NCBI RefSeq assembly: GCF_008831285.2
Contig: NC_045138.2
Span: forward strand, 28,987,934-29,051,933
Direction of reading: 5' to 3'
Source: Nymphaea colorata
Taxonomy: Eukaryota; Streptophyta; Magnoliopsida; Nymphaeales; Nymphaeaceae
Length of the DNA stretch: 64,000 nucleotides
Shown: one piece after another, positions 1-64,000 of the stretch
Numbering within the stretch: position 1 is the stretch's first letter
How the letters are laid out: each line of letters opens with the position of its first letter
Position numbers and translations under genes: made by a program
The notes under the pieces: model-generated
Databases searched by the model: none
What the model saw: only the letters and a program-made list of their open reading frames with translations
What the model was told of the DNA's origin: nothing

Positions 1-762
1 GTGCCAGACGATGTCACCATTGTGAGCGTTGTGCCAGCCTGTGCGAGCTTGGGCGATTTGGACCTAGCCTCTCAAATCCATGGTTGTGCAGTAAAACTGT
101 GCCTTACCGAGTCTGAAGTCTTGACTCAGAATGCGTTGGTGGATATGTATGGGAAATGTGGTCGAATGGATCTTGCTAGGAAGATGTTCGATGAAATGCC
201 CCAAAGAAATGTCTCATCATGGACTTCTATGATAGTTGGCCTAGCAGTAAATGGTCTTGCAACTGATGCCTTAAGGTGTTTTGAGCAAATGCTGATTGCA
301 GGTGTGAGGCCAAACCATGTAACATTTGTAGGTGTTTTGAGTGCCTGTGTTCATGCTGGTTTGGTGGATGAGGGACTGAACTACTTTGATGAAATGGTGC
401 ATGGACATAAGATGGTGCCGATGATGCAACATTATGGATGCATGGTTGATCTTCTTGGCCGAGCTGGGCGGTTACAGGAGGCAAAGGAGATGATAGAAAG
501 CATGCCCATGAAGCCGAATGTTGTCATATGGGGTGCTTTACTTGGTGCTTGTGAGAAGCACACAAGCGTGGACATTGGGGAATGGGTAGCCAGACATTTG
601 CTGGAATTGGAGCCGGATAGTGATGGGGTGTATGTTGTTCTGTCAAATATTTATGCTAGTGCAAACATGTGGGAAGATGTTCAAAGTACAAGGAGGAAGA
701 TGAAGGAGGGAAGTGTTGCTAAAACCCCTGGTTTTAGTTTAGCAACAAACTCTTCCTATTAG
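1..762 (+). CDS. Pentatricopeptide repeat protein, PLS class with E motif, 3' part only
   Basis: The reading frame is open from the first base, so the true start lies to the left of the window and the GTG at base 1 is not a start. The 253 visible residues hold consecutive PPR motifs: NALVDMYGKCGRMDLARKMF, then a motif with SWTSMIVGLAVNG, then VTFVGVLSACVHAGLVDEGL and YGCMVDLLGRAGRLQEA. They are followed by the E-type region (VIWGALLGACEKH, LEPDSDGVYVVLSNIYA, WEDVQSTRRKMKE) and a short tail ending at TAG 760-762. There is no DYW domain. Such proteins bind organellar RNA one base per motif and usually act in mitochondrial or plastid RNA editing or processing. The C terminus after KTPGFS is short and lacks the usual SWIE-type E+ sequence, so it may work with a separate DYW partner. 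The target RNA cannot be inferred. No intron is seen, as is usual for this family. Confidence 0.92.
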   Translation: MPDDVTIVSVVPACASLGDLDLASQIHGCAVKLCLTESEVLTQNALVDMYGKCGRMDLARKMFDEMPQRNVSSWTSMIVGLAVNGLATDALRCFEQMLIAGVRPNHVTFVGVLSACVHAGLVDEGLNYFDEMVHGHKMVPMMQHYGCMVDLLGRAGRLQEAKEMIESMPMKPNVVIWGALLGACEKHTSVDIGEWVARHLLELEPDSDGVYVVLSNIYASANMWEDVQSTRRKMKEGSVAKTPGFSLATNSSY

Positions 763-3632
763 CGTGCAGAAACAACCATTCTGTCCATAATTTGTACTGA
801 TTCCTTTGAAAGTCTGTCTAGGCATTTTATGGCAACTATGGACTCATATTGAACCTAATGAGGTTGGGAGCAGTGGGGCTAGCTGTAAGCATCAGTATGC
901 TTATGTTTTGTCTCTTTATAAAAGGTTACACAAGCTTAGGTATTGCAGCAAGGAGTACTTTTGCAGTTGTCAGTAGATTTGAAATAGTTATGGGCATCAC
1001 ATTTTCCTTTTCCTCTTCTTAGTTATTTTTTTGCCTTGTTATCCTTTGTCAAGGTATTACTATTACCAGCCTGTTCCAGTTTCCTAGTAACATTTTTGTT
1101 GATACCTTCATTGGGTAACAAAATGTATGTGTTACTTTGTAATTAATTATCTCTCTCACCACAAATCGATTTTATGTAGCAAATACATACTTGTTACAAG
1201 TGGGGCAAGTGGATTGGTTTGTCAACTACTTTAAGTTGGACAGTTCTTATCTCAATTGAGATAATGAAAAAAATCATTTCATTTTTTTATTTGAAACTTT
1301 TGGCCTGATAGCACACAGGAATCAATAGTAGGACTTGTAGCATAAAGCAGGCAGGACATAAACGGGGGAAGGAATCATTTCTCATTTAAACTGTGAAGTT
1401 GAAGTACCAAATTATCTTGTACTAATTATTGAAAGGATGAGAGTGTGTGTACTGTCACAGTGGTGGGGGAGAGGTAATTTAAAGAGTATCAAAAGCTAAA
1501 TCACCTCAAAAATGGATTTAGTATTGCTATGCCTGGATCAGGCAGGAGCATGATGTTTATAATGTGGTTTCCTCTGTCCCACCTTGCCATGAATATGCGG
1601 TCTATTACATTGATGGTGTCTGTTGATGTTCGTGAAGAAAGAAGCCAAAAAAGTTCCATTCAGATTAACCCTAATCTCTTTTCAGCGATTAGTAAAAAAG
1701 TTACATGGCGATCCTCCCTCCTTATTACATTATGTTCAAGAAATAAATAAGTCCTAAAATTTTCAAGTAAGTATCAAAAACAAATTAATATTCTCTTCAG
1801 CAGTCCCAATACATTTTAAATAAGGATTCAAATTATGTTTTGAGTTTTAAACAACCATTTCTAAGTTCTGTACTTGGCTTTCTTTATGCTGATAAGTTTA
1901 TGAGAGCTTTAGTTTGAATCTTTAGTGGCCTTTTTATTTCCTTTCATTTTTTGTACAATTAGTTCAAGATGGATCATAGGAAGCCTTCGCAGATGATATT
2001 CTTCTATTTGCTAAAGTGTGTATCTATCTCTTATTTGTCACTCATTACTCTGGTTATGCCTTTCATTTGGACATCTTAGTAATTTGATGTTTTGGGCTTT
2101 TCTTTTGAATAACTTTTTCTTACATTTACACATTCATTTTTAAACATTTTGATTTGTGGTACTTAAACAATTGTAGCCCAACCAACTATACTATGCCCCT
2201 TGAAGCATGTTGAGCATAATATTTAAACCAAGAAACCAAGCCCAGATTCAACTTGGATGAGTAATCAAAGTTCATTAAACTAAGATGAAATTCAACTTAG
2301 TGCAACTAATTATGAATTTTAGATTGCAATTAATACAATGAGTAATCAAGCTCATGAAAGAAAAGAGATAAAAGATTGAAAATAACAAAATAAACATGAC
2401 CATGTTTGTGTAACAGTTCTCACGAACGTTGCCAATTTTATAAAGAAATGCAACATAAAGATGGAAAAAATCGACAGAACGAAAATATCATGCTTTTTTT
2501 TTATGTTTTTCCATTTTCAGAAAAAAAAAATGTTTATAATTTGATTTGAAGGAGGTGCTATCGATATACAAGTTGAAGTATCCAGAGGCACCAAACGTAG
2601 GTCTGATACGATACTGTAGAGGATTGGCAAATGTATGAGACTCTTCTTGTCATCTAATGATGGAACTAAGCCTTGATTAAGTCTTCAAATTTCATGTTAT
2701 CCTAATGGCATATGCTTATCACTTGCCGTGGTGATTCCAAACACTAACTAAACTATTAAATTTTCGTACTTAGCTTGTGAAGCAAATTAGCGCACGTCAT
2801 GTAAATGGATTGGAATCAATTTTTGGGTCCCATAGTATGACAAGCCGAATTATATCAAGGCAGCTGGATTCTTGTTTGATGTATATTTTATAGTATCTAA
2901 TGTATTGAACGTTCACGTATTTAAATTTGGATTCCAACGCGATTGAAGATAAGTCTATATCATATTCAAATCTGGCTTTTACATTGACAACCGAATTTCA
3001 ATACAGAACTTCACTATTAAATATTAAAACTAACTTTCGAGATATATGCATATTGGATATAAGATATTTATTTAAAATTAACTCTGAATTTGAATCCAAA
3101 TCTGACCGGATATTGTTGAATCCAAATTCCTCCCACATCAAGCTATTGCCCTAACCCCTTGGAGAGACTTGGTTTAACATAGTTGATTTAGTTGGATCTT
3201 ACTTAATCAATTCGCTCTCCAACTGAGAGTAGGTGTTGAATTTTCATCACTGAATAGTTAACCAACAAGACTTTTTTGAAAGGTCAGGACTCATTGCAAT
3301 GAATACAATACAAATTAAGTCTCCATGTAACCAGATTGGATCTCTATCGGATTTCAGATTCAAATTCGGACTCAATAGTCTGTTATTGAGCTCGGGTCCG
3401 ATAAAAGTTCGGATTCATTTTTCTTTACCACATCCAATTAAAGGACTCCGTATAAACTCCAACGCCAATACGCATTCAAAATAAGCCAAAGGATAAATCC
3501 GGTCATTTTGAAAGTGCAAAGCTACTTTTGACGTCAGCCGAGGACCCTGAGACTGAGAGGCGATTTATATTTTCATACGTCTCATGGTTCCTTATCTCGG
3601 GGAGGCCGAAAACCTGCGTATTCCGGCGGAAA
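763..3632. other. Intergenic, AT-rich, no gene seen
   Basis: This lies between the PPR stop and the RCC1-gene start. The first few hundred bases are probably the PPR 3' UTR. I see no exon with splice sites and codon structure. From about 2920 to 3480 the sequence repeats degenerate words of the type TTYGAATCCAAATC and GGATTCAGATT, also found near 16.2-16.4 kb and 19.9-20.0 kb, so it is probably an old dispersed repeat. The short ORFs here are random. Confidence 0.6.
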
Positions 3633-6369
3633 ATGGACGCCGGACAGCCCCTAGATGTCAGGCCCCTAGCTGCAAAGGTGGTCGGAATATGCGCTGGCGA
3701 AGCTCATACGCTCGCCCTCACGGGTGAGTTATCGTTCGGATCTCAGATGAACCAGATCGATGATCTTGGTAGAAAGATTCCCGAGTTTCCGAGAACTAGC
3801 TGCGGTTTGTACTGACTGAAATCGTGATTTCTGGCAATTGCAGCCGAGGGAGAAGTGTATTCGTGGGGGCGCGGGACGTTCGGGAGGCTTGGAACTGGCA
3901 AGGAGGAGGACGAGACGAGGCCAGTCCGAGTTAGCTTCGTGTCGGGGAAGAAGGGCCAGGGCTGCTCAAATAAGCCGCCGAGGATCGTCGCCGTCGCCGC
4001 CGGGGCTTACCACAGCCTGGCTTTGGAAGGTTAGGGTTTTCTAATTTACTCCTTCGCTGTTCCTCGTTGTATTTTTTCGAATTTTTCAACAGAAAACTAT
4101 CCAATGTTCTAGCCGGGAGTGACGCCGCTTTTGGTCCGGTTCAGCCGAGCTGGCAAAGAGTTTAGTTCCCCTCATAAGAAAACTTGACAAACTAGATATG
4201 AGCGACTAATGTTGGTAATAACTAGTGTGATTCAAACTTATTATGTAACAAAATTGATGTAAAACAAGTTCTTTGGCGACTTATTTTTTACAACAAATAA
4301 ATTTGTTGGGCTTTTTTTTTTAAGCAAATGAGTTTAGAAGTTCTAATTTTGGCGGAAACAATTTTTTTATTTGTTTGAAATGATACCCAGCTAATTCAAA
4401 CTCCGCTTTTCAGCTCAGTTTTTGTGAAGACATCATACTTAATTAATGAGTTTGCTCCTTGAGGCCCCAATCACCACGCTTTACAAGGGCAGCACCACGA
4501 TCGTTTTAGGAGAAGAATAGCGTGAGAACGCTCAGAGTGCCAGGTAATACCATAAGAAATCCCGGGATGCAAAATGGCGTCATGAACTAGAATGAGTTTC
4601 CTTTTTTATTCCGTTGCGGCCTGTTTTTCTGTTGAGAGCCCAACCTTTACCGCCAGGCAAGCATGCTGTTTTGAAGCCTGACACGTTTTGCCATGTGGTT
4701 CTGCATTTGCAGATGATGGATCAGTGTGGTCTTGGGGTTACAATCTCTGTATCCTCTATCTAATGAATGATATATGTTGTTCATTATATATACAAGCTTG
4801 CACAGTAACAATACATTCTGTCAGTTGATTCCTTGACATCTACATGGATGGGCAACTTGGTGTGGATTCAGAGAATTCCTTGGTTCCTATTTTCTTGGAT
4901 GAGTTCCTTGATCTTGTTTCACCCCGCTCATTGCAGAATCAATCAGATTCTCAAGGAAAAGCACAGTTGAAGGTATAATTTAATTTCATCTGCAACTGAT
5001 AATATTATTCTTGTGCTTACATATTCGTAGAACATTGCAGATTGTTTCAATCATGGCAGATGGAATGATGTCATTTGCAATTGATAATATCGGAGGCCTT
5101 TGGATGTGGGGTAATTGTCCTCAACTTAGTAAGGATGGCGATGAACCTTTTAGTCTTGTTAGTATTCCCACTCCACGGCCTGTATGGTTTCTTCATGGTC
5201 GTTGTGTGGTGAAGGTAGAATGTGGAAATGAACATGTGGTAGTACTTGCTAGTCCAGGGGAAACAGTTTATGGAGGTGATCTCGTATGTTATGCTTGGGG
5301 TAATAACAATCATGGCCAATTGGGTCTTGGCGACAACGAATCCAGGTCGTACCCTGAAGTTGTGAAGTCCTTTGATGTGGACTCACCATGGAGTATCTAC
5401 GAGATAGCTTGTGGGTCATTTCACACTACCGTTCTGACTCGCAGGAAGCCACATTCCCCTGAAAAGGATGCACAGGAATTGAGAAGAATGAGGCTGGAAG
5501 ACAGAGCGAGTGTTTGCTGGACATTTGGACTTGGTGACAATGGGCAGCTTGGACATGGGAAGGCGACAAGCTCCTCCTTTCCTGAACCTGTATATGGGTT
5601 GCCAGAGGATGTACTGCTCAAGTCTGTTGACTGTGGATTGTTCCACACTTGTGTTGCTTCTGAGGCTGGTGAAGTGTGGGTATGGGGGATGGAGAAAGGA
5701 CTTGGTCTTTGTCCTGAAGCTACCTTTTCTGGAGAAGATCCAGGTGACGCCCTTATTCCCTTGAAGGTCATTTGCAATGAAAATATAGATTCAAATTTTG
5801 CTGCACCTGTACAAGTAGCATGTGGTGCTGCCCATACTGTCGTTGCAGCACATGATGGGTATAGGATGTGGGCTTGGGGCCGAGGTCATAGTGGTGTTCT
5901 TGGAAATGGTAGCACAGCCAACAGCCTCGTTCCTTGTACAGTGATGTGGCCGCCACTTCAGATGGATTTTGAGAGAAAGGAAGTACTTGATCGGAAGGAA
6001 AGGGCCAAACCCTCTGAATCTGAAAAGATAGCTGGTGCGAAGAAAGGAGCATCAACCCTAGAGGATATACAAGATCTCAATACAAAGATTGCATCAATGG
6101 AGAGGTATATAAATGTATTGCATACTTATATACTTGGTGAAAGGTTTGAAGATCTTGGTCTTCCTCTGGGGCCAGAGAATTCGGTGGCTGATGTTCACAA
6201 GGCATGGTGGAAGATGTTGGATTCAGCAGACGATGGGAAGCTCAATCAAATGAAAAGATTCTATCAGAGCATGCTATCTGCTGTGGAAGAAAAAATAATG
6301 AAGAGAAAGGTGCACGAAATGGTGAGAGAGTGTTTAAGCTCCTTACCTGCAGACATGAAATCATCCTAG
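3633..6369 (+). CDS. RCC1-repeat (UVR8-like family) protein, five exons
   Basis: Exons 3633-3723, 3844-4029, 4713-4748, 4848-4972 and 5041-6369 sum to 1767 nt, an intact 588-residue frame ending in TAG. The protein is a chain of RCC1 blades, recognisable by ICAGEAHTLALT, VYSWGRGTFGRLGTG, VAAGAYHSLALE, VWSWGYNL-YGQLG, YAWGNNNHGQLGLGDNE, WTFGLGDNGQLGHG, VDCGLFHTCVASEAGEVWVWG and VACGAAHTVVAAHDGYRMWAWG. A conserved C-terminal region from about residue 480 (DIQDLNTKIASMERYINVLH, ILGERFEDLGLPLGPENS) looks helical. The family forms seven-bladed propellers that act as guanine-exchange factors, scaffolds or, in UVR8, as a UV-B receptor. The C-terminal extension differs from UVR8, so photoreception should not be assumed. 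Introns 1, 2 and 4 are ordinary GT-AG. Intron 3 (4749-4847) needs a non-AG 3' end and is listed separately. The ATG at 3633 is the first that gives a full first blade. Confidence 0.9.
4749..4847 (+). other. Candidate U12-type intron (GT-GG ends) of the RCC1-repeat gene
   Basis: The 99-nt intron begins GTATCCTC, one base off the U12 5' splice consensus GTATCCTT. It contains TTCCTTGAC (4829-4837), an exact match to the U12 branch consensus TTCCTTRAC. The required 3' end is 11 nt after the branch A (4836), inside the usual U12 spacing. Joining base 4748 to 4848 gives the codon T|AT and restores the invariant RCC1 motif YGQLG and the long frame. The last two intron bases are then GG, not AG or AC. 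The nearest upstream AG (4823-4824) and the AC at 4842-4843 both throw the frame into early stops and lose the motif. Confidence 0.65.
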
Positions 6370-8973
6370 AGAATTCATAAACTATGTTATTTTATGTTAT
6401 TTATAGAGATCAGGGTCCAAGAAAGCAAATATACACTGTTCAGGCCGGATGCAGGGAATGTTGTTGGTCTTGGGAGATGGCCTATGTTTATTTGCAACTT
6501 TTGTGCAGTTGTCCGTAAAATAAGTCTTATATGCTTATACATCTAGGCACACGTTTGTGCTTCCCCTGGATGGATATATGTATGTGCAGAGTGGTATTAG
6601 TACTATTGACAGTTGCATTTCCTACACCTAGTCATTGTTCAATACTACTGAATGCAAGACATTCTCTGGAAACTCTGTAACGCTTCACATCGAGTTCCTT
6701 CCTGCACATACACACACACACTTCAGCACAGTAGTCGCCTATATGAAGATTGAATTAATTGACCCAGTGGCAATTAATTCAAGTTTTCATTATTCTGTTT
6801 CTTCTTTCTTCCCTTGCTCTTTTTTACTGATGGAGTTAAAATAATTATAATAGATTATGCAAAAAGATGCACCCAGGTATGACTGCTGGTTTCGATTCAG
6901 ACTTGGCTAGTATGCAAAAAACTGCATTCATGAGGCATCCGATGTAGCCTATAAAGGCCAAATGCCAGGTCTCTACCCAACAACTTCACCTCCCTTGAAG
7001 TTTTCTTATCCTCTTAACATATTTCACAAGTACCTCTATTGAATAACAGTAGAATAAGTTTTAATTTCAATATAACTTTAAAATCTTCCTACCTGACCTC
7101 ACTACTTTCCAACTTGAAAACCTCTTGACCCTTCCAAACCTTAGGCAAGGGAAGGCAGAACTTTATTCTGCAGAAGCCTATATGAATAATGAAGTTTAAA
7201 ACCACAACCAGGTCGCCTGATAATCAGGAAGTCTCTATTTATAGAGGATAGACACGGCCTTCAAGGTTAAAGGGAAAGACAGCCCAGAAGATTTTTTGGG
7301 TACGCATTGGAAGGGAGAATCTTTTCAGAGACGAAAAATCAGTGTTTGTGTGGAAGGCTGAATCAATTTTTACCACCAAGAAATAAAGTTCTCCACATGT
7401 ATGATGAAATTTCTGAAAGTTTTGCATATTGTTCGACATGCGACTGCACTAAATGCCTAAATGAAGAATATGATGAATTTTCGCAAAAAATGTGGGAATT
7501 GAGCAAAAGAATGTGAACAGTTTATCTGATATAATCGTTTGGGGCAATCTCATTGAGGGCTCCACAACCAAACACACCCGTAGACTTAGTTTTATTGCGA
7601 CAATGAGAAAGACGAAATCTGTATGTCCATGCCGCCGATTCCTTCTACAAACAGACACAGGCGAAACCATGGGAATGGAGAAATGGCTTTCGGTTTTATG
7701 CAGCACGCGCCGCAGCGTCTATTCCTCCCAAATGAGAAAGAAAATGCCGTTCTTAGTGTTTCAGTTTATATGTTTCCATGAATGTTACTGCTATTGACGA
7801 AAGAGCTACATTAGATACAGCAATCAAGACCAAGGGGAATACTTCCCCGAATTATCAAGGTAAGACCAACAAAACTGATAAGCAATCTGCTTGGAGACAA
7901 TGTTTGCCAAAACTGATGAGCAAGCAATCTACCTGGAAATCATGTTTGGCGGGTGTTTGGATGAGACATATCTAACCTAACTTTGTGAAAACTTAATACT
8001 TGGTTTACCTGTTTGGGTGACACCTAAAACCTAGTTTTATGAATAACCATCAGGTTTAACTCTTTTATTTTTCCTTCAGTTTTGATGGCACCCAAACATT
8101 CCAAACCTGGTTTTAGAGGCAAATAAACCAAATTCAACTGTTCAACACATTTAACAAATAAACCAACATAATGAACCTGACATATTGCCCCAAAACAAGA
8201 AGTTTACAACTAGAAGAGAGCTTTTACAACAGCAAGTTCTTCAGTACCTTGAACCTTCTCTCCAGCGGCAGTGAGAACATCGTGTGTAAGCATACGCAGT
8301 TCACAGCAGCTTCTTCTAGTTTTCACATAGATCGATGGGATGGCATCAAACATGAATTACTATCAAATTAGCAGCGCATTCCACAATCCGCTTAGCCATA
8401 TTCCATACATATCAATACACAAAAGTTACTGTTGACCAATCAAAAGACTGGTTTAAGAGCCGATCCATGACAAACAAATAGTTGAGCTTGAACGAAAAGT
8501 ACTCCATGAGGCCCCTTCATTTTCCCTTGAATCTCGTTTTTGTTTTATTCGTGTTTTGCCAGCAAAAGGATTGATTCGCAACTCCTATTTTCATTTCTCC
8601 GTCCATTCTCAGAAACAAGCACCCCCTCAACCTCACTGAGAACCGAAAATACAGATTACTTGATAGATGGGTCTGGCAAATCCTCACCTGCTGGACAAAA
8701 AAAAAAAGAAAACCTTAATCTTAAAAAAGCACAAGAAATAGGCAAAAGAAGTAGCATCTGGAATTTTGGACAGTCATGTGAATTGCTGAAACAAGGTTTT
8801 GATAGAAAGCCAAGTATTAACAATTTCATTTTCCAACAAAAGATTATCAACCAAGACGCAGAGTATTCATAACCTTTAACATAACTTGTCTTAAACTACT
8901 TAAAGCCGCAAACACTATCCAGGAATAAATTGAACTATCGATGTATAAATATAATGTGTGTGTGTGTGTGTGA

Positions 8974-9021
<48 letters not shown>

Positions 9022-9712
9022 GCAATGCTGTTGATTCTATAAATTCCTGTTCATAACAAACACATCAAATCATTGTCCACTATGGCAGTTCCAAAAGGGA
9101 ATGCCTTTAGTTCCCTTCATTATGGCCTTTTAATTGTTTTCAACTCGACCAGCAGCACTTTCTGCTTTCTTCCAGTAGCATTAATACGATCAGCCAGTTT
9201 ATATTTTAAATATATACATCATAATTAACAAAGTCAGTTTTTCTCTTTCATGTACCAACATCAATACCATCAAATTTTCAACATCTGTAGCACTATTGTC
9301 AGCTACAAACATTTTTGGTACTCCACACACAAACTGGATGCATGAATGCATGTGCAAGCAGATGTGCGAGAAAACAGAATGGCTGAGAAAGAGATCCTCG
9401 AGGCCCATTCATATGCATATGAAGCCAATAGAAGTATCCACCTTCCTCTTCGTCCACAAGTGGCTTATGACCAACATCAAGGGGTTGATCTCTGATTAGC
9501 AACAAAGACAACTTTACCAATCCGCCAGATTGATAGTGGATCCATGCACATGATAAAAAGATAAAAAAGTAGAGAACAGTTCTCAAATTGACTGTGGGTG
9601 TTAAATTCAAAAAGCTCTGGTGAAATCTGCTTTAACACCCAAACCCCAATGGTGATAACGATTTTTAAATATGAAAATGTGACAGGAGACAAGGAAAACA
9701 AGGAATGAAACC
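6370..9712. other. Convergent 3' flanks of the RCC1 and SKIP genes
   Basis: This is the tail-to-tail intergenic space. The first and last few hundred bases are probably the two 3' UTRs. I see no coding exon between. Around 7.9-8.1 kb there are short words such as AAACCTGGTTTT and TGTTTGGGTGACACC that recur near 22.1-22.6 kb, which suggests a decayed short repeat element. Confidence 0.55.
8953..9021. repeat. Compound (TG)n(TA)n microsatellite
   Basis: A nearly pure TG run with one interruption (GAGTG) passes directly into a TA run of about 25 bp. It lies in the 3' intergenic space between RCC1 and SKIP. Confidence 0.95.
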
Positions 9713-11545
9713 TCACCTGCCCTTTTCGAAAGCAATCCTGGTTCTGCTAGACCCTCCTTCATAACTTTCCCTCATTGCAGAGCCAGCACTGGCTTTCATT
9801 GTGCCCCCACCACCAATTTTATCCATTGCCTTCTTACCCTTCTTCACCTCTGTCAAGAACTGGTCCAGACCAAAAGGATCCGCTTCTTCTGCATCCTTTT
9901 CAAACTCAACAGGCCTATCCCTAGGTCCTGCCCTTTCACTGGTACCCGCAAAACTTTTATCTGGCTTGAAACGTTCAGTTTTGAGAATCTTATCCAGTTG
10001 CTCATCCCCACCACCGTACATATCCGCATCTACATCCTTCTTGGGCCTGTACAGACTAGACAAAGTGGGCTGTGCATTAAATAGACCCTTGTCATATATA
10101 TTGTATTGATCATCTGTTGCAAACCCAGAGTCCATTCCTTTCTCCTGGTTAAAGAGCCTTTGATCATACATGACTTCTCCCGTTCTTCCAGCACCAACAT
10201 TTGCCATTCCAAGAGCAACCTTCTCACTAATATCACGATCCTTGTCTCTGGTGATCTTACTCTTCTTTCCCATGGCAATATCCTTAGCTTCCAGCCTTCT
10301 CTCCCTCTCCCTCTCACGCCTTCTCTCCTCACGAATAGCTTCACGCTTCAACCGCTCTTCCCTTTCCTCCTTTGTCTCTCTTGGATTCTCCTTCAACCTT
10401 TCAGTTTCTACCCGCCTTTCACCACCACTACTAGAGGGAGCGGCAACAGATGCCATCCGCTCTGAAGCATCAACTCCTGGCTTCTCTACAGGACCAGCAC
10501 CCGTCCTCTCCAAGCGAGCCTTCTGAGCCAAAGCACGCAGTTCCTGCTCCTTCTTATCCTTCTCCTTTAGTAAGAGTTCCCTCTGTATTTTCGACCGCAT
10601 CTCAACAGCCTCCCTGGCCTTCTGTTCAGCAACATATAAAGCCTCAGATAGTTTAGCAAAGTTGTCATTGATCTGAACTTCCTGCAACCCTCTGCCATCT
10701 GCAGCCAAACGTTTATCAAGTGGAATCGTGTAACCTTTGGGGTTTTTCCAGTTAGAAATGCAAGGTGGTATCTTCCAATCTTGTTGGTCCTTTACAGTGA
10801 CTGGACGAGGTGGTGAATGGAGGACCGGCACAGGTGGAGAACCAGATGCCTTTGGAACCCTCTTGTGCTTAAACTTGGGTGGCTCTAGAGGGTCAACTGG
10901 CATTTCCACCATCCGGATAATCCTTTCCTTGGCACCGGAATTAAACGCAGCCGATTGTTGGGATGGCTTGTATTTGATAAATGTTGGATCAGAGGACTGT
11001 ACTGGTACATTCTTTGGTTGGGCAGCACTCAACCGAACATTGACAATCTTCTCAAGTGCCTCTTTTGTCCTTTGAGTTGTCTTCTGGATCAACTCATCTT
11101 CCTCTTCTTCATTCTCTGCAGCTTCCAAGCCTCCACCCTCACCTGGGAGCTTGGGAAGGAGATCCTTATGCTGAGAGTAGACAATTTTGGACGCATTCTC
11201 ATTCTGCTTCACAACAGCATCATAGGCAACATTGCCTTCGGCATCAACATTGACGGGCAAGGTCTTTGCATCTGGTTTAGGCTCCCGCCTGCCCATATCA
11301 AGAGGATATTGAGCAACATGGATCTCAGGAAAGGCACCGCCATCCCCAAAATCCTCAGGCTTCCGTGGGACGAATCCAGCACGCTTACCATATGGTGGGA
11401 TCTGCTTGGCCTTCACTGAATGGATAGAGGAATCGGGCTTCGATGCTGGGTCAAACCGATCCTTGAACCATGGATCAGAAGAGAAATCATAGGTAGCCGG
11501 AGTGGACGATTTAGCTGGAGGAAGCAGTTCCTTTAAAGATAACAT
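9713..11545 (-). CDS. SKIP: SKIP / SNW-domain splicing factor
   Basis: A single uninterrupted frame encodes 610 residues, close to the roughly 610 of Arabidopsis SKIP. The start is ATG 11545-11543 (MLSLKELLPPAKSS). The longer frame upstream is leader sequence beyond a splice acceptor at 11591. Marks of the family are YDFSSDPWFKDRF near the N terminus, IPPYGKRAGFVPRKPEDFGDG, and the SNW core with S-N-W-K-N at residues 264-268 followed by GYTIPLDKRLAADGR. Then come a long charged helical stretch (about residues 290-470, rich in RERERR) and the plant C terminus FGLDQFLTEVKKGKKAMDKI ending FEKGR. In the nucleus SKIP joins the activated spliceosome. In plants it also works with the Paf1 complex in transcription and affects clock, flowering and salt-stress genes. 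The stop codon lies inside a perfect 5' splice consensus (CAG|GTGAG). All key motifs are intact. Confidence 0.97.
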   Translation of the reverse strand: MLSLKELLPPAKSSTPATYDFSSDPWFKDRFDPASKPDSSIHSVKAKQIPPYGKRAGFVPRKPEDFGDGGAFPEIHVAQYPLDMGRREPKPDAKTLPVNVDAEGNVAYDAVVKQNENASKIVYSQHKDLLPKLPGEGGGLEAAENEEEEDELIQKTTQRTKEALEKIVNVRLSAAQPKNVPVQSSDPTFIKYKPSQQSAAFNSGAKERIIRMVEMPVDPLEPPKFKHKRVPKASGSPPVPVLHSPPRPVTVKDQQDWKIPPCISNWKNPKGYTIPLDKRLAADGRGLQEVQINDNFAKLSEALYVAEQKAREAVEMRSKIQRELLLKEKDKKEQELRALAQKARLERTGAGPVEKPGVDASERMASVAAPSSSGGERRVETERLKENPRETKEEREERLKREAIREERRRERERERRLEAKDIAMGKKSKITRDKDRDISEKVALGMANVGAGRTGEVMYDQRLFNQEKGMDSGFATDDQYNIYDKGLFNAQPTLSSLYRPKKDVDADMYGGGDEQLDKILKTERFKPDKSFAGTSERAGPRDRPVEFEKDAEEADPFGLDQFLTEVKKGKKAMDKIGGGGTMKASAGSAMRESYEGGSSRTRIAFEKGR

Positions 11546-12854
11546 CTTTGCCAATGCAAGAAAGCTAAGAAACACAGCAGCAACAGAACTCTGCAAATAC
11601 AACAAAAAATTTGTGAATACCCAACAGCAACTAAAACGGTAGAACCATAAAAAGAAACAACGTTGAACAAATACAAACATGTTCTTCTCCCTAATCTATG
11701 GAAAGGGAAAGTGGAGAATCCAAAGAAACAAAAACTTAAAATTAAAATCCATAAATGTAAAAAAACAACTTTATCAAACGACAAAAAAGGCCTAAACTTC
11801 AAACAAAACGAAAACTCATGATGTTTTTGGCTTCAAGAGGTCACTTCAGAACAAAAACCACAATTAAAAAGAATGTTGACAGATAATCACTAGCACAAAC
11901 AATAATCCTACTAGCAATAACAAAAATCATAAATGAATCAAAAGCATAGAAGATTGATGCAACGAGTTCGGTTTAAGCCTCAAAGAGACGAATCCCAAAT
12001 CCAGTGCTGTTAAAGGTGATGAGGTGAAGTTGGATATTGCACCAATCATGAAGGGAGGCATAAGTCGTGAAGTGTTAAGGGCTTAAAGCGTAAGCTAAGG
12101 GACAACATGGTGAAATATAAAAAATTTGCAAAAAATTTTGAAAAAAGCACACAAAATAACGTATATAAGTGAACAATAACATTAAAAAAACAATTAACTT
12201 GTGTTAATAATCTCTCATTCACACAGTCACTTGCAAAACCAAAGTCAAAGACATATTTACAGTGCAAAATAAAAAAGTACATGCACAATCAGGAAATCAT
12301 ATTGAAAAAGGCTCAAAGAGACATGTGGTCATCCCTAGATGGACCTGTCCTAGCAAAACCTTCTAAACAGTGATATCTTTTTTATCCTTACAATACCTTC
12401 CAGGCAAAAAAAAGTCTCATGTACTAACATAGTTTAAATGGAAAATCAAAATAATAGAAGTCAAAAAATATACCAAGATGATCCCCACAAAAACCACACA
12501 CAAGCTTCAAGCATGCCAACAACTCAATGAAAGACAAAAGAAACAAAAAAGAAACAAGCAAAAAAAGACCCTTATTGCAAAATCAAGATTGAAAAAATCA
12601 AAATAGCAATTATAATTACCATGAGACCAATTGACCTAGCTGTAATCCCCAAAATTAAAACCCTAAACACACTAGAAAAGCCAATTTGAGCAAGAGAAAA
12701 ATAGAGTAGATATGCATAAGAACTGATTTCTCTTTTATAGGCAGAACAATTAGTTCTATAACTAGTAATAACCTGAATAAGGACTGGAACATGTCTAACT
12801 CTTGCTAGACAGAAATAAATACGAACACAAGATTGCAGTTTCAAGATTTCACTT

Positions 12855-14140
12855 GGGGCCTGTTTGATGGGCTGGAAATTTCCTGTAGCACAGGAAATAT
12901 TTTTCAAATTTTCAAAATTTTTCCTCCTTAACAAACGTGGAAATTGTTTTTGAACGTTGAAGCTGGAAACGGAAATATATTTCCGGAAACTTTTTTCCAG
13001 CCAAAGAGGTGAAAAAATTTTTTTGGAAATTTTTTTTTACCGTTACGCCTCTTCCTCCCTCGCTCTCCGCATCCCTTCTTGCTCCACCTCCCTTCTTCCT
13101 CCCTCCTTCCCTTCTTCCTCCACCTCCCTTCTTCCTCCCTCCTTCCCTTCTTCCTCCGCCTCCCTTCTTCCTCCTCCCTCCTTCCCGTCTTCCTCCTCCC
13201 TTGCGTCTGAGGAAGAAAGAGGGGACGCCATCACCCGTAGCAGCTACGTCTCATGCCAGAGGAAGAAAGAAGGGGAAAGAGGATAACCCTAATCTTTTAT
13301 CCATTCCGCCCCTTCTTCTTCTTCTTCTCCTTCATTTTCTATTTCTGCGTCATCCATGGCTATGTCCAGCAAACGTGCCCTTGAAGAAGAAGAAGGAGAA
13401 GAAGAAACTGAAAATAAACAGAAAAAACCAAATAACTTACCTTTGATTTTCCAGATGGACGGACTCACCGGTGGCTGGAAACTGCCGGACGCCACCGAAC
13501 ACTGCCACAGGCCGGTGATGGTGGTAAAGGAACTTCACGGTTGGAGAAATAATGGAGAGCACAGAGAAAAAGTTGGGGAAGAATGAGCATACCGTGACAC
13601 ATTAGGGCTTACATAATTTTTAAAATTGACTCACCAATTTGCTGAAATTTTCATAAACAGGTTTAAAATTTTTAATCGTTTATTCTAGCAACATATTCTA
13701 AGACTTGGTTTACAGAAAAAGGTTTTCTGCATTTTGCTTTGCAATTTCGATAATGCTATGTGTATAATTCTAGAAATGAAATGGGGTTTAACCTTTGAAA
13801 AAAAAAATTGCTACTGACCTACTCTCAAGTTTACGAAATTTGATTAAAAAGTGCTTAAGCAGTTTTAGGCTTTTGCACTTAGAAATTTTGTTTATGTTAA
13901 GTTGAAGGAATTTGAATGCAGCTTTTTTTATATCCCTTTTATGGATAATTGGATATATAGCTTACCTTCTTACATCTCACTAAACCTAGAAATATATTCG
14001 TTTATCATCAAACACAGAACAGTCATCACACACACACATCAAAATGGGAATCGAAAAGATTTTTGTCATTCCTTTAATCCAGAAAATATATTTCCAGAAA
14101 TATATTTCCAATTTCAGATTTCCAATTCATCAAACAGCCC
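12855..14140. mobile_element. 1.29-kb terminal-inverted-repeat element in the SKIP leader intron
   Basis: The left end GGGGCCTGTTTGATG is matched in reverse complement by the right end CATCAAACAGCCC, and both ends are flanked by CTT, a possible 3-bp target duplication. Subterminal sequence on both sides is rich in GGAAATATATTTCC words. The terminus resembles PIF/Harbinger or Tourist-type elements (GGGCCTGTTTGG), but CTT is not their usual TWA target. No transposase frame is visible, so it is non-autonomous. The interior has a pyrimidine-rich minisatellite and sequence near 13.3-13.6 kb with exon-like base composition. That interior could be captured gene sequence or a separate insertion. Confidence 0.6.
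13084..13191. repeat. 36-bp pyrimidine-rich minisatellite, three copies
   Basis: Copies start at 13084, 13120 and 13156 with CCACCTCCCTTC or CCGCCTCCCTTC, a period of 36 bp. It lies inside the inverted-repeat element. The ORFs on both strands here are low-complexity (PPPFFLPPS or EEEGKEGGRRE) and are not believed to be genes. Confidence 0.85.
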
Positions 14141-16427
14141 CTTGAAGAGTTTTGCCAGTTCAAGTTCAATAAAATTACTGAAAGTGAACCACAAAATGAT
14201 TTGGGTATATTAACATGATGAACAAGCAGTAGACTCCAAGTACTACTGATTTTTGAGACAATCTTGGATGAACTCGGGCACATAACAAAGGTGTTCCACA
14301 TAAACTCCGGTGGAGCCACGTCAGTTCCATGAAGAATGCATTGCTTCAAGATTAAGAATTCGTGATCTAAACTTAGTCTACCCGCAAGCCGACTAGTTTA
14401 GGGGAAAGCACGTTCTGCCAAAGATAGAAAGAGTTCTACTTGGACCTCGAGCCTATTTCTTTGCAAAACTAAGAACTTCAACAAGTCATCCTACATGTAA
14501 GCTATGATAATATAATGCTTTCAAAATGGACACGCAGATCAACAATTATGGTTCAATAGTGTAAGAAATTGACCGTCTAACATTGCAAACTTTCAAGAGG
14601 CACAAAACAAAACCATGAAAAACCCAATATGGATTGCAAAACAAGAGCGGATCAGGAACTAAAAATCTGCTTGTTCAATTAACTATTTAATTAAGATATG
14701 TTTTGATGACAGCCCTCCTTTGGGATCCCAAGTTCTTCTGCCAACGAAACATTCGTTAACTGTATGGGTTTTGGCTTGTGAAGTTATGAGCTTCAAATGA
14801 AGAAAATCAGATGACTTACATGTGGAGGAAAAAATCGGAATAGTATTATATTGGAAGATTTTAAATAGAATGATTATTTTACATATGCATAAACTAGATT
14901 TCTACCTTGTGTCATGGTGCATAGCTTTCTATGGTTTCCAAACAGAAAATAGAACCACAAAACGTCTTCGAACAATCTACCAGATAGATGCGGATCAGTC
15001 CCGCACGAGGTCATCACAACTTGGGGGTTTCTTAAAACATTTTAATGGGCTATCTCTCGTGCCAACTTGCCACCCATTAGAGAAAATGAAAAGCACATAT
15101 CAACTTTGCTAGACGTATTTGTTTCTTCAAATTTCCTGACACCAACTTAGGAGGCAAGAACAGCGGTGCCGTAACCAATTAGAGGTATCTTCAACTAGAA
15201 ATGGATTCATATAATAAACATGATTGTAATACTTCTATTTAACAACTACGGCATGCCTTCTATTTTTTTTTCACTCTTGGACTAAGATAAGGAGAGAAAT
15301 AAACTGAGAGAGACTGAGGGAGGGCGATGGTACCCTCACCCATAGAGAGAAGGGAAGGGGAAGGAGGAAGAGGGAAAGACAGGGAAGGAGGGAGAGAGAG
15401 AGAGATACCTGCAAGTGGCCGGCGGTGAGGACCGAGAGCGAGATAGAGGGAAGGAACCCCTGAGAGGGACGCAGAGCTTCGTTTCTGGAAGGGAAGAAAC
15501 GTGTTTTCTTCGGTGAAACCCTAGCCTCGACGGCTCAGGGACTAGATAGATCCGAAGACGACCAAGAGAGAAAAGGGGGAGAGATCATCGCATAAAAGGG
15601 AGGAAGCCTTTGGCGGTGTTGATATTCGCGCCAATAAGTAGGGACTCTGCTGTCAATTTACATTCTTTAAATAATTGAGAACAGACAAACGGATCGGGTC
15701 TGGATCCTTCTACTGATTCGACTTAGAATGAGATGATCAGCCGACGGGGCCGTTCCCTATTGCATTTGCACATCTTCTTTGGTTAAATATCATCATTTCA
15801 ATTTATGCTTCAAATTTTTAACAATAATTAATGTGAAATCCACTTAATCAGAAATCTGAAATTCGGCCTTGGGCTGCTTTTTCTTCCATCTAATTGCGTG
15901 ACCTTGTATTGTTAGAATAAATAATTTATCATCATAAATGTGTCCATGATATTCTAGATATTATGACGAATATTTTTGTGAATTATGTAATGCGACAGGA
16001 AATATTAATCGATATCGCCAGCAATGAATCAAGTACGATTTGCGAATCAGTTTTAGAATTACTACCATGTCAATCAATCCGATTTGCATCTGATATCAAA
16101 CCGAACAGCCTAAAATAGTTGGATAAAAAAAAATTGATATCCAATAAAAATTTTCATTTTGAAATGACATCCCATTGAGTTCATATTCAGATTTAAGTAA
16201 ATATTAATCATGTTCCGATTCAGATAGGATATAGTTTTAGATATATATCTTAAACTCACTGACTAGAATATGGTTTGAATTCGGTTTAAAAGTCTGGTTA
16301 GGTTCGAATATTAATCTAAAAATCGGATTCGGTTTATGAATTCAGATTCTAGATTTAAGTTGGTATTCGATTTTTCTTCATCCAAATTTGAATCCAAATA
16401 TATACATATTTGAAAAGAAATGAATAT

Positions 16428-16918
16428 AGAGGTGAACAACGAGACGAGCTACTCAAGCTTGATTCGTGAACAAGTTCGAACCAAGTCATTTGCTTAACAA
16501 ATCAAGATCGAGTTCATGAGTCGACTCGTTCAGCTAATCGAGTTGGGTTTGAGCTCCACACGTAACTGTTGAGTCGAGCTTGAGCCTTAATCGAGTTTGT
16601 CGAGCCTTAATCAAGTTGATATATTCATACGAGTTTGTCGAGCTCGAGCTCCACACGTAACGATGAATATCAATTCTATTCAAACGAGTCTTTCGAGTCT
16701 CAATCGATTCGAGCTTGAACTTAACAAGTAACGATAAATATCAATTCTATTCAAATGAGTCTTTCGAGTCTTAATTGAGTCGAGCTCGAGGTCAATATGT
16801 AACTACTGAGTCAAGCTCGAGCTACTTCCGTCGAGCTATTCTCGAGATTGATGTTTCATTAGTAGAACCGAGCTCGAGCTGACTGAACTCGGGCTTGACT
16901 CGACTCGTGTTCACCCCT
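16428..16918. mobile_element. Short inverted-repeat element with internal TCGAGC-type subrepeats
   Basis: The left end AGAGGTGAACA with CGAGACGAGCTACTC pairs with the right end, whose reverse complement is AGGGGTGAACACGAGTCGAG. The 490-bp interior repeats GAGTCGAGCTYGAGC and TATCAATTCTATTCAAAYGAG many times. No ORF is present. Such gagctcgagc-rich non-autonomous DNA elements are common in plant genomes. Superfamily is uncertain because no clear target duplication is visible. Confidence 0.6.
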
Positions 16919-17676
16919 AATCCCTTGACAACGATCGTTAAAAATTAAAAATCCATTACTAAAACATCATAAACAGTATGAAAGCTATTGTTGCATCATA
17001 AACCATCACTAATGCTCTTGTTACCGACTCTTTTTAGCCACCTGACTTTTCATTTTTTATAATTTTGCCTCCACCATGCCCTCCACGATAAACATTTCTC
17101 TACGTACATTCTGATTTATCACACCACCGATGGCTAAGACATGTGTGGGCTGGTGTGTGCAATTGCCCGCACTAGTTCACAAAAATATCTTCATTTTGTA
17201 TTGGCACTTCTTTAACTTTTTACTTGTTTACATTGGTTGCCCTTTAAAATTTAAAGGTTCGAATTATTAGTGCCCCTTAACCAAAAATTTATGTCTTTGT
17301 CATTGCACCAGTGTACACAGCTTTTGGCAGTTTCAAAGGCAACGGTTCGAATTTTCACTCCATGGGATTGCTAGGCAAGGGCGGAGCCAAGATTTTTTTG
17401 TCACATGGGTCAAACTGTAGTTTCAAAATTTTAACAGAAATTTTTCAATATATATATATTAAATTTTTATGGATTTATATATAAATTTTTAAAGTTTTTA
17501 AAATCTGAAGTATAAATCAAGGCCCCTGCCCTGCCGCCCACCCACTGACCCCCCTCCCTCTACCCCTGTTGCTTACCAATCCACAAAGTCGTTACAATAA
17601 TTGTGAGGGGCGGGGGCAATCCAGATGAACCAAAACTCCTCAACTTGCATCTGAAATGTAGGGCTGCTTTAATACA

Positions 17677-18110
17677 TATACATTATCAAATAAAGTGGTG
17701 TGTGCTTCATTATTTGCAGTGTAGAGGAGTAGCAGTCATAGGAATCAAACCGGCAACTAGTGTGTTTCGCGTTCACCATTCTAAATAGTTATATGCCCTT
17801 TGAGGCTTAAAAATATAGGAAATGTATACATTATCAAATAAAGTGGTGTGCGCCTCATTATTTGTAGTGTAGAGGAGTAGCAGTCCTAGGAATCAAACCA
17901 GCAACTAGTGTGTTTTGCGTTCACCATTCTAAATAGTTATATGCCCTTTGAAACTTAAAAATGTAAGAACTATATACATTATCAAATAAAGTGGTGTGCG
18001 CCTCATTATTTGTAGTGTAGAGGAGTAGCAATCCTAGGAATCAAACTGGCAACTAGTGTGTTTTGCGTTCACCATTCTAAATAGTTATATGCCCTTTGAG
18101 GCTTAAAAAT
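17677..18110. repeat. 148-bp tandem repeat, three copies
   Basis: Copies begin at 17677, 17825 and 17973 with TATACATTATCAAATAAAG, each exactly 148 bp apart; the third runs to about 18110. They share nearly all bases, for example GTAGAGGAGTAGCAGTC and GTTCACCATTCTAAATAG. Copies 2 and 3 are closer to each other than to copy 1 (GCGCCTCATTATTTGTAG against GTGCTTCATTATTTGCAG). The array is non-coding; the small frame at 17603-17788 is accidental. Confidence 0.95.
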
Positions 18111-18408
18111 TAGATGGGGGAAATGTGTGCCCAATTTAAAGTTTGACGAGATAAGTGTTTGGTGAAATTGTTAAGAGAAAAAAGGGTATTTGACTGTTGC
18201 AAGAAGTGCATGGCATAAAAAAAAAATAGTGGGGTTTACACTTTTAGTTGGAAAATTGAAGTTTTCATATTCATGTGATTTGTTTATAAAAGGAGAAATT
18301 TAACCTTCTTTTAATGCCAATATTTACGAAAGAAGGTTGTGTTTGATTCCCACAGATATCATATTAGAGGAGATATCATATTAGAGGAGATCTAAAATCC
18401 ACAAACAG

Positions 18409-18880
18409 TTGTTTTCAGCATTCATCTATAGATTGTGTTTGATAGTCTCAAATCAGAGGCTGCAATCAAGGGTGTGCATTGGAAGAACCCAATATCTTAT
18501 TAAAGTGGACCTTAAGTTCATATTACATGTTAAAAACCATGAATTTATTGGGGGGTTCAACTTCAATTCTATTGGTGTCATATCACCATGGATCTCAAAT
18601 CTGCGGTGAAACAAGCACACATGGATCTCAAATTCATGACGTCGTGTAAAAAACATGAATTTGAGATCCCATTAAAGGGAGGGGTGGGTTTGGACCTCAA
18701 AATTGTAGATCTGAGATCGGTGATAATCAAATGCGACCTAAGGTTGCGTTTGATAAGAACCAAGGTTGCGTGTTTTGGAAAATCTAAGTTTAAAGAAAGC
18801 AAGTTCCAAATAACACAAATCTTAAATGGAAAATCTGCGATCTCATATCACCGGTGAACTGAAATCAGTGGTAAACAAAC
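18409..18880. repeat. Cluster of hairpin MITE-like elements
   Basis: At least two, perhaps three, diverged copies lie side by side, with outer ends of the type TTGTGTTTGATAG and GGTGAAACAAGCACAC or GGTAAACAAACACACC. Each has an inner inverted repeat around TTCATG-loop-CATGAATTT. The best arms are a perfect 16-bp pair at 18623-18638 and 18654-18669 with a 15-nt loop. A relative sits at 22343-22552. None encodes a protein. Confidence 0.6.
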
Positions 18881-19175
18881 ACACCAAAATAATTTCACCC
18901 GGGCCATCAAACGCCCTCGTAAAGGCCGCCAGACTTTGTTTTGCCGTGGATAACTTGTCCAGCATTCAGAGACGCATTAGTACGAGACATCGTCCGTCTA
19001 ATATCGGGAAGGTGGTTCTCACCTAACGTCGCATGAGTGCGTCCCTTATGCTCCGATTCCCCATCGTTCTGTTCTTGTTCCCGCCACCGCCGTTTCTTCC
19101 CGGGTCATGTTAAGGTGGGGGAAAACAATGAGGCGTCCGTGCGAGAGACAGTCGAGGAGCCCTTCCCCTCTTCCC

Positions 19176-20696
19176 ATGGAGAGGAAGAGGAAGCGATCCT
19201 TCTCATGGTTGAACGCCCTCACCAGGGAGCCCTTCTACCTCCTTCATTTCCTCCTCTTCGTCTCTTACTTCGCCTTCGCCAGTCTGCTTCTCTCTCTATC
19301 TCGTCCGGACATCTTGAATCGTCTCCTTCGCAGGGTACGTTCTTCGAAACTTTGATTTCCTCCTCCTTTATTGCGGTCCCTTTTTCATGTTTGAAGAGGC
19401 CGATTGCATGGGTTTTTGGAAGATCTTCGATGGTTTTGATTTGAATATTTTCTGGAATTGAAGAGCTTCTGAGCTCTCTCTGGTAGACAATTCAATGAAG
19501 AAGTGACGGATTTTTTTTTCTTTTTCATGAGTATTGTAGGTGCTTCCATGTGTTTCGTTTGATTTTGAACGATTTTTTATCCAGGAAATTCAAGCGATCT
19601 TGGCGTTCTCTATTAATGCCGACGTGAAGGTAAAGGATTCTCTGATCAGGACGATATGTAGAAATATGTACAGGCGGAATTTGCGTAAGCATGATGTCTG
19701 GGAATTTTTTGGGTTTAATTGTTCGCAGAGAAATGGCAATTCCGGTTTCTACTGGAACATTTAATTTGTATCCTTGAACTGACGATTATGCTTTAAACAC
19801 AGTAGCTTCAACCTGGAAATGCCCTAGAATGATTTATACGTTGCTGGTTTGAATCAATAATATAACCAGCGTCAACAATGTTAATGGACAAGATATATAT
19901 GATTACTGATTCAAATTTGAATTCCTTTAATCGGATCTGGTAAATGAATCTCAATTCAATTGCTTATCAAATTCTGATTTTGGTATTCGTCGTATAAGTG
20001 AGTTCAAATTCGAGCATGAATTCATTGTCAGATTTGTACTAGCGAGAAGCACAGTTCTCCTTGAGCTTCACTGGGTATTACAGTGAAAGCAGTTATAAGG
20101 CATTATATGAAGTTTCCTCTATATCAGATCAACTTCTTTATCGCCTCTCTAGACTATAACTCTTTTAGTTTCTGATTTTATCTTGCATCATTCTATTTAT
20201 TTTGTTCGGAAAGCCGGGGATGACATTATGTTAGAAGACGCGCATTCCGAGTCTTAAACTCTTTGCTTCATCAACTTGAAGGTCTCAGATCATTCTCCTT
20301 ATTCAAGTGCATATTGCGTGACAAGGTGATGAAACGCCAGAAGTCTTATCGTAACAATGCACTCTTCTTGTTTTGAATGTTTGTCCGTAAACATTTCGTC
20401 AAAAGAATTGTAGTTTATTCTTGCTTAGTTGCTTGTATCCAGCCCTGATCGATCTTAGGTGATGCAGTTTATGGTTGAGGTGTAGGATGCGTTTCTTAAC
20501 CGTAACCCTAGTTACTAGAGAATTCTCTTCACGGGAATGCCTAGATATATAATTTCATATGCAACGAAGATAAAGAAGATAGGCCATAGCAAAGGTATAT
20601 CACTGCAAAAAAAAAATCACTCTCTTTCTTTTTTATTGTAATTGAACACGTAAATTTATATTTGTGCAGGTGGTTAAAGCCTCGATGTTAGAATAA
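19176..20696 (+). pseudogene. 5' fragment of a TMX2-like transmembrane protein gene, probably broken
   Basis: Exon 1 (19176-19334) starts MERKRKRSFSWLNALTREPF, continues into a strongly hydrophobic segment (YLLHFLLFVSYFAF) and ends at AGG|GTACGT. Exon 2 (19585-19629) encodes EIQAILAFSINADVK between TCCAG and GTAAAG, in phase. An in-phase third segment at 20670 after TTTGTGCAG reads VVKASMLE and hits TAA (20694-20696). From memory of the family, the order hydrophobic segment, RLLRREIQA, KVVK matches the N terminus of plant TMX2-like thioredoxin-related ER membrane proteins. I find no later exons (no second membrane span and no thioredoxin fold) in the window; retroelement-like sequence starts about 70 bp further on. 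It is most likely a truncated copy. A live short gene or a different family cannot be excluded. Confidence 0.4.
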
Positions 20697-20768
20697 TTAT
20701 GTCGCTCTTTCATTTGAGGTGCTCCCTGGCTTGAAGATGTTTGGTGAATCTGCCTAACACCAGCAGGG

Positions 20769-21124
20769 TGTTAGGAACAACACACAAAACTCTCTTCTCG
20801 CACTTTCAAGATGGGGATAGAAGCAACAAGGAAGAAGACAAAGATTTACGTGGTTCGGAGCAATAATCTCATACGTCCACGAACGCACAGATCTTTCACT
20901 ATTTACTCTCAGATGATCACAGACATTCTCAGAGAAAAGACAAAAAAAAAACTGCGGCCCCCCTCACAACATAAAGATTAGGGTAAACACGTATTTGTAT
21001 AAATATTCTTTCGGGGTTAAAGCCCCTGAACCTCTATCCTTACGGGCATATGAGTGTCCAGTATGAATCAAGTTCCATACACCAACACAAGAGTCATCAA
21101 AGGCGAATTGAATGAAGGTTAACA
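20769..21124. mobile_element. Possible solo LTR or TRIM-type retroelement remnant
   Basis: The segment starts TGTTAGGAACAACAC and ends GGTTAACA, which fits TG...CA ends. It contains AAAGATTTACGTGGTTCGG followed by CATACGTCCACG, a phrase I recognise as recurring in plant LTR and TRIM-type elements. A 7-bp inverted repeat (CCTAACA ... TGTTAGG) sits at the left edge. No target duplication was found, so the limits are tentative. Confidence 0.35.
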
Positions 21125-22342
21125 ATAGCCCTTGATGAAATGCTTTCTCTTTAAATGCGTATAATATTATCCTCATGATCACTGCCAGGGCTGCAATTCG
21201 CAGTCTAGTTTCAACCTCGGTGAACGCTCCACCGTTCCAACCGTTTCATATTAGATTAGAAGTTCCATCATTCTCTAGTTTGTCATTTGAGTCTTCATAT
21301 CAGACCCTTCCATCTTTGATAATTGAATATAAGATCCGAGGGATTCAAAACAAAAAGTAATTTGTAAAAACAACAAGGCATCAGATTCATTTCTTCATTG
21401 GTTTTCAATACAATTTAGGTATTCAATAAATCCCACAATAACCTTGCAATTTAAATCACAAATTGTCCTGATTGGACAGTTAAAGCACAAAGTTAAAAAG
21501 TTAATGGTGTTGATAAGTTAGTGCACGAATGTTTGTCATGTTGGACACTTTTCTTATTTCACATTTCATGATTTCAACGTAAGCGTTAATTTATACTCGG
21601 TTTTTAAAAAGCCCCTTTCTCGTGTATCTAAACTTTGTAGGTGGAAAAGATGTTGGTGCATTACTCAGTCAATGATTTGGTTAAACTGGGTACCAATTTT
21701 TAGGCACCGACTTGCTCTAATAAGGAATTTATGTGGAGTACATTATGTTCTCAGAACACGTGTTATAGAAACGCATCATCCAAAAATTCCCTGTGTTTCA
21801 AATTTTCCCCAAGTATAATGGGATCATGAATGTTATTTTTAGAACTAAGTATCTAACAGTTAAATGCAGGGCATATTTAAATTACTTTTTTGAAACAAAA
21901 ACATGTGCACGCCCAAAATGGCGCTTTTTTTGCCTCCAGAAACCATTTTGTGCTTGTTTGGGCACACTCAAAGTGGCGTTTTCAGAAAACCTGGTTTTGA
22001 GATGCCTACTCGAACATGTAAACAAATTTTTTTCAAAAATTCATTAAAATAATAATTTTTATAAAACTAATTGGGTATTTGGATGATACCCTCCTCTAAC
22101 CCAGTTTTGTAAAAACTATAAGCATGTTTGGATGCATGCCCAAAAAAGCATTAGTTTTAGGGTATTCACCTAAAACTAATTTTTATGTAGCCCACCCAAA
22201 CATAAAAATGATGTTTTTCAAAACTCATTAAGAAATCATTTTACAAAACCAGGTTTTCTGAAACTCAAGTTTTTTAATCAGTTTCAGAAATTTTGTTTCT
22301 TTGTTTGGATGACAAAGCCAAAACCTGGTTTTTGAATAACTT

Positions 22343-22552
22343 AAAGTTGAGTTTGATAGATCCGATGCTGCATAAAAAGGTGTGTTTTGTTAGATCCTCA
22401 ATTTAAACAAATGAAGATCTCTTAAATTCATGCTACATCTTAAAAATCATGAATTTAAGGTTAGATGGGAGTGGTCTGATCTTAAATCCATAGATCAGTT
22501 TCTACATTACCGGGGATCTGAGATCCACGGTGAAACAAACACAACCTAAAGG
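22343..22552. repeat. Hairpin MITE-like element
   Basis: The left end reads GTTGAGTTTGATAGATCC and the right end reverse complement reads GGTTGTGTTTGTTTCACC. Inside is an inverted repeat CTTAAATTCATG / CATGAATTTAAG with a short loop. It shares this inner hairpin and its outer GTTTGATAG and GGTGAAACAAACAC words with the cluster at 18.4-18.9 kb. Confidence 0.6.
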
Positions 22553-23956
22553 CTTTTACTTCTTTTTACGAAACCAAATTTTGACAAAACTGATTGGCTT
22601 TGATGGCAGTCAAACACTCCCTAAATTTTAATAAAAATGAAAATTTTCAATGTGTTATGCAAACGCTACCATGGCATTTTGAAACATGTGCTCTAAGAAT
22701 ATGTGTTCAAGAATGTAACATTTTCTTGGCAAGCACCATTAAGGAGTTTACATAAAAATAAAACTTTTTTTTTTCCAATGATTCGTCACATTTGATTTAT
22801 AGTCTGTGATCATCTATATCTATAGACCACTATAAGTTTCCTTTTCACAAAACCTATTAAAAAAAACACAGTTAAACAAATACATAAAATCTTTTAAATA
22901 AAAATTTATATAAATTATTAAAGAAGTGCACCCCTACGAATGTGGTTAAAGGTAGGGGCCCAGGTCCACCAACGACAACGTCCATTAAATTTTGTTCATT
23001 TTAGCCTGTGCCCATTCACATGGGGAACCAAAATTTCCTGTTCCGCCACTTTGCTTGAATAAACAAGTTCGACCTGACTTATAACTACATAATAGGGCAC
23101 ACCATCTCCAAAACCAATCACTTAGATTCAATATAAATGTATGTCTAAGAAGAGCGTTGTCTTTTCAAAACATATGTTCACATAACGCATGCTTCAATAA
23201 GATTGTTGTTATTTTAAGAAACATAATGTAATTATGTCCTGCGTCTATTTGTCGAATCTAAAAACAATGTCAATAGTCCACAATATATTTCACTATATAG
23301 AAACATAGTGTTTTAGATACATGTTTTGAATTAAAATATGGGGCTTCAAGAACATATGTTCTTATCAAATGCCGTCTACAAGCCCACTTGAAATTCAATT
23401 TGAAAGGTCAACATTAGGTTATGAAATAAGTCCTGAGCCCATGTTCAGTTCTAAGCGTAGTAGTTTATGTAGTGGGGGCGGCGCATTGGCAGACTGATAA
23501 AAGGTGGTTTGAGTATATTAAATTATATTTTTGGCCTTTTTCTTAAATAAGAACGACATATAAGTGATTCTCATGACTTGGATTTTTAATTCCGACACTG
23601 CTATCTAGTAGGTATATTCAATTAAGGGGCTAGGTCGGAAAGCGAATATCATGTCAATGTTTTAATTCCGTGTCAAATACTGACAGCAAAACTATGTCGC
23701 AATCAGACGCCAATGTTGACCCTATCTAGCCTTATCCAAGAGAGGCACAGCACCACGTTTCACACACTTGTGACATGTAACAAGTGGCAACATATTCCGC
23801 TACTTGCGACGAACTTCATATTATTCCGGAAATATCGCAATTTGTCACAGGTTAATATGTGAGAAAACATCTGCTTTTCCTTTGTCAATTAATCTATAGA
23901 AAAACTTTATTTTTGCCGGTGTAAAGCAACATGCCTTAGCTTATTGTTTTTTTGCC

Positions 23957-23960
<4 letters not shown>

Positions 23961-24021
<61 letters not shown>
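23961..24021. repeat. (AT)n microsatellite
   Basis: A pure AT run of about 60 bp followed by ACACAT. Confidence 0.98.
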
Positions 24022-24027
<6 letters not shown>

Positions 24028-26238
24028 AAGGGAGAAAGAGAGGAAGAGATGCCAAAAGGGCTGTGGAAGTCCATGAGGCAAAGCATGCACCCACGCCCTT
24101 CCCCACATGAACAACTGTGGAAGAACCTTACCAGTTGTAATGTTGTGCTGACCAGCTCCACTGGTGGACAGGAAAATTTTCTAGAGGGGCACTGATTCAC
24201 AGGTTTTCATACGGCACTAGGTTTTCATACGGCACTGATTGAGGAATTCCATTTCCACATTCCAATTTCAAGGTACAGCAATTTATGCGGCCGGCAATAC
24301 GTGTTGTCTATATGTATATGTGCATGTGTGCGATCGGGAATCTATATATATGTACCATGACTAGGCCACACACACACCACCCAAAAGAAAAGAAAAAAAA
24401 AACATGTGAACCGTCACTTGTCCGCGACAGTTTTTCTGAATCTCTAAAATTTCTTGTGTTATCGAAGAATAGTTTGTTTGATACAGATTTTTTGTCGTAG
24501 AGTTTGCATATATTTATAACCAATTTCAATACTCGATACTCGGGTCAGTGACCAGAACCGCTTTGTTTTCCTAAACTTGAGGGCCCTTGACAGCACTCAG
24601 CCCGGTAAAGTGATCGACGTACATATGGTTGTCACTGAGTTGAATCCAGAGAACTTTGTGTGGAATGGATCCAAACGTTATCAAGAAAAGGGTCATGCTG
24701 AATGCTGCTGTCCCATATTATTTCATAATGCGCGTCCGATGGCAGACCAGGATGGCCCTGACCTTTTTGCCTTTGCATAATCTTGTCGCTTCCCGAGATC
24801 GTTGAGCTTCCGCATGGACCGTCGGAGTTCTATGCTCTTGTACCAAGCCAGTGGTGGAGCCAAGATTTTTCATCCGTAGGGCACTTGCATTGGCAACACA
24901 ACTTTGCGGTAGGCATTTCATAAAATTTTTAAATTTTTGAGTCATAACAATGTGAAATGAACACAATATAATGAAATTTTTTATGGATTGGCGTGGGCAG
25001 TGGCCCACCCAAACCAACGAGCAGCTCCACTACTGCACCAAGCAACGGTTTGTCATACCAAACAGGATAACTTAACACAGTGATCAATTACAGATTGTAG
25101 ACCCAAAGAAAACATAAGTTTACTTGGGACATGTCAAGTTTAAACATATAACAAGAGTAGTAGAAAGCATAAGTTTACTTGGGATATGTCAATTTTCACA
25201 TAGTTTATATATATATATATAATTGTGTGTGTGTATATGTATATGTGTATCTGTGTGCATGTATAAATGTGTACAGAGGCTTGAACGACGAAAATCCGAG
25301 TGCGGAACTGAGTAAGTCTTGATCATAGAGGCCTACCAAATACTTGTACTTGGTGAAATTGGATCTGACAAAGACTGAGATTTATATATGGTTCCCAGAT
25401 TGATCAAATTGATTGACATAAAACCTTGATGAAACTCGGGTCGAAATACAAAATGTACATTGAAACTCCGGCCGCCTGAGTTTAACCGATCTCAAAATTA
25501 TTCAGTTTAGATTTGCAATATTATCAGACCCGGGTCCACTGGCACTGTCCACGTACGCTACGGAAACAGTTGCAAACTTGGCTACAAACTAAGTCTAAAG
25601 TTTTGAACTTTAAGGAATCCAATTCAACACGGGCTTTGTATTAGTACTTGTTTTGATAAATTACGCAGAATGATTAGTGATGTTATTAGCTAATTCATTC
25701 CATTGTTTCTGTAAATGATATTCTTTCACAGGAAGTCAGGGTTTGCTCCTTCCATCAATTCTTCATCGGAAATGGTAGGTCTTAGTTATCTTCTTAAATT
25801 CAACCAAAGTTGATCTTCAGCTGACAGAGCTTTAAATGTCACACGTTCTCTTCCTTTATAAGTAAATAATCTTCGTTTACGTGTGTGACTGCCTACGTGT
25901 ATGCGTGTGTGTGTGAGAGAGACAGAGATGTTGGCGCCAATTATGAAAATTACGGGATTCTTGAGGCAGAAACCACAGGTGCAATTGAGTATTTGAATAT
26001 GTTTGCCAAGACTTACATATTCGGGCCAAACATCAAAATAACGTTTTCTCTTCCTTCCTTTCCTAATTTTCTTCTGAAAGAATTGTGTTTAATTGTTCAT
26101 CAAATTTTCATTGGTCACAAGGAGTCGGTGTTTTGAAAACTTTCTCACTCATTGTATTCACATGATACAAACTCAGTTTTCAGCTGACAAATGGTGTGGC
26201 CCATATTGTACAGGTATCAGATTTAAATTTTATACAAA

Positions 26239-26241
<3 letters not shown>

Positions 26242-26315
<74 letters not shown>
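26242..26315. repeat. Compound (TA)n(AG)n microsatellite
   Basis: About 40 bp of TA alternate directly with about 33 bp of AG. Confidence 0.97.
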
Positions 26316-26319
<4 letters not shown>

Positions 26320-29300
26320 TGAGTAGGATAGTCAGTTGGTCCGCCTGCTAAAAAGTAGAGATTAAATAAAATTACTATTACACTGCAACATAAGAATGGT
26401 TGTTTTTTTTTTTTAGTCATGAGCTATTCCGGAGGTAGTTAATTAATCCTCTCATATGATGAATTGTTCATTTAACTGAAAAGTCTATATATTTATGCCA
26501 AAAGTGGCGTCCTTTTCACCATGAATGTCCATCACTCTCCAATTAAGAAGATTAGTTGGAAACTCAACTGGAAGTCAGTGTTCTATTGGCATCAAACCAA
26601 CAGATCAAGACAGATAAATGAAGTTTGCTTGTCGTATGGTCTTTGTTAAGTTGATTTTTACGGTAACAACGACTATACCACACTGAAGATAAGGTCGTTG
26701 CAAATATGGCAACTGTTTCCATCTCGCGGAGTTCTTAACCGTTCTTATTTTTCCAAGATAATCCTGGTTTCTATGGGGCAATCTGGTTATCCGGATATGA
26801 AGATTGATTGTTGGCTACGTAAGTCCCTGCTTGTTAACCTGTCTTATATATCTTAATGACATCAGAATTGAATCTGAGTTTTGTTTTCTAGAGATCGCAT
26901 TGCCCGTCTTGGATGGACGACGTACTATTGATCTGTCACCACCTTGTACTGCTATTATTTAAAGAGAAATTTATTTGGCTCATTAAAAAGTAGCGTGCAG
27001 CTGAAAATTAATGCTTTCATTAAGCATGTGCTCTAATACTATGTATCTAGAGCACATATCATGAGTGATAATTTTATGAGTAGAAAAGGAAATACAATTT
27101 CTGGTCCACATGACATGCAAATTCACCTCCTTCCTCCTTGCCTTTAAGGTGTAGGAATGCTTCGGGACTTGGGTAGATTTACTGGATACCTTTCAACTGG
27201 AGTGATACCTTTCAACTGGAATGTTGCGCATGCCACTGTTGGCGGCCCAAAAAAATAGCACCTATCAAAATTAAACAAGGGATATGTTGTCTCTACTCGC
27301 CTCTTAGACAAACCAGTTATGCTTTATCCCTTGGAGCGCAAGTTCTGGTCCTTTGAGAGTCCTTTTTGTAATATTAAGATAATGCATGGCATTAACATGT
27401 TTTTTATGTGATTTGAGTTGTTTATTAAAATAGAAATTAAAAAGAAAACGCAAATCTTTCAATTTGGAAAACGTTGCTTGAATCTTTTTCCAAGGTGTAG
27501 TTTGTAAGATTTTTTTTTTTTTTGAAGTTTGGAAATTGTGTTGGATTTGGACCAGTGCCTTTCTTTTTTTTAAGTAGTCAGATTCCCCAAGAATGCTTTT
27601 CAAATCTGGGTTTCTATTCAGTTGGATATCTAACTTGGATCCCAATCAAACCGATGCCTGCTTTTCAATTTCACATCTCATAAATCGAATGTTTTCCTTG
27701 TAATAATGCACATAAAATTTCAAAACTACCGTACAATAATGGGAGGAATGCATCCTGTAACAATTCAATGATAAGAACTATGCTGCGTTAATGTCACGAT
27801 AACAAGTATGAAAAAATATTTTTCTTCATCCTCACGATTAGTTGCTCGTTTGTGAAGTATAATCTTCGTCTTTCGAATTTATTCATTTTCTTATATTTGG
27901 AAAAAATTCCAGATTCATGGGAAGTGAACCCGGAATTTCTCGACCGCAATGAAGTTGCGGTTTGATCACAAAGCGGTTTAGAAAGCATTTGGATCAGAAC
28001 CTCTGTCCACAGATGTGTGGATCCGAAGTGGACCCGAAATAATGATGAAGGATGGCCGGCGGTCAGGCGAGTGAGTGACCGTCGAGGAAAGGGGTTCCCC
28101 GTCGCCGGTGCACCCACCTCCTCACAGTTGGCCACGTGTCCTTGACCACCGCTTGTTAAGCCTTTCGACACGAGCAACCTCACATGCAGCGCCTGACGCG
28201 ATCACATGCGTGCGGGCCCCACAGAAAACTCTTATTATGAAAAAGCCCATAATTTCCATTCGCTTTTTTTTTCTTAAAAATAATTAAAAAAAGGGAAAAA
28301 AAAAGGAAGAAAAGAGTGAGAAAACCTCTACGCCAAGCAACACCGATACCCCGGCTTTTTCCCCTTTTTTTTTTTTTCTCTCCCCTTTATCTCTTTTCTT
28401 TTCACCGTCGCTTTTAATCCAAGTAAAAACGAGAAAGGAATGATGAGTAAGGTCGTATGGCCAATAAAGCCCCCGGATCTTTCCCAATTGACATTTATTT
28501 CCCTGGTTGTGGTGGGTGCATTGCTAGGCTGCAACGGACTCGGGTTGGTTCTAAGCCGTCTTCGAGTCGCAGTGTGGACTTATAGACTTTTCTGACTCAT
28601 TGAGCCAGCCGAGCAGAGACTAGGTTAGAGACACCGTGAATCATGCCCCTAATCAGGCCAGACCTTCGACCTTGGCCCGAAGGTTCGGCAGGCGAGAGCG
28701 ACCTGTGATGGGCATGATGACAAGAGAAGAATTTGGTTGGGCTCGGCCGGGTTCCTGGCACGTACCACAAGTCAAACATGAGGTCCGTGAAATACTCGGC
28801 TTGGAGTTACACCAGGTTGGACCGAGTGGGGTTCGGCGAAGGCCTTGGATGCCATTGTTGTGGACAACGCAGGGCTTGTCATTATGCGCGAGGTTTCCAC
28901 TGCTTGAAAACGGAGGTCGTGTCCTAATGTAAAGGGTAAAATGGTCAACCAAAAAATACAGGACACGTTGATGTTATGGATATTTTAATGTCCGAAATCG
29001 CTTCACATAGACGAGAATGACGATATTCTCCTCAGGGGCAGAAGCGTCAACTCAGTAACTGGTCGTGGAGGCCACAATCCGGCCTTTGCGATCGAGCAAG
29101 CGAGCTCTTCACGTCTTGACTCTAGGGGTCTCAAAGGTCATTCTCTGAGAAGATGGAGGACATGTGCGCCATTCCGGAGGACATAGCTGACGTCGCCACG
29201 AAAGGCGGGGCCCGCTTGGTCACCATTGGGGGCAATCAGGTCTCCGGGTCCCACGCCGCAACGCGCTGTCCGGGCCTGCCTGAGGAGCGACCGGGTCCCC

Positions 29301-30375
29301 CCTGGTGCCACGTGGCGCACTCTAACATGGTGACAAGGCGGTAAGTCCTCCACGTGGGACCATTCGCTTGAGGGAAAAAAGGGCACCAATCTCCTCCTCG
29401 TTGGCAACGTGGCAAGATCCGGGCCGTTGGAAGCCGACCAAGTCGAGCTGTAAGCGCGGTGGGGGAACGTGCGTTTTTATTTTTTAAACAAAGAAAAAGT
29501 GAAAAAAATCCTAGCGCAATTGCCGAGGGCCGAGTAGAGAAAAGCGCAAAAACAAAAGGGTTAAAATCATTTTCTGAAAAATCAGGACATAAGGAGAGAG
29601 GGTGACGGAGTCGAGCTGTAAAACTAACGCACGATTATAAGCGACAAACCAGGGTGATAAATTACAATCATGTCCTTAATTTCAGTTATCGATACCAAAA
29701 ATAACTTCCCTTCTAGTTTTTCCATTGTGGTGTCCGGGCCTATCGAGTAGTTTGGTCGTTAGAAGACAAGGTCTTCCGGTTGTTCTCTTTTATTTATTTT
29801 ATTGTATACAATTTAAGTAAGAGATAATGTAAATATATGAATTTTTATTTTAAATGAAAATGAGAAATCAATTTGACAATGCTTAAACGCATTTACTGTT
29901 GCATCATTAAACACACGCGATCATAATAATGTATATACATATATTTTTTGAAATAAGTGAGCTGGGATTAGGCAGGGAGACTCAACTGAATGAAGCAGCG
30001 TCTCGGAATGAGAGAAGGGCATATTCGTAGTTAAACGAGAAGGTGGCGCCATTTACTGATGCCCAACAATTATGGTGACATTTTTTTCTGCTTTTTAACA
30101 TATTTTTCTTGACCCTCTCTTTTTTTGTTTATTTAATTTTTAAAATTTTTTCTCGCTCTCATAAGATGCCTCTCGAGTCTCCACCTTCATTCCCCACCAT
30201 TTTAGCTGTCCTTGTCTTCCACCCCTCACCTTCCTTTTCTCTCTCTCTCTCTTTCTCTCCCCTGTGTCTCGCTCTTCCTTCTCAAATAAACCCTATCAGA
30301 ACCCTCATTTCTGCACTGATTTCTTTCTCCTGAGAGCTCTCAGGTAGCGGATTCTTCAGGGACTCTTGAAACGGA

Positions 30376-31481
30376 ATGGATGAGCCGGAGTTTCTCCAGG
30401 CAGGAGGTTTCCGAGCAGGGGTACCTCAATTCTCGCCGGAGAGGAAGGTCTGCGACTTCAAGAATGTCGATTTCTTCCCTATCGAAGACCTACTCGACTT
30501 TTCCAACGAGGATGTCTCTGGGGGCCTGGAGACTGGCGGGGGCAATTCTACCGACTCCTCCACGATCACCGCTGGGGAGACTGCCGGTAGCTGCAACTCG
30601 TCCTTCTCCGGCGACTGCGGTTATTTTGGAGACTCCAACTTTGCCGGGGAAATTTGCGTTCCTGTAAGCAATTGTTTTTGTCTTGCTTTGTGCGCAAAGC
30701 TAGGAGGAGTTTTTGTCTGATTATGTATGCTGGGGGTTTCTATTTCTTTGGACAGTATGATGATCTAGCTGAGTTGGAGTGGGTTTCCAACTTCATGGAG
30801 GACTCGTTCTCCAGCGAGGACTTGGAGAAGCTTCAGATAATCTCGGGGGCAAAGTCTGGGAACGAGGCCCCAGGTGCGACGGAGAGTAAGTTCTCAGCCG
30901 CCGGCGACTCGTCGCCGCCGGTCGAGGTCGCGCGTTCAAACCCGAGCTTCAACCCGGATGCACCAGTGCCAGCCCGGGCGCGGAGCAAACGCCCCCGATC
31001 GGCCGCGTGCAACTGGACGTCTCGGCTCGCGGCGCTCTCGCCGATGTCTTCTTCGTCGGAATCAACCGAAACGATGCTGCCTGCTCGGAAGCTTCCAAAG
31101 GAATCGGGGAAACCAGCGAAGAGAAGGGACGTCGTCGAGCACCCGGAGGGCCGGAAATGCCTGCATTGCGCGACGGACAAGACTCCGCAGTGGCGAACTG
31201 GTCCGATGGGCCCCAAGACGCTCTGCAACGCCTGCGGCGTCCGGTACAAGTCGGGCAGGCTCGTGCCGGAGTACCGCCCCGCCGCTAGCCCGACGTTCGT
31301 CCTCACCAAGCACTCGAATTCCCACCGGAAGGTGCTCGAGCTCCGGAGGCAGAAGGAGATGCAGAGATCGCAGCAGCAATTCTTACAGCAGGCGGGCGGA
31401 GTCTTCAATCTCTCGGCCGGAAACGATGCCGGGGACGAGTACTTGATCCAGACGGGCCCCGGTTTCCGGCACCTCATCTGA
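30376..31481 (+). CDS. GATA-type zinc-finger transcription factor, class A (subfamily I)
   Basis: Two exons, 30376-30663 (96 codons, ends CCT|GTAAGC) and 30756-31481 after GGACAG, give 337 residues in one frame. The N-terminal half has the acidic [14 protein letters not shown] motif and, in exon 2, [16 protein letters not shown], both typical of plant subfamily I GATA factors. A basic patch ARSKRPRS precedes the finger. The zinc finger uses Cys231, 234, 253 and 256 (C-X2-C-X18-C-X2-C: CLHC ... CNAC) and is followed by the conserved [21 protein letters not shown] and a basic [12 protein letters not shown] tail. Such proteins bind WGATAR sites in promoters in the nucleus, often in light- or development-related genes; the exact target set cannot be read here. 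The leader is pyrimidine-rich, with a (CT)n run at 30239-30252. The single intron (30664-30755) sits where related genes have theirs. The antisense ORF of 222 codons is a GC-rich shadow. Confidence 0.95.
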
Positions 31482-34400
31482 AGAACGAGATGCCGCGCCA
31501 TTCTTTTCTAATTTTGCCTCTCGATTTTGTTGTCAGAAGGATTTAGGTCTAGCTTAGGCAAAAGAGGATACAAAATTGGAGTACTTACAGCGTAGCTCGA
31601 AGGAGTCCTTGCTTTTTTCTCTTCTCTGTAAAAGAGTCGAGTTCTTAGTCCCTTCCATTTCTTTCCCCCCATCTTTTCTTTTCCTTTCTCCTTTTTTCCT
31701 TGCTTGTATTTTTTGAATCCGGTTAGGGTTTTATTCTTACGGTTTTCCACAATAGGGAAATGAAAACCTACAAAGAATTGGTTCAACCATATTTGTTTTC
31801 TGATAATTTGCGGAACTTCTCAAGCATCCTGAAAGAATATCACACCGAATTTGTTTCCGTTCCATGAATTCCCTCCCATTAATGGAAAGAAAATGAGAAG
31901 AAGCAATTCTCAGAATGACAGGGTCTCTGTCTTTCTCTCTTTTTCTGGCAGTATCTCCGGCAAACAGTCAAGCGGTGAAATTTCGGCTATTTCTCCTCCC
32001 TCTCCTTTAATTTGTCGGCAGAAGACCACAACTCTCTCTCTCTCTCCACTTCTTTCAAGCGCAAGCTAAGTCTTCGGCAACGACAAATTATCACGAGACG
32101 GTGCTACCGATGAGACGGCTCCTTGAGTTTTCCGGTCCCTGGCGGAAGCTCTGAGGGCCGTAGGCCGGGCAGTTTCCGGGAACTCCGTCTCCTGGCAAAA
32201 CGCCATGCCGTTACGCATGGGTTTCCGTTCTCCCTTCCCGCCCGAATCGGGACCTGTAAGGCACGGAATTTCTCGTCCTGGGGATTCGAAGCCTGCGGCA
32301 AATCATGCCCTCGATTCTCGCGGCAATCCGTATCGATTCCCTGGACGCTGCCTCACTGAGTCGTACGCTACTCAATGTCACCACACCTCACACCGCACTT
32401 TCCAACATGAATCGGGTTCAAACCGAGTCGCCCGATTAATTTTGATCGCTAGTCGTACTTGCTACGGATTGCCGGCGGTTCACTTTATCGTTGGAGGGGG
32501 GAATTTCCCGACTTTCCGTTATTGTCCTCAAAAGATTTCTGAAAAGACACGAATATACTCTGCGTAGTCAACTCCTCCTCCTCTCCTCCCCATCGCTCCT
32601 CTACCGGTCAAACACTGCACCATATTTTACCGCACTATTGGTTGAAGCACAAAAGACCGGTGGGCCCCCCCAGCTTTCTTCCAACGACCTTGATGTCCCA
32701 AACGCGGCGGCAGCATTCCTTGCGAGTGGAGGCCATGATGGCGGAGACCGAAGGGCGAAGAAAAGTGAAGGACGGTTTGGCGAATAGGAGAAAAGGAAAG
32801 GGACAGTTTGGTAAGTCAAAATGACGGAAACGTCCTCCGGGAAGTGCGGTTCTTGAAGCGGCCTAGGCCGGGGGATGTGGGTGCGGGTCATCCGCGCGGA
32901 CATGCCTGCACGAGAGAGCACCGAGTGGTGCGCGCACGCAACTTCCGGGCTGGGGGTCAAGCACATGGGGCGGGGAAGGTGGTGGGCCGCACATGTGGCT
33001 CACGTGAGGCAAGGAGGCACGAAAGAGGACGTCGACCGCCCCCGGGATTGTCGATAATGCCTTGTCTCTCCCCGCCGACGCGCCCAATAAAGAAATCGCC
33101 GCCTGCGCCCCTCGGTCGCACCAAAATCAAATCCATGTGCCGGGGATTGGGAGGGAAGACCAGGGGCATTTCCGTCATACCACTCAAGCCTGAGTTTTCC
33201 TTGGAGTGTAGTGGTACCGAAGTGCTTGTTCACGTGATGCAAATGAATCCAATTAAGTGAATACGGAACGAGTCCAGATCCCCTGATCTGGATCTGGTAT
33301 CCAAACTCACGTCCAACTCTGGCTCGTATTCGGATCCAGCCCAAAACTGGCTCTCCATATATTTAGTGAATCACTACCTGCATTTCGCTTCTTGATAAAG
33401 ATAGGCGCACAATGGATATTGGATCCACTGCAGGCCTTCTTCAGCCTTGTTTGTATACCAAATCAGATTCAAATCCAGCTCTCAAGAATTTATACTAAAT
33501 CAGATTCATGAGAAATGGACGGCGACGGGATTTCTGGTCCCGGCCGGCAACTTCAGGATTTCGGCGCCACCGGAATCCTGGATAGTTAAATATGGTGTAG
33601 ACTGTAGACTGATTGATGTGTCCACCCAAATCAGACGCAATCGTATTTATGCAAGATCTACCAACGTTGCTTAGACGTCACAAGGTCTTTTTTGTTGCTT
33701 AATAATTGTACCATGTGAGGATTAGAATACTAACTAAGCCAAGCATAGGTGCATTATATTAGTGACATTATATTAGCAGGCACATGTGCATGGGCATTGG
33801 ATGACAACCAGTGTGGTTCCTCTCTCAAACATCAGCAATAATAATACATTGTGGTTGTCCAGCCACCTTAATCAAGACAGATGGCCCACAATTGTCTGAT
33901 ATTGAGGCTGCCGTTGGAAAGCGGACGCCGCCGACAATAGCATGGCTGATTGCAGCACAGATTATGGTCAGTGTCGGAGTCAGAAATTTTTAGTCGAGAA
34001 GCATTAATACTTCAAAATTGTGAATTTTTAGGGGTCGTTTGGCCTGGATAATAAAATGTTAGTTTTTCAATGCCAAACAGTTTTTTAAGGGATAAATTAA
34101 AAAAGAATGAAAGAATGAATATCAAGCTATTGTTGTCATGTGCTTTACAGTTGCAGACTTTTCAGTAATTCCAAAGCACCATGGCTTATCCAGGGGTGGG
34201 GGCAGGTGTGGGCAGTTGCCCACATGGAGCCAACAAAAACACTTAATTTTGTATATTGACACTTTAAGACAATTTTTCTCATTTACATGTTGATTCCCTT
34301 AAAAAAACATAAAGTTCATTATTAGTGGCCTCTTAACTTCACATGTATCACCATTGAACTAAATCATACTCTTCAGCCCAGAAACACCTAGCACCTACTG

Positions 34401-34900
34401 AATCCAAGGCTCCCAAAGAGCTTCTTTCCCACTTTTTGAATCATATTCTCCAGAGTAAGTCTGGGATAAACATTAGAGTGGTAAATACCACCCTGCACTA
34501 CATGACCTATTTCTTCCCACCTCCAAAATAGCAATTTCCACACCTAGGAGTAGTTTAGACTATAGTCACAAATAACGTTTCAGAATTTTAAACGGTAAGG
34601 TTTTTCTCGGATATAATACAGCGAGCTTGAAAAAAATGAGAAAAAAAACGGTAAATTTTTAAAAAATTTAAAAAAGTAAAAATAAGGAGAAAATAAATAA
34701 GTAAGGAACTAATAACACAAACATAAAAAAAGATAAGTAGATTTACAACTTTAGACCCACCCCCATCTGCAGTGGGAAGACAAATATTAGGCTAACTAGA
34801 TACGAACATGACATCTTCTACCAGTTTCTGAATCCCCCGACACACATCAAATGCACAGTTTTTCAATCTCACGAATTACTTTCAATGGCAGTCTGAAAAC
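31482..34900. other. Downstream of the GATA gene; no gene seen
   Basis: The first few hundred bases are the GATA 3' UTR. A GC-rich block at about 32.1-33.2 kb has many short ORFs on both strands but none with family motifs or splice logic. Near 34.20-34.33 kb is a copy of the dispersed repeat also found at 17.14 and 48.12 kb (TGTGGGCAGTTGCCCACA, then CAACAAAAACACTTAATTTTG). Confidence 0.5.
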
Positions 34901-34913
34901 TAAGAACCAGTAA

Positions 34914-35225
34914 TTAACAACTGACAAGGAATGAAAATGTTTTTTTCCAACTTAATAATTTCTTCATGATTTTACTGCACAGCATCTCGGAATTACCATG
35001 GAATAGGAGCAGTCCAAGGTAGTCGTTTGATTGGCAAAGTTCCCTGCATTCAGTATCATTAATTTTAAAAGGAAAGAGCACCGATTTTTCATCCTGCCCT
35101 GGATTCAAATTTCACTTAACACCAGCAGTAGCCTGCTGATTGAGGAAGTGTCTGCATTTTGCTGAAGAGGACAATATCATCAGTGAAAAACAGTCCGGGC
35201 CCAAGTCTGTCATGATCTCTGAACC
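34914..35225 (-). mobile_element. Degenerate LINE reverse-transcriptase fragment
   Basis: On the minus strand one frame at about 35190-35160 reads GLFFTDDIVLFSK, matching the LINE reverse-transcriptase active-site block (usually F-A-D-D, here T-D-D). A second frame follows (35108-34914) with PGQDEKSVLFPFKIN and then YLGLLLFHG and KIMKKLLSWKK. These parallel the LINE blocks for the K-S segment, YLGVPLFHG and the K-LS-WK segment that follow the active site, in the right order and spacing. Stops and a frameshift separate them, so it is a dead relic. The ORF at 35790-35539 on the same strand may belong to it but has no recognisable motif. Confidence 0.5.
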
Positions 35226-36402
35226 TTGGAATCTTAATTCTGCTATCAGCAATTTCCACCTTCAATGTTCTTGATAACAGTACTTCTGTCACCGCCAGAA
35301 AACGAAGTGGGGGACAGTTCTGTATTCATCTTGTCAAAATCATTAAGACACCATTCCTTATAACTCCATTCACTTTTAAGAGAATTCTCCCTTTGTTATT
35401 GTCATTTTTAACTGCTGCCTGGTAGTATCATGTGTTTTCGACGCCATTTGCAACTAGTTCACACGTCGATGCCCCCACAAGCCGCAAAATCAAGGAATCC
35501 AATATTTTGTCTATCATCATTCTGATCTCCCCACAATCTCAACAGTTCTCCAACCAACAATAAAACGATCGAGCTAGTTCATCAGCCTGCCGTATATTAG
35601 AGAAAAACATGTATTCCCTACAACTTATTCGCCACCTTTCAAAATTTGTTCCATTCATCATAGAGTCAAGGAAGAAAATCACATCAGGATTACCCTCACC
35701 ATGCTCGGACGTTTTCTGATCTTTTCCAGATTTCTGCACTGCCTCCTTTCTTTTCCTGAAATCTCTCTGATAAGGCACCCTGTTTTTCAACTCTTTCTTC
35801 CTATCTCGGCTTTAATGTAGTGGTGATCAGGTGTGTTTTGTTCTTTCGTCTCACCTTCCCTCATTTTGGTCATTCATCTCTCCCAAAGATGGATGGTCCA
35901 AAGAAAAACAAGGAGGAGGAGCATAAGTTGTTAATTAATGGTAGATGACTCCAGTGAATTAACGTCTAGAAAAAGTGTGTGGTCGACAGAGAGCCTGTTC
36001 TCAAACACAGTGTTGGTGGAAAACATAGAAGCAATGGTTCTGTGAGAACGCAGGTTTCAACTCATTAAAGCTTGAAGATATTGGTAGATCTATAACATAT
36101 CAAGCAACATTATCTAAGCCGAAGAAAGATGAATTTCATCACTTGGATTTTAAGCATATCCTAAAGGGATCATAAACGCGTTAGCAATGACGTAAATTTC
36201 CAATTTGATAAGCAATTTTGCTCAAAATGACTTTGGAGCATATGGAGAGAGGTCATATAAACAGAGACATTAAAGAAACAGTACTCGTGGAGTTTGAATT
36301 TGGATTCACGTTCAAATGTAAGAAGATGAGATAATACGGTGTGACATTCATTTTCATGCACATCTTATAGGCTAATGACATCTTCCAACCATTTTGGCTG
36401 TT

Positions 36403-36469
<67 letters not shown>

Positions 36470-36759
36470 TTGATATATGATGTGAAAGTAGCAAGAGAAG
36501 AATGTCTCTGAACCATGTTCTTTTGTTACCCGAATTTTCTTATAGCGTTGTCCCACAAAATCACCTTCATTATGCGGAAAAAAATTAAAATTACTTGTAA
36601 ATTTCAAAGATAAGAGCCATTTGTACGTCATGTCATCTGCGAGGGTAAGCATGGAAAAAGAAAATCCCGGACAGCACCATACGCGCCCATAAGTATGCCC
36701 TTCCTCTTGTTTCTCTTGTTCTTTTGCTGTAGCGACCGAGCAAATCGAGGGGGAAGAAG
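35226..36759. other. Upstream flank of SF3B2; no gene seen
   Basis: There is no coding exon on either strand. It contains the (AT)n run listed separately. The last 100 bp (TTCCTCTTGTTTCTCTTGTTC and following) are the probable SF3B2 leader. Confidence 0.5.
36406..36467. repeat. (AT)n microsatellite
   Basis: A pure alternating AT run of about 60 bp, roughly 300 bp upstream of the SF3B2 start codon. Confidence 0.98.
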
Positions 36760-39700
36760 ATGACAGCCCTAGTCGAGAACGGGGTCCAGCATGCCAACGG
36801 CGAGCGGTCGGAGCTAGGGCTAGGGTTTCATGCCGCCTCGGAGAACGGCGCGGTCTCGCAGAAGAAGTTGAGGGAGAGCGAGCGGAGGAGGAGGCGGCGG
36901 AAGCAGAAGAAAGAGAAGGGCCAAAAAAATGATTCTGAGGGGGCCGACGGCGAGGGCGTCACGGACGGCGAAACTCGCCAGAACGATCAGGTCGGTTGAT
37001 GCCTACGGGTTTGAAACCCTTCTTTCTTTTTTGTTGGTTCGTTTCTTTAGTGATGTCGTGTCCATGTTTCAGTTGTTCCTGCTTTCCCGCCGCCTGAGTT
37101 TTGTGTTTGTGATTCTGGTGAAATGTCCCCATGGAATTGTTGCACTATCTTGTGGTGTACAATTAGTTATTTTGTTTGGGGATTGCAAATGCCTCTTATA
37201 TGTTCTGTTGATTTTGGGGATTTGGTGTGCTTCTGTTGCATTTGCGCTTTATTTGTTGGTAAGAACAATTTGGGTTATGGCATTTGAAGAATGGCTGCGG
37301 TTGCTCGTTACTCTGGAAAGTTTTAATGATTTAGAGCGTATTTTGTGTGGATATTATGTGGTTTAATATGTGTCTTGGCCATCCAACCTTTTTTATTCTG
37401 GACCTGGAAATCATCTTTTACCGAATTCAAGTTGCAACTACGTTTTAGGATTATTTTGTAGAGCGTCTGGAAGCTTTTGACTTGGAAGTTTATGCGTATT
37501 CGTGCACTGGAAGTATGTGGAAGTGAAAGGCTCCGCAATTTCTATTTTCTGGGTTACTAGAAGTTGGAACTTGGTGCATCTTCATTGTCCTTAGTTTTCC
37601 TTTATCAATTGCTTCCCTTCTTTCCTTCTTTTGTTTGTTTACTTCTTTTGTGATACTGTCTATAACTATGTTACCGTTTTCACAATTTATGCTTCTTCTT
37701 TTTTTGTCGACTCTCTAGTCGAATCGGTGGTCGCTGTGATCTTCCTGAGACAGGTGTTCTCCTCAAGTTTAATGGTGAATCTAAGCTACTGTGTCATCAT
37801 GTCTTCCCTCTACCTGTGTAAACTTGGCAAAGCGAAAAAGAAAAGTGGGGGAAATAGCCTATGATGTGAAAGGAAAACTTTTCATTGCAAATGTTTTTGC
37901 TTTTATTGGCTGCCATTTTTGCTCCATGTACAAGTACTTGTGTTATATAACTTTTTGTATTTACCCAGTTTTTGCCTTTTTTGCCTCCTGCTGTGAACGG
38001 GAAATACTGATCGCTTTGTGTTTATTGATACTTCGTGTTCTCCTTGATGAATATTATGTTACTGAGATGTGTTCATTGTTAGGGTCTGGAGAAAGTTGAG
38101 GTGGAATACGTCCCAGAAACAACTGATATAGATGATGATCTGCTGGATGATTTCAAAAAAGTATTTGAGAGATTCAGCTTCTCTGAGGCTGGCATAGCTG
38201 TGGAGGTACTGATTAGCTGCTTGTCTCTCAATTTCAGTAGAAGATCTGTGATAAAATTTGTTCCCTTTTTTTTTTTTGGTGGTTGAAGCTTTCCTACAAA
38301 GTTACTTTTTTACTTGTAGGATGGTGAGAAGAAAGATGAAGCTGCAAAGGATGCAGCTTCCAAAAAGAAGGTTGACTCCGACTCCGAGGAGGATGAACAG
38401 GACACACAACAGAAGGAGAGGGGAATTTCAAATAAAAAAAAGAAGGTTTGGGCATTTTTAGAATGAAGTGGTAGAAAATCTATTGTCTGCTCCTAGCTTG
38501 CTCTCATTGATTGTGCTTCTTCTTCTTTTTTTTTTTTTGCAGCTTCAACGTCGAATGAAGATAGCTGAACTGAAACAGATATGCTCAAGGCCGGATGTGG
38601 TTGAGGTTTGCTTTCTGTGTTGACTTTTCCTTGTCACGTTCTTTTTCAAGTCTTTCTTTTTAGTTTCTGAGTCTCTGACTGTAGTTATTTTCTGGATCAA
38701 ATTTCGTAGTCTTTTTCTTTACTTCAGTTCAAATTATCTCCAAGCTTGGTCAGTCAGGGATTAGCAAAGCATGGCACTGTCAGGAAATTTGTATCTATCT
38801 AATTGAGAGGAAAATGAGTAAAGCAGTGGAACCTTGGAGTAGCATGTTATTGGAAAAAATCAGAGAACTAGAAAAATACAAACCAAAAGTATAATGTGCA
38901 AGCTGAAGATGGTGTATTTGAAAAAAAAAAAAACATCAGCATATAAGGTGCAAGCTGAAGATAGTGTATTTGAAAGGACATCAATAGTACACTTATATTG
39001 AATGGATAAAGTTTGAGATGAACTAGTGGTATGTTGTGATGACAATAAAAACGTATTACTTCCCCACTAGGTTGCTCTAAATCAACCCTGCTGGTGCTTG
39101 AGATGCCATAAGAAGAGAGAATTTTGTCTATGGATGTGCACGTGGTAAGATGATTTGTGGAGTTAACCGGATGCCATCACATTTCATCACACTACCATAT
39201 GAGTTGCACTAATAAACGAAATGTGGTTAAAACTTAATTATGGTCATTGGTAAGAAAGGCTAGCTTGATACAAGTTGATGGGACTATTGAAGAAGGAATC
39301 TTGAGATTATGTCAGCAGTTGTAAAGTCACAAGTAAAAGGGGTGCAATGCCATCTATGCCATATTGTAGATGGTTCATTGTAGTTGAATTTAATAAAATT
39401 GCCTATGACCATATGGTAATGAGTTTTCCTGGACTTGGAGACAGATCTCTGAGATGATATGGCAGTTATAAAGTCATCAAGTTTATAGCTTTTGGAAATA
39501 AGATGCAGAAAGGCAGGTTGTTTGATAAGGATGTTTGCAGTTGTCAGCAGCTTCATGCTATTTTTAGGGCACCAGGAACATTGAAAGTGGATTTGAAAGA
39601 AAAAGATCTTTTATTGCTTTTAGAAAGTGTTTAGGTTTCTTTGTCACATGGGTACTGCTGTAAAGGCAGCGTACCCGTACCGGTCAGGTACGAGACCGGT

Positions 39701-42700
39701 GCTGGTACTGGTACTGTCTCAGGTGCCTCTTGGGTACTGGTCAAACAATACTGAATTCGGTCAACGTACCCAGGACCGTATCCGTCCGATTAAGACTCGA
39801 TCAAAGTTGACCGAGTCATTTCCTATCCAGAATTTAGGATTTCAGTTTTGTTCTTTACACCATTTACACTCAGGAAATACATACAAAGCTGCGTTTACAT
39901 TTTTTTTTTCAATAGTTTCTTCTTTAAAAACTATAAATTTTGAATAATGAATGTGTTATTTTGTTTGAATTCTTATTTGAAAATAGTCTGAACCAGTACC
40001 CGTACCGGCACCTATACCCGTACCTATGTGACATAGGTAGGTTTGTACTCTGTCATATGGATGCCGGTATGGATGCCGACATGTGTGTTGGTATGGACAC
40101 TGGTGCTAGTGCAGGGACAGTGTATATGTATGTATATACACGTCGATTCATTGCTGCCATGTGCTGAATGTTGCCAGCTGGATAAAATTTGAAACTTTGT
40201 TGCTAATTAACAGTCAACTAGATTGTGATTAGCCAGGTTTATGGTGCGGCGATGTTTCTAGGTGGTTCTACTGATTATTTATGGTCTTTGTAGCGATGTG
40301 CCTTTTAGATTTTAGCTATTTGGCACATGGTGGCATTGAATTTTTCCATATATGTATATACAATATTTTAAGCAAATAAACACATAAGATTTGTTGTTTG
40401 TATTCATAGAAATATATGTTACTGAACAAAAAATACTAAATATATCAAAACGTATAAAACATACTAAAATATAGCAAAAAGTACAAAAGAAAAATTAAAA
40501 CGGTTGTGTCCAAGCTGTGTCCCATACCTGGACCTATGTTGGGTTGCGTTGAGACTGGTACTTCTGCCTTCTGAAAGTGTCTGTGTGACTTAGGGAAAAA
40601 GGGACGATAGAACTATTTCTCCGTATCCTTCAATTCTTATATTTTTATTTGGAGGCTTTATACTGTTTCTGTGGCTACTAGGGACTTGGTCTTCCTGAAG
40701 TACAGATAAAATTTTATTAGTTGTCTCCTGGCCTTCCTTTCTCTTTCACCTTTTATCCCTTAAGTTCCTAGCTTGGAGTTGGTTGGTGCTGTTATGTGCT
40801 ATGTCACATGAGTGTGGGGTGCGAGTGCGGGTGCCGGAGCAGCACATCTCAAAAAATTTAGGTGCGGCGAGGGTATTTTATTATTATTACTATTATTAAT
40901 TTATTATATATATAACAGAATAAGCATGTATATATTGTAATAATAATAATTTAGTTATTAATGTATATAACATACTTGCATAATTATTGCATATAGGAAA
41001 ATATCATAACAACATATATTACATATAATAATTATATATAGTAATTTAGTAACATGACATACTAACAGTCTAACATAAAACATAAAAAATTGATAGAATC
41101 ATAGAAGCATAAATTAAAAATTTGAAATTAAAACTTCAAAAGAACACACTAACCACAGCTGGTCGGCTGCATGATGCATATATAAAAAAGCTTATATTAT
41201 ATATTATAAGTTTATAACATAACAATATATCACCATATCAGTTGTAAAGTATATATGCACGGCTGCATATGTACACGACTGACAATATATATTTGTTAGT
41301 TGAACTTTGAAACTTTTATAGTAGATTCAAGAACAACTGAACAAACATCTAAAATAAAATGCTAAAATGTATACAACAATAATACCAAATAATGGTACAC
41401 ATTTAGACCGGATGCGGGTTGACCGCACCCGACTCGAGTTTGACGCAAGTCAGGTGCGTGTCAGAAATGGACAAGTATAGTCTGGTGCGGCTGACCGCAT
41501 CCGACTCACATTGACTGGGCTCGGGTGCGAGTTGGAGCCGCACCCATGTCCGGTGCGCACCCGACTCGACGCGACTTGAGTGCGGCAGTAAAATAGAAGA
41601 GTCCGTGTGACTTAGGGACTATGTCACATAAGTGCAGTTCCTGATGCACTATTTTTTGAAAAAAATGTAAAACATGGGTGTGGTTGCAGCAAGGATATAT
41701 GCTTGTATGTAGCTTGTTTACGCAAGTGTAAAAGAAATATAACAAAAAGTATATGCATTTGATGAGAGCACAAAGTATAATAACATCAATGGACCCAAAG
41801 TACATCTGGTGCACCTGTAAACCATGTGCAGCAGCCTATCTGCAGCATTGATGCGACATAGCATAGTCCAAAGTTCTCCAAACAGCTTTTACTAAGAAGA
41901 GAATATTTTGCTTCTCAACAATTTTAACAGTTTCTTCCACTTTACCAGTCCGGTCTGTTACTTAGCATATGACAACACCATGAAATACCCCAAATGTTAT
42001 CAACCAGAGATATATGCATCCAGATCAAGAGTTGAACTGTTAACATGATAAAAAAACTTTTGAACCCATGAACCATTCTACACGTCACATAAGTGTAGAA
42101 TTGATTTCATAAGTACTTCAACTTCCAAAGTTATGGAATTTCATTGTTGTTTGTTTCTGTCTTTATTGGGAGGGGCAGCACATAGGTTGGTTGTCCAGGA
42201 GGGAAGGCATGGCTACTGGTTGGATAGCTAGTAACATTGTTTGCCAACACACACTAAGTCTGTACTAGGGCAGAATGATTTATTTATTATTAATAATGAT
42301 TCTTCTTCTCGTTTTTTAATATGTTGGATTAGTTTGGAAAAATTTTGTCTGCTGGATGGTTGATTGATATGGTGCCTGGTTGTGAGCATTTTGGCATCAA
42401 TTGCTTCCATACTCGGTCCTATGTAATTTTAGTTGAAAGCATAACATGTTTGCAATGTAAAGTAGTGTTGGTGTTCTTATTTTCTTCTGTTATTTTAGTT
42501 TTTCGCTACTGATAAGCATATAATTCCTCTATTTAGATCTGGGATGCAACAGCTTCTGACCCGAAGTTGCTGGTGTACTTGAAATCATATCGCAATACTG
42601 TTCCTGTGCCAAGGCATTGGTGTCAAAAACGCAAATTCTTACAGGTGAGGGAGATTCCAAATTGCCAATGCAGTGTAGATGTTTATATGCCTGAATGCTT

Positions 42701-44457
42701 GAGGGGTGCATATTACATTTTGAACAACAGGAGCATATAAGGGGGTGAGGGAGGATAGGGATCTATAAGCTTTCACCCTCTTATTTGTATATCTGGTTCT
42801 TGCAGGCGGACACTGATCACCAGCCATACAAACCATGGAGCCAGGAGTTATCATTGTTCACAAAGGGAGAACCTTGATGGTTTCTCTCTTGATAATAAAT
42901 GTTAGGGTGGGTGTGGGTCTAGTGAGCGTGTATCATGCATTTTGACGAAATTTTCTTGTCACAGTGCTCATATCTGTTGATGGTTTTGCATTTGGGATAG
43001 TGAAATTTTGTCATGGAGCTTGGATTGAAACTTCCAGTTCTCCGCTACTCGACTGAATCAATTCTTTTTGCTATTGCAGAGGTTGTGGGCTGTCATCACC
43101 CTAAGATTCTCTTTGTAATGGGGCATGATGACTTGAATGGGCAATAACTACAGTTTATATCTGTTTCACAGATTGAAATCTGATCCTCATCATTTGTTGA
43201 TTATTTTGCAGGGAAAACGTGGTATTGAGAAACAACCGTTTCAGCTTCCTGATTTCATTGCTGCAACTGGAATTGAAAAGTTAAGGCAGGTGGGTGGTCG
43301 AAATCAAACATGCAACTTTTTTATTTAAACCTACTTCAACCAACACCCCTTCTCTCTTCCCCACCCACCCTCCTTTTTCTTTCCTTTTTTTTTGGGGAGG
43401 TTTGAGGTTTTATCTCATCAAACTCTTGTGCAGGCATATATCGAGAAGGAGGACAGCAAGAAATTGAAGCAGAAACAGAGGGAGCGCATGCAGCCCAAGA
43501 TGGGCAAGATGGATATTGATTACCAGGTATTCATTTTTTTTGGCTGTATGTTAAATTTGTTGAGTAAACTTTGGCCCTGTCAGTCTTGCATTTTCTTGAC
43601 CATACTAACGCAGACTATCTGTCTGTCTGTTGCTATCTTATTTGTGGTTGGCACGGTTGATGCTAAAGATTTTTTTTTCTTCTTTATAGGTTCTTCATGA
43701 TGCCTTCTTTAAATATCAGACAAAGCCAAAACTTACCACCCATGGAGATCTTTATTATGAAGGAAAAGAGTTCGAGGTGAGGCATTCATGCTTTGTTGTT
43801 GGTTCCCTGAAAGCTGCAGCAGTATGTTATTAAATTCCTGCCCTTCTTTTAGAACACGAAATGGATACAACATTTTTTTTTGTCCCTCTCCTATTTTGGG
43901 GTTTAGTTTAAAGATAGGCAACCCTTTGCAATAGGAGTTAACGATAAAGACAGGTTATTGAGAACAGCATATATATATATATATACTCAGGTTGTTGTAG
44001 CCAAGGTTGGAAACTTTCTTTCTTGAGGAAATATTGGAAATTCAGAAAATTATGACAGAAAAAAGATTAAGTGAATTTGAGTTTTTCTACTAATTTTTTT
44101 GCACAAACATTGTTAAAAAGTTAAAATGGTTGCTAAAATGCTAAAACAAACTTAAAAACTTTATTTTTCTAGAAAATGCAAGAGTATCACAATTAAACTA
44201 AAAAAAGTGTGATGTTTCATTTTTTTTTTTAAATTTTTCCTTATTTTCCATGTTTAGCATGATATTTTAAAAAATGATGATAAATCATGATCTCTGTTGC
44301 AACTATATATATGTACATACATATATATAGGAGGCTTGGATTTCTCAGTCTAGGTTTGGATGGAGAAATCCTCTGGCCTCTCACAGCACACTGCCCCATG
44401 CAGTGCATTGAGCGGCCATGATTGGACTAGTGTCTAGATGGCCGGAGATTTCACCTC

Positions 44458-44515
<58 letters not shown>

Positions 44516-46901
44516 ACACACACACATATATAATTGCTCTTTCTAAATCTTGTCTTTATTGATTTATGTTGTTATTGTTGTGTGTGCTTTTACAGGTAAA
44601 ACTAAGAGAAATGAAGCCCGGTATTCTGTCCCAGGAACTGAAAGAAGCTCTGGGGATGCCTGAAGGTGCACCTCCTCCTTGGCTTATCAATATGCAGGTA
44701 ATAACACTGTCTTTCTCACTAGTCCCTTGCATGCTTCTTGATGAATGCACTGTGACTTACCGATTAGGCTGTCTTTTCAGAGGTATGGCCCTCCACCATC
44801 TTATCCACACCTGAAGATTGCTGGACTCAATGCACCCATCCCACCAGGAGCCAGCTTTGGTTACCACCCAGGAGGTTGGGGAAAGCCTCCTGTTGATCAG
44901 GTGAGCTTTGGTTTTCATGATCAACACTCCTTTTTTCTGCGTGTGTGTGTGAGAGAGAGAGAGAGAGAGATCCTATTCATGCAATACTGCAACATCTTGT
45001 TTGGCCTTTACATCAATTTTCTTTCCTATGTAGGATGGAGTTCCGTTATATGGAGATGTTTTTGGAGTCTATCAGCAAGATCAACCTAACTATGAGGTAT
45101 CCACATTCATGATCTCCTTTGAAGAGTCGGCTCAAAATGTTGCTCAGATTATCGTTTCTTTCTCATGAGGCTTTAATGCAAGTTGTTCTGAATAATGCCT
45201 GGATGTCTGTTAGTTGATAAACTAGGGACTGGTCGGACCAGTTTGCTGCCTAATCGGGTTAGGCACTAGCGAGCCGGCCAGTCCATCCCCAAGTTGGCTT
45301 GACCCATTTGAGGGTTAGTTGGTTGGGTGGTCAACAACTGGTGATGAAGTGACTGGGTACTTCTGAAAGAGGAATGCCCTTTTAAATGTCAAATATGATT
45401 TTTGTTTTGTGTATATACAAATTTTTCAATTTTGTATGTTTGTATTTCTGTATATTATGTATTCTATACGTACTATGTTTCTATCTTTGTGTGTGTGTGT
45501 GTGTGTGTGTGGCTATACACACACACACACACACCATATTCTGTCTCTCTTTCTCTAGGATGTGAAGCTTCAAGTCTATGATTTTAGGTCTATATGTGTA
45601 TTAATTTTATTTTAGTTGATCGATTTAGACCAACTCAACCAACTAGTTCCAGCTAGTTTTTTTAAGGTCTTGGCCGACCTGATTCCAATTTCTTATTTTT
45701 AACAACTAAGAGTGTCCTTAATGGTTGTAGGAAGAGCCTGTTGACAGAAGCAAACATTGGGGTGATTTGGAGGAGGAAGAAGAGGAGGAAGAGGAAGAGG
45801 AAGAGGAAATCGAAGAGGAAGAACTGGAGGCAGGCATTCAATCCGTGGACAGCCTTTCTAGGTGCAATACTATTTTTCTGGTGCATCTTATATTGCCTGT
45901 TCTGTCTTTGTATTTATTGCTGAATTATATTCTCTGTTCAGCACACCAACTGGTGTGGAGACCCCTGATGTCATTGATCTTCGGAAGCAACAGCGCAAGG
46001 AGCCTGAGAAGCCTTTGTATCAGGTCAGTACATTGGGCAGATTTTTTTGGCGTTTATTTTCGAGTGTTATAGTATATTTACCGTTATTTCTTTCTTTGTA
46101 AACAACAGGTTCTTGAGGAGAAAGAAGAAAGGATTGCTCCAGGAACCCTGCTTGGTACAACACATACGTAAGTGCTCACCCTTTAATTTAAGGGAAAAAA
46201 AAAGTTAGCCAGTTTTCGTTCTATTTTTCTGTCTATTCTGATGTTGGAGTTGTAATTTGTGACATACATTTCTAATGCAGGTATGTGCTTGGTGCTGCAG
46301 ACAAAAATGCTCCTAAAAGGGTAAAGTATTTGGTCCATTATATGACAATTTTTTTTGTTTTAACGGTGCCTTTCCATAATTGTAGTAGAAAAATTAAGTT
46401 CCAGAGGAAAGGCATTAGACCACTGGATCAGATAATTTTACAACTTTTGGCACTTAAATTCTCTGTTTCTGAATCTGTATGTTCCTCATGAGAGCAGGTT
46501 GATCTTCTACGAGGACAAAAGTCAGACAAAGTGGATGTCACCCTCAGACCCGAGGAACTGGAAGCTTTGGACGATGTTGCTTTGGCAGCCAAGTAAGATA
46601 TGCATCTCCATTATTACGGCGTTGCTGGTGAAAACGTGATTTTGGATTATGTTAAGTGTTAACTATTACTGTTGTCTCTGCAGATACGAGGAGGCAAGGG
46701 AAGAAGAGAAGCTGCGGAATCAAAGAGAGGATTTCAGCGACATGGTGGCAGAGGTGCGTTTCTGAACAAACATAATATTAGGACATACTAGTTTTTGTTT
46801 TGGCTTCTGACGGTGTTTGGCTTCTGCAGGCTGAGAAGAAAAGAAAGCGGAAGATGCAGGAGAAGGAAGGGAAGTCGAAGAAGAAAGATTTCAAGTTCTA
46901 G
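36760..46901 (+). CDS. SF3B2: Splicing factor 3B subunit 2 (SF3B2/SAP145), 18 exons
   Basis: Exons: 36760-36990, 38083-38205, 38320-38445, 38543-38605, 42537-42644, 43212-43289, 43434-43526, 43690-43776, 44596-44697, 44781-44900, 45034-45096, 45731-45861, 45942-46023, 46109-46167, 46281-46320, 46498-46592, 46684-46753, 46830-46901. All join in phase to 580 residues, close to the plant homologue. The N terminus is basic (RERRRRRKQKK type). The DUF382 region starts near residue 182 (IWDATASDPKLLVYLKSYRN, VPRHWCQKRKFLQGKRG). The PSP proline-rich motif follows (PPPWLINMQRYGPPPSYPHL), then GASFGYHPGGWGKPPVDQ and an all-Glu tract in exon 12. The protein is part of SF3b, holding the branch-site region of pre-mRNA in U2 snRNP and, in other eukaryotes, the U11/U12 di-snRNP. 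Intron 4 is 3.9 kb and full of repeats. Intron 11 has U12-like features. Confidence 0.97.
39642..40033. mobile_element. Inverted-repeat element in SF3B2 intron 4, TGTCACATG-type ends
   Basis: The left end TGTCACATGGGTACTG pairs with the right end, whose reverse complement is TGTCACATAGGTACGGG. Both subterminal parts are dense in GGTACYGGTACC words. There is no ORF. The ends match those of the element at 40802-41612, so they form one family. Confidence 0.6.
40802..41612. mobile_element. Second element of the TGTCACATG-end family in SF3B2 intron 4
   Basis: It starts TGTCACATGAGTGTGGGGTGC and closes GAGTCCGTGTGACT (reverse complement AGTCACACGGACTC). The flanks are rich in GCACCCGACTCG and GTGCGGGTGC words around a very AT-rich core. 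Right-end-like sequence CTGTGTGACTTAGG also occurs near 40575 and CCCGTGTGACTTAG near 59825, so more fragments of the family exist in the window. Confidence 0.55.
44455..44513. repeat. Compound (TC)n(TA)n microsatellite in SF3B2 intron 8
   Basis: A TC run passes into about 40 bp of TA and then CACACACA. It lies about 80 bp upstream of the exon 9 acceptor. Confidence 0.95.
45097..45730 (+). other. SF3B2: SF3B2 intron 11, candidate U12-type, with a (GT)n/(AC)n hairpin
   Basis: The intron begins GTATCCAC (six of eight bases match the U12 5' site GTATCCTT). It ends GTCCTTAATGGTTGTAG, where TCCTTAAT matches the U12 branch consensus TCCTTRAY with the branch A 9 nt before the exon and no pyrimidine tract between. 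Inside, (GT)n at 45489-45511 and (CA)n at 45518-45534 face each other across a 6-nt gap and can form a 17-bp stem in the transcript. Phase is 0 on both sides, so splice class does not alter the protein. Confidence 0.4.
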
Positions 46902-49293
46902 AAAGAGGGGAAATGCAGCATGGAATCATCTGGATATGGATGGTCCATGTCGAGCCTGGACTGGATCATTGGCGACGGTAGCAGGTCTTTAAAATCAGAT
47001 GCATATGGCTTTTTGGAGGTCGAGTTGTGTAAGCAAGGCGTATGTCAGTCGCATCCCCTCCACGGGTTACAGCCATTTATTGGCATGCTAATATTGTTTC
47101 CCATAATCTTGTTTTGCTGGCACCCTTTAGTACCGTAGCGTAATGACCATTTCTAGACGCTGTTCCATGTACGAACGAATGAGGATGTGGAAAAGCTTTT
47201 ACGCCTGGGACGTGCTGCCCAAATGTGGATTACGCCGCCATGGTTTTCATGATTGAGATTTGTAAGGCATGAATTGATCATTGGAATGAAATCTATGGTG
47301 CATTCGGCGTTGGTAGAATGCCGTTGCTATCTGGTTGAATCGGCTGATTTTTCTTTTCCCGCCCAGTGGGTGTATGCCATTTTATTGAGAGAAAAGCCGT
47401 TCAATTGAAAGGCAAGGATGAATATGTCTTCTTAACCGCCGCGACAATGAGAGAAAAGAAAAATAGTGGTGTTAGATTTGGTTTCGCTTGTTTAAACTTT
47501 TCACCTCAAGTCTTCCAACGTTCACTAATTCGTCCTTTCATTTCATCATAATTGCTAGGTACAGGTGACATTCGTGTGGTGTTTGCATGGCTCTGATTGT
47601 GATGTGGATGATGGGATCACGAGAATTCACTGGGTGTCCAGTGAATCCATCGCAAGTTGCAATTCTCTTGATGGAATTTTCGAGGTCCGCGTATTTGGAT
47701 CTCGTTCACCAAAACATCAAGCTTAATTACATCCTGCACCAAAGGGGCACCTTGCTTTTGAGACTGTCATTATCATGTGGGTTTTGCTGCTTGAATAGGA
47801 CCTGGAATTCTTGTGGATATGGCTGTTTTCAAGAATTGTGTAGTAGGATGCCTGCTTCCACCCATTAATGATTTTACCAGTTTTAGCTCGAAGATTCACA
47901 TCAATAAGCGTGTGGTTGAAAACGCCAAAAGGAGTCGGCGCAGTGGCGCTGGTTGTGGCTGTCAGACAGGCAATCTCGATTTGACCGCTGATGCCAAGGA
48001 GCTGTCTAGTTGAGTGTCTGGTGGCTGTTCTCAATAGGGTTTCAGGTTCGAGTTTTACTTCAAAATTGCTTAGCACTTCAAATTGGTGTGAAATGGAGTT
48101 CTCTAGATTCTCTACATGATGGCAGGGAGGCAGGTGTGAGTACAGTGTGGTTAATTGCCAGCACAGACCAACAAAAATGTTTATTTTCATATTCGTACTT
48201 CTTGATAATTTTTCTCCTCTGGTACCAAATTTAAAATTTCATAATTAGCCAGAATTTTTTCGCTCCGGCGGATTGGAGGATGGGACATGATTGTCAAATG
48301 AATGTGCTCATACATAAAGCTGCTTTTAAAGACAGCCCGAGATCTAGAAAAATTAGAGAAACGGGAATGGAAGCCTCTGACATTTGCAGGACAGCAGGAA
48401 CAATTTGTTTCAGCAGTGGGGGAAATTGGCAGTAGCCAGACTTGCAGGACGCCAAAGAACTAACCTTCTTGTTGGTCTGGTTTTATGTTCTTGAAATTCA
48501 TGGAATACATCGGAGCTTGTCGTGTAGAGGAATGCATTGCTCAATTGCTGACGGGATTTCGACAAAGAAATTGGCTGTTCTGTTTCTGATTCCAACTTGA
48601 ATCTCCATGTGAATCGTCTGTATATCCAAGTTCTTTTATTAGTTCACACCGCATAGCTGATGGAAGTTGAAAGGCTGCCCTTGATCATTAACAGCAGTTA
48701 CCAGAATAAAAGCAACAGGAAATTTTCTTGCCTGAGATTCCTTTTTCTCTTTTGATGGTTTCCCATGAGAAAACGAGTCACGTGTTTTCTAAAGCAAGAA
48801 CAACTTTCCAACTTGAGAGAAAACGACCTACTCTTTCATTTTCGGGTGAGAGCTTGTACAGGTGAATGAATATACGAACTCTAGTTTAAACGGTACCAGA
48901 GAAACTTATGATGGAAAACTATAAAGTACAAACTCCAAGCTCTCTCTCTCTCTCTCCTCTGACATTGAAGAAAAGGTCATGGTGGTCGCTTGCCAGAAGC
49001 TTCCTTGGTCTCCCAAGGATGTCTATTAAAATGCCGACTTTGGAATTCAAATTCAAATTAACGTGCTAAATGCTCTTTCACTCCTAAAGAAAAGGTTACA
49101 CGAGGATCTTGGGGGACAAGGCATTACACTATCAACTTTGGTAGTTTTGCTTTATCCCTCCTCTATTTAAGTCCCAACCATCCGTGAGCCCATTACTCAA
49201 TTCCACTTGCTTCCGAGAAGGAAGAAGAAAAAACTAAGGCGTCTTCTTTTCATTCTCCCTGCTGTTGCTCATACAGAGCAGCTTGCTGCTCCC
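46902..49293. other. SF3B2 3' flank and promoter of the next gene
   Basis: The 3' UTR of SF3B2 occupies the first part. No further coding exon was found. A copy of the dispersed repeat seen at 17.14 and 34.20 kb lies at about 48.12-48.24 kb (AGGTGTGAGTACAGTGTGG, CAACAAAAATGTTTATTTTC). Confidence 0.5.
49164..49170 (+). promoter_or_regulatory. Likely TATA box of the small three-exon gene
   Basis: CTCTATTTAAGTCCC has a TATTTAA core after a pyrimidine-rich stretch, about 130 bp before the start codon. That puts a transcription start near 49.2 kb and a leader of about 95 nt. It is placed by motif only. Confidence 0.45.
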
Positions 49294-50858
49294 ATGGATT
49301 CATTTGATTGCTCCCTCGAAATGGAGCCAAGGACCTTGAGATCTGTGCAATTGGATGTGGCAAGGGTGGGTGAGCCCTCTCTGTCTCTCTCTCTCTCTCT
49401 GCTTTATCAGTTTCTCTTCTTGTTTCCTCTAGTGAAGGAAACCACCGAGTTTTTAGGAACATGTTGGTCCTGCTAACTTGTAAGATGCGTTTTTGCCACT
49501 GTTTCTCGCTGTCCCTAAGTTTGAGCAATGTTGGTCATAAAATGTTCTGTATCACTAGATAAATTCATGCTTGGCTAGGCTACTTCAAGATTAGTAATCC
49601 AACTGGCCGCATTAGTATGTTTCTTGTCTGTGTCTGTCATGGTTCAATCATATAAAATAGATATAAATGATAAATCTAATGGAGCTCATTTGCGTGTCTT
49701 TAGTCATGTTCAATGACAAATTAAACAGCCGTTTTCGACATAATCATGTGACAGCAATTCAAGCTCCACCTGTATATCTTTTTGTTGTACCTGATAATAA
49801 TTGGTAGTTCGCGACGATATGTGTATGATTGGAAGATCAGCTGCGTTAATATATGAATTATTTGCTAAGGATGACCAATATATGAAATATAGCCTAAGAA
49901 TTATGTCTCTTAATGGCAAAGTGCATGCATGATTTTATGATCTTGCGGGTGCTGAAAATTCTCCACTTGAGTTGTCAATGGAAGACTAACGCTGTTGATC
50001 GCCATGATTGGAACCATAGTGATATGCATTTTAGTGAGACATAAATTTAAAGAATCTCTATGGTCTTTTTGAGTTGGTGATTGCATGCCTCATAAACGGA
50101 AAGCCAAACGACTATTTTTCTTCTACCAGAGAATAACTTCTTCCTGAATGTAAAACCCATGCAGGAACAAGCAGCAAACGTCCTCAAGAGGGAGACACCT
50201 GAAGACGCAACGAAAATCTTCACTAAGGTAGTCAAGCTTCGCCCAACTTGGGAGATTTTTAAACTGTTTGGTTTTAATTGCAAAAAGAAAACCAGTAGAG
50301 TATGAGTCCTTCGAAAAGGTGCTGAAACGATGAACGGAATCTTCTGTTACTTTTGCCTGAAACTCACGTTCAAGGAAGAAAAGGTCTTACTCATCTCTCC
50401 CTCTACCTACTACACAATGACAGCTTCTTCTTGAAATGTTTGGTTGCCTGAGCCTCTGCCTACTCGGAGGGAGAGCAACCTTGGTCACTGATTCGCTCCA
50501 TTTGTGGGATTCGAACTGTCCCTTCAACTTGGTGATGTTTCTTCTAGTGTCTGTCAAATGGGTTAAGTCCTTGCAATCTTGGGAATTCTGTCTAAGTCTC
50601 TTGGGTGATGACAAAACCGTACTCACAATATTCAAATCTGCTAGCACCAACCAACTGTTAAAACTCTTTATGGAAATTGGCGTGCAGGGAATGAAGCCAG
50701 TGGAGGACATGGGAAGGGAAGAAATGCTGGGACAATTGATCCAGAGCGTAGAAGGGAATACCAATGTACCCTGCGAGTTGTATGCTTCGATTGGTGATGG
50801 TGGAGAAGGAATCCTTGAGAAAATCCACATTGAAGAACCCCTTACTGCTCCGTTCTGA
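49294..50858 (+). CDS. Small three-exon gene, unrecognised 101-residue plant protein
   Basis: Exons 49294-49365 (24 codons, AGG|GTGGGT), 50165-50227 (21 codons, between CATGCAG and GTAGTC) and 50688-50858 (after GCGTGCAG, ends TGA) join in phase 0 to 101 residues. The protein runs MDSFDCSLEMEPRTL, then LDVAREQAANVLKRETPEDATKIF, then TKGMKPVEDMGREEMLG and an acidic tail ending EEPLTAPF. The helical middle, the repeated Glu/Asp and the absence of a signal peptide or membrane segment suggest a small soluble protein. The layout (acidic opening, VAREQA helix, ATKIFTKGMKPV) resembles a small plant-specific family I half remember, but I cannot name a function. The first ATG of the transcript, three good junctions and a TATA box upstream support it. 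It is not visible as one ORF. The longer antisense frame at 50387-50923 is rejected. Confidence 0.6.
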
Positions 50859-51293
50859 GATTCCCCTACCTTCGAAGATTTGTGAAGTCTAGACGACACG
50901 GTAGATGTAAAGCTCCTGTTCATAGCATGAGATTTGCTTACAGTTTAGATGTCAGAATTGGTACATGTAAGAGTTTGTGTTGCCACAGTATAAAGGTTTT
51001 AGTCTTTCAGATTGAATGATGAGCAACGTAGGTCCGGAATTTTGTTTCCCTATCGGAAGTATAATCAGTATGCTAAGTATTCTAGTCGTGAAATAAGCAC
51101 CTCCCTCTGTTATGCACCAATTTTTCTTCTGTATTGCAATGATGAGACTTAAAAATCTGTTCTTCTTTTGGAGAAAGTCATGCATGTTTTTGTTTGGTTT
51201 GAAAATAAAAAACATAAGGTCCTTTGTTGGACCATCCAACGATTTGGTTGGCACCTAAGACTTTTGCAAATGAAGTTATATTTTCACTGTATC

Positions 51294-51395
51294 AAAAGCT
51301 TCAATTTCGTTGCACAGGGAAGGTGACTGAACTTAATACTATATAAAAGCTTCAATTTCGTTGCACAGCGAAGATCACTGAACTTAATATTATAT
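51294..51395. repeat. 51-bp tandem duplication
   Basis: AAAAGCTTCAATTTCGTTGC begins at 51294 and again at 51345. The two 51-bp copies differ at only a few positions (GGGAAGGTGAC against GCGAAGATCAC), and the first bases of a third copy follow. Confidence 0.92.
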
Positions 51396-51825
51396 AAAAG
51401 CATACTAAAAACATCTACATGGCTAGTTCAGGCTTTCATGCATAGAAATATAGCCGCTATATTTAATTTGTAAAGATGAACAAGATAAGACACCAATGAC
51501 TTTCAGTGTATAAAAATTTGGTACTTTACGCAATCCTGATTTTATTAAGAATAAAAATCATTGGATAGAGCATAATTTTGACAAAGATAACCTGTTACCG
51601 TCTGATCTCGTGCGTTTATTTTAGCCAAACTAAATTATAACAACAGCAATTTCAACAATCTAAATTGTTTTTCTTGTTCTATTTTTCAAGCAAAAGTTTA
51701 TTGTAGAACATTCAATATTGAAGATAGCGATGAACTTAGTCTTCAATGTGCTTGCATTCGTATAATCAGCATTTTGTTTTCCATATAAGACATATGAATG
51801 TAAAGCCCCTAGTTATCGATGTCGA

Positions 51826-52113
51826 CATGCTGGCTACCCGGCCCAATGAGGCTTGGGCGAGGGCCCAAAAAAACCAGCTCCGGCAGGCTTGGGTCGGCTC
51901 GATAAAATTTTAATATTATTTTTATTTTATTAATAATATATATTTCATTATTAAAAATATTTCTTATATTAAAAAAAAATTATACTTTAAAAAATATTTT
52001 TTTATTTTAACTGAGCTAGGCCGAGCTCAGGTTTTGAGCATGGGGTGGGGCCTGGGCTTGGGTTTGGTACATTGGGCGGGCCCGACCTGATGCCCAGGGC
52101 CTAGCTGGCTAGT
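51826..52113. mobile_element. AT-core element with GC-rich, partly inverted ends
   Basis: The left end CTGGCTACCCGGCCCAATG and right end GCCCAGGGCCTAGCTGGCTAG are GC-rich and partly complementary. They bracket a very AT-rich core (about 51905-52010). GGGCTTGGG-type words occur at both sides. No ORF. It resembles a non-autonomous DNA element, but the ends are imperfect and no target duplication is evident. Confidence 0.35.
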
Positions 52114-52260
52114 TTGTTTACTGGCTTGTATGAATCCAAGCGTACCTATGAATAAGAAAAAGTCAAAACTCATGTATATGAGTGAATAATGACTGCGGTT
52201 ATCTAGACCTAGCCATCTAACTCATCCATGCACATGGATCATTAAAAGAAAAAAAAATGA

Positions 52261-52670
52261 GAAAAAGTATAAACTAATATTAGAAGATAAAAATGTCCAT
52301 CACTTTTTCTCTTTATTTTTTTCTTAACCATTCGTCATGTTTGATCGGACGGTACAAATTAAACGATTAGATGACTCTAAAAAGCTAAAATCACCATTTA
52401 ATTTTCGAGTGAGTAAATGATGAGCCCAACTATCTAAAGTCACCAAGCCATAACCAAGGTAGTTCATTTAAAGCAATGGATGGTTGAAAAAAAAAAAGTA
52501 AACTAATCTTAAAAGATGAAAACACCCATCACATTGTTCTTTTAATTTTTTTTTTAACTGTTCATCATGTTGGATTAATTTTTTTTTAACTGTTCATCAT
52601 GTTGGATCAAACAATACAGATACTGATTAGATGGTTGGATAACTCTAAAAGACTAGAGTCGTCATCCAAT
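52261..52670. repeat. Diverged tandem duplication of a roughly 200-bp unit
   Basis: Two related units run in order: AAACTAATATTAGAAGATAAAA ... ATCACTTTTTC ... TCGTCATGTTTGATCGGAC ... TAGATGACTCTAAAAAGCTA, and again AAACTAATCTTAAAAGATGAAA ... CATCACATTGTTC ... TTCATCATGTTGGATC ... TTGGATAACTCTAAAAGACTA. The second unit carries an extra direct copy of about 33 bp (TTTAACTGTTCATCATGTTG twice). Confidence 0.75.
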
Positions 52671-52967
52671 TTTTTATATCTCGTTTATTTTCTTATATCT
52701 CCGTTAGTGCTGTTGGTCTACATTAATCATGCGCGTTGAAGAATCAAGCAAGAGATGCTAGAAGGATGAGCAAGTTCGGGCTTGATTTGGCGTTAAAGTG
52801 AACGTGGCGAAGTTGAACGTGGACCTCATAAAAACTTCGAGCATCAACACACGCTCCCTGACCCTCATATCAAGGTAACCCAAGCTCCATAACCATTTAA
52901 GTTACGTTTTCGCTTTCAACAAAAATAGGCTGCGCAAGCCAAGCCAAAAGAAAGCAGTTGAAGGAAC

Positions 52968-52969
<2 letters not shown>

Positions 52970-53002
<33 letters not shown>
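52970..53002. repeat. (GA)n microsatellite
   Basis: A pure GA run of about 32 bp following GAAGGAACTG. Confidence 0.97.
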
Positions 53003-53004
<2 letters not shown>

Positions 53005-53631
53005 ATGCAAGCCCATCAAAAATTATTGGTGTGATTTCATAAATTAATTCAAATCATTTTTTATTTCACTAGGTATATGAAAAAAAATTTGTTAATCATA
53101 TAATCTAACTTCACCGCTACCAAATGTATTCGATCAGAAGACCTTTTATCCTCGTTTAACATCTGTAGTCTCCTATGTTGATCAGTTGACACGCGAACCG
53201 ACTCCTCATTGATGGAGTATCACCTCCAAGGTTTGCTATCATCTTCATCTTCATAGAGTACTTTTCCTTGCTTTTATAAGTTTATCAGAATCCTTCCTCC
53301 TAGCCATTCCGACAATGAAATTGTCCAATGTCGATAAACTAAAAAAAGAGGAGCTTTGCTCTCATCTACTGCAAAAAAGGCAGCAGTCAAATAACTCCGC
53401 GTGATCATACAATATCTGAATCATCCTCGCTGAAATTCACCTAACGAGTAAACAGATGACGTTCAAACGCGAACAAAGTTCGCTCCCTGTACCTCGTTCC
53501 AGTAGGTTGGAATTGCCTTAGGAACATGTTTACTCAATGCAACTCCAAAGTGGATTAGCAGCCAAGACAGTTGGCTGCATAACCCCTCCGCATATAGAAA
53601 GATCCAACCACTCGTCCCATTGAACAACATA

Positions 53632-56478
53632 TCACCAGTAATCCCCGCAAGAACATATGCCATCAATGAAATGATGGAATCGATTGGTGTCTCGGATTAG
53701 TATTTCTCGCGCCGCAATTCTAGATATATATTTTGCAGCAGCATGGCAATCACCGCAGACTCTCAGGTTCTTGAAAATCCTAACTGGTACTGGGTGTGTT
53801 GTAGAAATCAATCCAAATGCAATAGCCAATTTTTCACTGTGATGAAGAAGGCATTGTTCTTTGGACTCATCATCAACATCATGGAGCACAAAGCTTAAAT
53901 CAGGTATGTAACCAGCCATCTTCATTTGTGGCATCAGCATGTCCAACTTGTCATATATCTCCTCCTTAAGAGGATGAAACTTGTCATCCGCCACAAATAC
54001 ATGAACCTTGTCTCTGACCTTTATCCAACTGCATCATGGCTCTTTCTCAAGATCCATTTCTTTCATCGAAGCTCTTATTCTTGTCACATCATCCCATCGA
54101 TCCCTTGATGCATACATATTTGACGAAAGCACGTAAGTTGAAGGTTCAAATGGGTCCAATAGTAGACATTGATCAGCTGCACGACTGCCAACAACTGTAT
54201 CCTTGTGGAGCCTGCAAGCAGAAAGGAGAGAACGCCAGATCAAAGCTTCAAATGCAAAGGGACAATTCTTGAGAAATATCTCTGCTTCATTTAGATGGCC
54301 AGCACGACCAAGAAGGTCAACCATACATGTGTAATGCTCGATTGTTAGTGAAATCCTATGGTTGGAGACCACCATGTCAAAGTATTCACGTCCTTTTTCA
54401 ACCAGACCAGCATGACTGCATGCAAAAAGTACACCAATGAGGGTGATGGATGTTGGTATTATGCCAAGTTTTTGCATCTCTTCAAATAGATACAGAGCTT
54501 GCTCGCTATGGCCATGTTGAGCAAAACACATTATCATAGAATTCCACGAAACAACATTCTTTTCAGGCATAGTTTTGAAGACCCTGTATGCATCTTCCAA
54601 TCTACCACACTTCGAATACATATCAATAAGAGCACTTCCAACATATACAGATGATTCGAGACCGGATTTTACCACATGTACATGGATTTGTTTCCCCTGT
54701 TCCAATACTGCACAACTAGCTGATGCCTTTAAGATACTGCTGCATGAGAACTCATCAAAGTTTTTGAACACTCTATGCATTTCACGGAAATACAGGACTG
54801 CACTGTCCTCCCCACCGTTGTGCACAAATGCTGATATAATTGCAGCCCAGGAAATAGAATTGGGGACACCAATACATTGAAAGGCCCTTGATGCATCATC
54901 TACCAACCCACATTTCGAGTACAAATCCAGCAAAACGTTGCCAACTGACACATTAGAATCTAAACCAATCTTAATGGAATGAGCATGAAGTTCACTACCT
55001 TCAGCCAATGCTTTCGACATAGAACATGAAGAAAGGAGGCCAGTGAATGTATAGGGGTCTGGCCTTATTGGAATCTTTTGCATTTGACAGTAAAGATTCA
55101 GGGTGTCTTTATACTCCCCTGCAAGACTGTATCCAGTTATGAGAGCATTCCATGAGACCAAATTCCTGTACGGCATCTCTGTATATACTTTCTCTGCATC
55201 CTCCACTAGCAAAGACTTTGCATATGCATCCACAAGAGCTGTGCCTATATAAACATCTGAAAGAAACCCACTCTTGATCACTAGTGGATGTAAACAGTTG
55301 CATAGTACACCATCTTCCAGAATGGCCACTGCCTTCAGAATGCTCACGTATGTTATGTTGTTAGGAATAAAACCTTCAAGGACCATTTGGCAGTAGAGTT
55401 CAATTGCTTCTTCACCAACACCATTCTGTACGTAGCCACTGATCATGGTGTTCCAAGCCACAATATCTCTATTGGCAATGTTATCAAAAGCTCGACGGGC
55501 CTCCTGCAAATTCCCACATCAAACACATCCAGATCAAAACCCATCTTCATTATGCAAGCGTGCACACTACTACCAAATTTTACGCAACCCAGACCAGCAC
55601 AAGCCTTCTGGACTGTAGCAAAACTATAATTATTGGGTTGAACATCCCCAACCAACATTACTAAAAATAGCTCAATTGCTTCTCTGCTAAACCCGCTCTG
55701 CACATATGCAGCAATCATCGAGTTCCAAGCAACTACATCCCTCACAGGCATCTTGGTGAACACCTCCATTGCACTATCCACGCAACCTAAGCCCGCATAC
55801 ATGCCAATCAAGCTGCTCAAAACAAAGACATCACTGTAAAAGCCACACTTCACAACAAGGCCTTGCAATCCTCTCCCCAACCCCCCCTTGCTCAGTTCAG
55901 AACATATAGTAATCACAGTAGCAAAAGTATTCGCATTGGGTTGAACTCCTTCCTTCCTCATCAATCCGAAGTACCTCAAACCTTCCCCTTTTCGACCTTC
56001 TCCACCAAACGCAGAAATCATGGCCGTCCACAACACAACACTTCGTTCAGGCATTCTGCCAAACACGTCGAGGGTGTCTCCGAGACCACCACATTTGCTG
56101 TACATGCTGATTAGCGTGTTCCTCAGGAACAAATCCAGATTCACTGCATTTCTCATCAGGCAGGAATGGATCGACCTGCCTTCCTGGAGAGCATTGGCGC
56201 TAATGCATCTCCTCAAGATTCGAAGGCACGTTTCGTAATTGGGCCTAATCCCTTGCTTAGCAAGCTGGTCCAATACTTTCGTCACTTTTTTCATATCACC
56301 CTTCTTGCACAGCCGATGCAGATCATCGATGGTGGCCTTCCTAGCCCTGAACCTGAGCTCCCAGGGTGGAAATGAAAAGGAAAAACCATCTGGGTTGCGG
56401 CCATTTCGACGGAAAAAATCCCTCTTCTTCACGAAACCGGCTAATCAGGACGGTTTGAGCATTTAACAAGGCTCGCAT
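53632..56478 (-). pseudogene. PPR protein of the DYW class, disrupted in three places
   Basis: Minus-strand frames in order encode one PLS-PPR protein. The N part holds HRLCKKGDMKKVTKVLDQLA, YETCLRILRRCISANALQEG and further motifs. The middle (55509-54034) has about ten motifs and the E region. The C part (to 53632) is a complete DYW domain with HSEK, CGDCH and HHFIDGICSCGDYW intact. Breaks: (1) the only ATG suited to the N terminus (56478) is one base out of frame at about 56433. (2) At about 55522, DVF runs into CGNLQEARR, missing roughly 11 residues that every PPR motif has there, a deletion of about 31 nt that shifts the frame. (3) TGA 54036-54034 stands where EKEPG(C)SWI expects Gly. DYW domains carry the cytidine deaminase used in organellar C-to-U editing. 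With three lesions I call it a pseudogene; assembly error is the alternative. There is no intron signal that would repair it. Confidence 0.85.
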
Positions 56479-58217
56479 GAGTGATGGGGAGGGTTCAGAT
56501 TTCAAATTACGGCTTATAGAGAACGAGATACAGAAGGCAGAGAAGCAAAGAAAAAGGAAACGAGGCTTTAACTTTTTAAGCAACTGAAATATGAATCCTC
56601 CTCGAGTCTTAGTTCAATTTTTTGAAACTGTTTGAACAACCGACTGTCTGGAGCGTGACGATGGTGCGGACAGAGTGGGAGGTAGTCTTCTTCGTCGTAT
56701 TTCTCCAAGTCCATTCCAGTCTTCAGTTCTCATCCGTACTCTCAACCAGGCAGGCCATGGCGTAGTCAGCTCCTTGAAGGTATCCACTTCCTAAAATTGT
56801 ATATGGCAAAGCAAGTGGTGTGAAATAATATTCTGATGTTAGCACTGATCTACTGCATATATGAAGCTTGCTATTATTTTATAGAAGGATTACAAGTAAC
56901 GTGGTGACGACTTATGATGATGTTTAAGTTGATTCTGCGTTACATTCGCGAATTACTTTCCATGCAAATAAGAGATTTTTTTGGGTAAGCTGAAGGATAA
57001 TTCCATTGATGAAATGAAAGCGAAGCCCTCTTTCCCTTTGCTCTCCAAGGTCTAGGGCGGTATATGCGAGGAGACAACTTGTGTTCATCTTGACACTGCA
57101 GTGGTATAACCAGCCCAACCAGCTAAACTGGGCATGCATCAAAGTGATTAAAAATAAAGTTTTTTGGAAAAAGAATTGAGAAGTTTCACATATAAAATAA
57201 CAACCTTACTTTGGTGACTCATAAAATTTAAATACGTATCTGCTTGGTAAGTTTGTTGTCTAAGCAAAAGCTGTAAGAGCCTCAAACCCCAATGTGAATC
57301 ACCGTAGAAATGCATGAGTTCTCTTTCTGCAAAGTTTGTAATAATGACAGAAAAAAATGAGGTGAATGAAAAAGCCAAAGTCAGAAATTTGTACTTTTGT
57401 AACGAGAAAGGGCAGAAAGGCCTTGAACCTAAAATTGAACTGCTATTGACTGAACCGATTGACGGCCATGTTTATCAACCCCCAACCTGTTTGAGATAAT
57501 GAAAAGTACGAGAAATTGAAATATCCGGCTCTATCTAGAAAAACCAAGTTTGTCAATAGAAAAATATAAAAAGAGGCTTCAAGCGGCGTGGGATAAAGGT
57601 ATGTAATAATTTGATTTGGGTGCTTAGCGATCATTGCTGATGTTAATACTTTTAGGGGGCGTTTGCTCAAACATTTTAAAAAAATAATTTTAAACATTCG
57701 TAGGATGATTTTGTCTTTTCATGTAAAACATGGGAAGGTTTCAGTAACTTGACCCCGTTGGCAACCCGAACACCAACGGGGGCTTCCCATAAAATTCTTT
57801 CCCCTATTTCAAAAAACCAAAAAGAAGGAAATTTTTGGGGGGAAACTCTAAGAACCCTAATCTTTCCAACCAGTTCCCCCCAGTAAATCTTCTTCGTTCT
57901 AGATCGCCTCCCTCGATCTGCCATGCGATTTTCGTGATACTATAGAGAGAAAACCATCGGATAATCCCCGGAAAGTTTTGCTTTTGGTGCAGCTTCTTGA
58001 TTCTTCAAGGTTTTGAGCCCAAAAGGAACAAAAAAAAAAAGTTCGGTTTCCGGGGATTTATTTATTGTTTCTTGTTATTTTTCATTCAAGTGAAGTTTTG
58101 GACACCGCGTCTGATCAGTGCGGTGCTTTTTAGTTCAAAACCGCAGAAAAGCAAGATCATTGTTCTGGGGTTTTTCCAGGTTTTTGCTGCTTTGGTGTTT
58201 TATCTTCGTGATCGGAG
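56479..58217. other. Divergent promoter region between the PPR remnant and NUP35
   Basis: The PPR remnant and NUP35 are transcribed away from each other. The last 300 bp hold the NUP35 leader, with a pyrimidine-rich tract and (A)n at about 58030. No coding exon was found; the minus ORF at 57924-57676 lies over the promoter and has no family features. Confidence 0.5.
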
Positions 58218-61200
58218 ATGAGTACGCAGTTTCAGAAAAGCCCCAAGACTGGACGGCAGTCCTTGCTTTTCAGGGATCTAGCATCGCCCGTCTGCCAGAA
58301 AGGGAAATTCTCGACCCCTGGCCAGGCAGCCGCGGTATCTGCTCTGTGGAGGGAGAATTTCGGGGGTGCAGACCCTCCGCCGCCTCCGATTTATACTTTG
58401 GAAGATCGAGTCGACTTCTCGCCGGAGGCTGGAGTCGGAGACTACCCTACGTCCCCTGATTTCAAATCGGAGATGAGAACCCCTTCGAGGGATTCGATGA
58501 CTCCGTTGAAAGGGAAATTGAGCTTCGGTGCGTCGACAGATGTCACACCTCCTCAGGGGCTTTCGGCGTCTCATAGCCCCGGTAGCTCGAGCTGGTGGTC
58601 ACATGGGAAGGGCATTGCAAATGGTGAGGAGCAGAGGAAAGGATCACCGGTGGATGGAATCGTCCAGCACCCGGAGACAAGTACGGGCCTGCTTATGCTG
58701 CCGCCACCCAGAGAGGTTGCTAGGCCAGAGGTGCAGAGAAATAGCTTGCCTTCTGGTAGCTTGGATGAAGAAGAATGGGTTACAGTTTACGGGTATCTTC
58801 TGTATCGATTTTTAGTTTAGAAGATGGGGTTTTCACATTTAAATTTCTTATAGCCATTTTATACAGAACCCAAAGTTCATCACAATCCCCACCGTTGTGG
58901 AGTTTGAGAATAGCATAATAGTTATTTTCTCATGCTTTCAGTTCATACTGGCCTCTCCGTTCAACATTAGGGGTTGTTTTTATTTTAGTTCTGCAATTGA
59001 TGATAGGGATTAATTGCTCACCATTCGGTATTTGGATCATGGACTTGACTAGCCATAGCGATGGAATCTCTATAGTGCTCTTTTCAGGCTATTCGGAGTA
59101 GCACAATATTTGGTGGACATTGCAGTCTACACTTCCGTTGCTTTGTCCTTCACACTCTTCTTAATGTTTCACCTTTTGCATGAGCCCGTAGGTTGATTTA
59201 TTTCATTTTTTTCATGTAAATCTTGCTATGGTTATTATGTTAAATAAGTAGAGATTGGCATGTCGGCGCAGCATGTATTTATTCCTGGCTGGAAATTTCA
59301 GAATAGATTTACCATTAAATGTTTGAGTTCTTGCTGGAGGCTTGCATTTAATCAAGTGACTAGTTGACCATTTTAGTTACTGCAGAAGTTTATTACTTTA
59401 AATGTTGGATCTTGTTCGAAATGATCCGGTGAATTCATGAAAACTGAAATATACTGATCTTTTCTTGCTTCATTGTGAACTTAAATTAGATCTGAGGGCA
59501 TATTTGTTGTCTTTTGTAACCTGAAAGTATCATGTGATGTCGTTCAATCTCTTTTGGAATCTCAAAGAAGTCAAGAACCATGTAGTGTTTTCACTTCTCT
59601 TGTTGGTTCTGTCTTGCTTTACCTTAATCTCATACAAAATCCAATGTTTTATTAAATAAAATAAGTGGGGAGGGAAAGATATGAAAGGAAAAAAAAGTGA
59701 AAAAAAAAAAGAGAAAAGAAGAACGGATGGGGTCAGCAGCACCCGATTCGGTTTGACCGAGTCGGGTGCCATGTTGGGCCGCAGTGCACCCGCATCGGTG
59801 CGGGTGCGTCACATAGTTGGCGCACCCGTGTGACTTAGCTTGGAGGCTGAACCTCAGCAATAAGCAGATAGAAACCACCAATTCACATCATGAAAAGGGA
59901 AAAAGAAATGAAAATTGTAATAAACAAGCTTGATTCAATGCGTTGTATATGACTATATGCCAGCTCTGTATTCCTTCTGACTTGGGGGTTCATAGTGAAA
60001 ATTATCCTAAATAGAAGGTGAAGCATGATGCATCCTGTCACCTTTTTGTCTCTTGTAAGAACAAGTTGTTGCTAGGATGTAAATGGTTTGATGTGGATGT
60101 GTGTGAATATGTTGTATAACGGATCATATTGAATTTGGTACAGCTGAAAAAAAAATCATCTCCTGCAACCATAACCTAACCATTTATATCGTTAATTGTT
60201 TCATAGTGGTATGGAGCTTTCCAAACTAACCAATTCATCACAGAACTAGATAGACGAATTTTTTGTGTATCTTGCCTATAAATGATGATGGACTATAATG
60301 ATCATGTTGTCATGTTGTCTTTTGATATATTAGCTTTGTTATTTTCCTACTTGTCTTTTCTGCAGTGATGCTTTGTGGATAGTTAAATACTTCATGGATA
60401 TATTATTGACTGACCCTGGGTTAATGCATATGTTTTTGTTTTGATCATTCTGTATATTTAGCATATTATACATGTTAGTGTATTGATCAAAATTTTGACA
60501 TCCTCAGGTTTGGTCCAGGGGACACCAATCTAGTATTAAGGGAGTTTGAAAAATGTGGTATTATATTGAAGCATATCCCTGGTCCAAGAGATGCAAACTG
60601 GATGCACATTTTATATCAGGTATTTTTCTCTTCTATTCGATGATAACACCTAATTTCATGCTCCAGCCCCTTGTATTCTCAAGGTTTCTGGAGGCATAAG
60701 GCTTCATAAGCCACTCCCAAGTAGGAATGAGGTCCTACCCAAGATTACACATTTGAACCATTTCTACTGTCAAATCAAAAACGGTCTAGAAAGGTCTTGA
60801 AAAGAATGTTTATGGAATATGACTATATAAGGAACAAGAAGATATGTTTTTCTTTCTAAGTAAATAGAAATGGCATGGGTTAAAATTGCTATCTCCAGAT
60901 CTTGTCAGTGTACTTAGAGCCTGGAAACTCCTTGTGTGCCTTGTAGCATTCCCATCTTTCATATGTTATGTGGATCAAACCCTTGACGTTGTTAAACTTA
61001 AGATATATACTGGCAACTTGTCTATGGGTGCTAAATAGTTGTGGCGTTAAAACTTCATAGTATTTATGAATAAGTTAATAAAACCTTAATGTAATTACAA
61101 TGACAAAAGTTCTAAGTGCGCAAACATCATGTAATATTGTAATGGTTATTTTGATAATTGTATTGGTCAGTTAATTGGTTGATTTAATTTAAAGTGATTT

Positions 61201-62053
61201 AAACATAAGAATACCACCGACGTTTAGTGATCAACAATGCAAACTATGATCATATGATGCTTAAGTAACAAATCTATATCTCATAGGATGGTTTTCAGTT
61301 GTCCTTGGTGCAGAGGCCCCTGGTATCACTTCCTCACTCATTTTCATCCTTATATGAAGGAGCAAATATATATGTTGCTGCTTTATGGAAGAACAGTTTC
61401 CGGTTCTCTTTTTTCCAAAGGCACCTGGTATCACCACCCCATCGGTTTTCTTCGTCCGATGAATTAGACCTCCTCCAACCTGGAGACGTGAAGGGAAAAC
61501 CCATCTAGACAGGTTGTGGAGCCCTTCTGGGCAAACGTGAAAAATGCTTGTCACAAAAAAGGAACTAGATCATTGATCAAGTTAATGTGTCAATGTTGCT
61601 GTGAAGCAGGAGGTTTGTAAAGAATGGTTGATGGTACATAGATAAAGAGTTGAAATAAAAGTTACCTATTCGTCAAATTGCTGTTTGTGTTGGTCCAAAT
61701 TAGGGGTTTCTTTTCCTCTTTGTGAATATTTTTCTTTCATGTTGCAGAGCCGGTTTGATGCTCAGAAGGCTCTTGCAAAGAACGGCTTGCAGATAAATGG
61801 CCTTCTTATCGTCGGGGTGAAGCCTTTGGATCCAATCTTGCGTCATTCCCTGAGCAACAAACTCAGCAGTCAAGGTTTCATGGTTTTACCGCCACCATCA
61901 TCTGATAGAAGCTCAGGTACAAGTCATTTGAAGGCTTCCCCCCGGCCATATTACCCACAACCTGAAGATAGCAGCCGCAGTTCTGTTGGTGCCATTGCTT
62001 CACCTTCAAAATCTGTTCTGTCGAGAATTGTGGATTTGATGTTTGGCATTTGA
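58218..62053 (+). CDS. NUP35: Nucleoporin NUP35/NUP53 (MPPN family), three exons
   Basis: Exons 58218-58792, 60508-60619 and 61748-62053 total 993 nt, 330 residues ending in TGA. The first exon is a low-complexity N part with the conserved FRDLASP and TPGQAAAVSALWRENF segments, proline runs and many Ser/Thr-Pro sites. The MPPN RRM-like domain starts at EEWVTVYGFGPGDTNLVLRE (about residue 186), continues CGIILKHIPGPRDANWMHIL and ends near LLIVGVKPLDP. This fold dimerises and links inner-ring nucleoporins. The C terminus SVLSRIVDLMFGI is an amphipathic helix that in homologues binds the nuclear membrane. Intron 1 starts GTATCTTC and ends without a pyrimidine tract, a weak U12-like signature. 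Intron 2 (61747 end) is ordinary. The ATG at 58218 is preceded by a long leader and gives the family's usual start. Confidence 0.95.
58793..60507 (+). other. NUP35: NUP35 intron 1, weak U12-like signals
   Basis: The donor GTATCTTC has two differences from the U12 site GTATCCTT. The 3' end AATTTTGACATCCTCAG has TTTTGAC 10 nt before the junction, resembling a U12 branch site with C-to-T changes, and no polypyrimidine tract. It also carries a repeat fragment at about 59730-59840. It could equally be an ordinary U2 intron. Confidence 0.25.
59730..59840. repeat. Fragment of the TGTCACATG-end element family in NUP35 intron 1
   Basis: The sequence is dense in GCACCCG and GTGCGGGTGC words (CACCCGATTCGGTTTGACC, CGCATCGGTGCGGGTGCG) and ends CCCGTGTGACTTAG, the same right end as the elements at 40575 and 41612 in SF3B2 intron 4. 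Its left end is not identifiable. Confidence 0.5.
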
Positions 62054-63625
62054 GTTGCTTCTACAATCTTGATCAAATTCTGCTGCAACATTTTTGTTTG
62101 TGTTTGGCATATATTGGTGGTGCTAATTCTATAAATCTTTCTTTTCCTATTGCAATCATTATTTTTCTGGTTCTTCTGCAAGCTTTGACAACTACCTCAT
62201 TTTCTCCGTTGTCCAAAAAACTTCTCTTTTTCCTCAGAAAACTGTATCCTTGGGCTTTCCGAAGAAGGCTATAACTTTTGTTCGCGGTACTTTCTCCAGA
62301 ATCTCCACCTTTAGTTCTGTTGTTTCTGTTTGGGGTTGTCTGGAAGTCGGGCTGTTTTTATGACAAAATTGGACATAGCAAGGCGATACTGTACTGCTAG
62401 TGGAGCGTCATGGTGGTCCTAGCCATTCTTCTCTTTACACTTGACTGGTTCATCTCCTCTCAAAGTTTCTGCAACTCCAAAAGTCTGAGCAATCCTTTCA
62501 TGTGTGAAGCCTTGGAGGAATCAGGCCTCACATTCTGCAGGGTATAGAAGAGCAAATCTCTAGACGGATACATATCATAACCGACACTATAGGAATGTTT
62601 TGATTTGTCATACGGGGATTGTATTGAAATTTGCCTTTTTTCACACTGTTTATTGTGGGATCTGGTCCTAACGCGGCTTCGCACATGGATGGTTTCCAAA
62701 TATGAGAGCATCTTGTGGGATGTATATTCTTTTTTTGCTTGGAATCCAAGCAAACCGGGACAGCGGTTGATGCTCACGGTCTTCCGCAAGTGGCAGGCCA
62801 GGCTTATATTCTTGCAGTTGGTGAGATTCTGAGCTAAGAAAGGAGAAAAAGCTGCTTGTTCATGCGACCAACTTCAGATGTAAGCTGCTTGTTGTAATAC
62901 GAGTTGTTTGTGTTTCGCCTTCGTACTTCCAATGAAGTAACATGAGTTCCGTCTAAATTAACGGATTAATGGACTCTTAGTCTTATGATGACCTTCAAGC
63001 TGAAAAAGCTTAGGAGTTTATATGAAAGAAAAAATCCATGATACTGATAGAAAAATAAAAGCAAATTTCTCCGGTTGCACTAATTATGCCTATGTGTCTT
63101 TTAGTTGACAAATGAACACGGGAGTTGTTCAAAATTGTCGCTACGAAAAGACGATTCCGAACCCAACCGTCCATTTAATACACAAAGTTGACAGCCATTT
63201 GCCACTACAAAGTCTACGAGAATTTCTGCATCATTTTCTCCTTCTATTTCTGTAAATTCAGCGACAAGAGAATGGCAATGGGCGCCTTTGGTTTTGAATA
63301 ACTTGAGAACCATCGATTCTCTCTCTCTCTCTCTCTCTTTAACGCAAAAACTGAGATCTGATTGCAGGTTTTGGTCTGCAAGTGAGTCCATGTGTGTTTT
63401 TGGAGACATCTGATAAAATTGAAACGATATAAGAGCTCATTTGTCTCTCAATGGGAATGGGGAGAGGTGGGTTTCCGCCATCTTTTCTCTAGGCTGTGAT
63501 GGGAATTGTAAACCTCTCACTGAAAATTTACTAAAACAACTGTCCATCAACATCAAAGTGACCAATTGTGGGAACACAAGTGTCGGTGTAAGCGCGTAGT
63601 GTGTTGCTTACAGATTGGAAAAAAA

Positions 63626-63683
<58 letters not shown>

Positions 63684-64000
63684 AAACCAAAGCTGCAACC
63701 ATTGACTACTGTTAGGTCGGTCTTGTGACCAAGCAGAACCATAAATTGCTGTTCTAAGACGCCACAAGCGTGAACCTCAAATTTAAACGGGTCCCAACAA
63801 ATGTTGTAAATATCGGTTCCTACTTCACATCAAAAACTTCAAAAAATGATATTAGAGAAGTATTTTGAATAGGCAGCCTCTAGGGAGTTGTATTATACAA
63901 TTTTTTATTTTTAAAAATTACAATATTTAATAGAGCATATTCGTTTTTCTACACTCAGTTAGCATTATTCCAGTTTGTGACTGATAGGATAAATATCAGA
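62054..64000. other. NUP35 3' flank; no further gene seen
   Basis: The first few hundred bases are the NUP35 3' UTR. Short ORFs on both strands at 62.46-62.83 kb and 63.1-63.4 kb have no family features or splice logic. Confidence 0.5.
63629..63677. repeat. (TA)n microsatellite
   Basis: An almost pure TA run of about 48 bp. The minus ORF through it (IYIYIYIY) is an artefact. Confidence 0.97.

What the first reader, a model, noticed from the sequence alone, without database searches (positions are those of the whole stretch)
4749..4847. A U12-type intron that must end in GG, inside a conserved RCC1 blade
Seen: donor GTATCCTC, exact branch motif TTCCTTGAC, branch A 11 nt before the only junction that restores both the YGQLG RCC1 motif and a 588-residue frame. 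That junction leaves GG as the last intron bases. AG at 4823 and AC at 4842 both give early stops. Known: U12 introns are defined by donor and branch site, tolerate non-AG 3' ends better than U2 introns, and place the 3' site 10-16 nt after the branch. Inference: the minor spliceosome removes a GT-GG intron here.
Basis: partly seen in the sequence, partly recalled or inferred. Interest (0 to 1): 0.72.

Follow-up and report, generated by a model that had tools for sequence, protein, structure and literature searches.

The report
Water lily minor intron ending GG
A plant gene (probably from a water lily) carries a rare-type intron whose best-fitting end is GG instead of the usual AG; this is a credible but RNA-untested case of the minor splicing machinery using an off-rule end site, and rare cases like it are already known.

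Summary
In an RCC1-repeat gene (exons 3633-3723, 3844-4029, 4713-4748, 4848-4972, 5041-6369) the third intron, 4749-4847, starts GTATCCTC (7 of 8 matches to the U12 donor). It has an exact U12 branch motif, TTCCTTGAC, whose A at 4836 is 11 nt from the end, and it ends in GG. The GG junction gives 588 codons. With this donor it is the only scanned junction keeping the WGx4GxLG blade spacing, and it scores best against Pfam RCC1 among seven junctions compared. The first AG after the branch A ends 35 nt away. Matching both motifs here by chance is roughly 1.6e-6, so a U12-type intron is well supported. The GG end is inferred from coding only; no RNA or orthologue was available. DNA search found no near copy in the assembly. 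GT-GG introns are rare but in print for human and fly, and mentioned for plants. The result is a new member of the non-canonical minor introns, of moderate interest.

The parts
3633..3723 (+). exon 1 of RCC1-repeat gene (ATG at 3633)
   Evidence: conceptual splice; followed by GTGAGT
3844..4029 (+). exon 2
   Evidence: TTGCAG before, GTTAGG after
4713..4748 (+). exon 3 (36 nt), ends ...TGGGGTTACAATCTCT
   Evidence: ATTTGCAG before; encodes DDGSVWSWGYNL
4749..4847 (+). intron 3, U12-type, GT-GG, 99 nt, phase 1
   Evidence: only GT-starting pair of 17,316 scanned that keeps frame and RCC1 spacing
4749..4756 (+). U12-type donor GTATCCTC (7/8 to RTATCCTT; C at +8)
4829..4837 (+). U12-type branch motif TTCCTTGAC (9/9 to TTCCTTRAY), branch A at 4836
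4846..4847 (+). proposed 3' terminal dinucleotide GG, 11 nt after branch A
   Evidence: inferred from coding, no RNA
4848..4972 (+). exon 4, begins ATGGGCAACTTGG (completes YGQLG)
   Evidence: Pfam
4904..4912 (+). second exact U12 branch-like motif TTCCTTGAT inside exon 4 (codes F-L-D), A at 4911
   Evidence: probably chance
4849..4850 (+). rival 3' end TG, 14 nt after branch A, in frame but breaks blade (WGYNLWQLG, 587 aa)
4935..4936 (+). rival 3' end AG (TTGCAG) 25 nt after the second branch-like A; gives an immediate stop with donor 4749
4945..4946 (+). rival canonical 3' end AG: in-frame, intron 198 nt, loses 33 residues (555 aa)
4960..4961 (+). second rival canonical 3' end AG: in-frame, 550 aa, 125 nt after branch A
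5041..6369 (+). exon 5 with stop codon
   Evidence: CATTGCAG before

Best explanation
Intron 4749-4847 is a U12-type (minor-class) intron with non-canonical termini GT-GG. Inferred mechanism, from established biology: U11 and U6atac pair with TATCCT at the donor and U12 pairs with TTCCTTGAC, with A4836 as branch nucleotide. Because the 3' end is then chosen mainly by its short distance from the branch, the spliceosome uses the G-ended site 11 nt away although the penultimate base is G instead of A. The last G, the preferred partner of a G in first position, is kept. The most likely origin is a single A-to-G change at 4846 in a GT-AG minor intron, tolerated because no AG competes nearby (the first one ends 35 nt after the branch A). 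Shown here: motifs, spacing, frame, blade fit, no near copy in the assembly. Inferred: actual use of the junction, the snRNA pairing and the ancestral AG.
For: Donor 7/8 and branch 9/9; over 3600-6400 the donor is one of three sites with 7/8 and the branch one of two exact ones. The branch-to-end distance is 11 nt, within the stated optimum of 11-13 nt (PMC3584512 section 4). Exonic T at -1 fits the -1U excess of GT-AG minor introns (PMC7367187 passages). The frame is 588 aa. The junction keeps blade spacing uniquely among GT-starting pairs scanned. Pfam PF00415: 42.4 bits for GG against 31.5, 32.9, 26.5, 21.6 and 24.3 for five other in-frame junctions and 32.0 for the AT-AC pair. Alignment to Arabidopsis UVR8 runs without a gap across WGYNLYGQLG. 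The three other introns of the gene are GT-AG. The junction cannot slide: base 4748 differs from 4847, and 4749 from 4848. Precedent: GT-GG in human BANP, AG in fish (PMC4176328 passages); six GT-GG introns in fly, five with RNA-Seq support (PMC4528330 passages). Most non-canonical minor termini differ by one base from a canonical pair (PMC10639083 passages).
Against: No RNA, orthologue or second allele was seen. In the plant set of PMC10639083 almost 75% of non-canonical minor introns are AT-AA, and PMC4176328 states that a 5' G splices to 3' G or T after A (GT-AG or GT-AT), so a changed penultimate A looks rarer than a changed last base. PMC5716242 calls GT-GG termini 'often discussed as potential artifacts'. 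Five of the 6 fly GT-GG introns have a similar alternative splice; here no AG is near. Of the Pfam models only PF00415 and PF25390 separate the junctions well: PF13540 gives 48.6 bits for GG but still 46.1 for the distal AG. The bare motif pair is not enriched in this genome (54 against 94 control), and a second exact branch motif lies in exon 4, so the branch motif alone can arise by chance. In-frame all-canonical alternatives exist.
Confidence: 0.62

Rival explanations
1. An ordinary U12 GT-AG intron: the A at 4846 is miscalled in the assembly, or the sequenced haplotype carries a G variant while the common allele has AG.
For: One base would make a textbook U12 GT-AG intron with an 11-nt spacing. 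If this is the published N. colorata assembly, it is PacBio RSII/Canu polished with Arrow and Pilon (PMC7015852 passages), so single-base errors are possible. No near copy is in the assembly to contradict the idea.
Against: A substitution error at one given base of an Illumina-polished assembly is unlikely a priori (own judgement). No reads were available to test either way.
Confidence: 0.15
2. Another splice is the working one: GT-TG ending 4849-4850 (14 nt from the branch A, WGYNLWQLG, 587 aa), a distal canonical AG with the same donor (4945-4946, 555 aa, or 4960-4961, 550 aa), or an all-canonical form that skips exon 3 (4029 joined to 4947, 543 aa).
For: All are in frame and stop-free; the scan also lists 18 in-frame GT-AG pairs in all with various donors. 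GT-TG is listed among human minor intron ends (PMC8280824 passages). A second exact branch motif (A at 4911) lies 35 nt before the end of AG 4945-4946. PF13540 scores the distal AG junction nearly as well as GG (46.1 against 48.6).
Against: TG drops the Y-G of the blade motif: PF00415 falls from 42.4 to 26.5 bits; AG 4945-4946 gives 24.3. That AG is 110 nt from A4836 and is preceded by AG 4935-4936 (TTGCAG), which gives an immediate stop. These forms lose part of the blade encoded by exons 3-4.
Confidence: 0.1
3. The intron is not removed productively: the 3' site is broken, and the transcript is retained, or spliced to an AG that brings early stops. That would make the allele weak or null, or a nonsense-mediated off switch.
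For: Retention stops after 130 residues; AG 4823-4824 after 152; AG 4935-4936 after 104 and exon 4 skipping after 118. Non-canonical termini often splice with reduced efficiency (PMC3584512 section 4).
Against: With the GG junction the whole gene is an intact 588-codon frame; no other frame defect was seen.
Confidence: 0.1
4. AT-AC intron shifted by two bases (4751-4843), giving WGYNLCMDGQLG in frame.
For: AT-AC ends, in frame and stop-free.
Against: The donor would begin ATCCTCTA, which fits the U12 donor poorly; AC ends only 7 nt after the branch A; blade spacing is broken and PF00415 drops to 32.0 bits.
Confidence: 0.02

Closest known systems
Non-canonical U12-type (minor) introns, e.g. plant AT-AA and other departures (survey in PMC10639083)
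   Same: U12 donor and branch motif, short branch-to-end distance, termini one base from a canonical pair
   Different: here the penultimate 3' base is changed (GT-GG); plant cases in that survey are mostly AT-AA
GT-GG splice sites of human BANP (PMC4176328)
   Same: GT-GG ends; in BANP GG derives from an AG still present in fish
   Different: BANP shows alternative 3' site use in the vertebrates with GG; whether it is U2- or U12-like was not seen in the passages read. Here the first AG ends 35 nt after the branch A and the motifs are U12
GT-GG introns annotated in Drosophila (PMC4528330 Table 3)
   Same: GT-GG ends, 5 of 6 with RNA-Seq support
   Different: listed apart from the U12 rows; 5 of 6 have a similar alternative splice
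Arabidopsis UVR8 and other RCC1-repeat proteins
   Same: blade sequence aligns without gap across the junction
   Different: concerns the host gene only; the protein here has, by eye, a C-terminal stretch of about 130 residues after the last blade

Membership tests
U12-type (minor) intron | donor RTATCCTT | tested here: met
   GTATCCTC, 7 of 8
U12-type (minor) intron | branch motif TTCCTTRAY near the 3' end | tested here: met
   TTCCTTGAC, 9 of 9; the nine-base consensus is recalled, a passage of PMC2831892 gives TCCTTAAC
U12-type (minor) intron | short distance from branch A to 3' end (optimum 11-13 nt) | tested here: met
   11 nt for the GG end; optimum from PMC3584512 section 4
U12-type (minor) intron | terminal dinucleotides GT-AG or AT-AC (the two main subtypes) | tested here: not met
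   GT-GG at the coding-defined end; donor and branch, not termini, define the class (PMC3584512 section 4), so this fails only the canonical subtypes
U12-type (minor) intron | removal depends on the minor spliceosome | not testable with these tools
   needs RNA from minor-spliceosome mutants or a splicing assay
U12-type (minor) intron | minor spliceosomal snRNA present in the genome | not tested
   the search of the own genome for Rfam U12 snRNA was asked six times and never answered
GT-GG intron in use | spliced reads across 4748/4848 | not testable with these tools
   no reads available
RCC1-repeat protein | RCC1 repeats above Pfam cut-off | tested here: met
   PF00415 214.1 bits (cut-off 21.7), PF13540 132.3 (22), PF25390 244.9 (150)

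The most novel reading that the evidence does not exclude
An obligate GT-GG minor intron with no AG ending within 34 nt after the branch A: the minor spliceosome picks the 3' end by distance from the branch plus a terminal G, without the penultimate A. If fixed in the lineage, it would be a natural test of what the 3' end of a U12 intron really requires.
Probability: 0.5. Interest if true: 0.5.

Novelty: new member of a known kind. Interest (0 to 1): 0.38.

Why it matters
If reads confirm it, this is a clean natural case in which the minor spliceosome has no nearby AG to fall back on. That bears on how the 3' end is chosen (distance from branch against dinucleotide). It also matters for annotation: pipelines that insist on AG would misplace the start of exon 4 or give this RCC1 protein a broken blade.

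Tried and rejected
Rejected readings: AT-AC shifted by two bases (poor donor, spacing 7 nt, RCC1 score drops). CT-AC 4745-4843 and AT-AT 4751-4849 also keep the blade spacing, but they do not start at the U12 donor. Use of AG 4823-4824 or 4935-4936 with this donor (early stops). RNA structure hiding or presenting the end: fold of 4749-4880 has z -0.42 and 64 of 200 shuffles fold at least as well, so nothing.

Led nowhere: the genome-wide motif pair search gave 54 places against 94 for the reversed control. Of the 54 places, 30 were fetched and looked at; they look like a mixture with few convincing introns (one search read one strand only), so no in-genome census of minor intron ends was made. 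Relatives of the protein: no pattern match in viral contigs; 31 pattern matches but no relative in genome contigs, as expected of collections without plants. A paper search for AT1G19880 (recalled as a possible Arabidopsis relative), U12 and RCC1 listed 20 of 28 papers, none with AT1G19880 and none that looked relevant. Two key experimental papers (PMC1370826, PMC86782) are not held. Rfam over the window at gathering thresholds: 0 matches. NCBIfam: 0.

Not done for lack of answer: a protein search of the own genome for paralogues (18 calls) and a search for U12 snRNA (6 calls). Whether a diverged paralogue has AG is therefore unknown. A DNA search with 4600-5060 returned one match, the locus itself; it shows only that no near copy was found.

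Full report
Setting. The window lies at 28.99 Mb on contig C1 of a 407.8-Mb, 783-contig assembly. The size fits the 409-Mb Nymphaea colorata genome with 14 pseudo-chromosomes (PMC7015852 passages), so a water lily is likely, but no call named the organism. The gene at 3633-6369 (+) encodes an RCC1-repeat protein: Pfam RCC1 214.1 bits, RCC1_2 132.3, WD40_RLD 244.9, all above their cut-offs.

Gene model. Five exons: 3633-3723, 3844-4029, 4713-4748, 4848-4972 and 5041-6369. Introns 1, 2 and 4 are GT-AG and end in TTGCAG. Joining exon 3 to exon 4 at 4748/4848 gives 588 codons and a stop. The blade reads WSWGYNLYGQLGVD and aligns without a gap to the YGQLG of Arabidopsis UVR8.

Is the GG end forced? 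I tried 17,316 single-intron donor/acceptor pairs (last exon base 4719-4829, first exon base up to 4959). Of these, 4,432 keep the frame without a stop, and 14 of those also keep the WGx4GxLG spacing seen in four other blades (residues 38, 232, 308, 425); two further WG stretches (169, 361) lack that motif. All 14 remove exactly 99 nt; only one starts with GT, and it ends in GG. With the donor held at 4748, the stop-free ends 10-16 nt from the branch A are GG at 4847 and TG at 4850, and TG spoils the blade. The canonical stop-free partners of this donor before the end of exon 4 are AG 4945-4946 (555 aa) and AG 4960-4961 (550 aa). The other seven AGs downstream of the branch in exon 4, and skipping of exon 4, bring early stops. 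Skipping exon 3 and joining 4029 to 4947 is in frame with canonical ends and would give 543 aa. PF00415 gives 42.4 bits for the GG junction and 21.6-32.9 for the six alternatives scored; PF25390 gives 51.2 against 35.8-45.5. PF13540 separates less: 48.6 against 41.2-46.1. The junction cannot slide, because 4748 differs from 4847 and 4749 from 4848.

Is it U12-type? The donor matches 7 of 8 and the branch motif 9 of 9. The branch A lies 11 nt before the end; a review gives an optimum of 11-13 nt (PMC3584512 section 4). The base before the donor is T, the base in excess in minor GT-AG introns (PMC7367187 passages). The chance of both motifs at coding-defined borders is about 1.6e-6 (rough: four exact branch motifs on both strands of the window, the site itself and the one in exon 4 included). 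Against: without the coding context the motif pair is not enriched genome-wide, 54 places against 94 for the reversed control. A second exact branch motif lies inside exon 4 at 4904-4912, where it codes F-L-D. It is followed by AG at 4935-4936, 25 nt after its A, but with this donor that AG meets a stop at once.

Copy number. A DNA search of the assembly with 4600-5060 returns only the locus itself, so no near-identical second copy or haplotype was found to compare. The protein search for a diverged paralogue did not complete (18 tries, see Tried and rejected).

What is known. Minor introns are defined by donor and branch, not termini (PMC3584512 section 4). Non-canonical ends make up about 4% of the orthologous minor introns in plants, almost 75% of them AT-AA (PMC10639083 passages; its figure and table of end types were not seen). 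GT-GG sites are in print: human BANP, with AG in fish (PMC4176328 passages); six in the fly annotation, five with RNA-Seq support (PMC4528330 passages); a general mention in a plant splicing review (PMC3591102 passages). They are also described as often discussed as artifacts (PMC5716242 passages). Searches for 'U12-type introns' with 'GT-GG' found one paper and 'GT-GG' with 'splice sites' ten. I read passages of four of those ten, and none of these gave a read-supported U12-type GT-GG intron in a plant. The library is partial and supplements were not readable, so this is not proof of absence.

Verdict. The intron is very probably U12-type (about 0.93, my estimate). That GG is its main working end is likely but unproven (0.62). 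Next most likely is an assembly error or allele with AG (0.15), then another splice (0.1), then a broken, unproductive site (0.1). It is a new member of the known, rare non-canonical minor introns, most useful because no AG competes nearby.

Noticed in passing
window 9716-11557 (-): Uninterrupted frame (614 aa scanned) with a SKIP/SNW domain (PF02731, 246.3 bits), a spliceosome-associated protein family (recalled), about 3.3 kb from the end of the RCC1 gene.
   Followed up: partly
window 4904-4936: Second exact U12 branch-like motif TTCCTTGAT (4904-4912) inside exon 4, with TTGCAG at 4931-4936 ending 25 nt after its A; could promote cryptic minor-type splicing.
   Followed up: partly
L026 (about 1500-1625, + strand) and L025 (- strand): Two of 30 fetched motif-pair places look like ordinary U12 GT-AG introns (GTATCCTTTT ... 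TTCCTTRAC with an AG ending 9-10 nt after the branch A); not checked for coding context.
   Followed up: no
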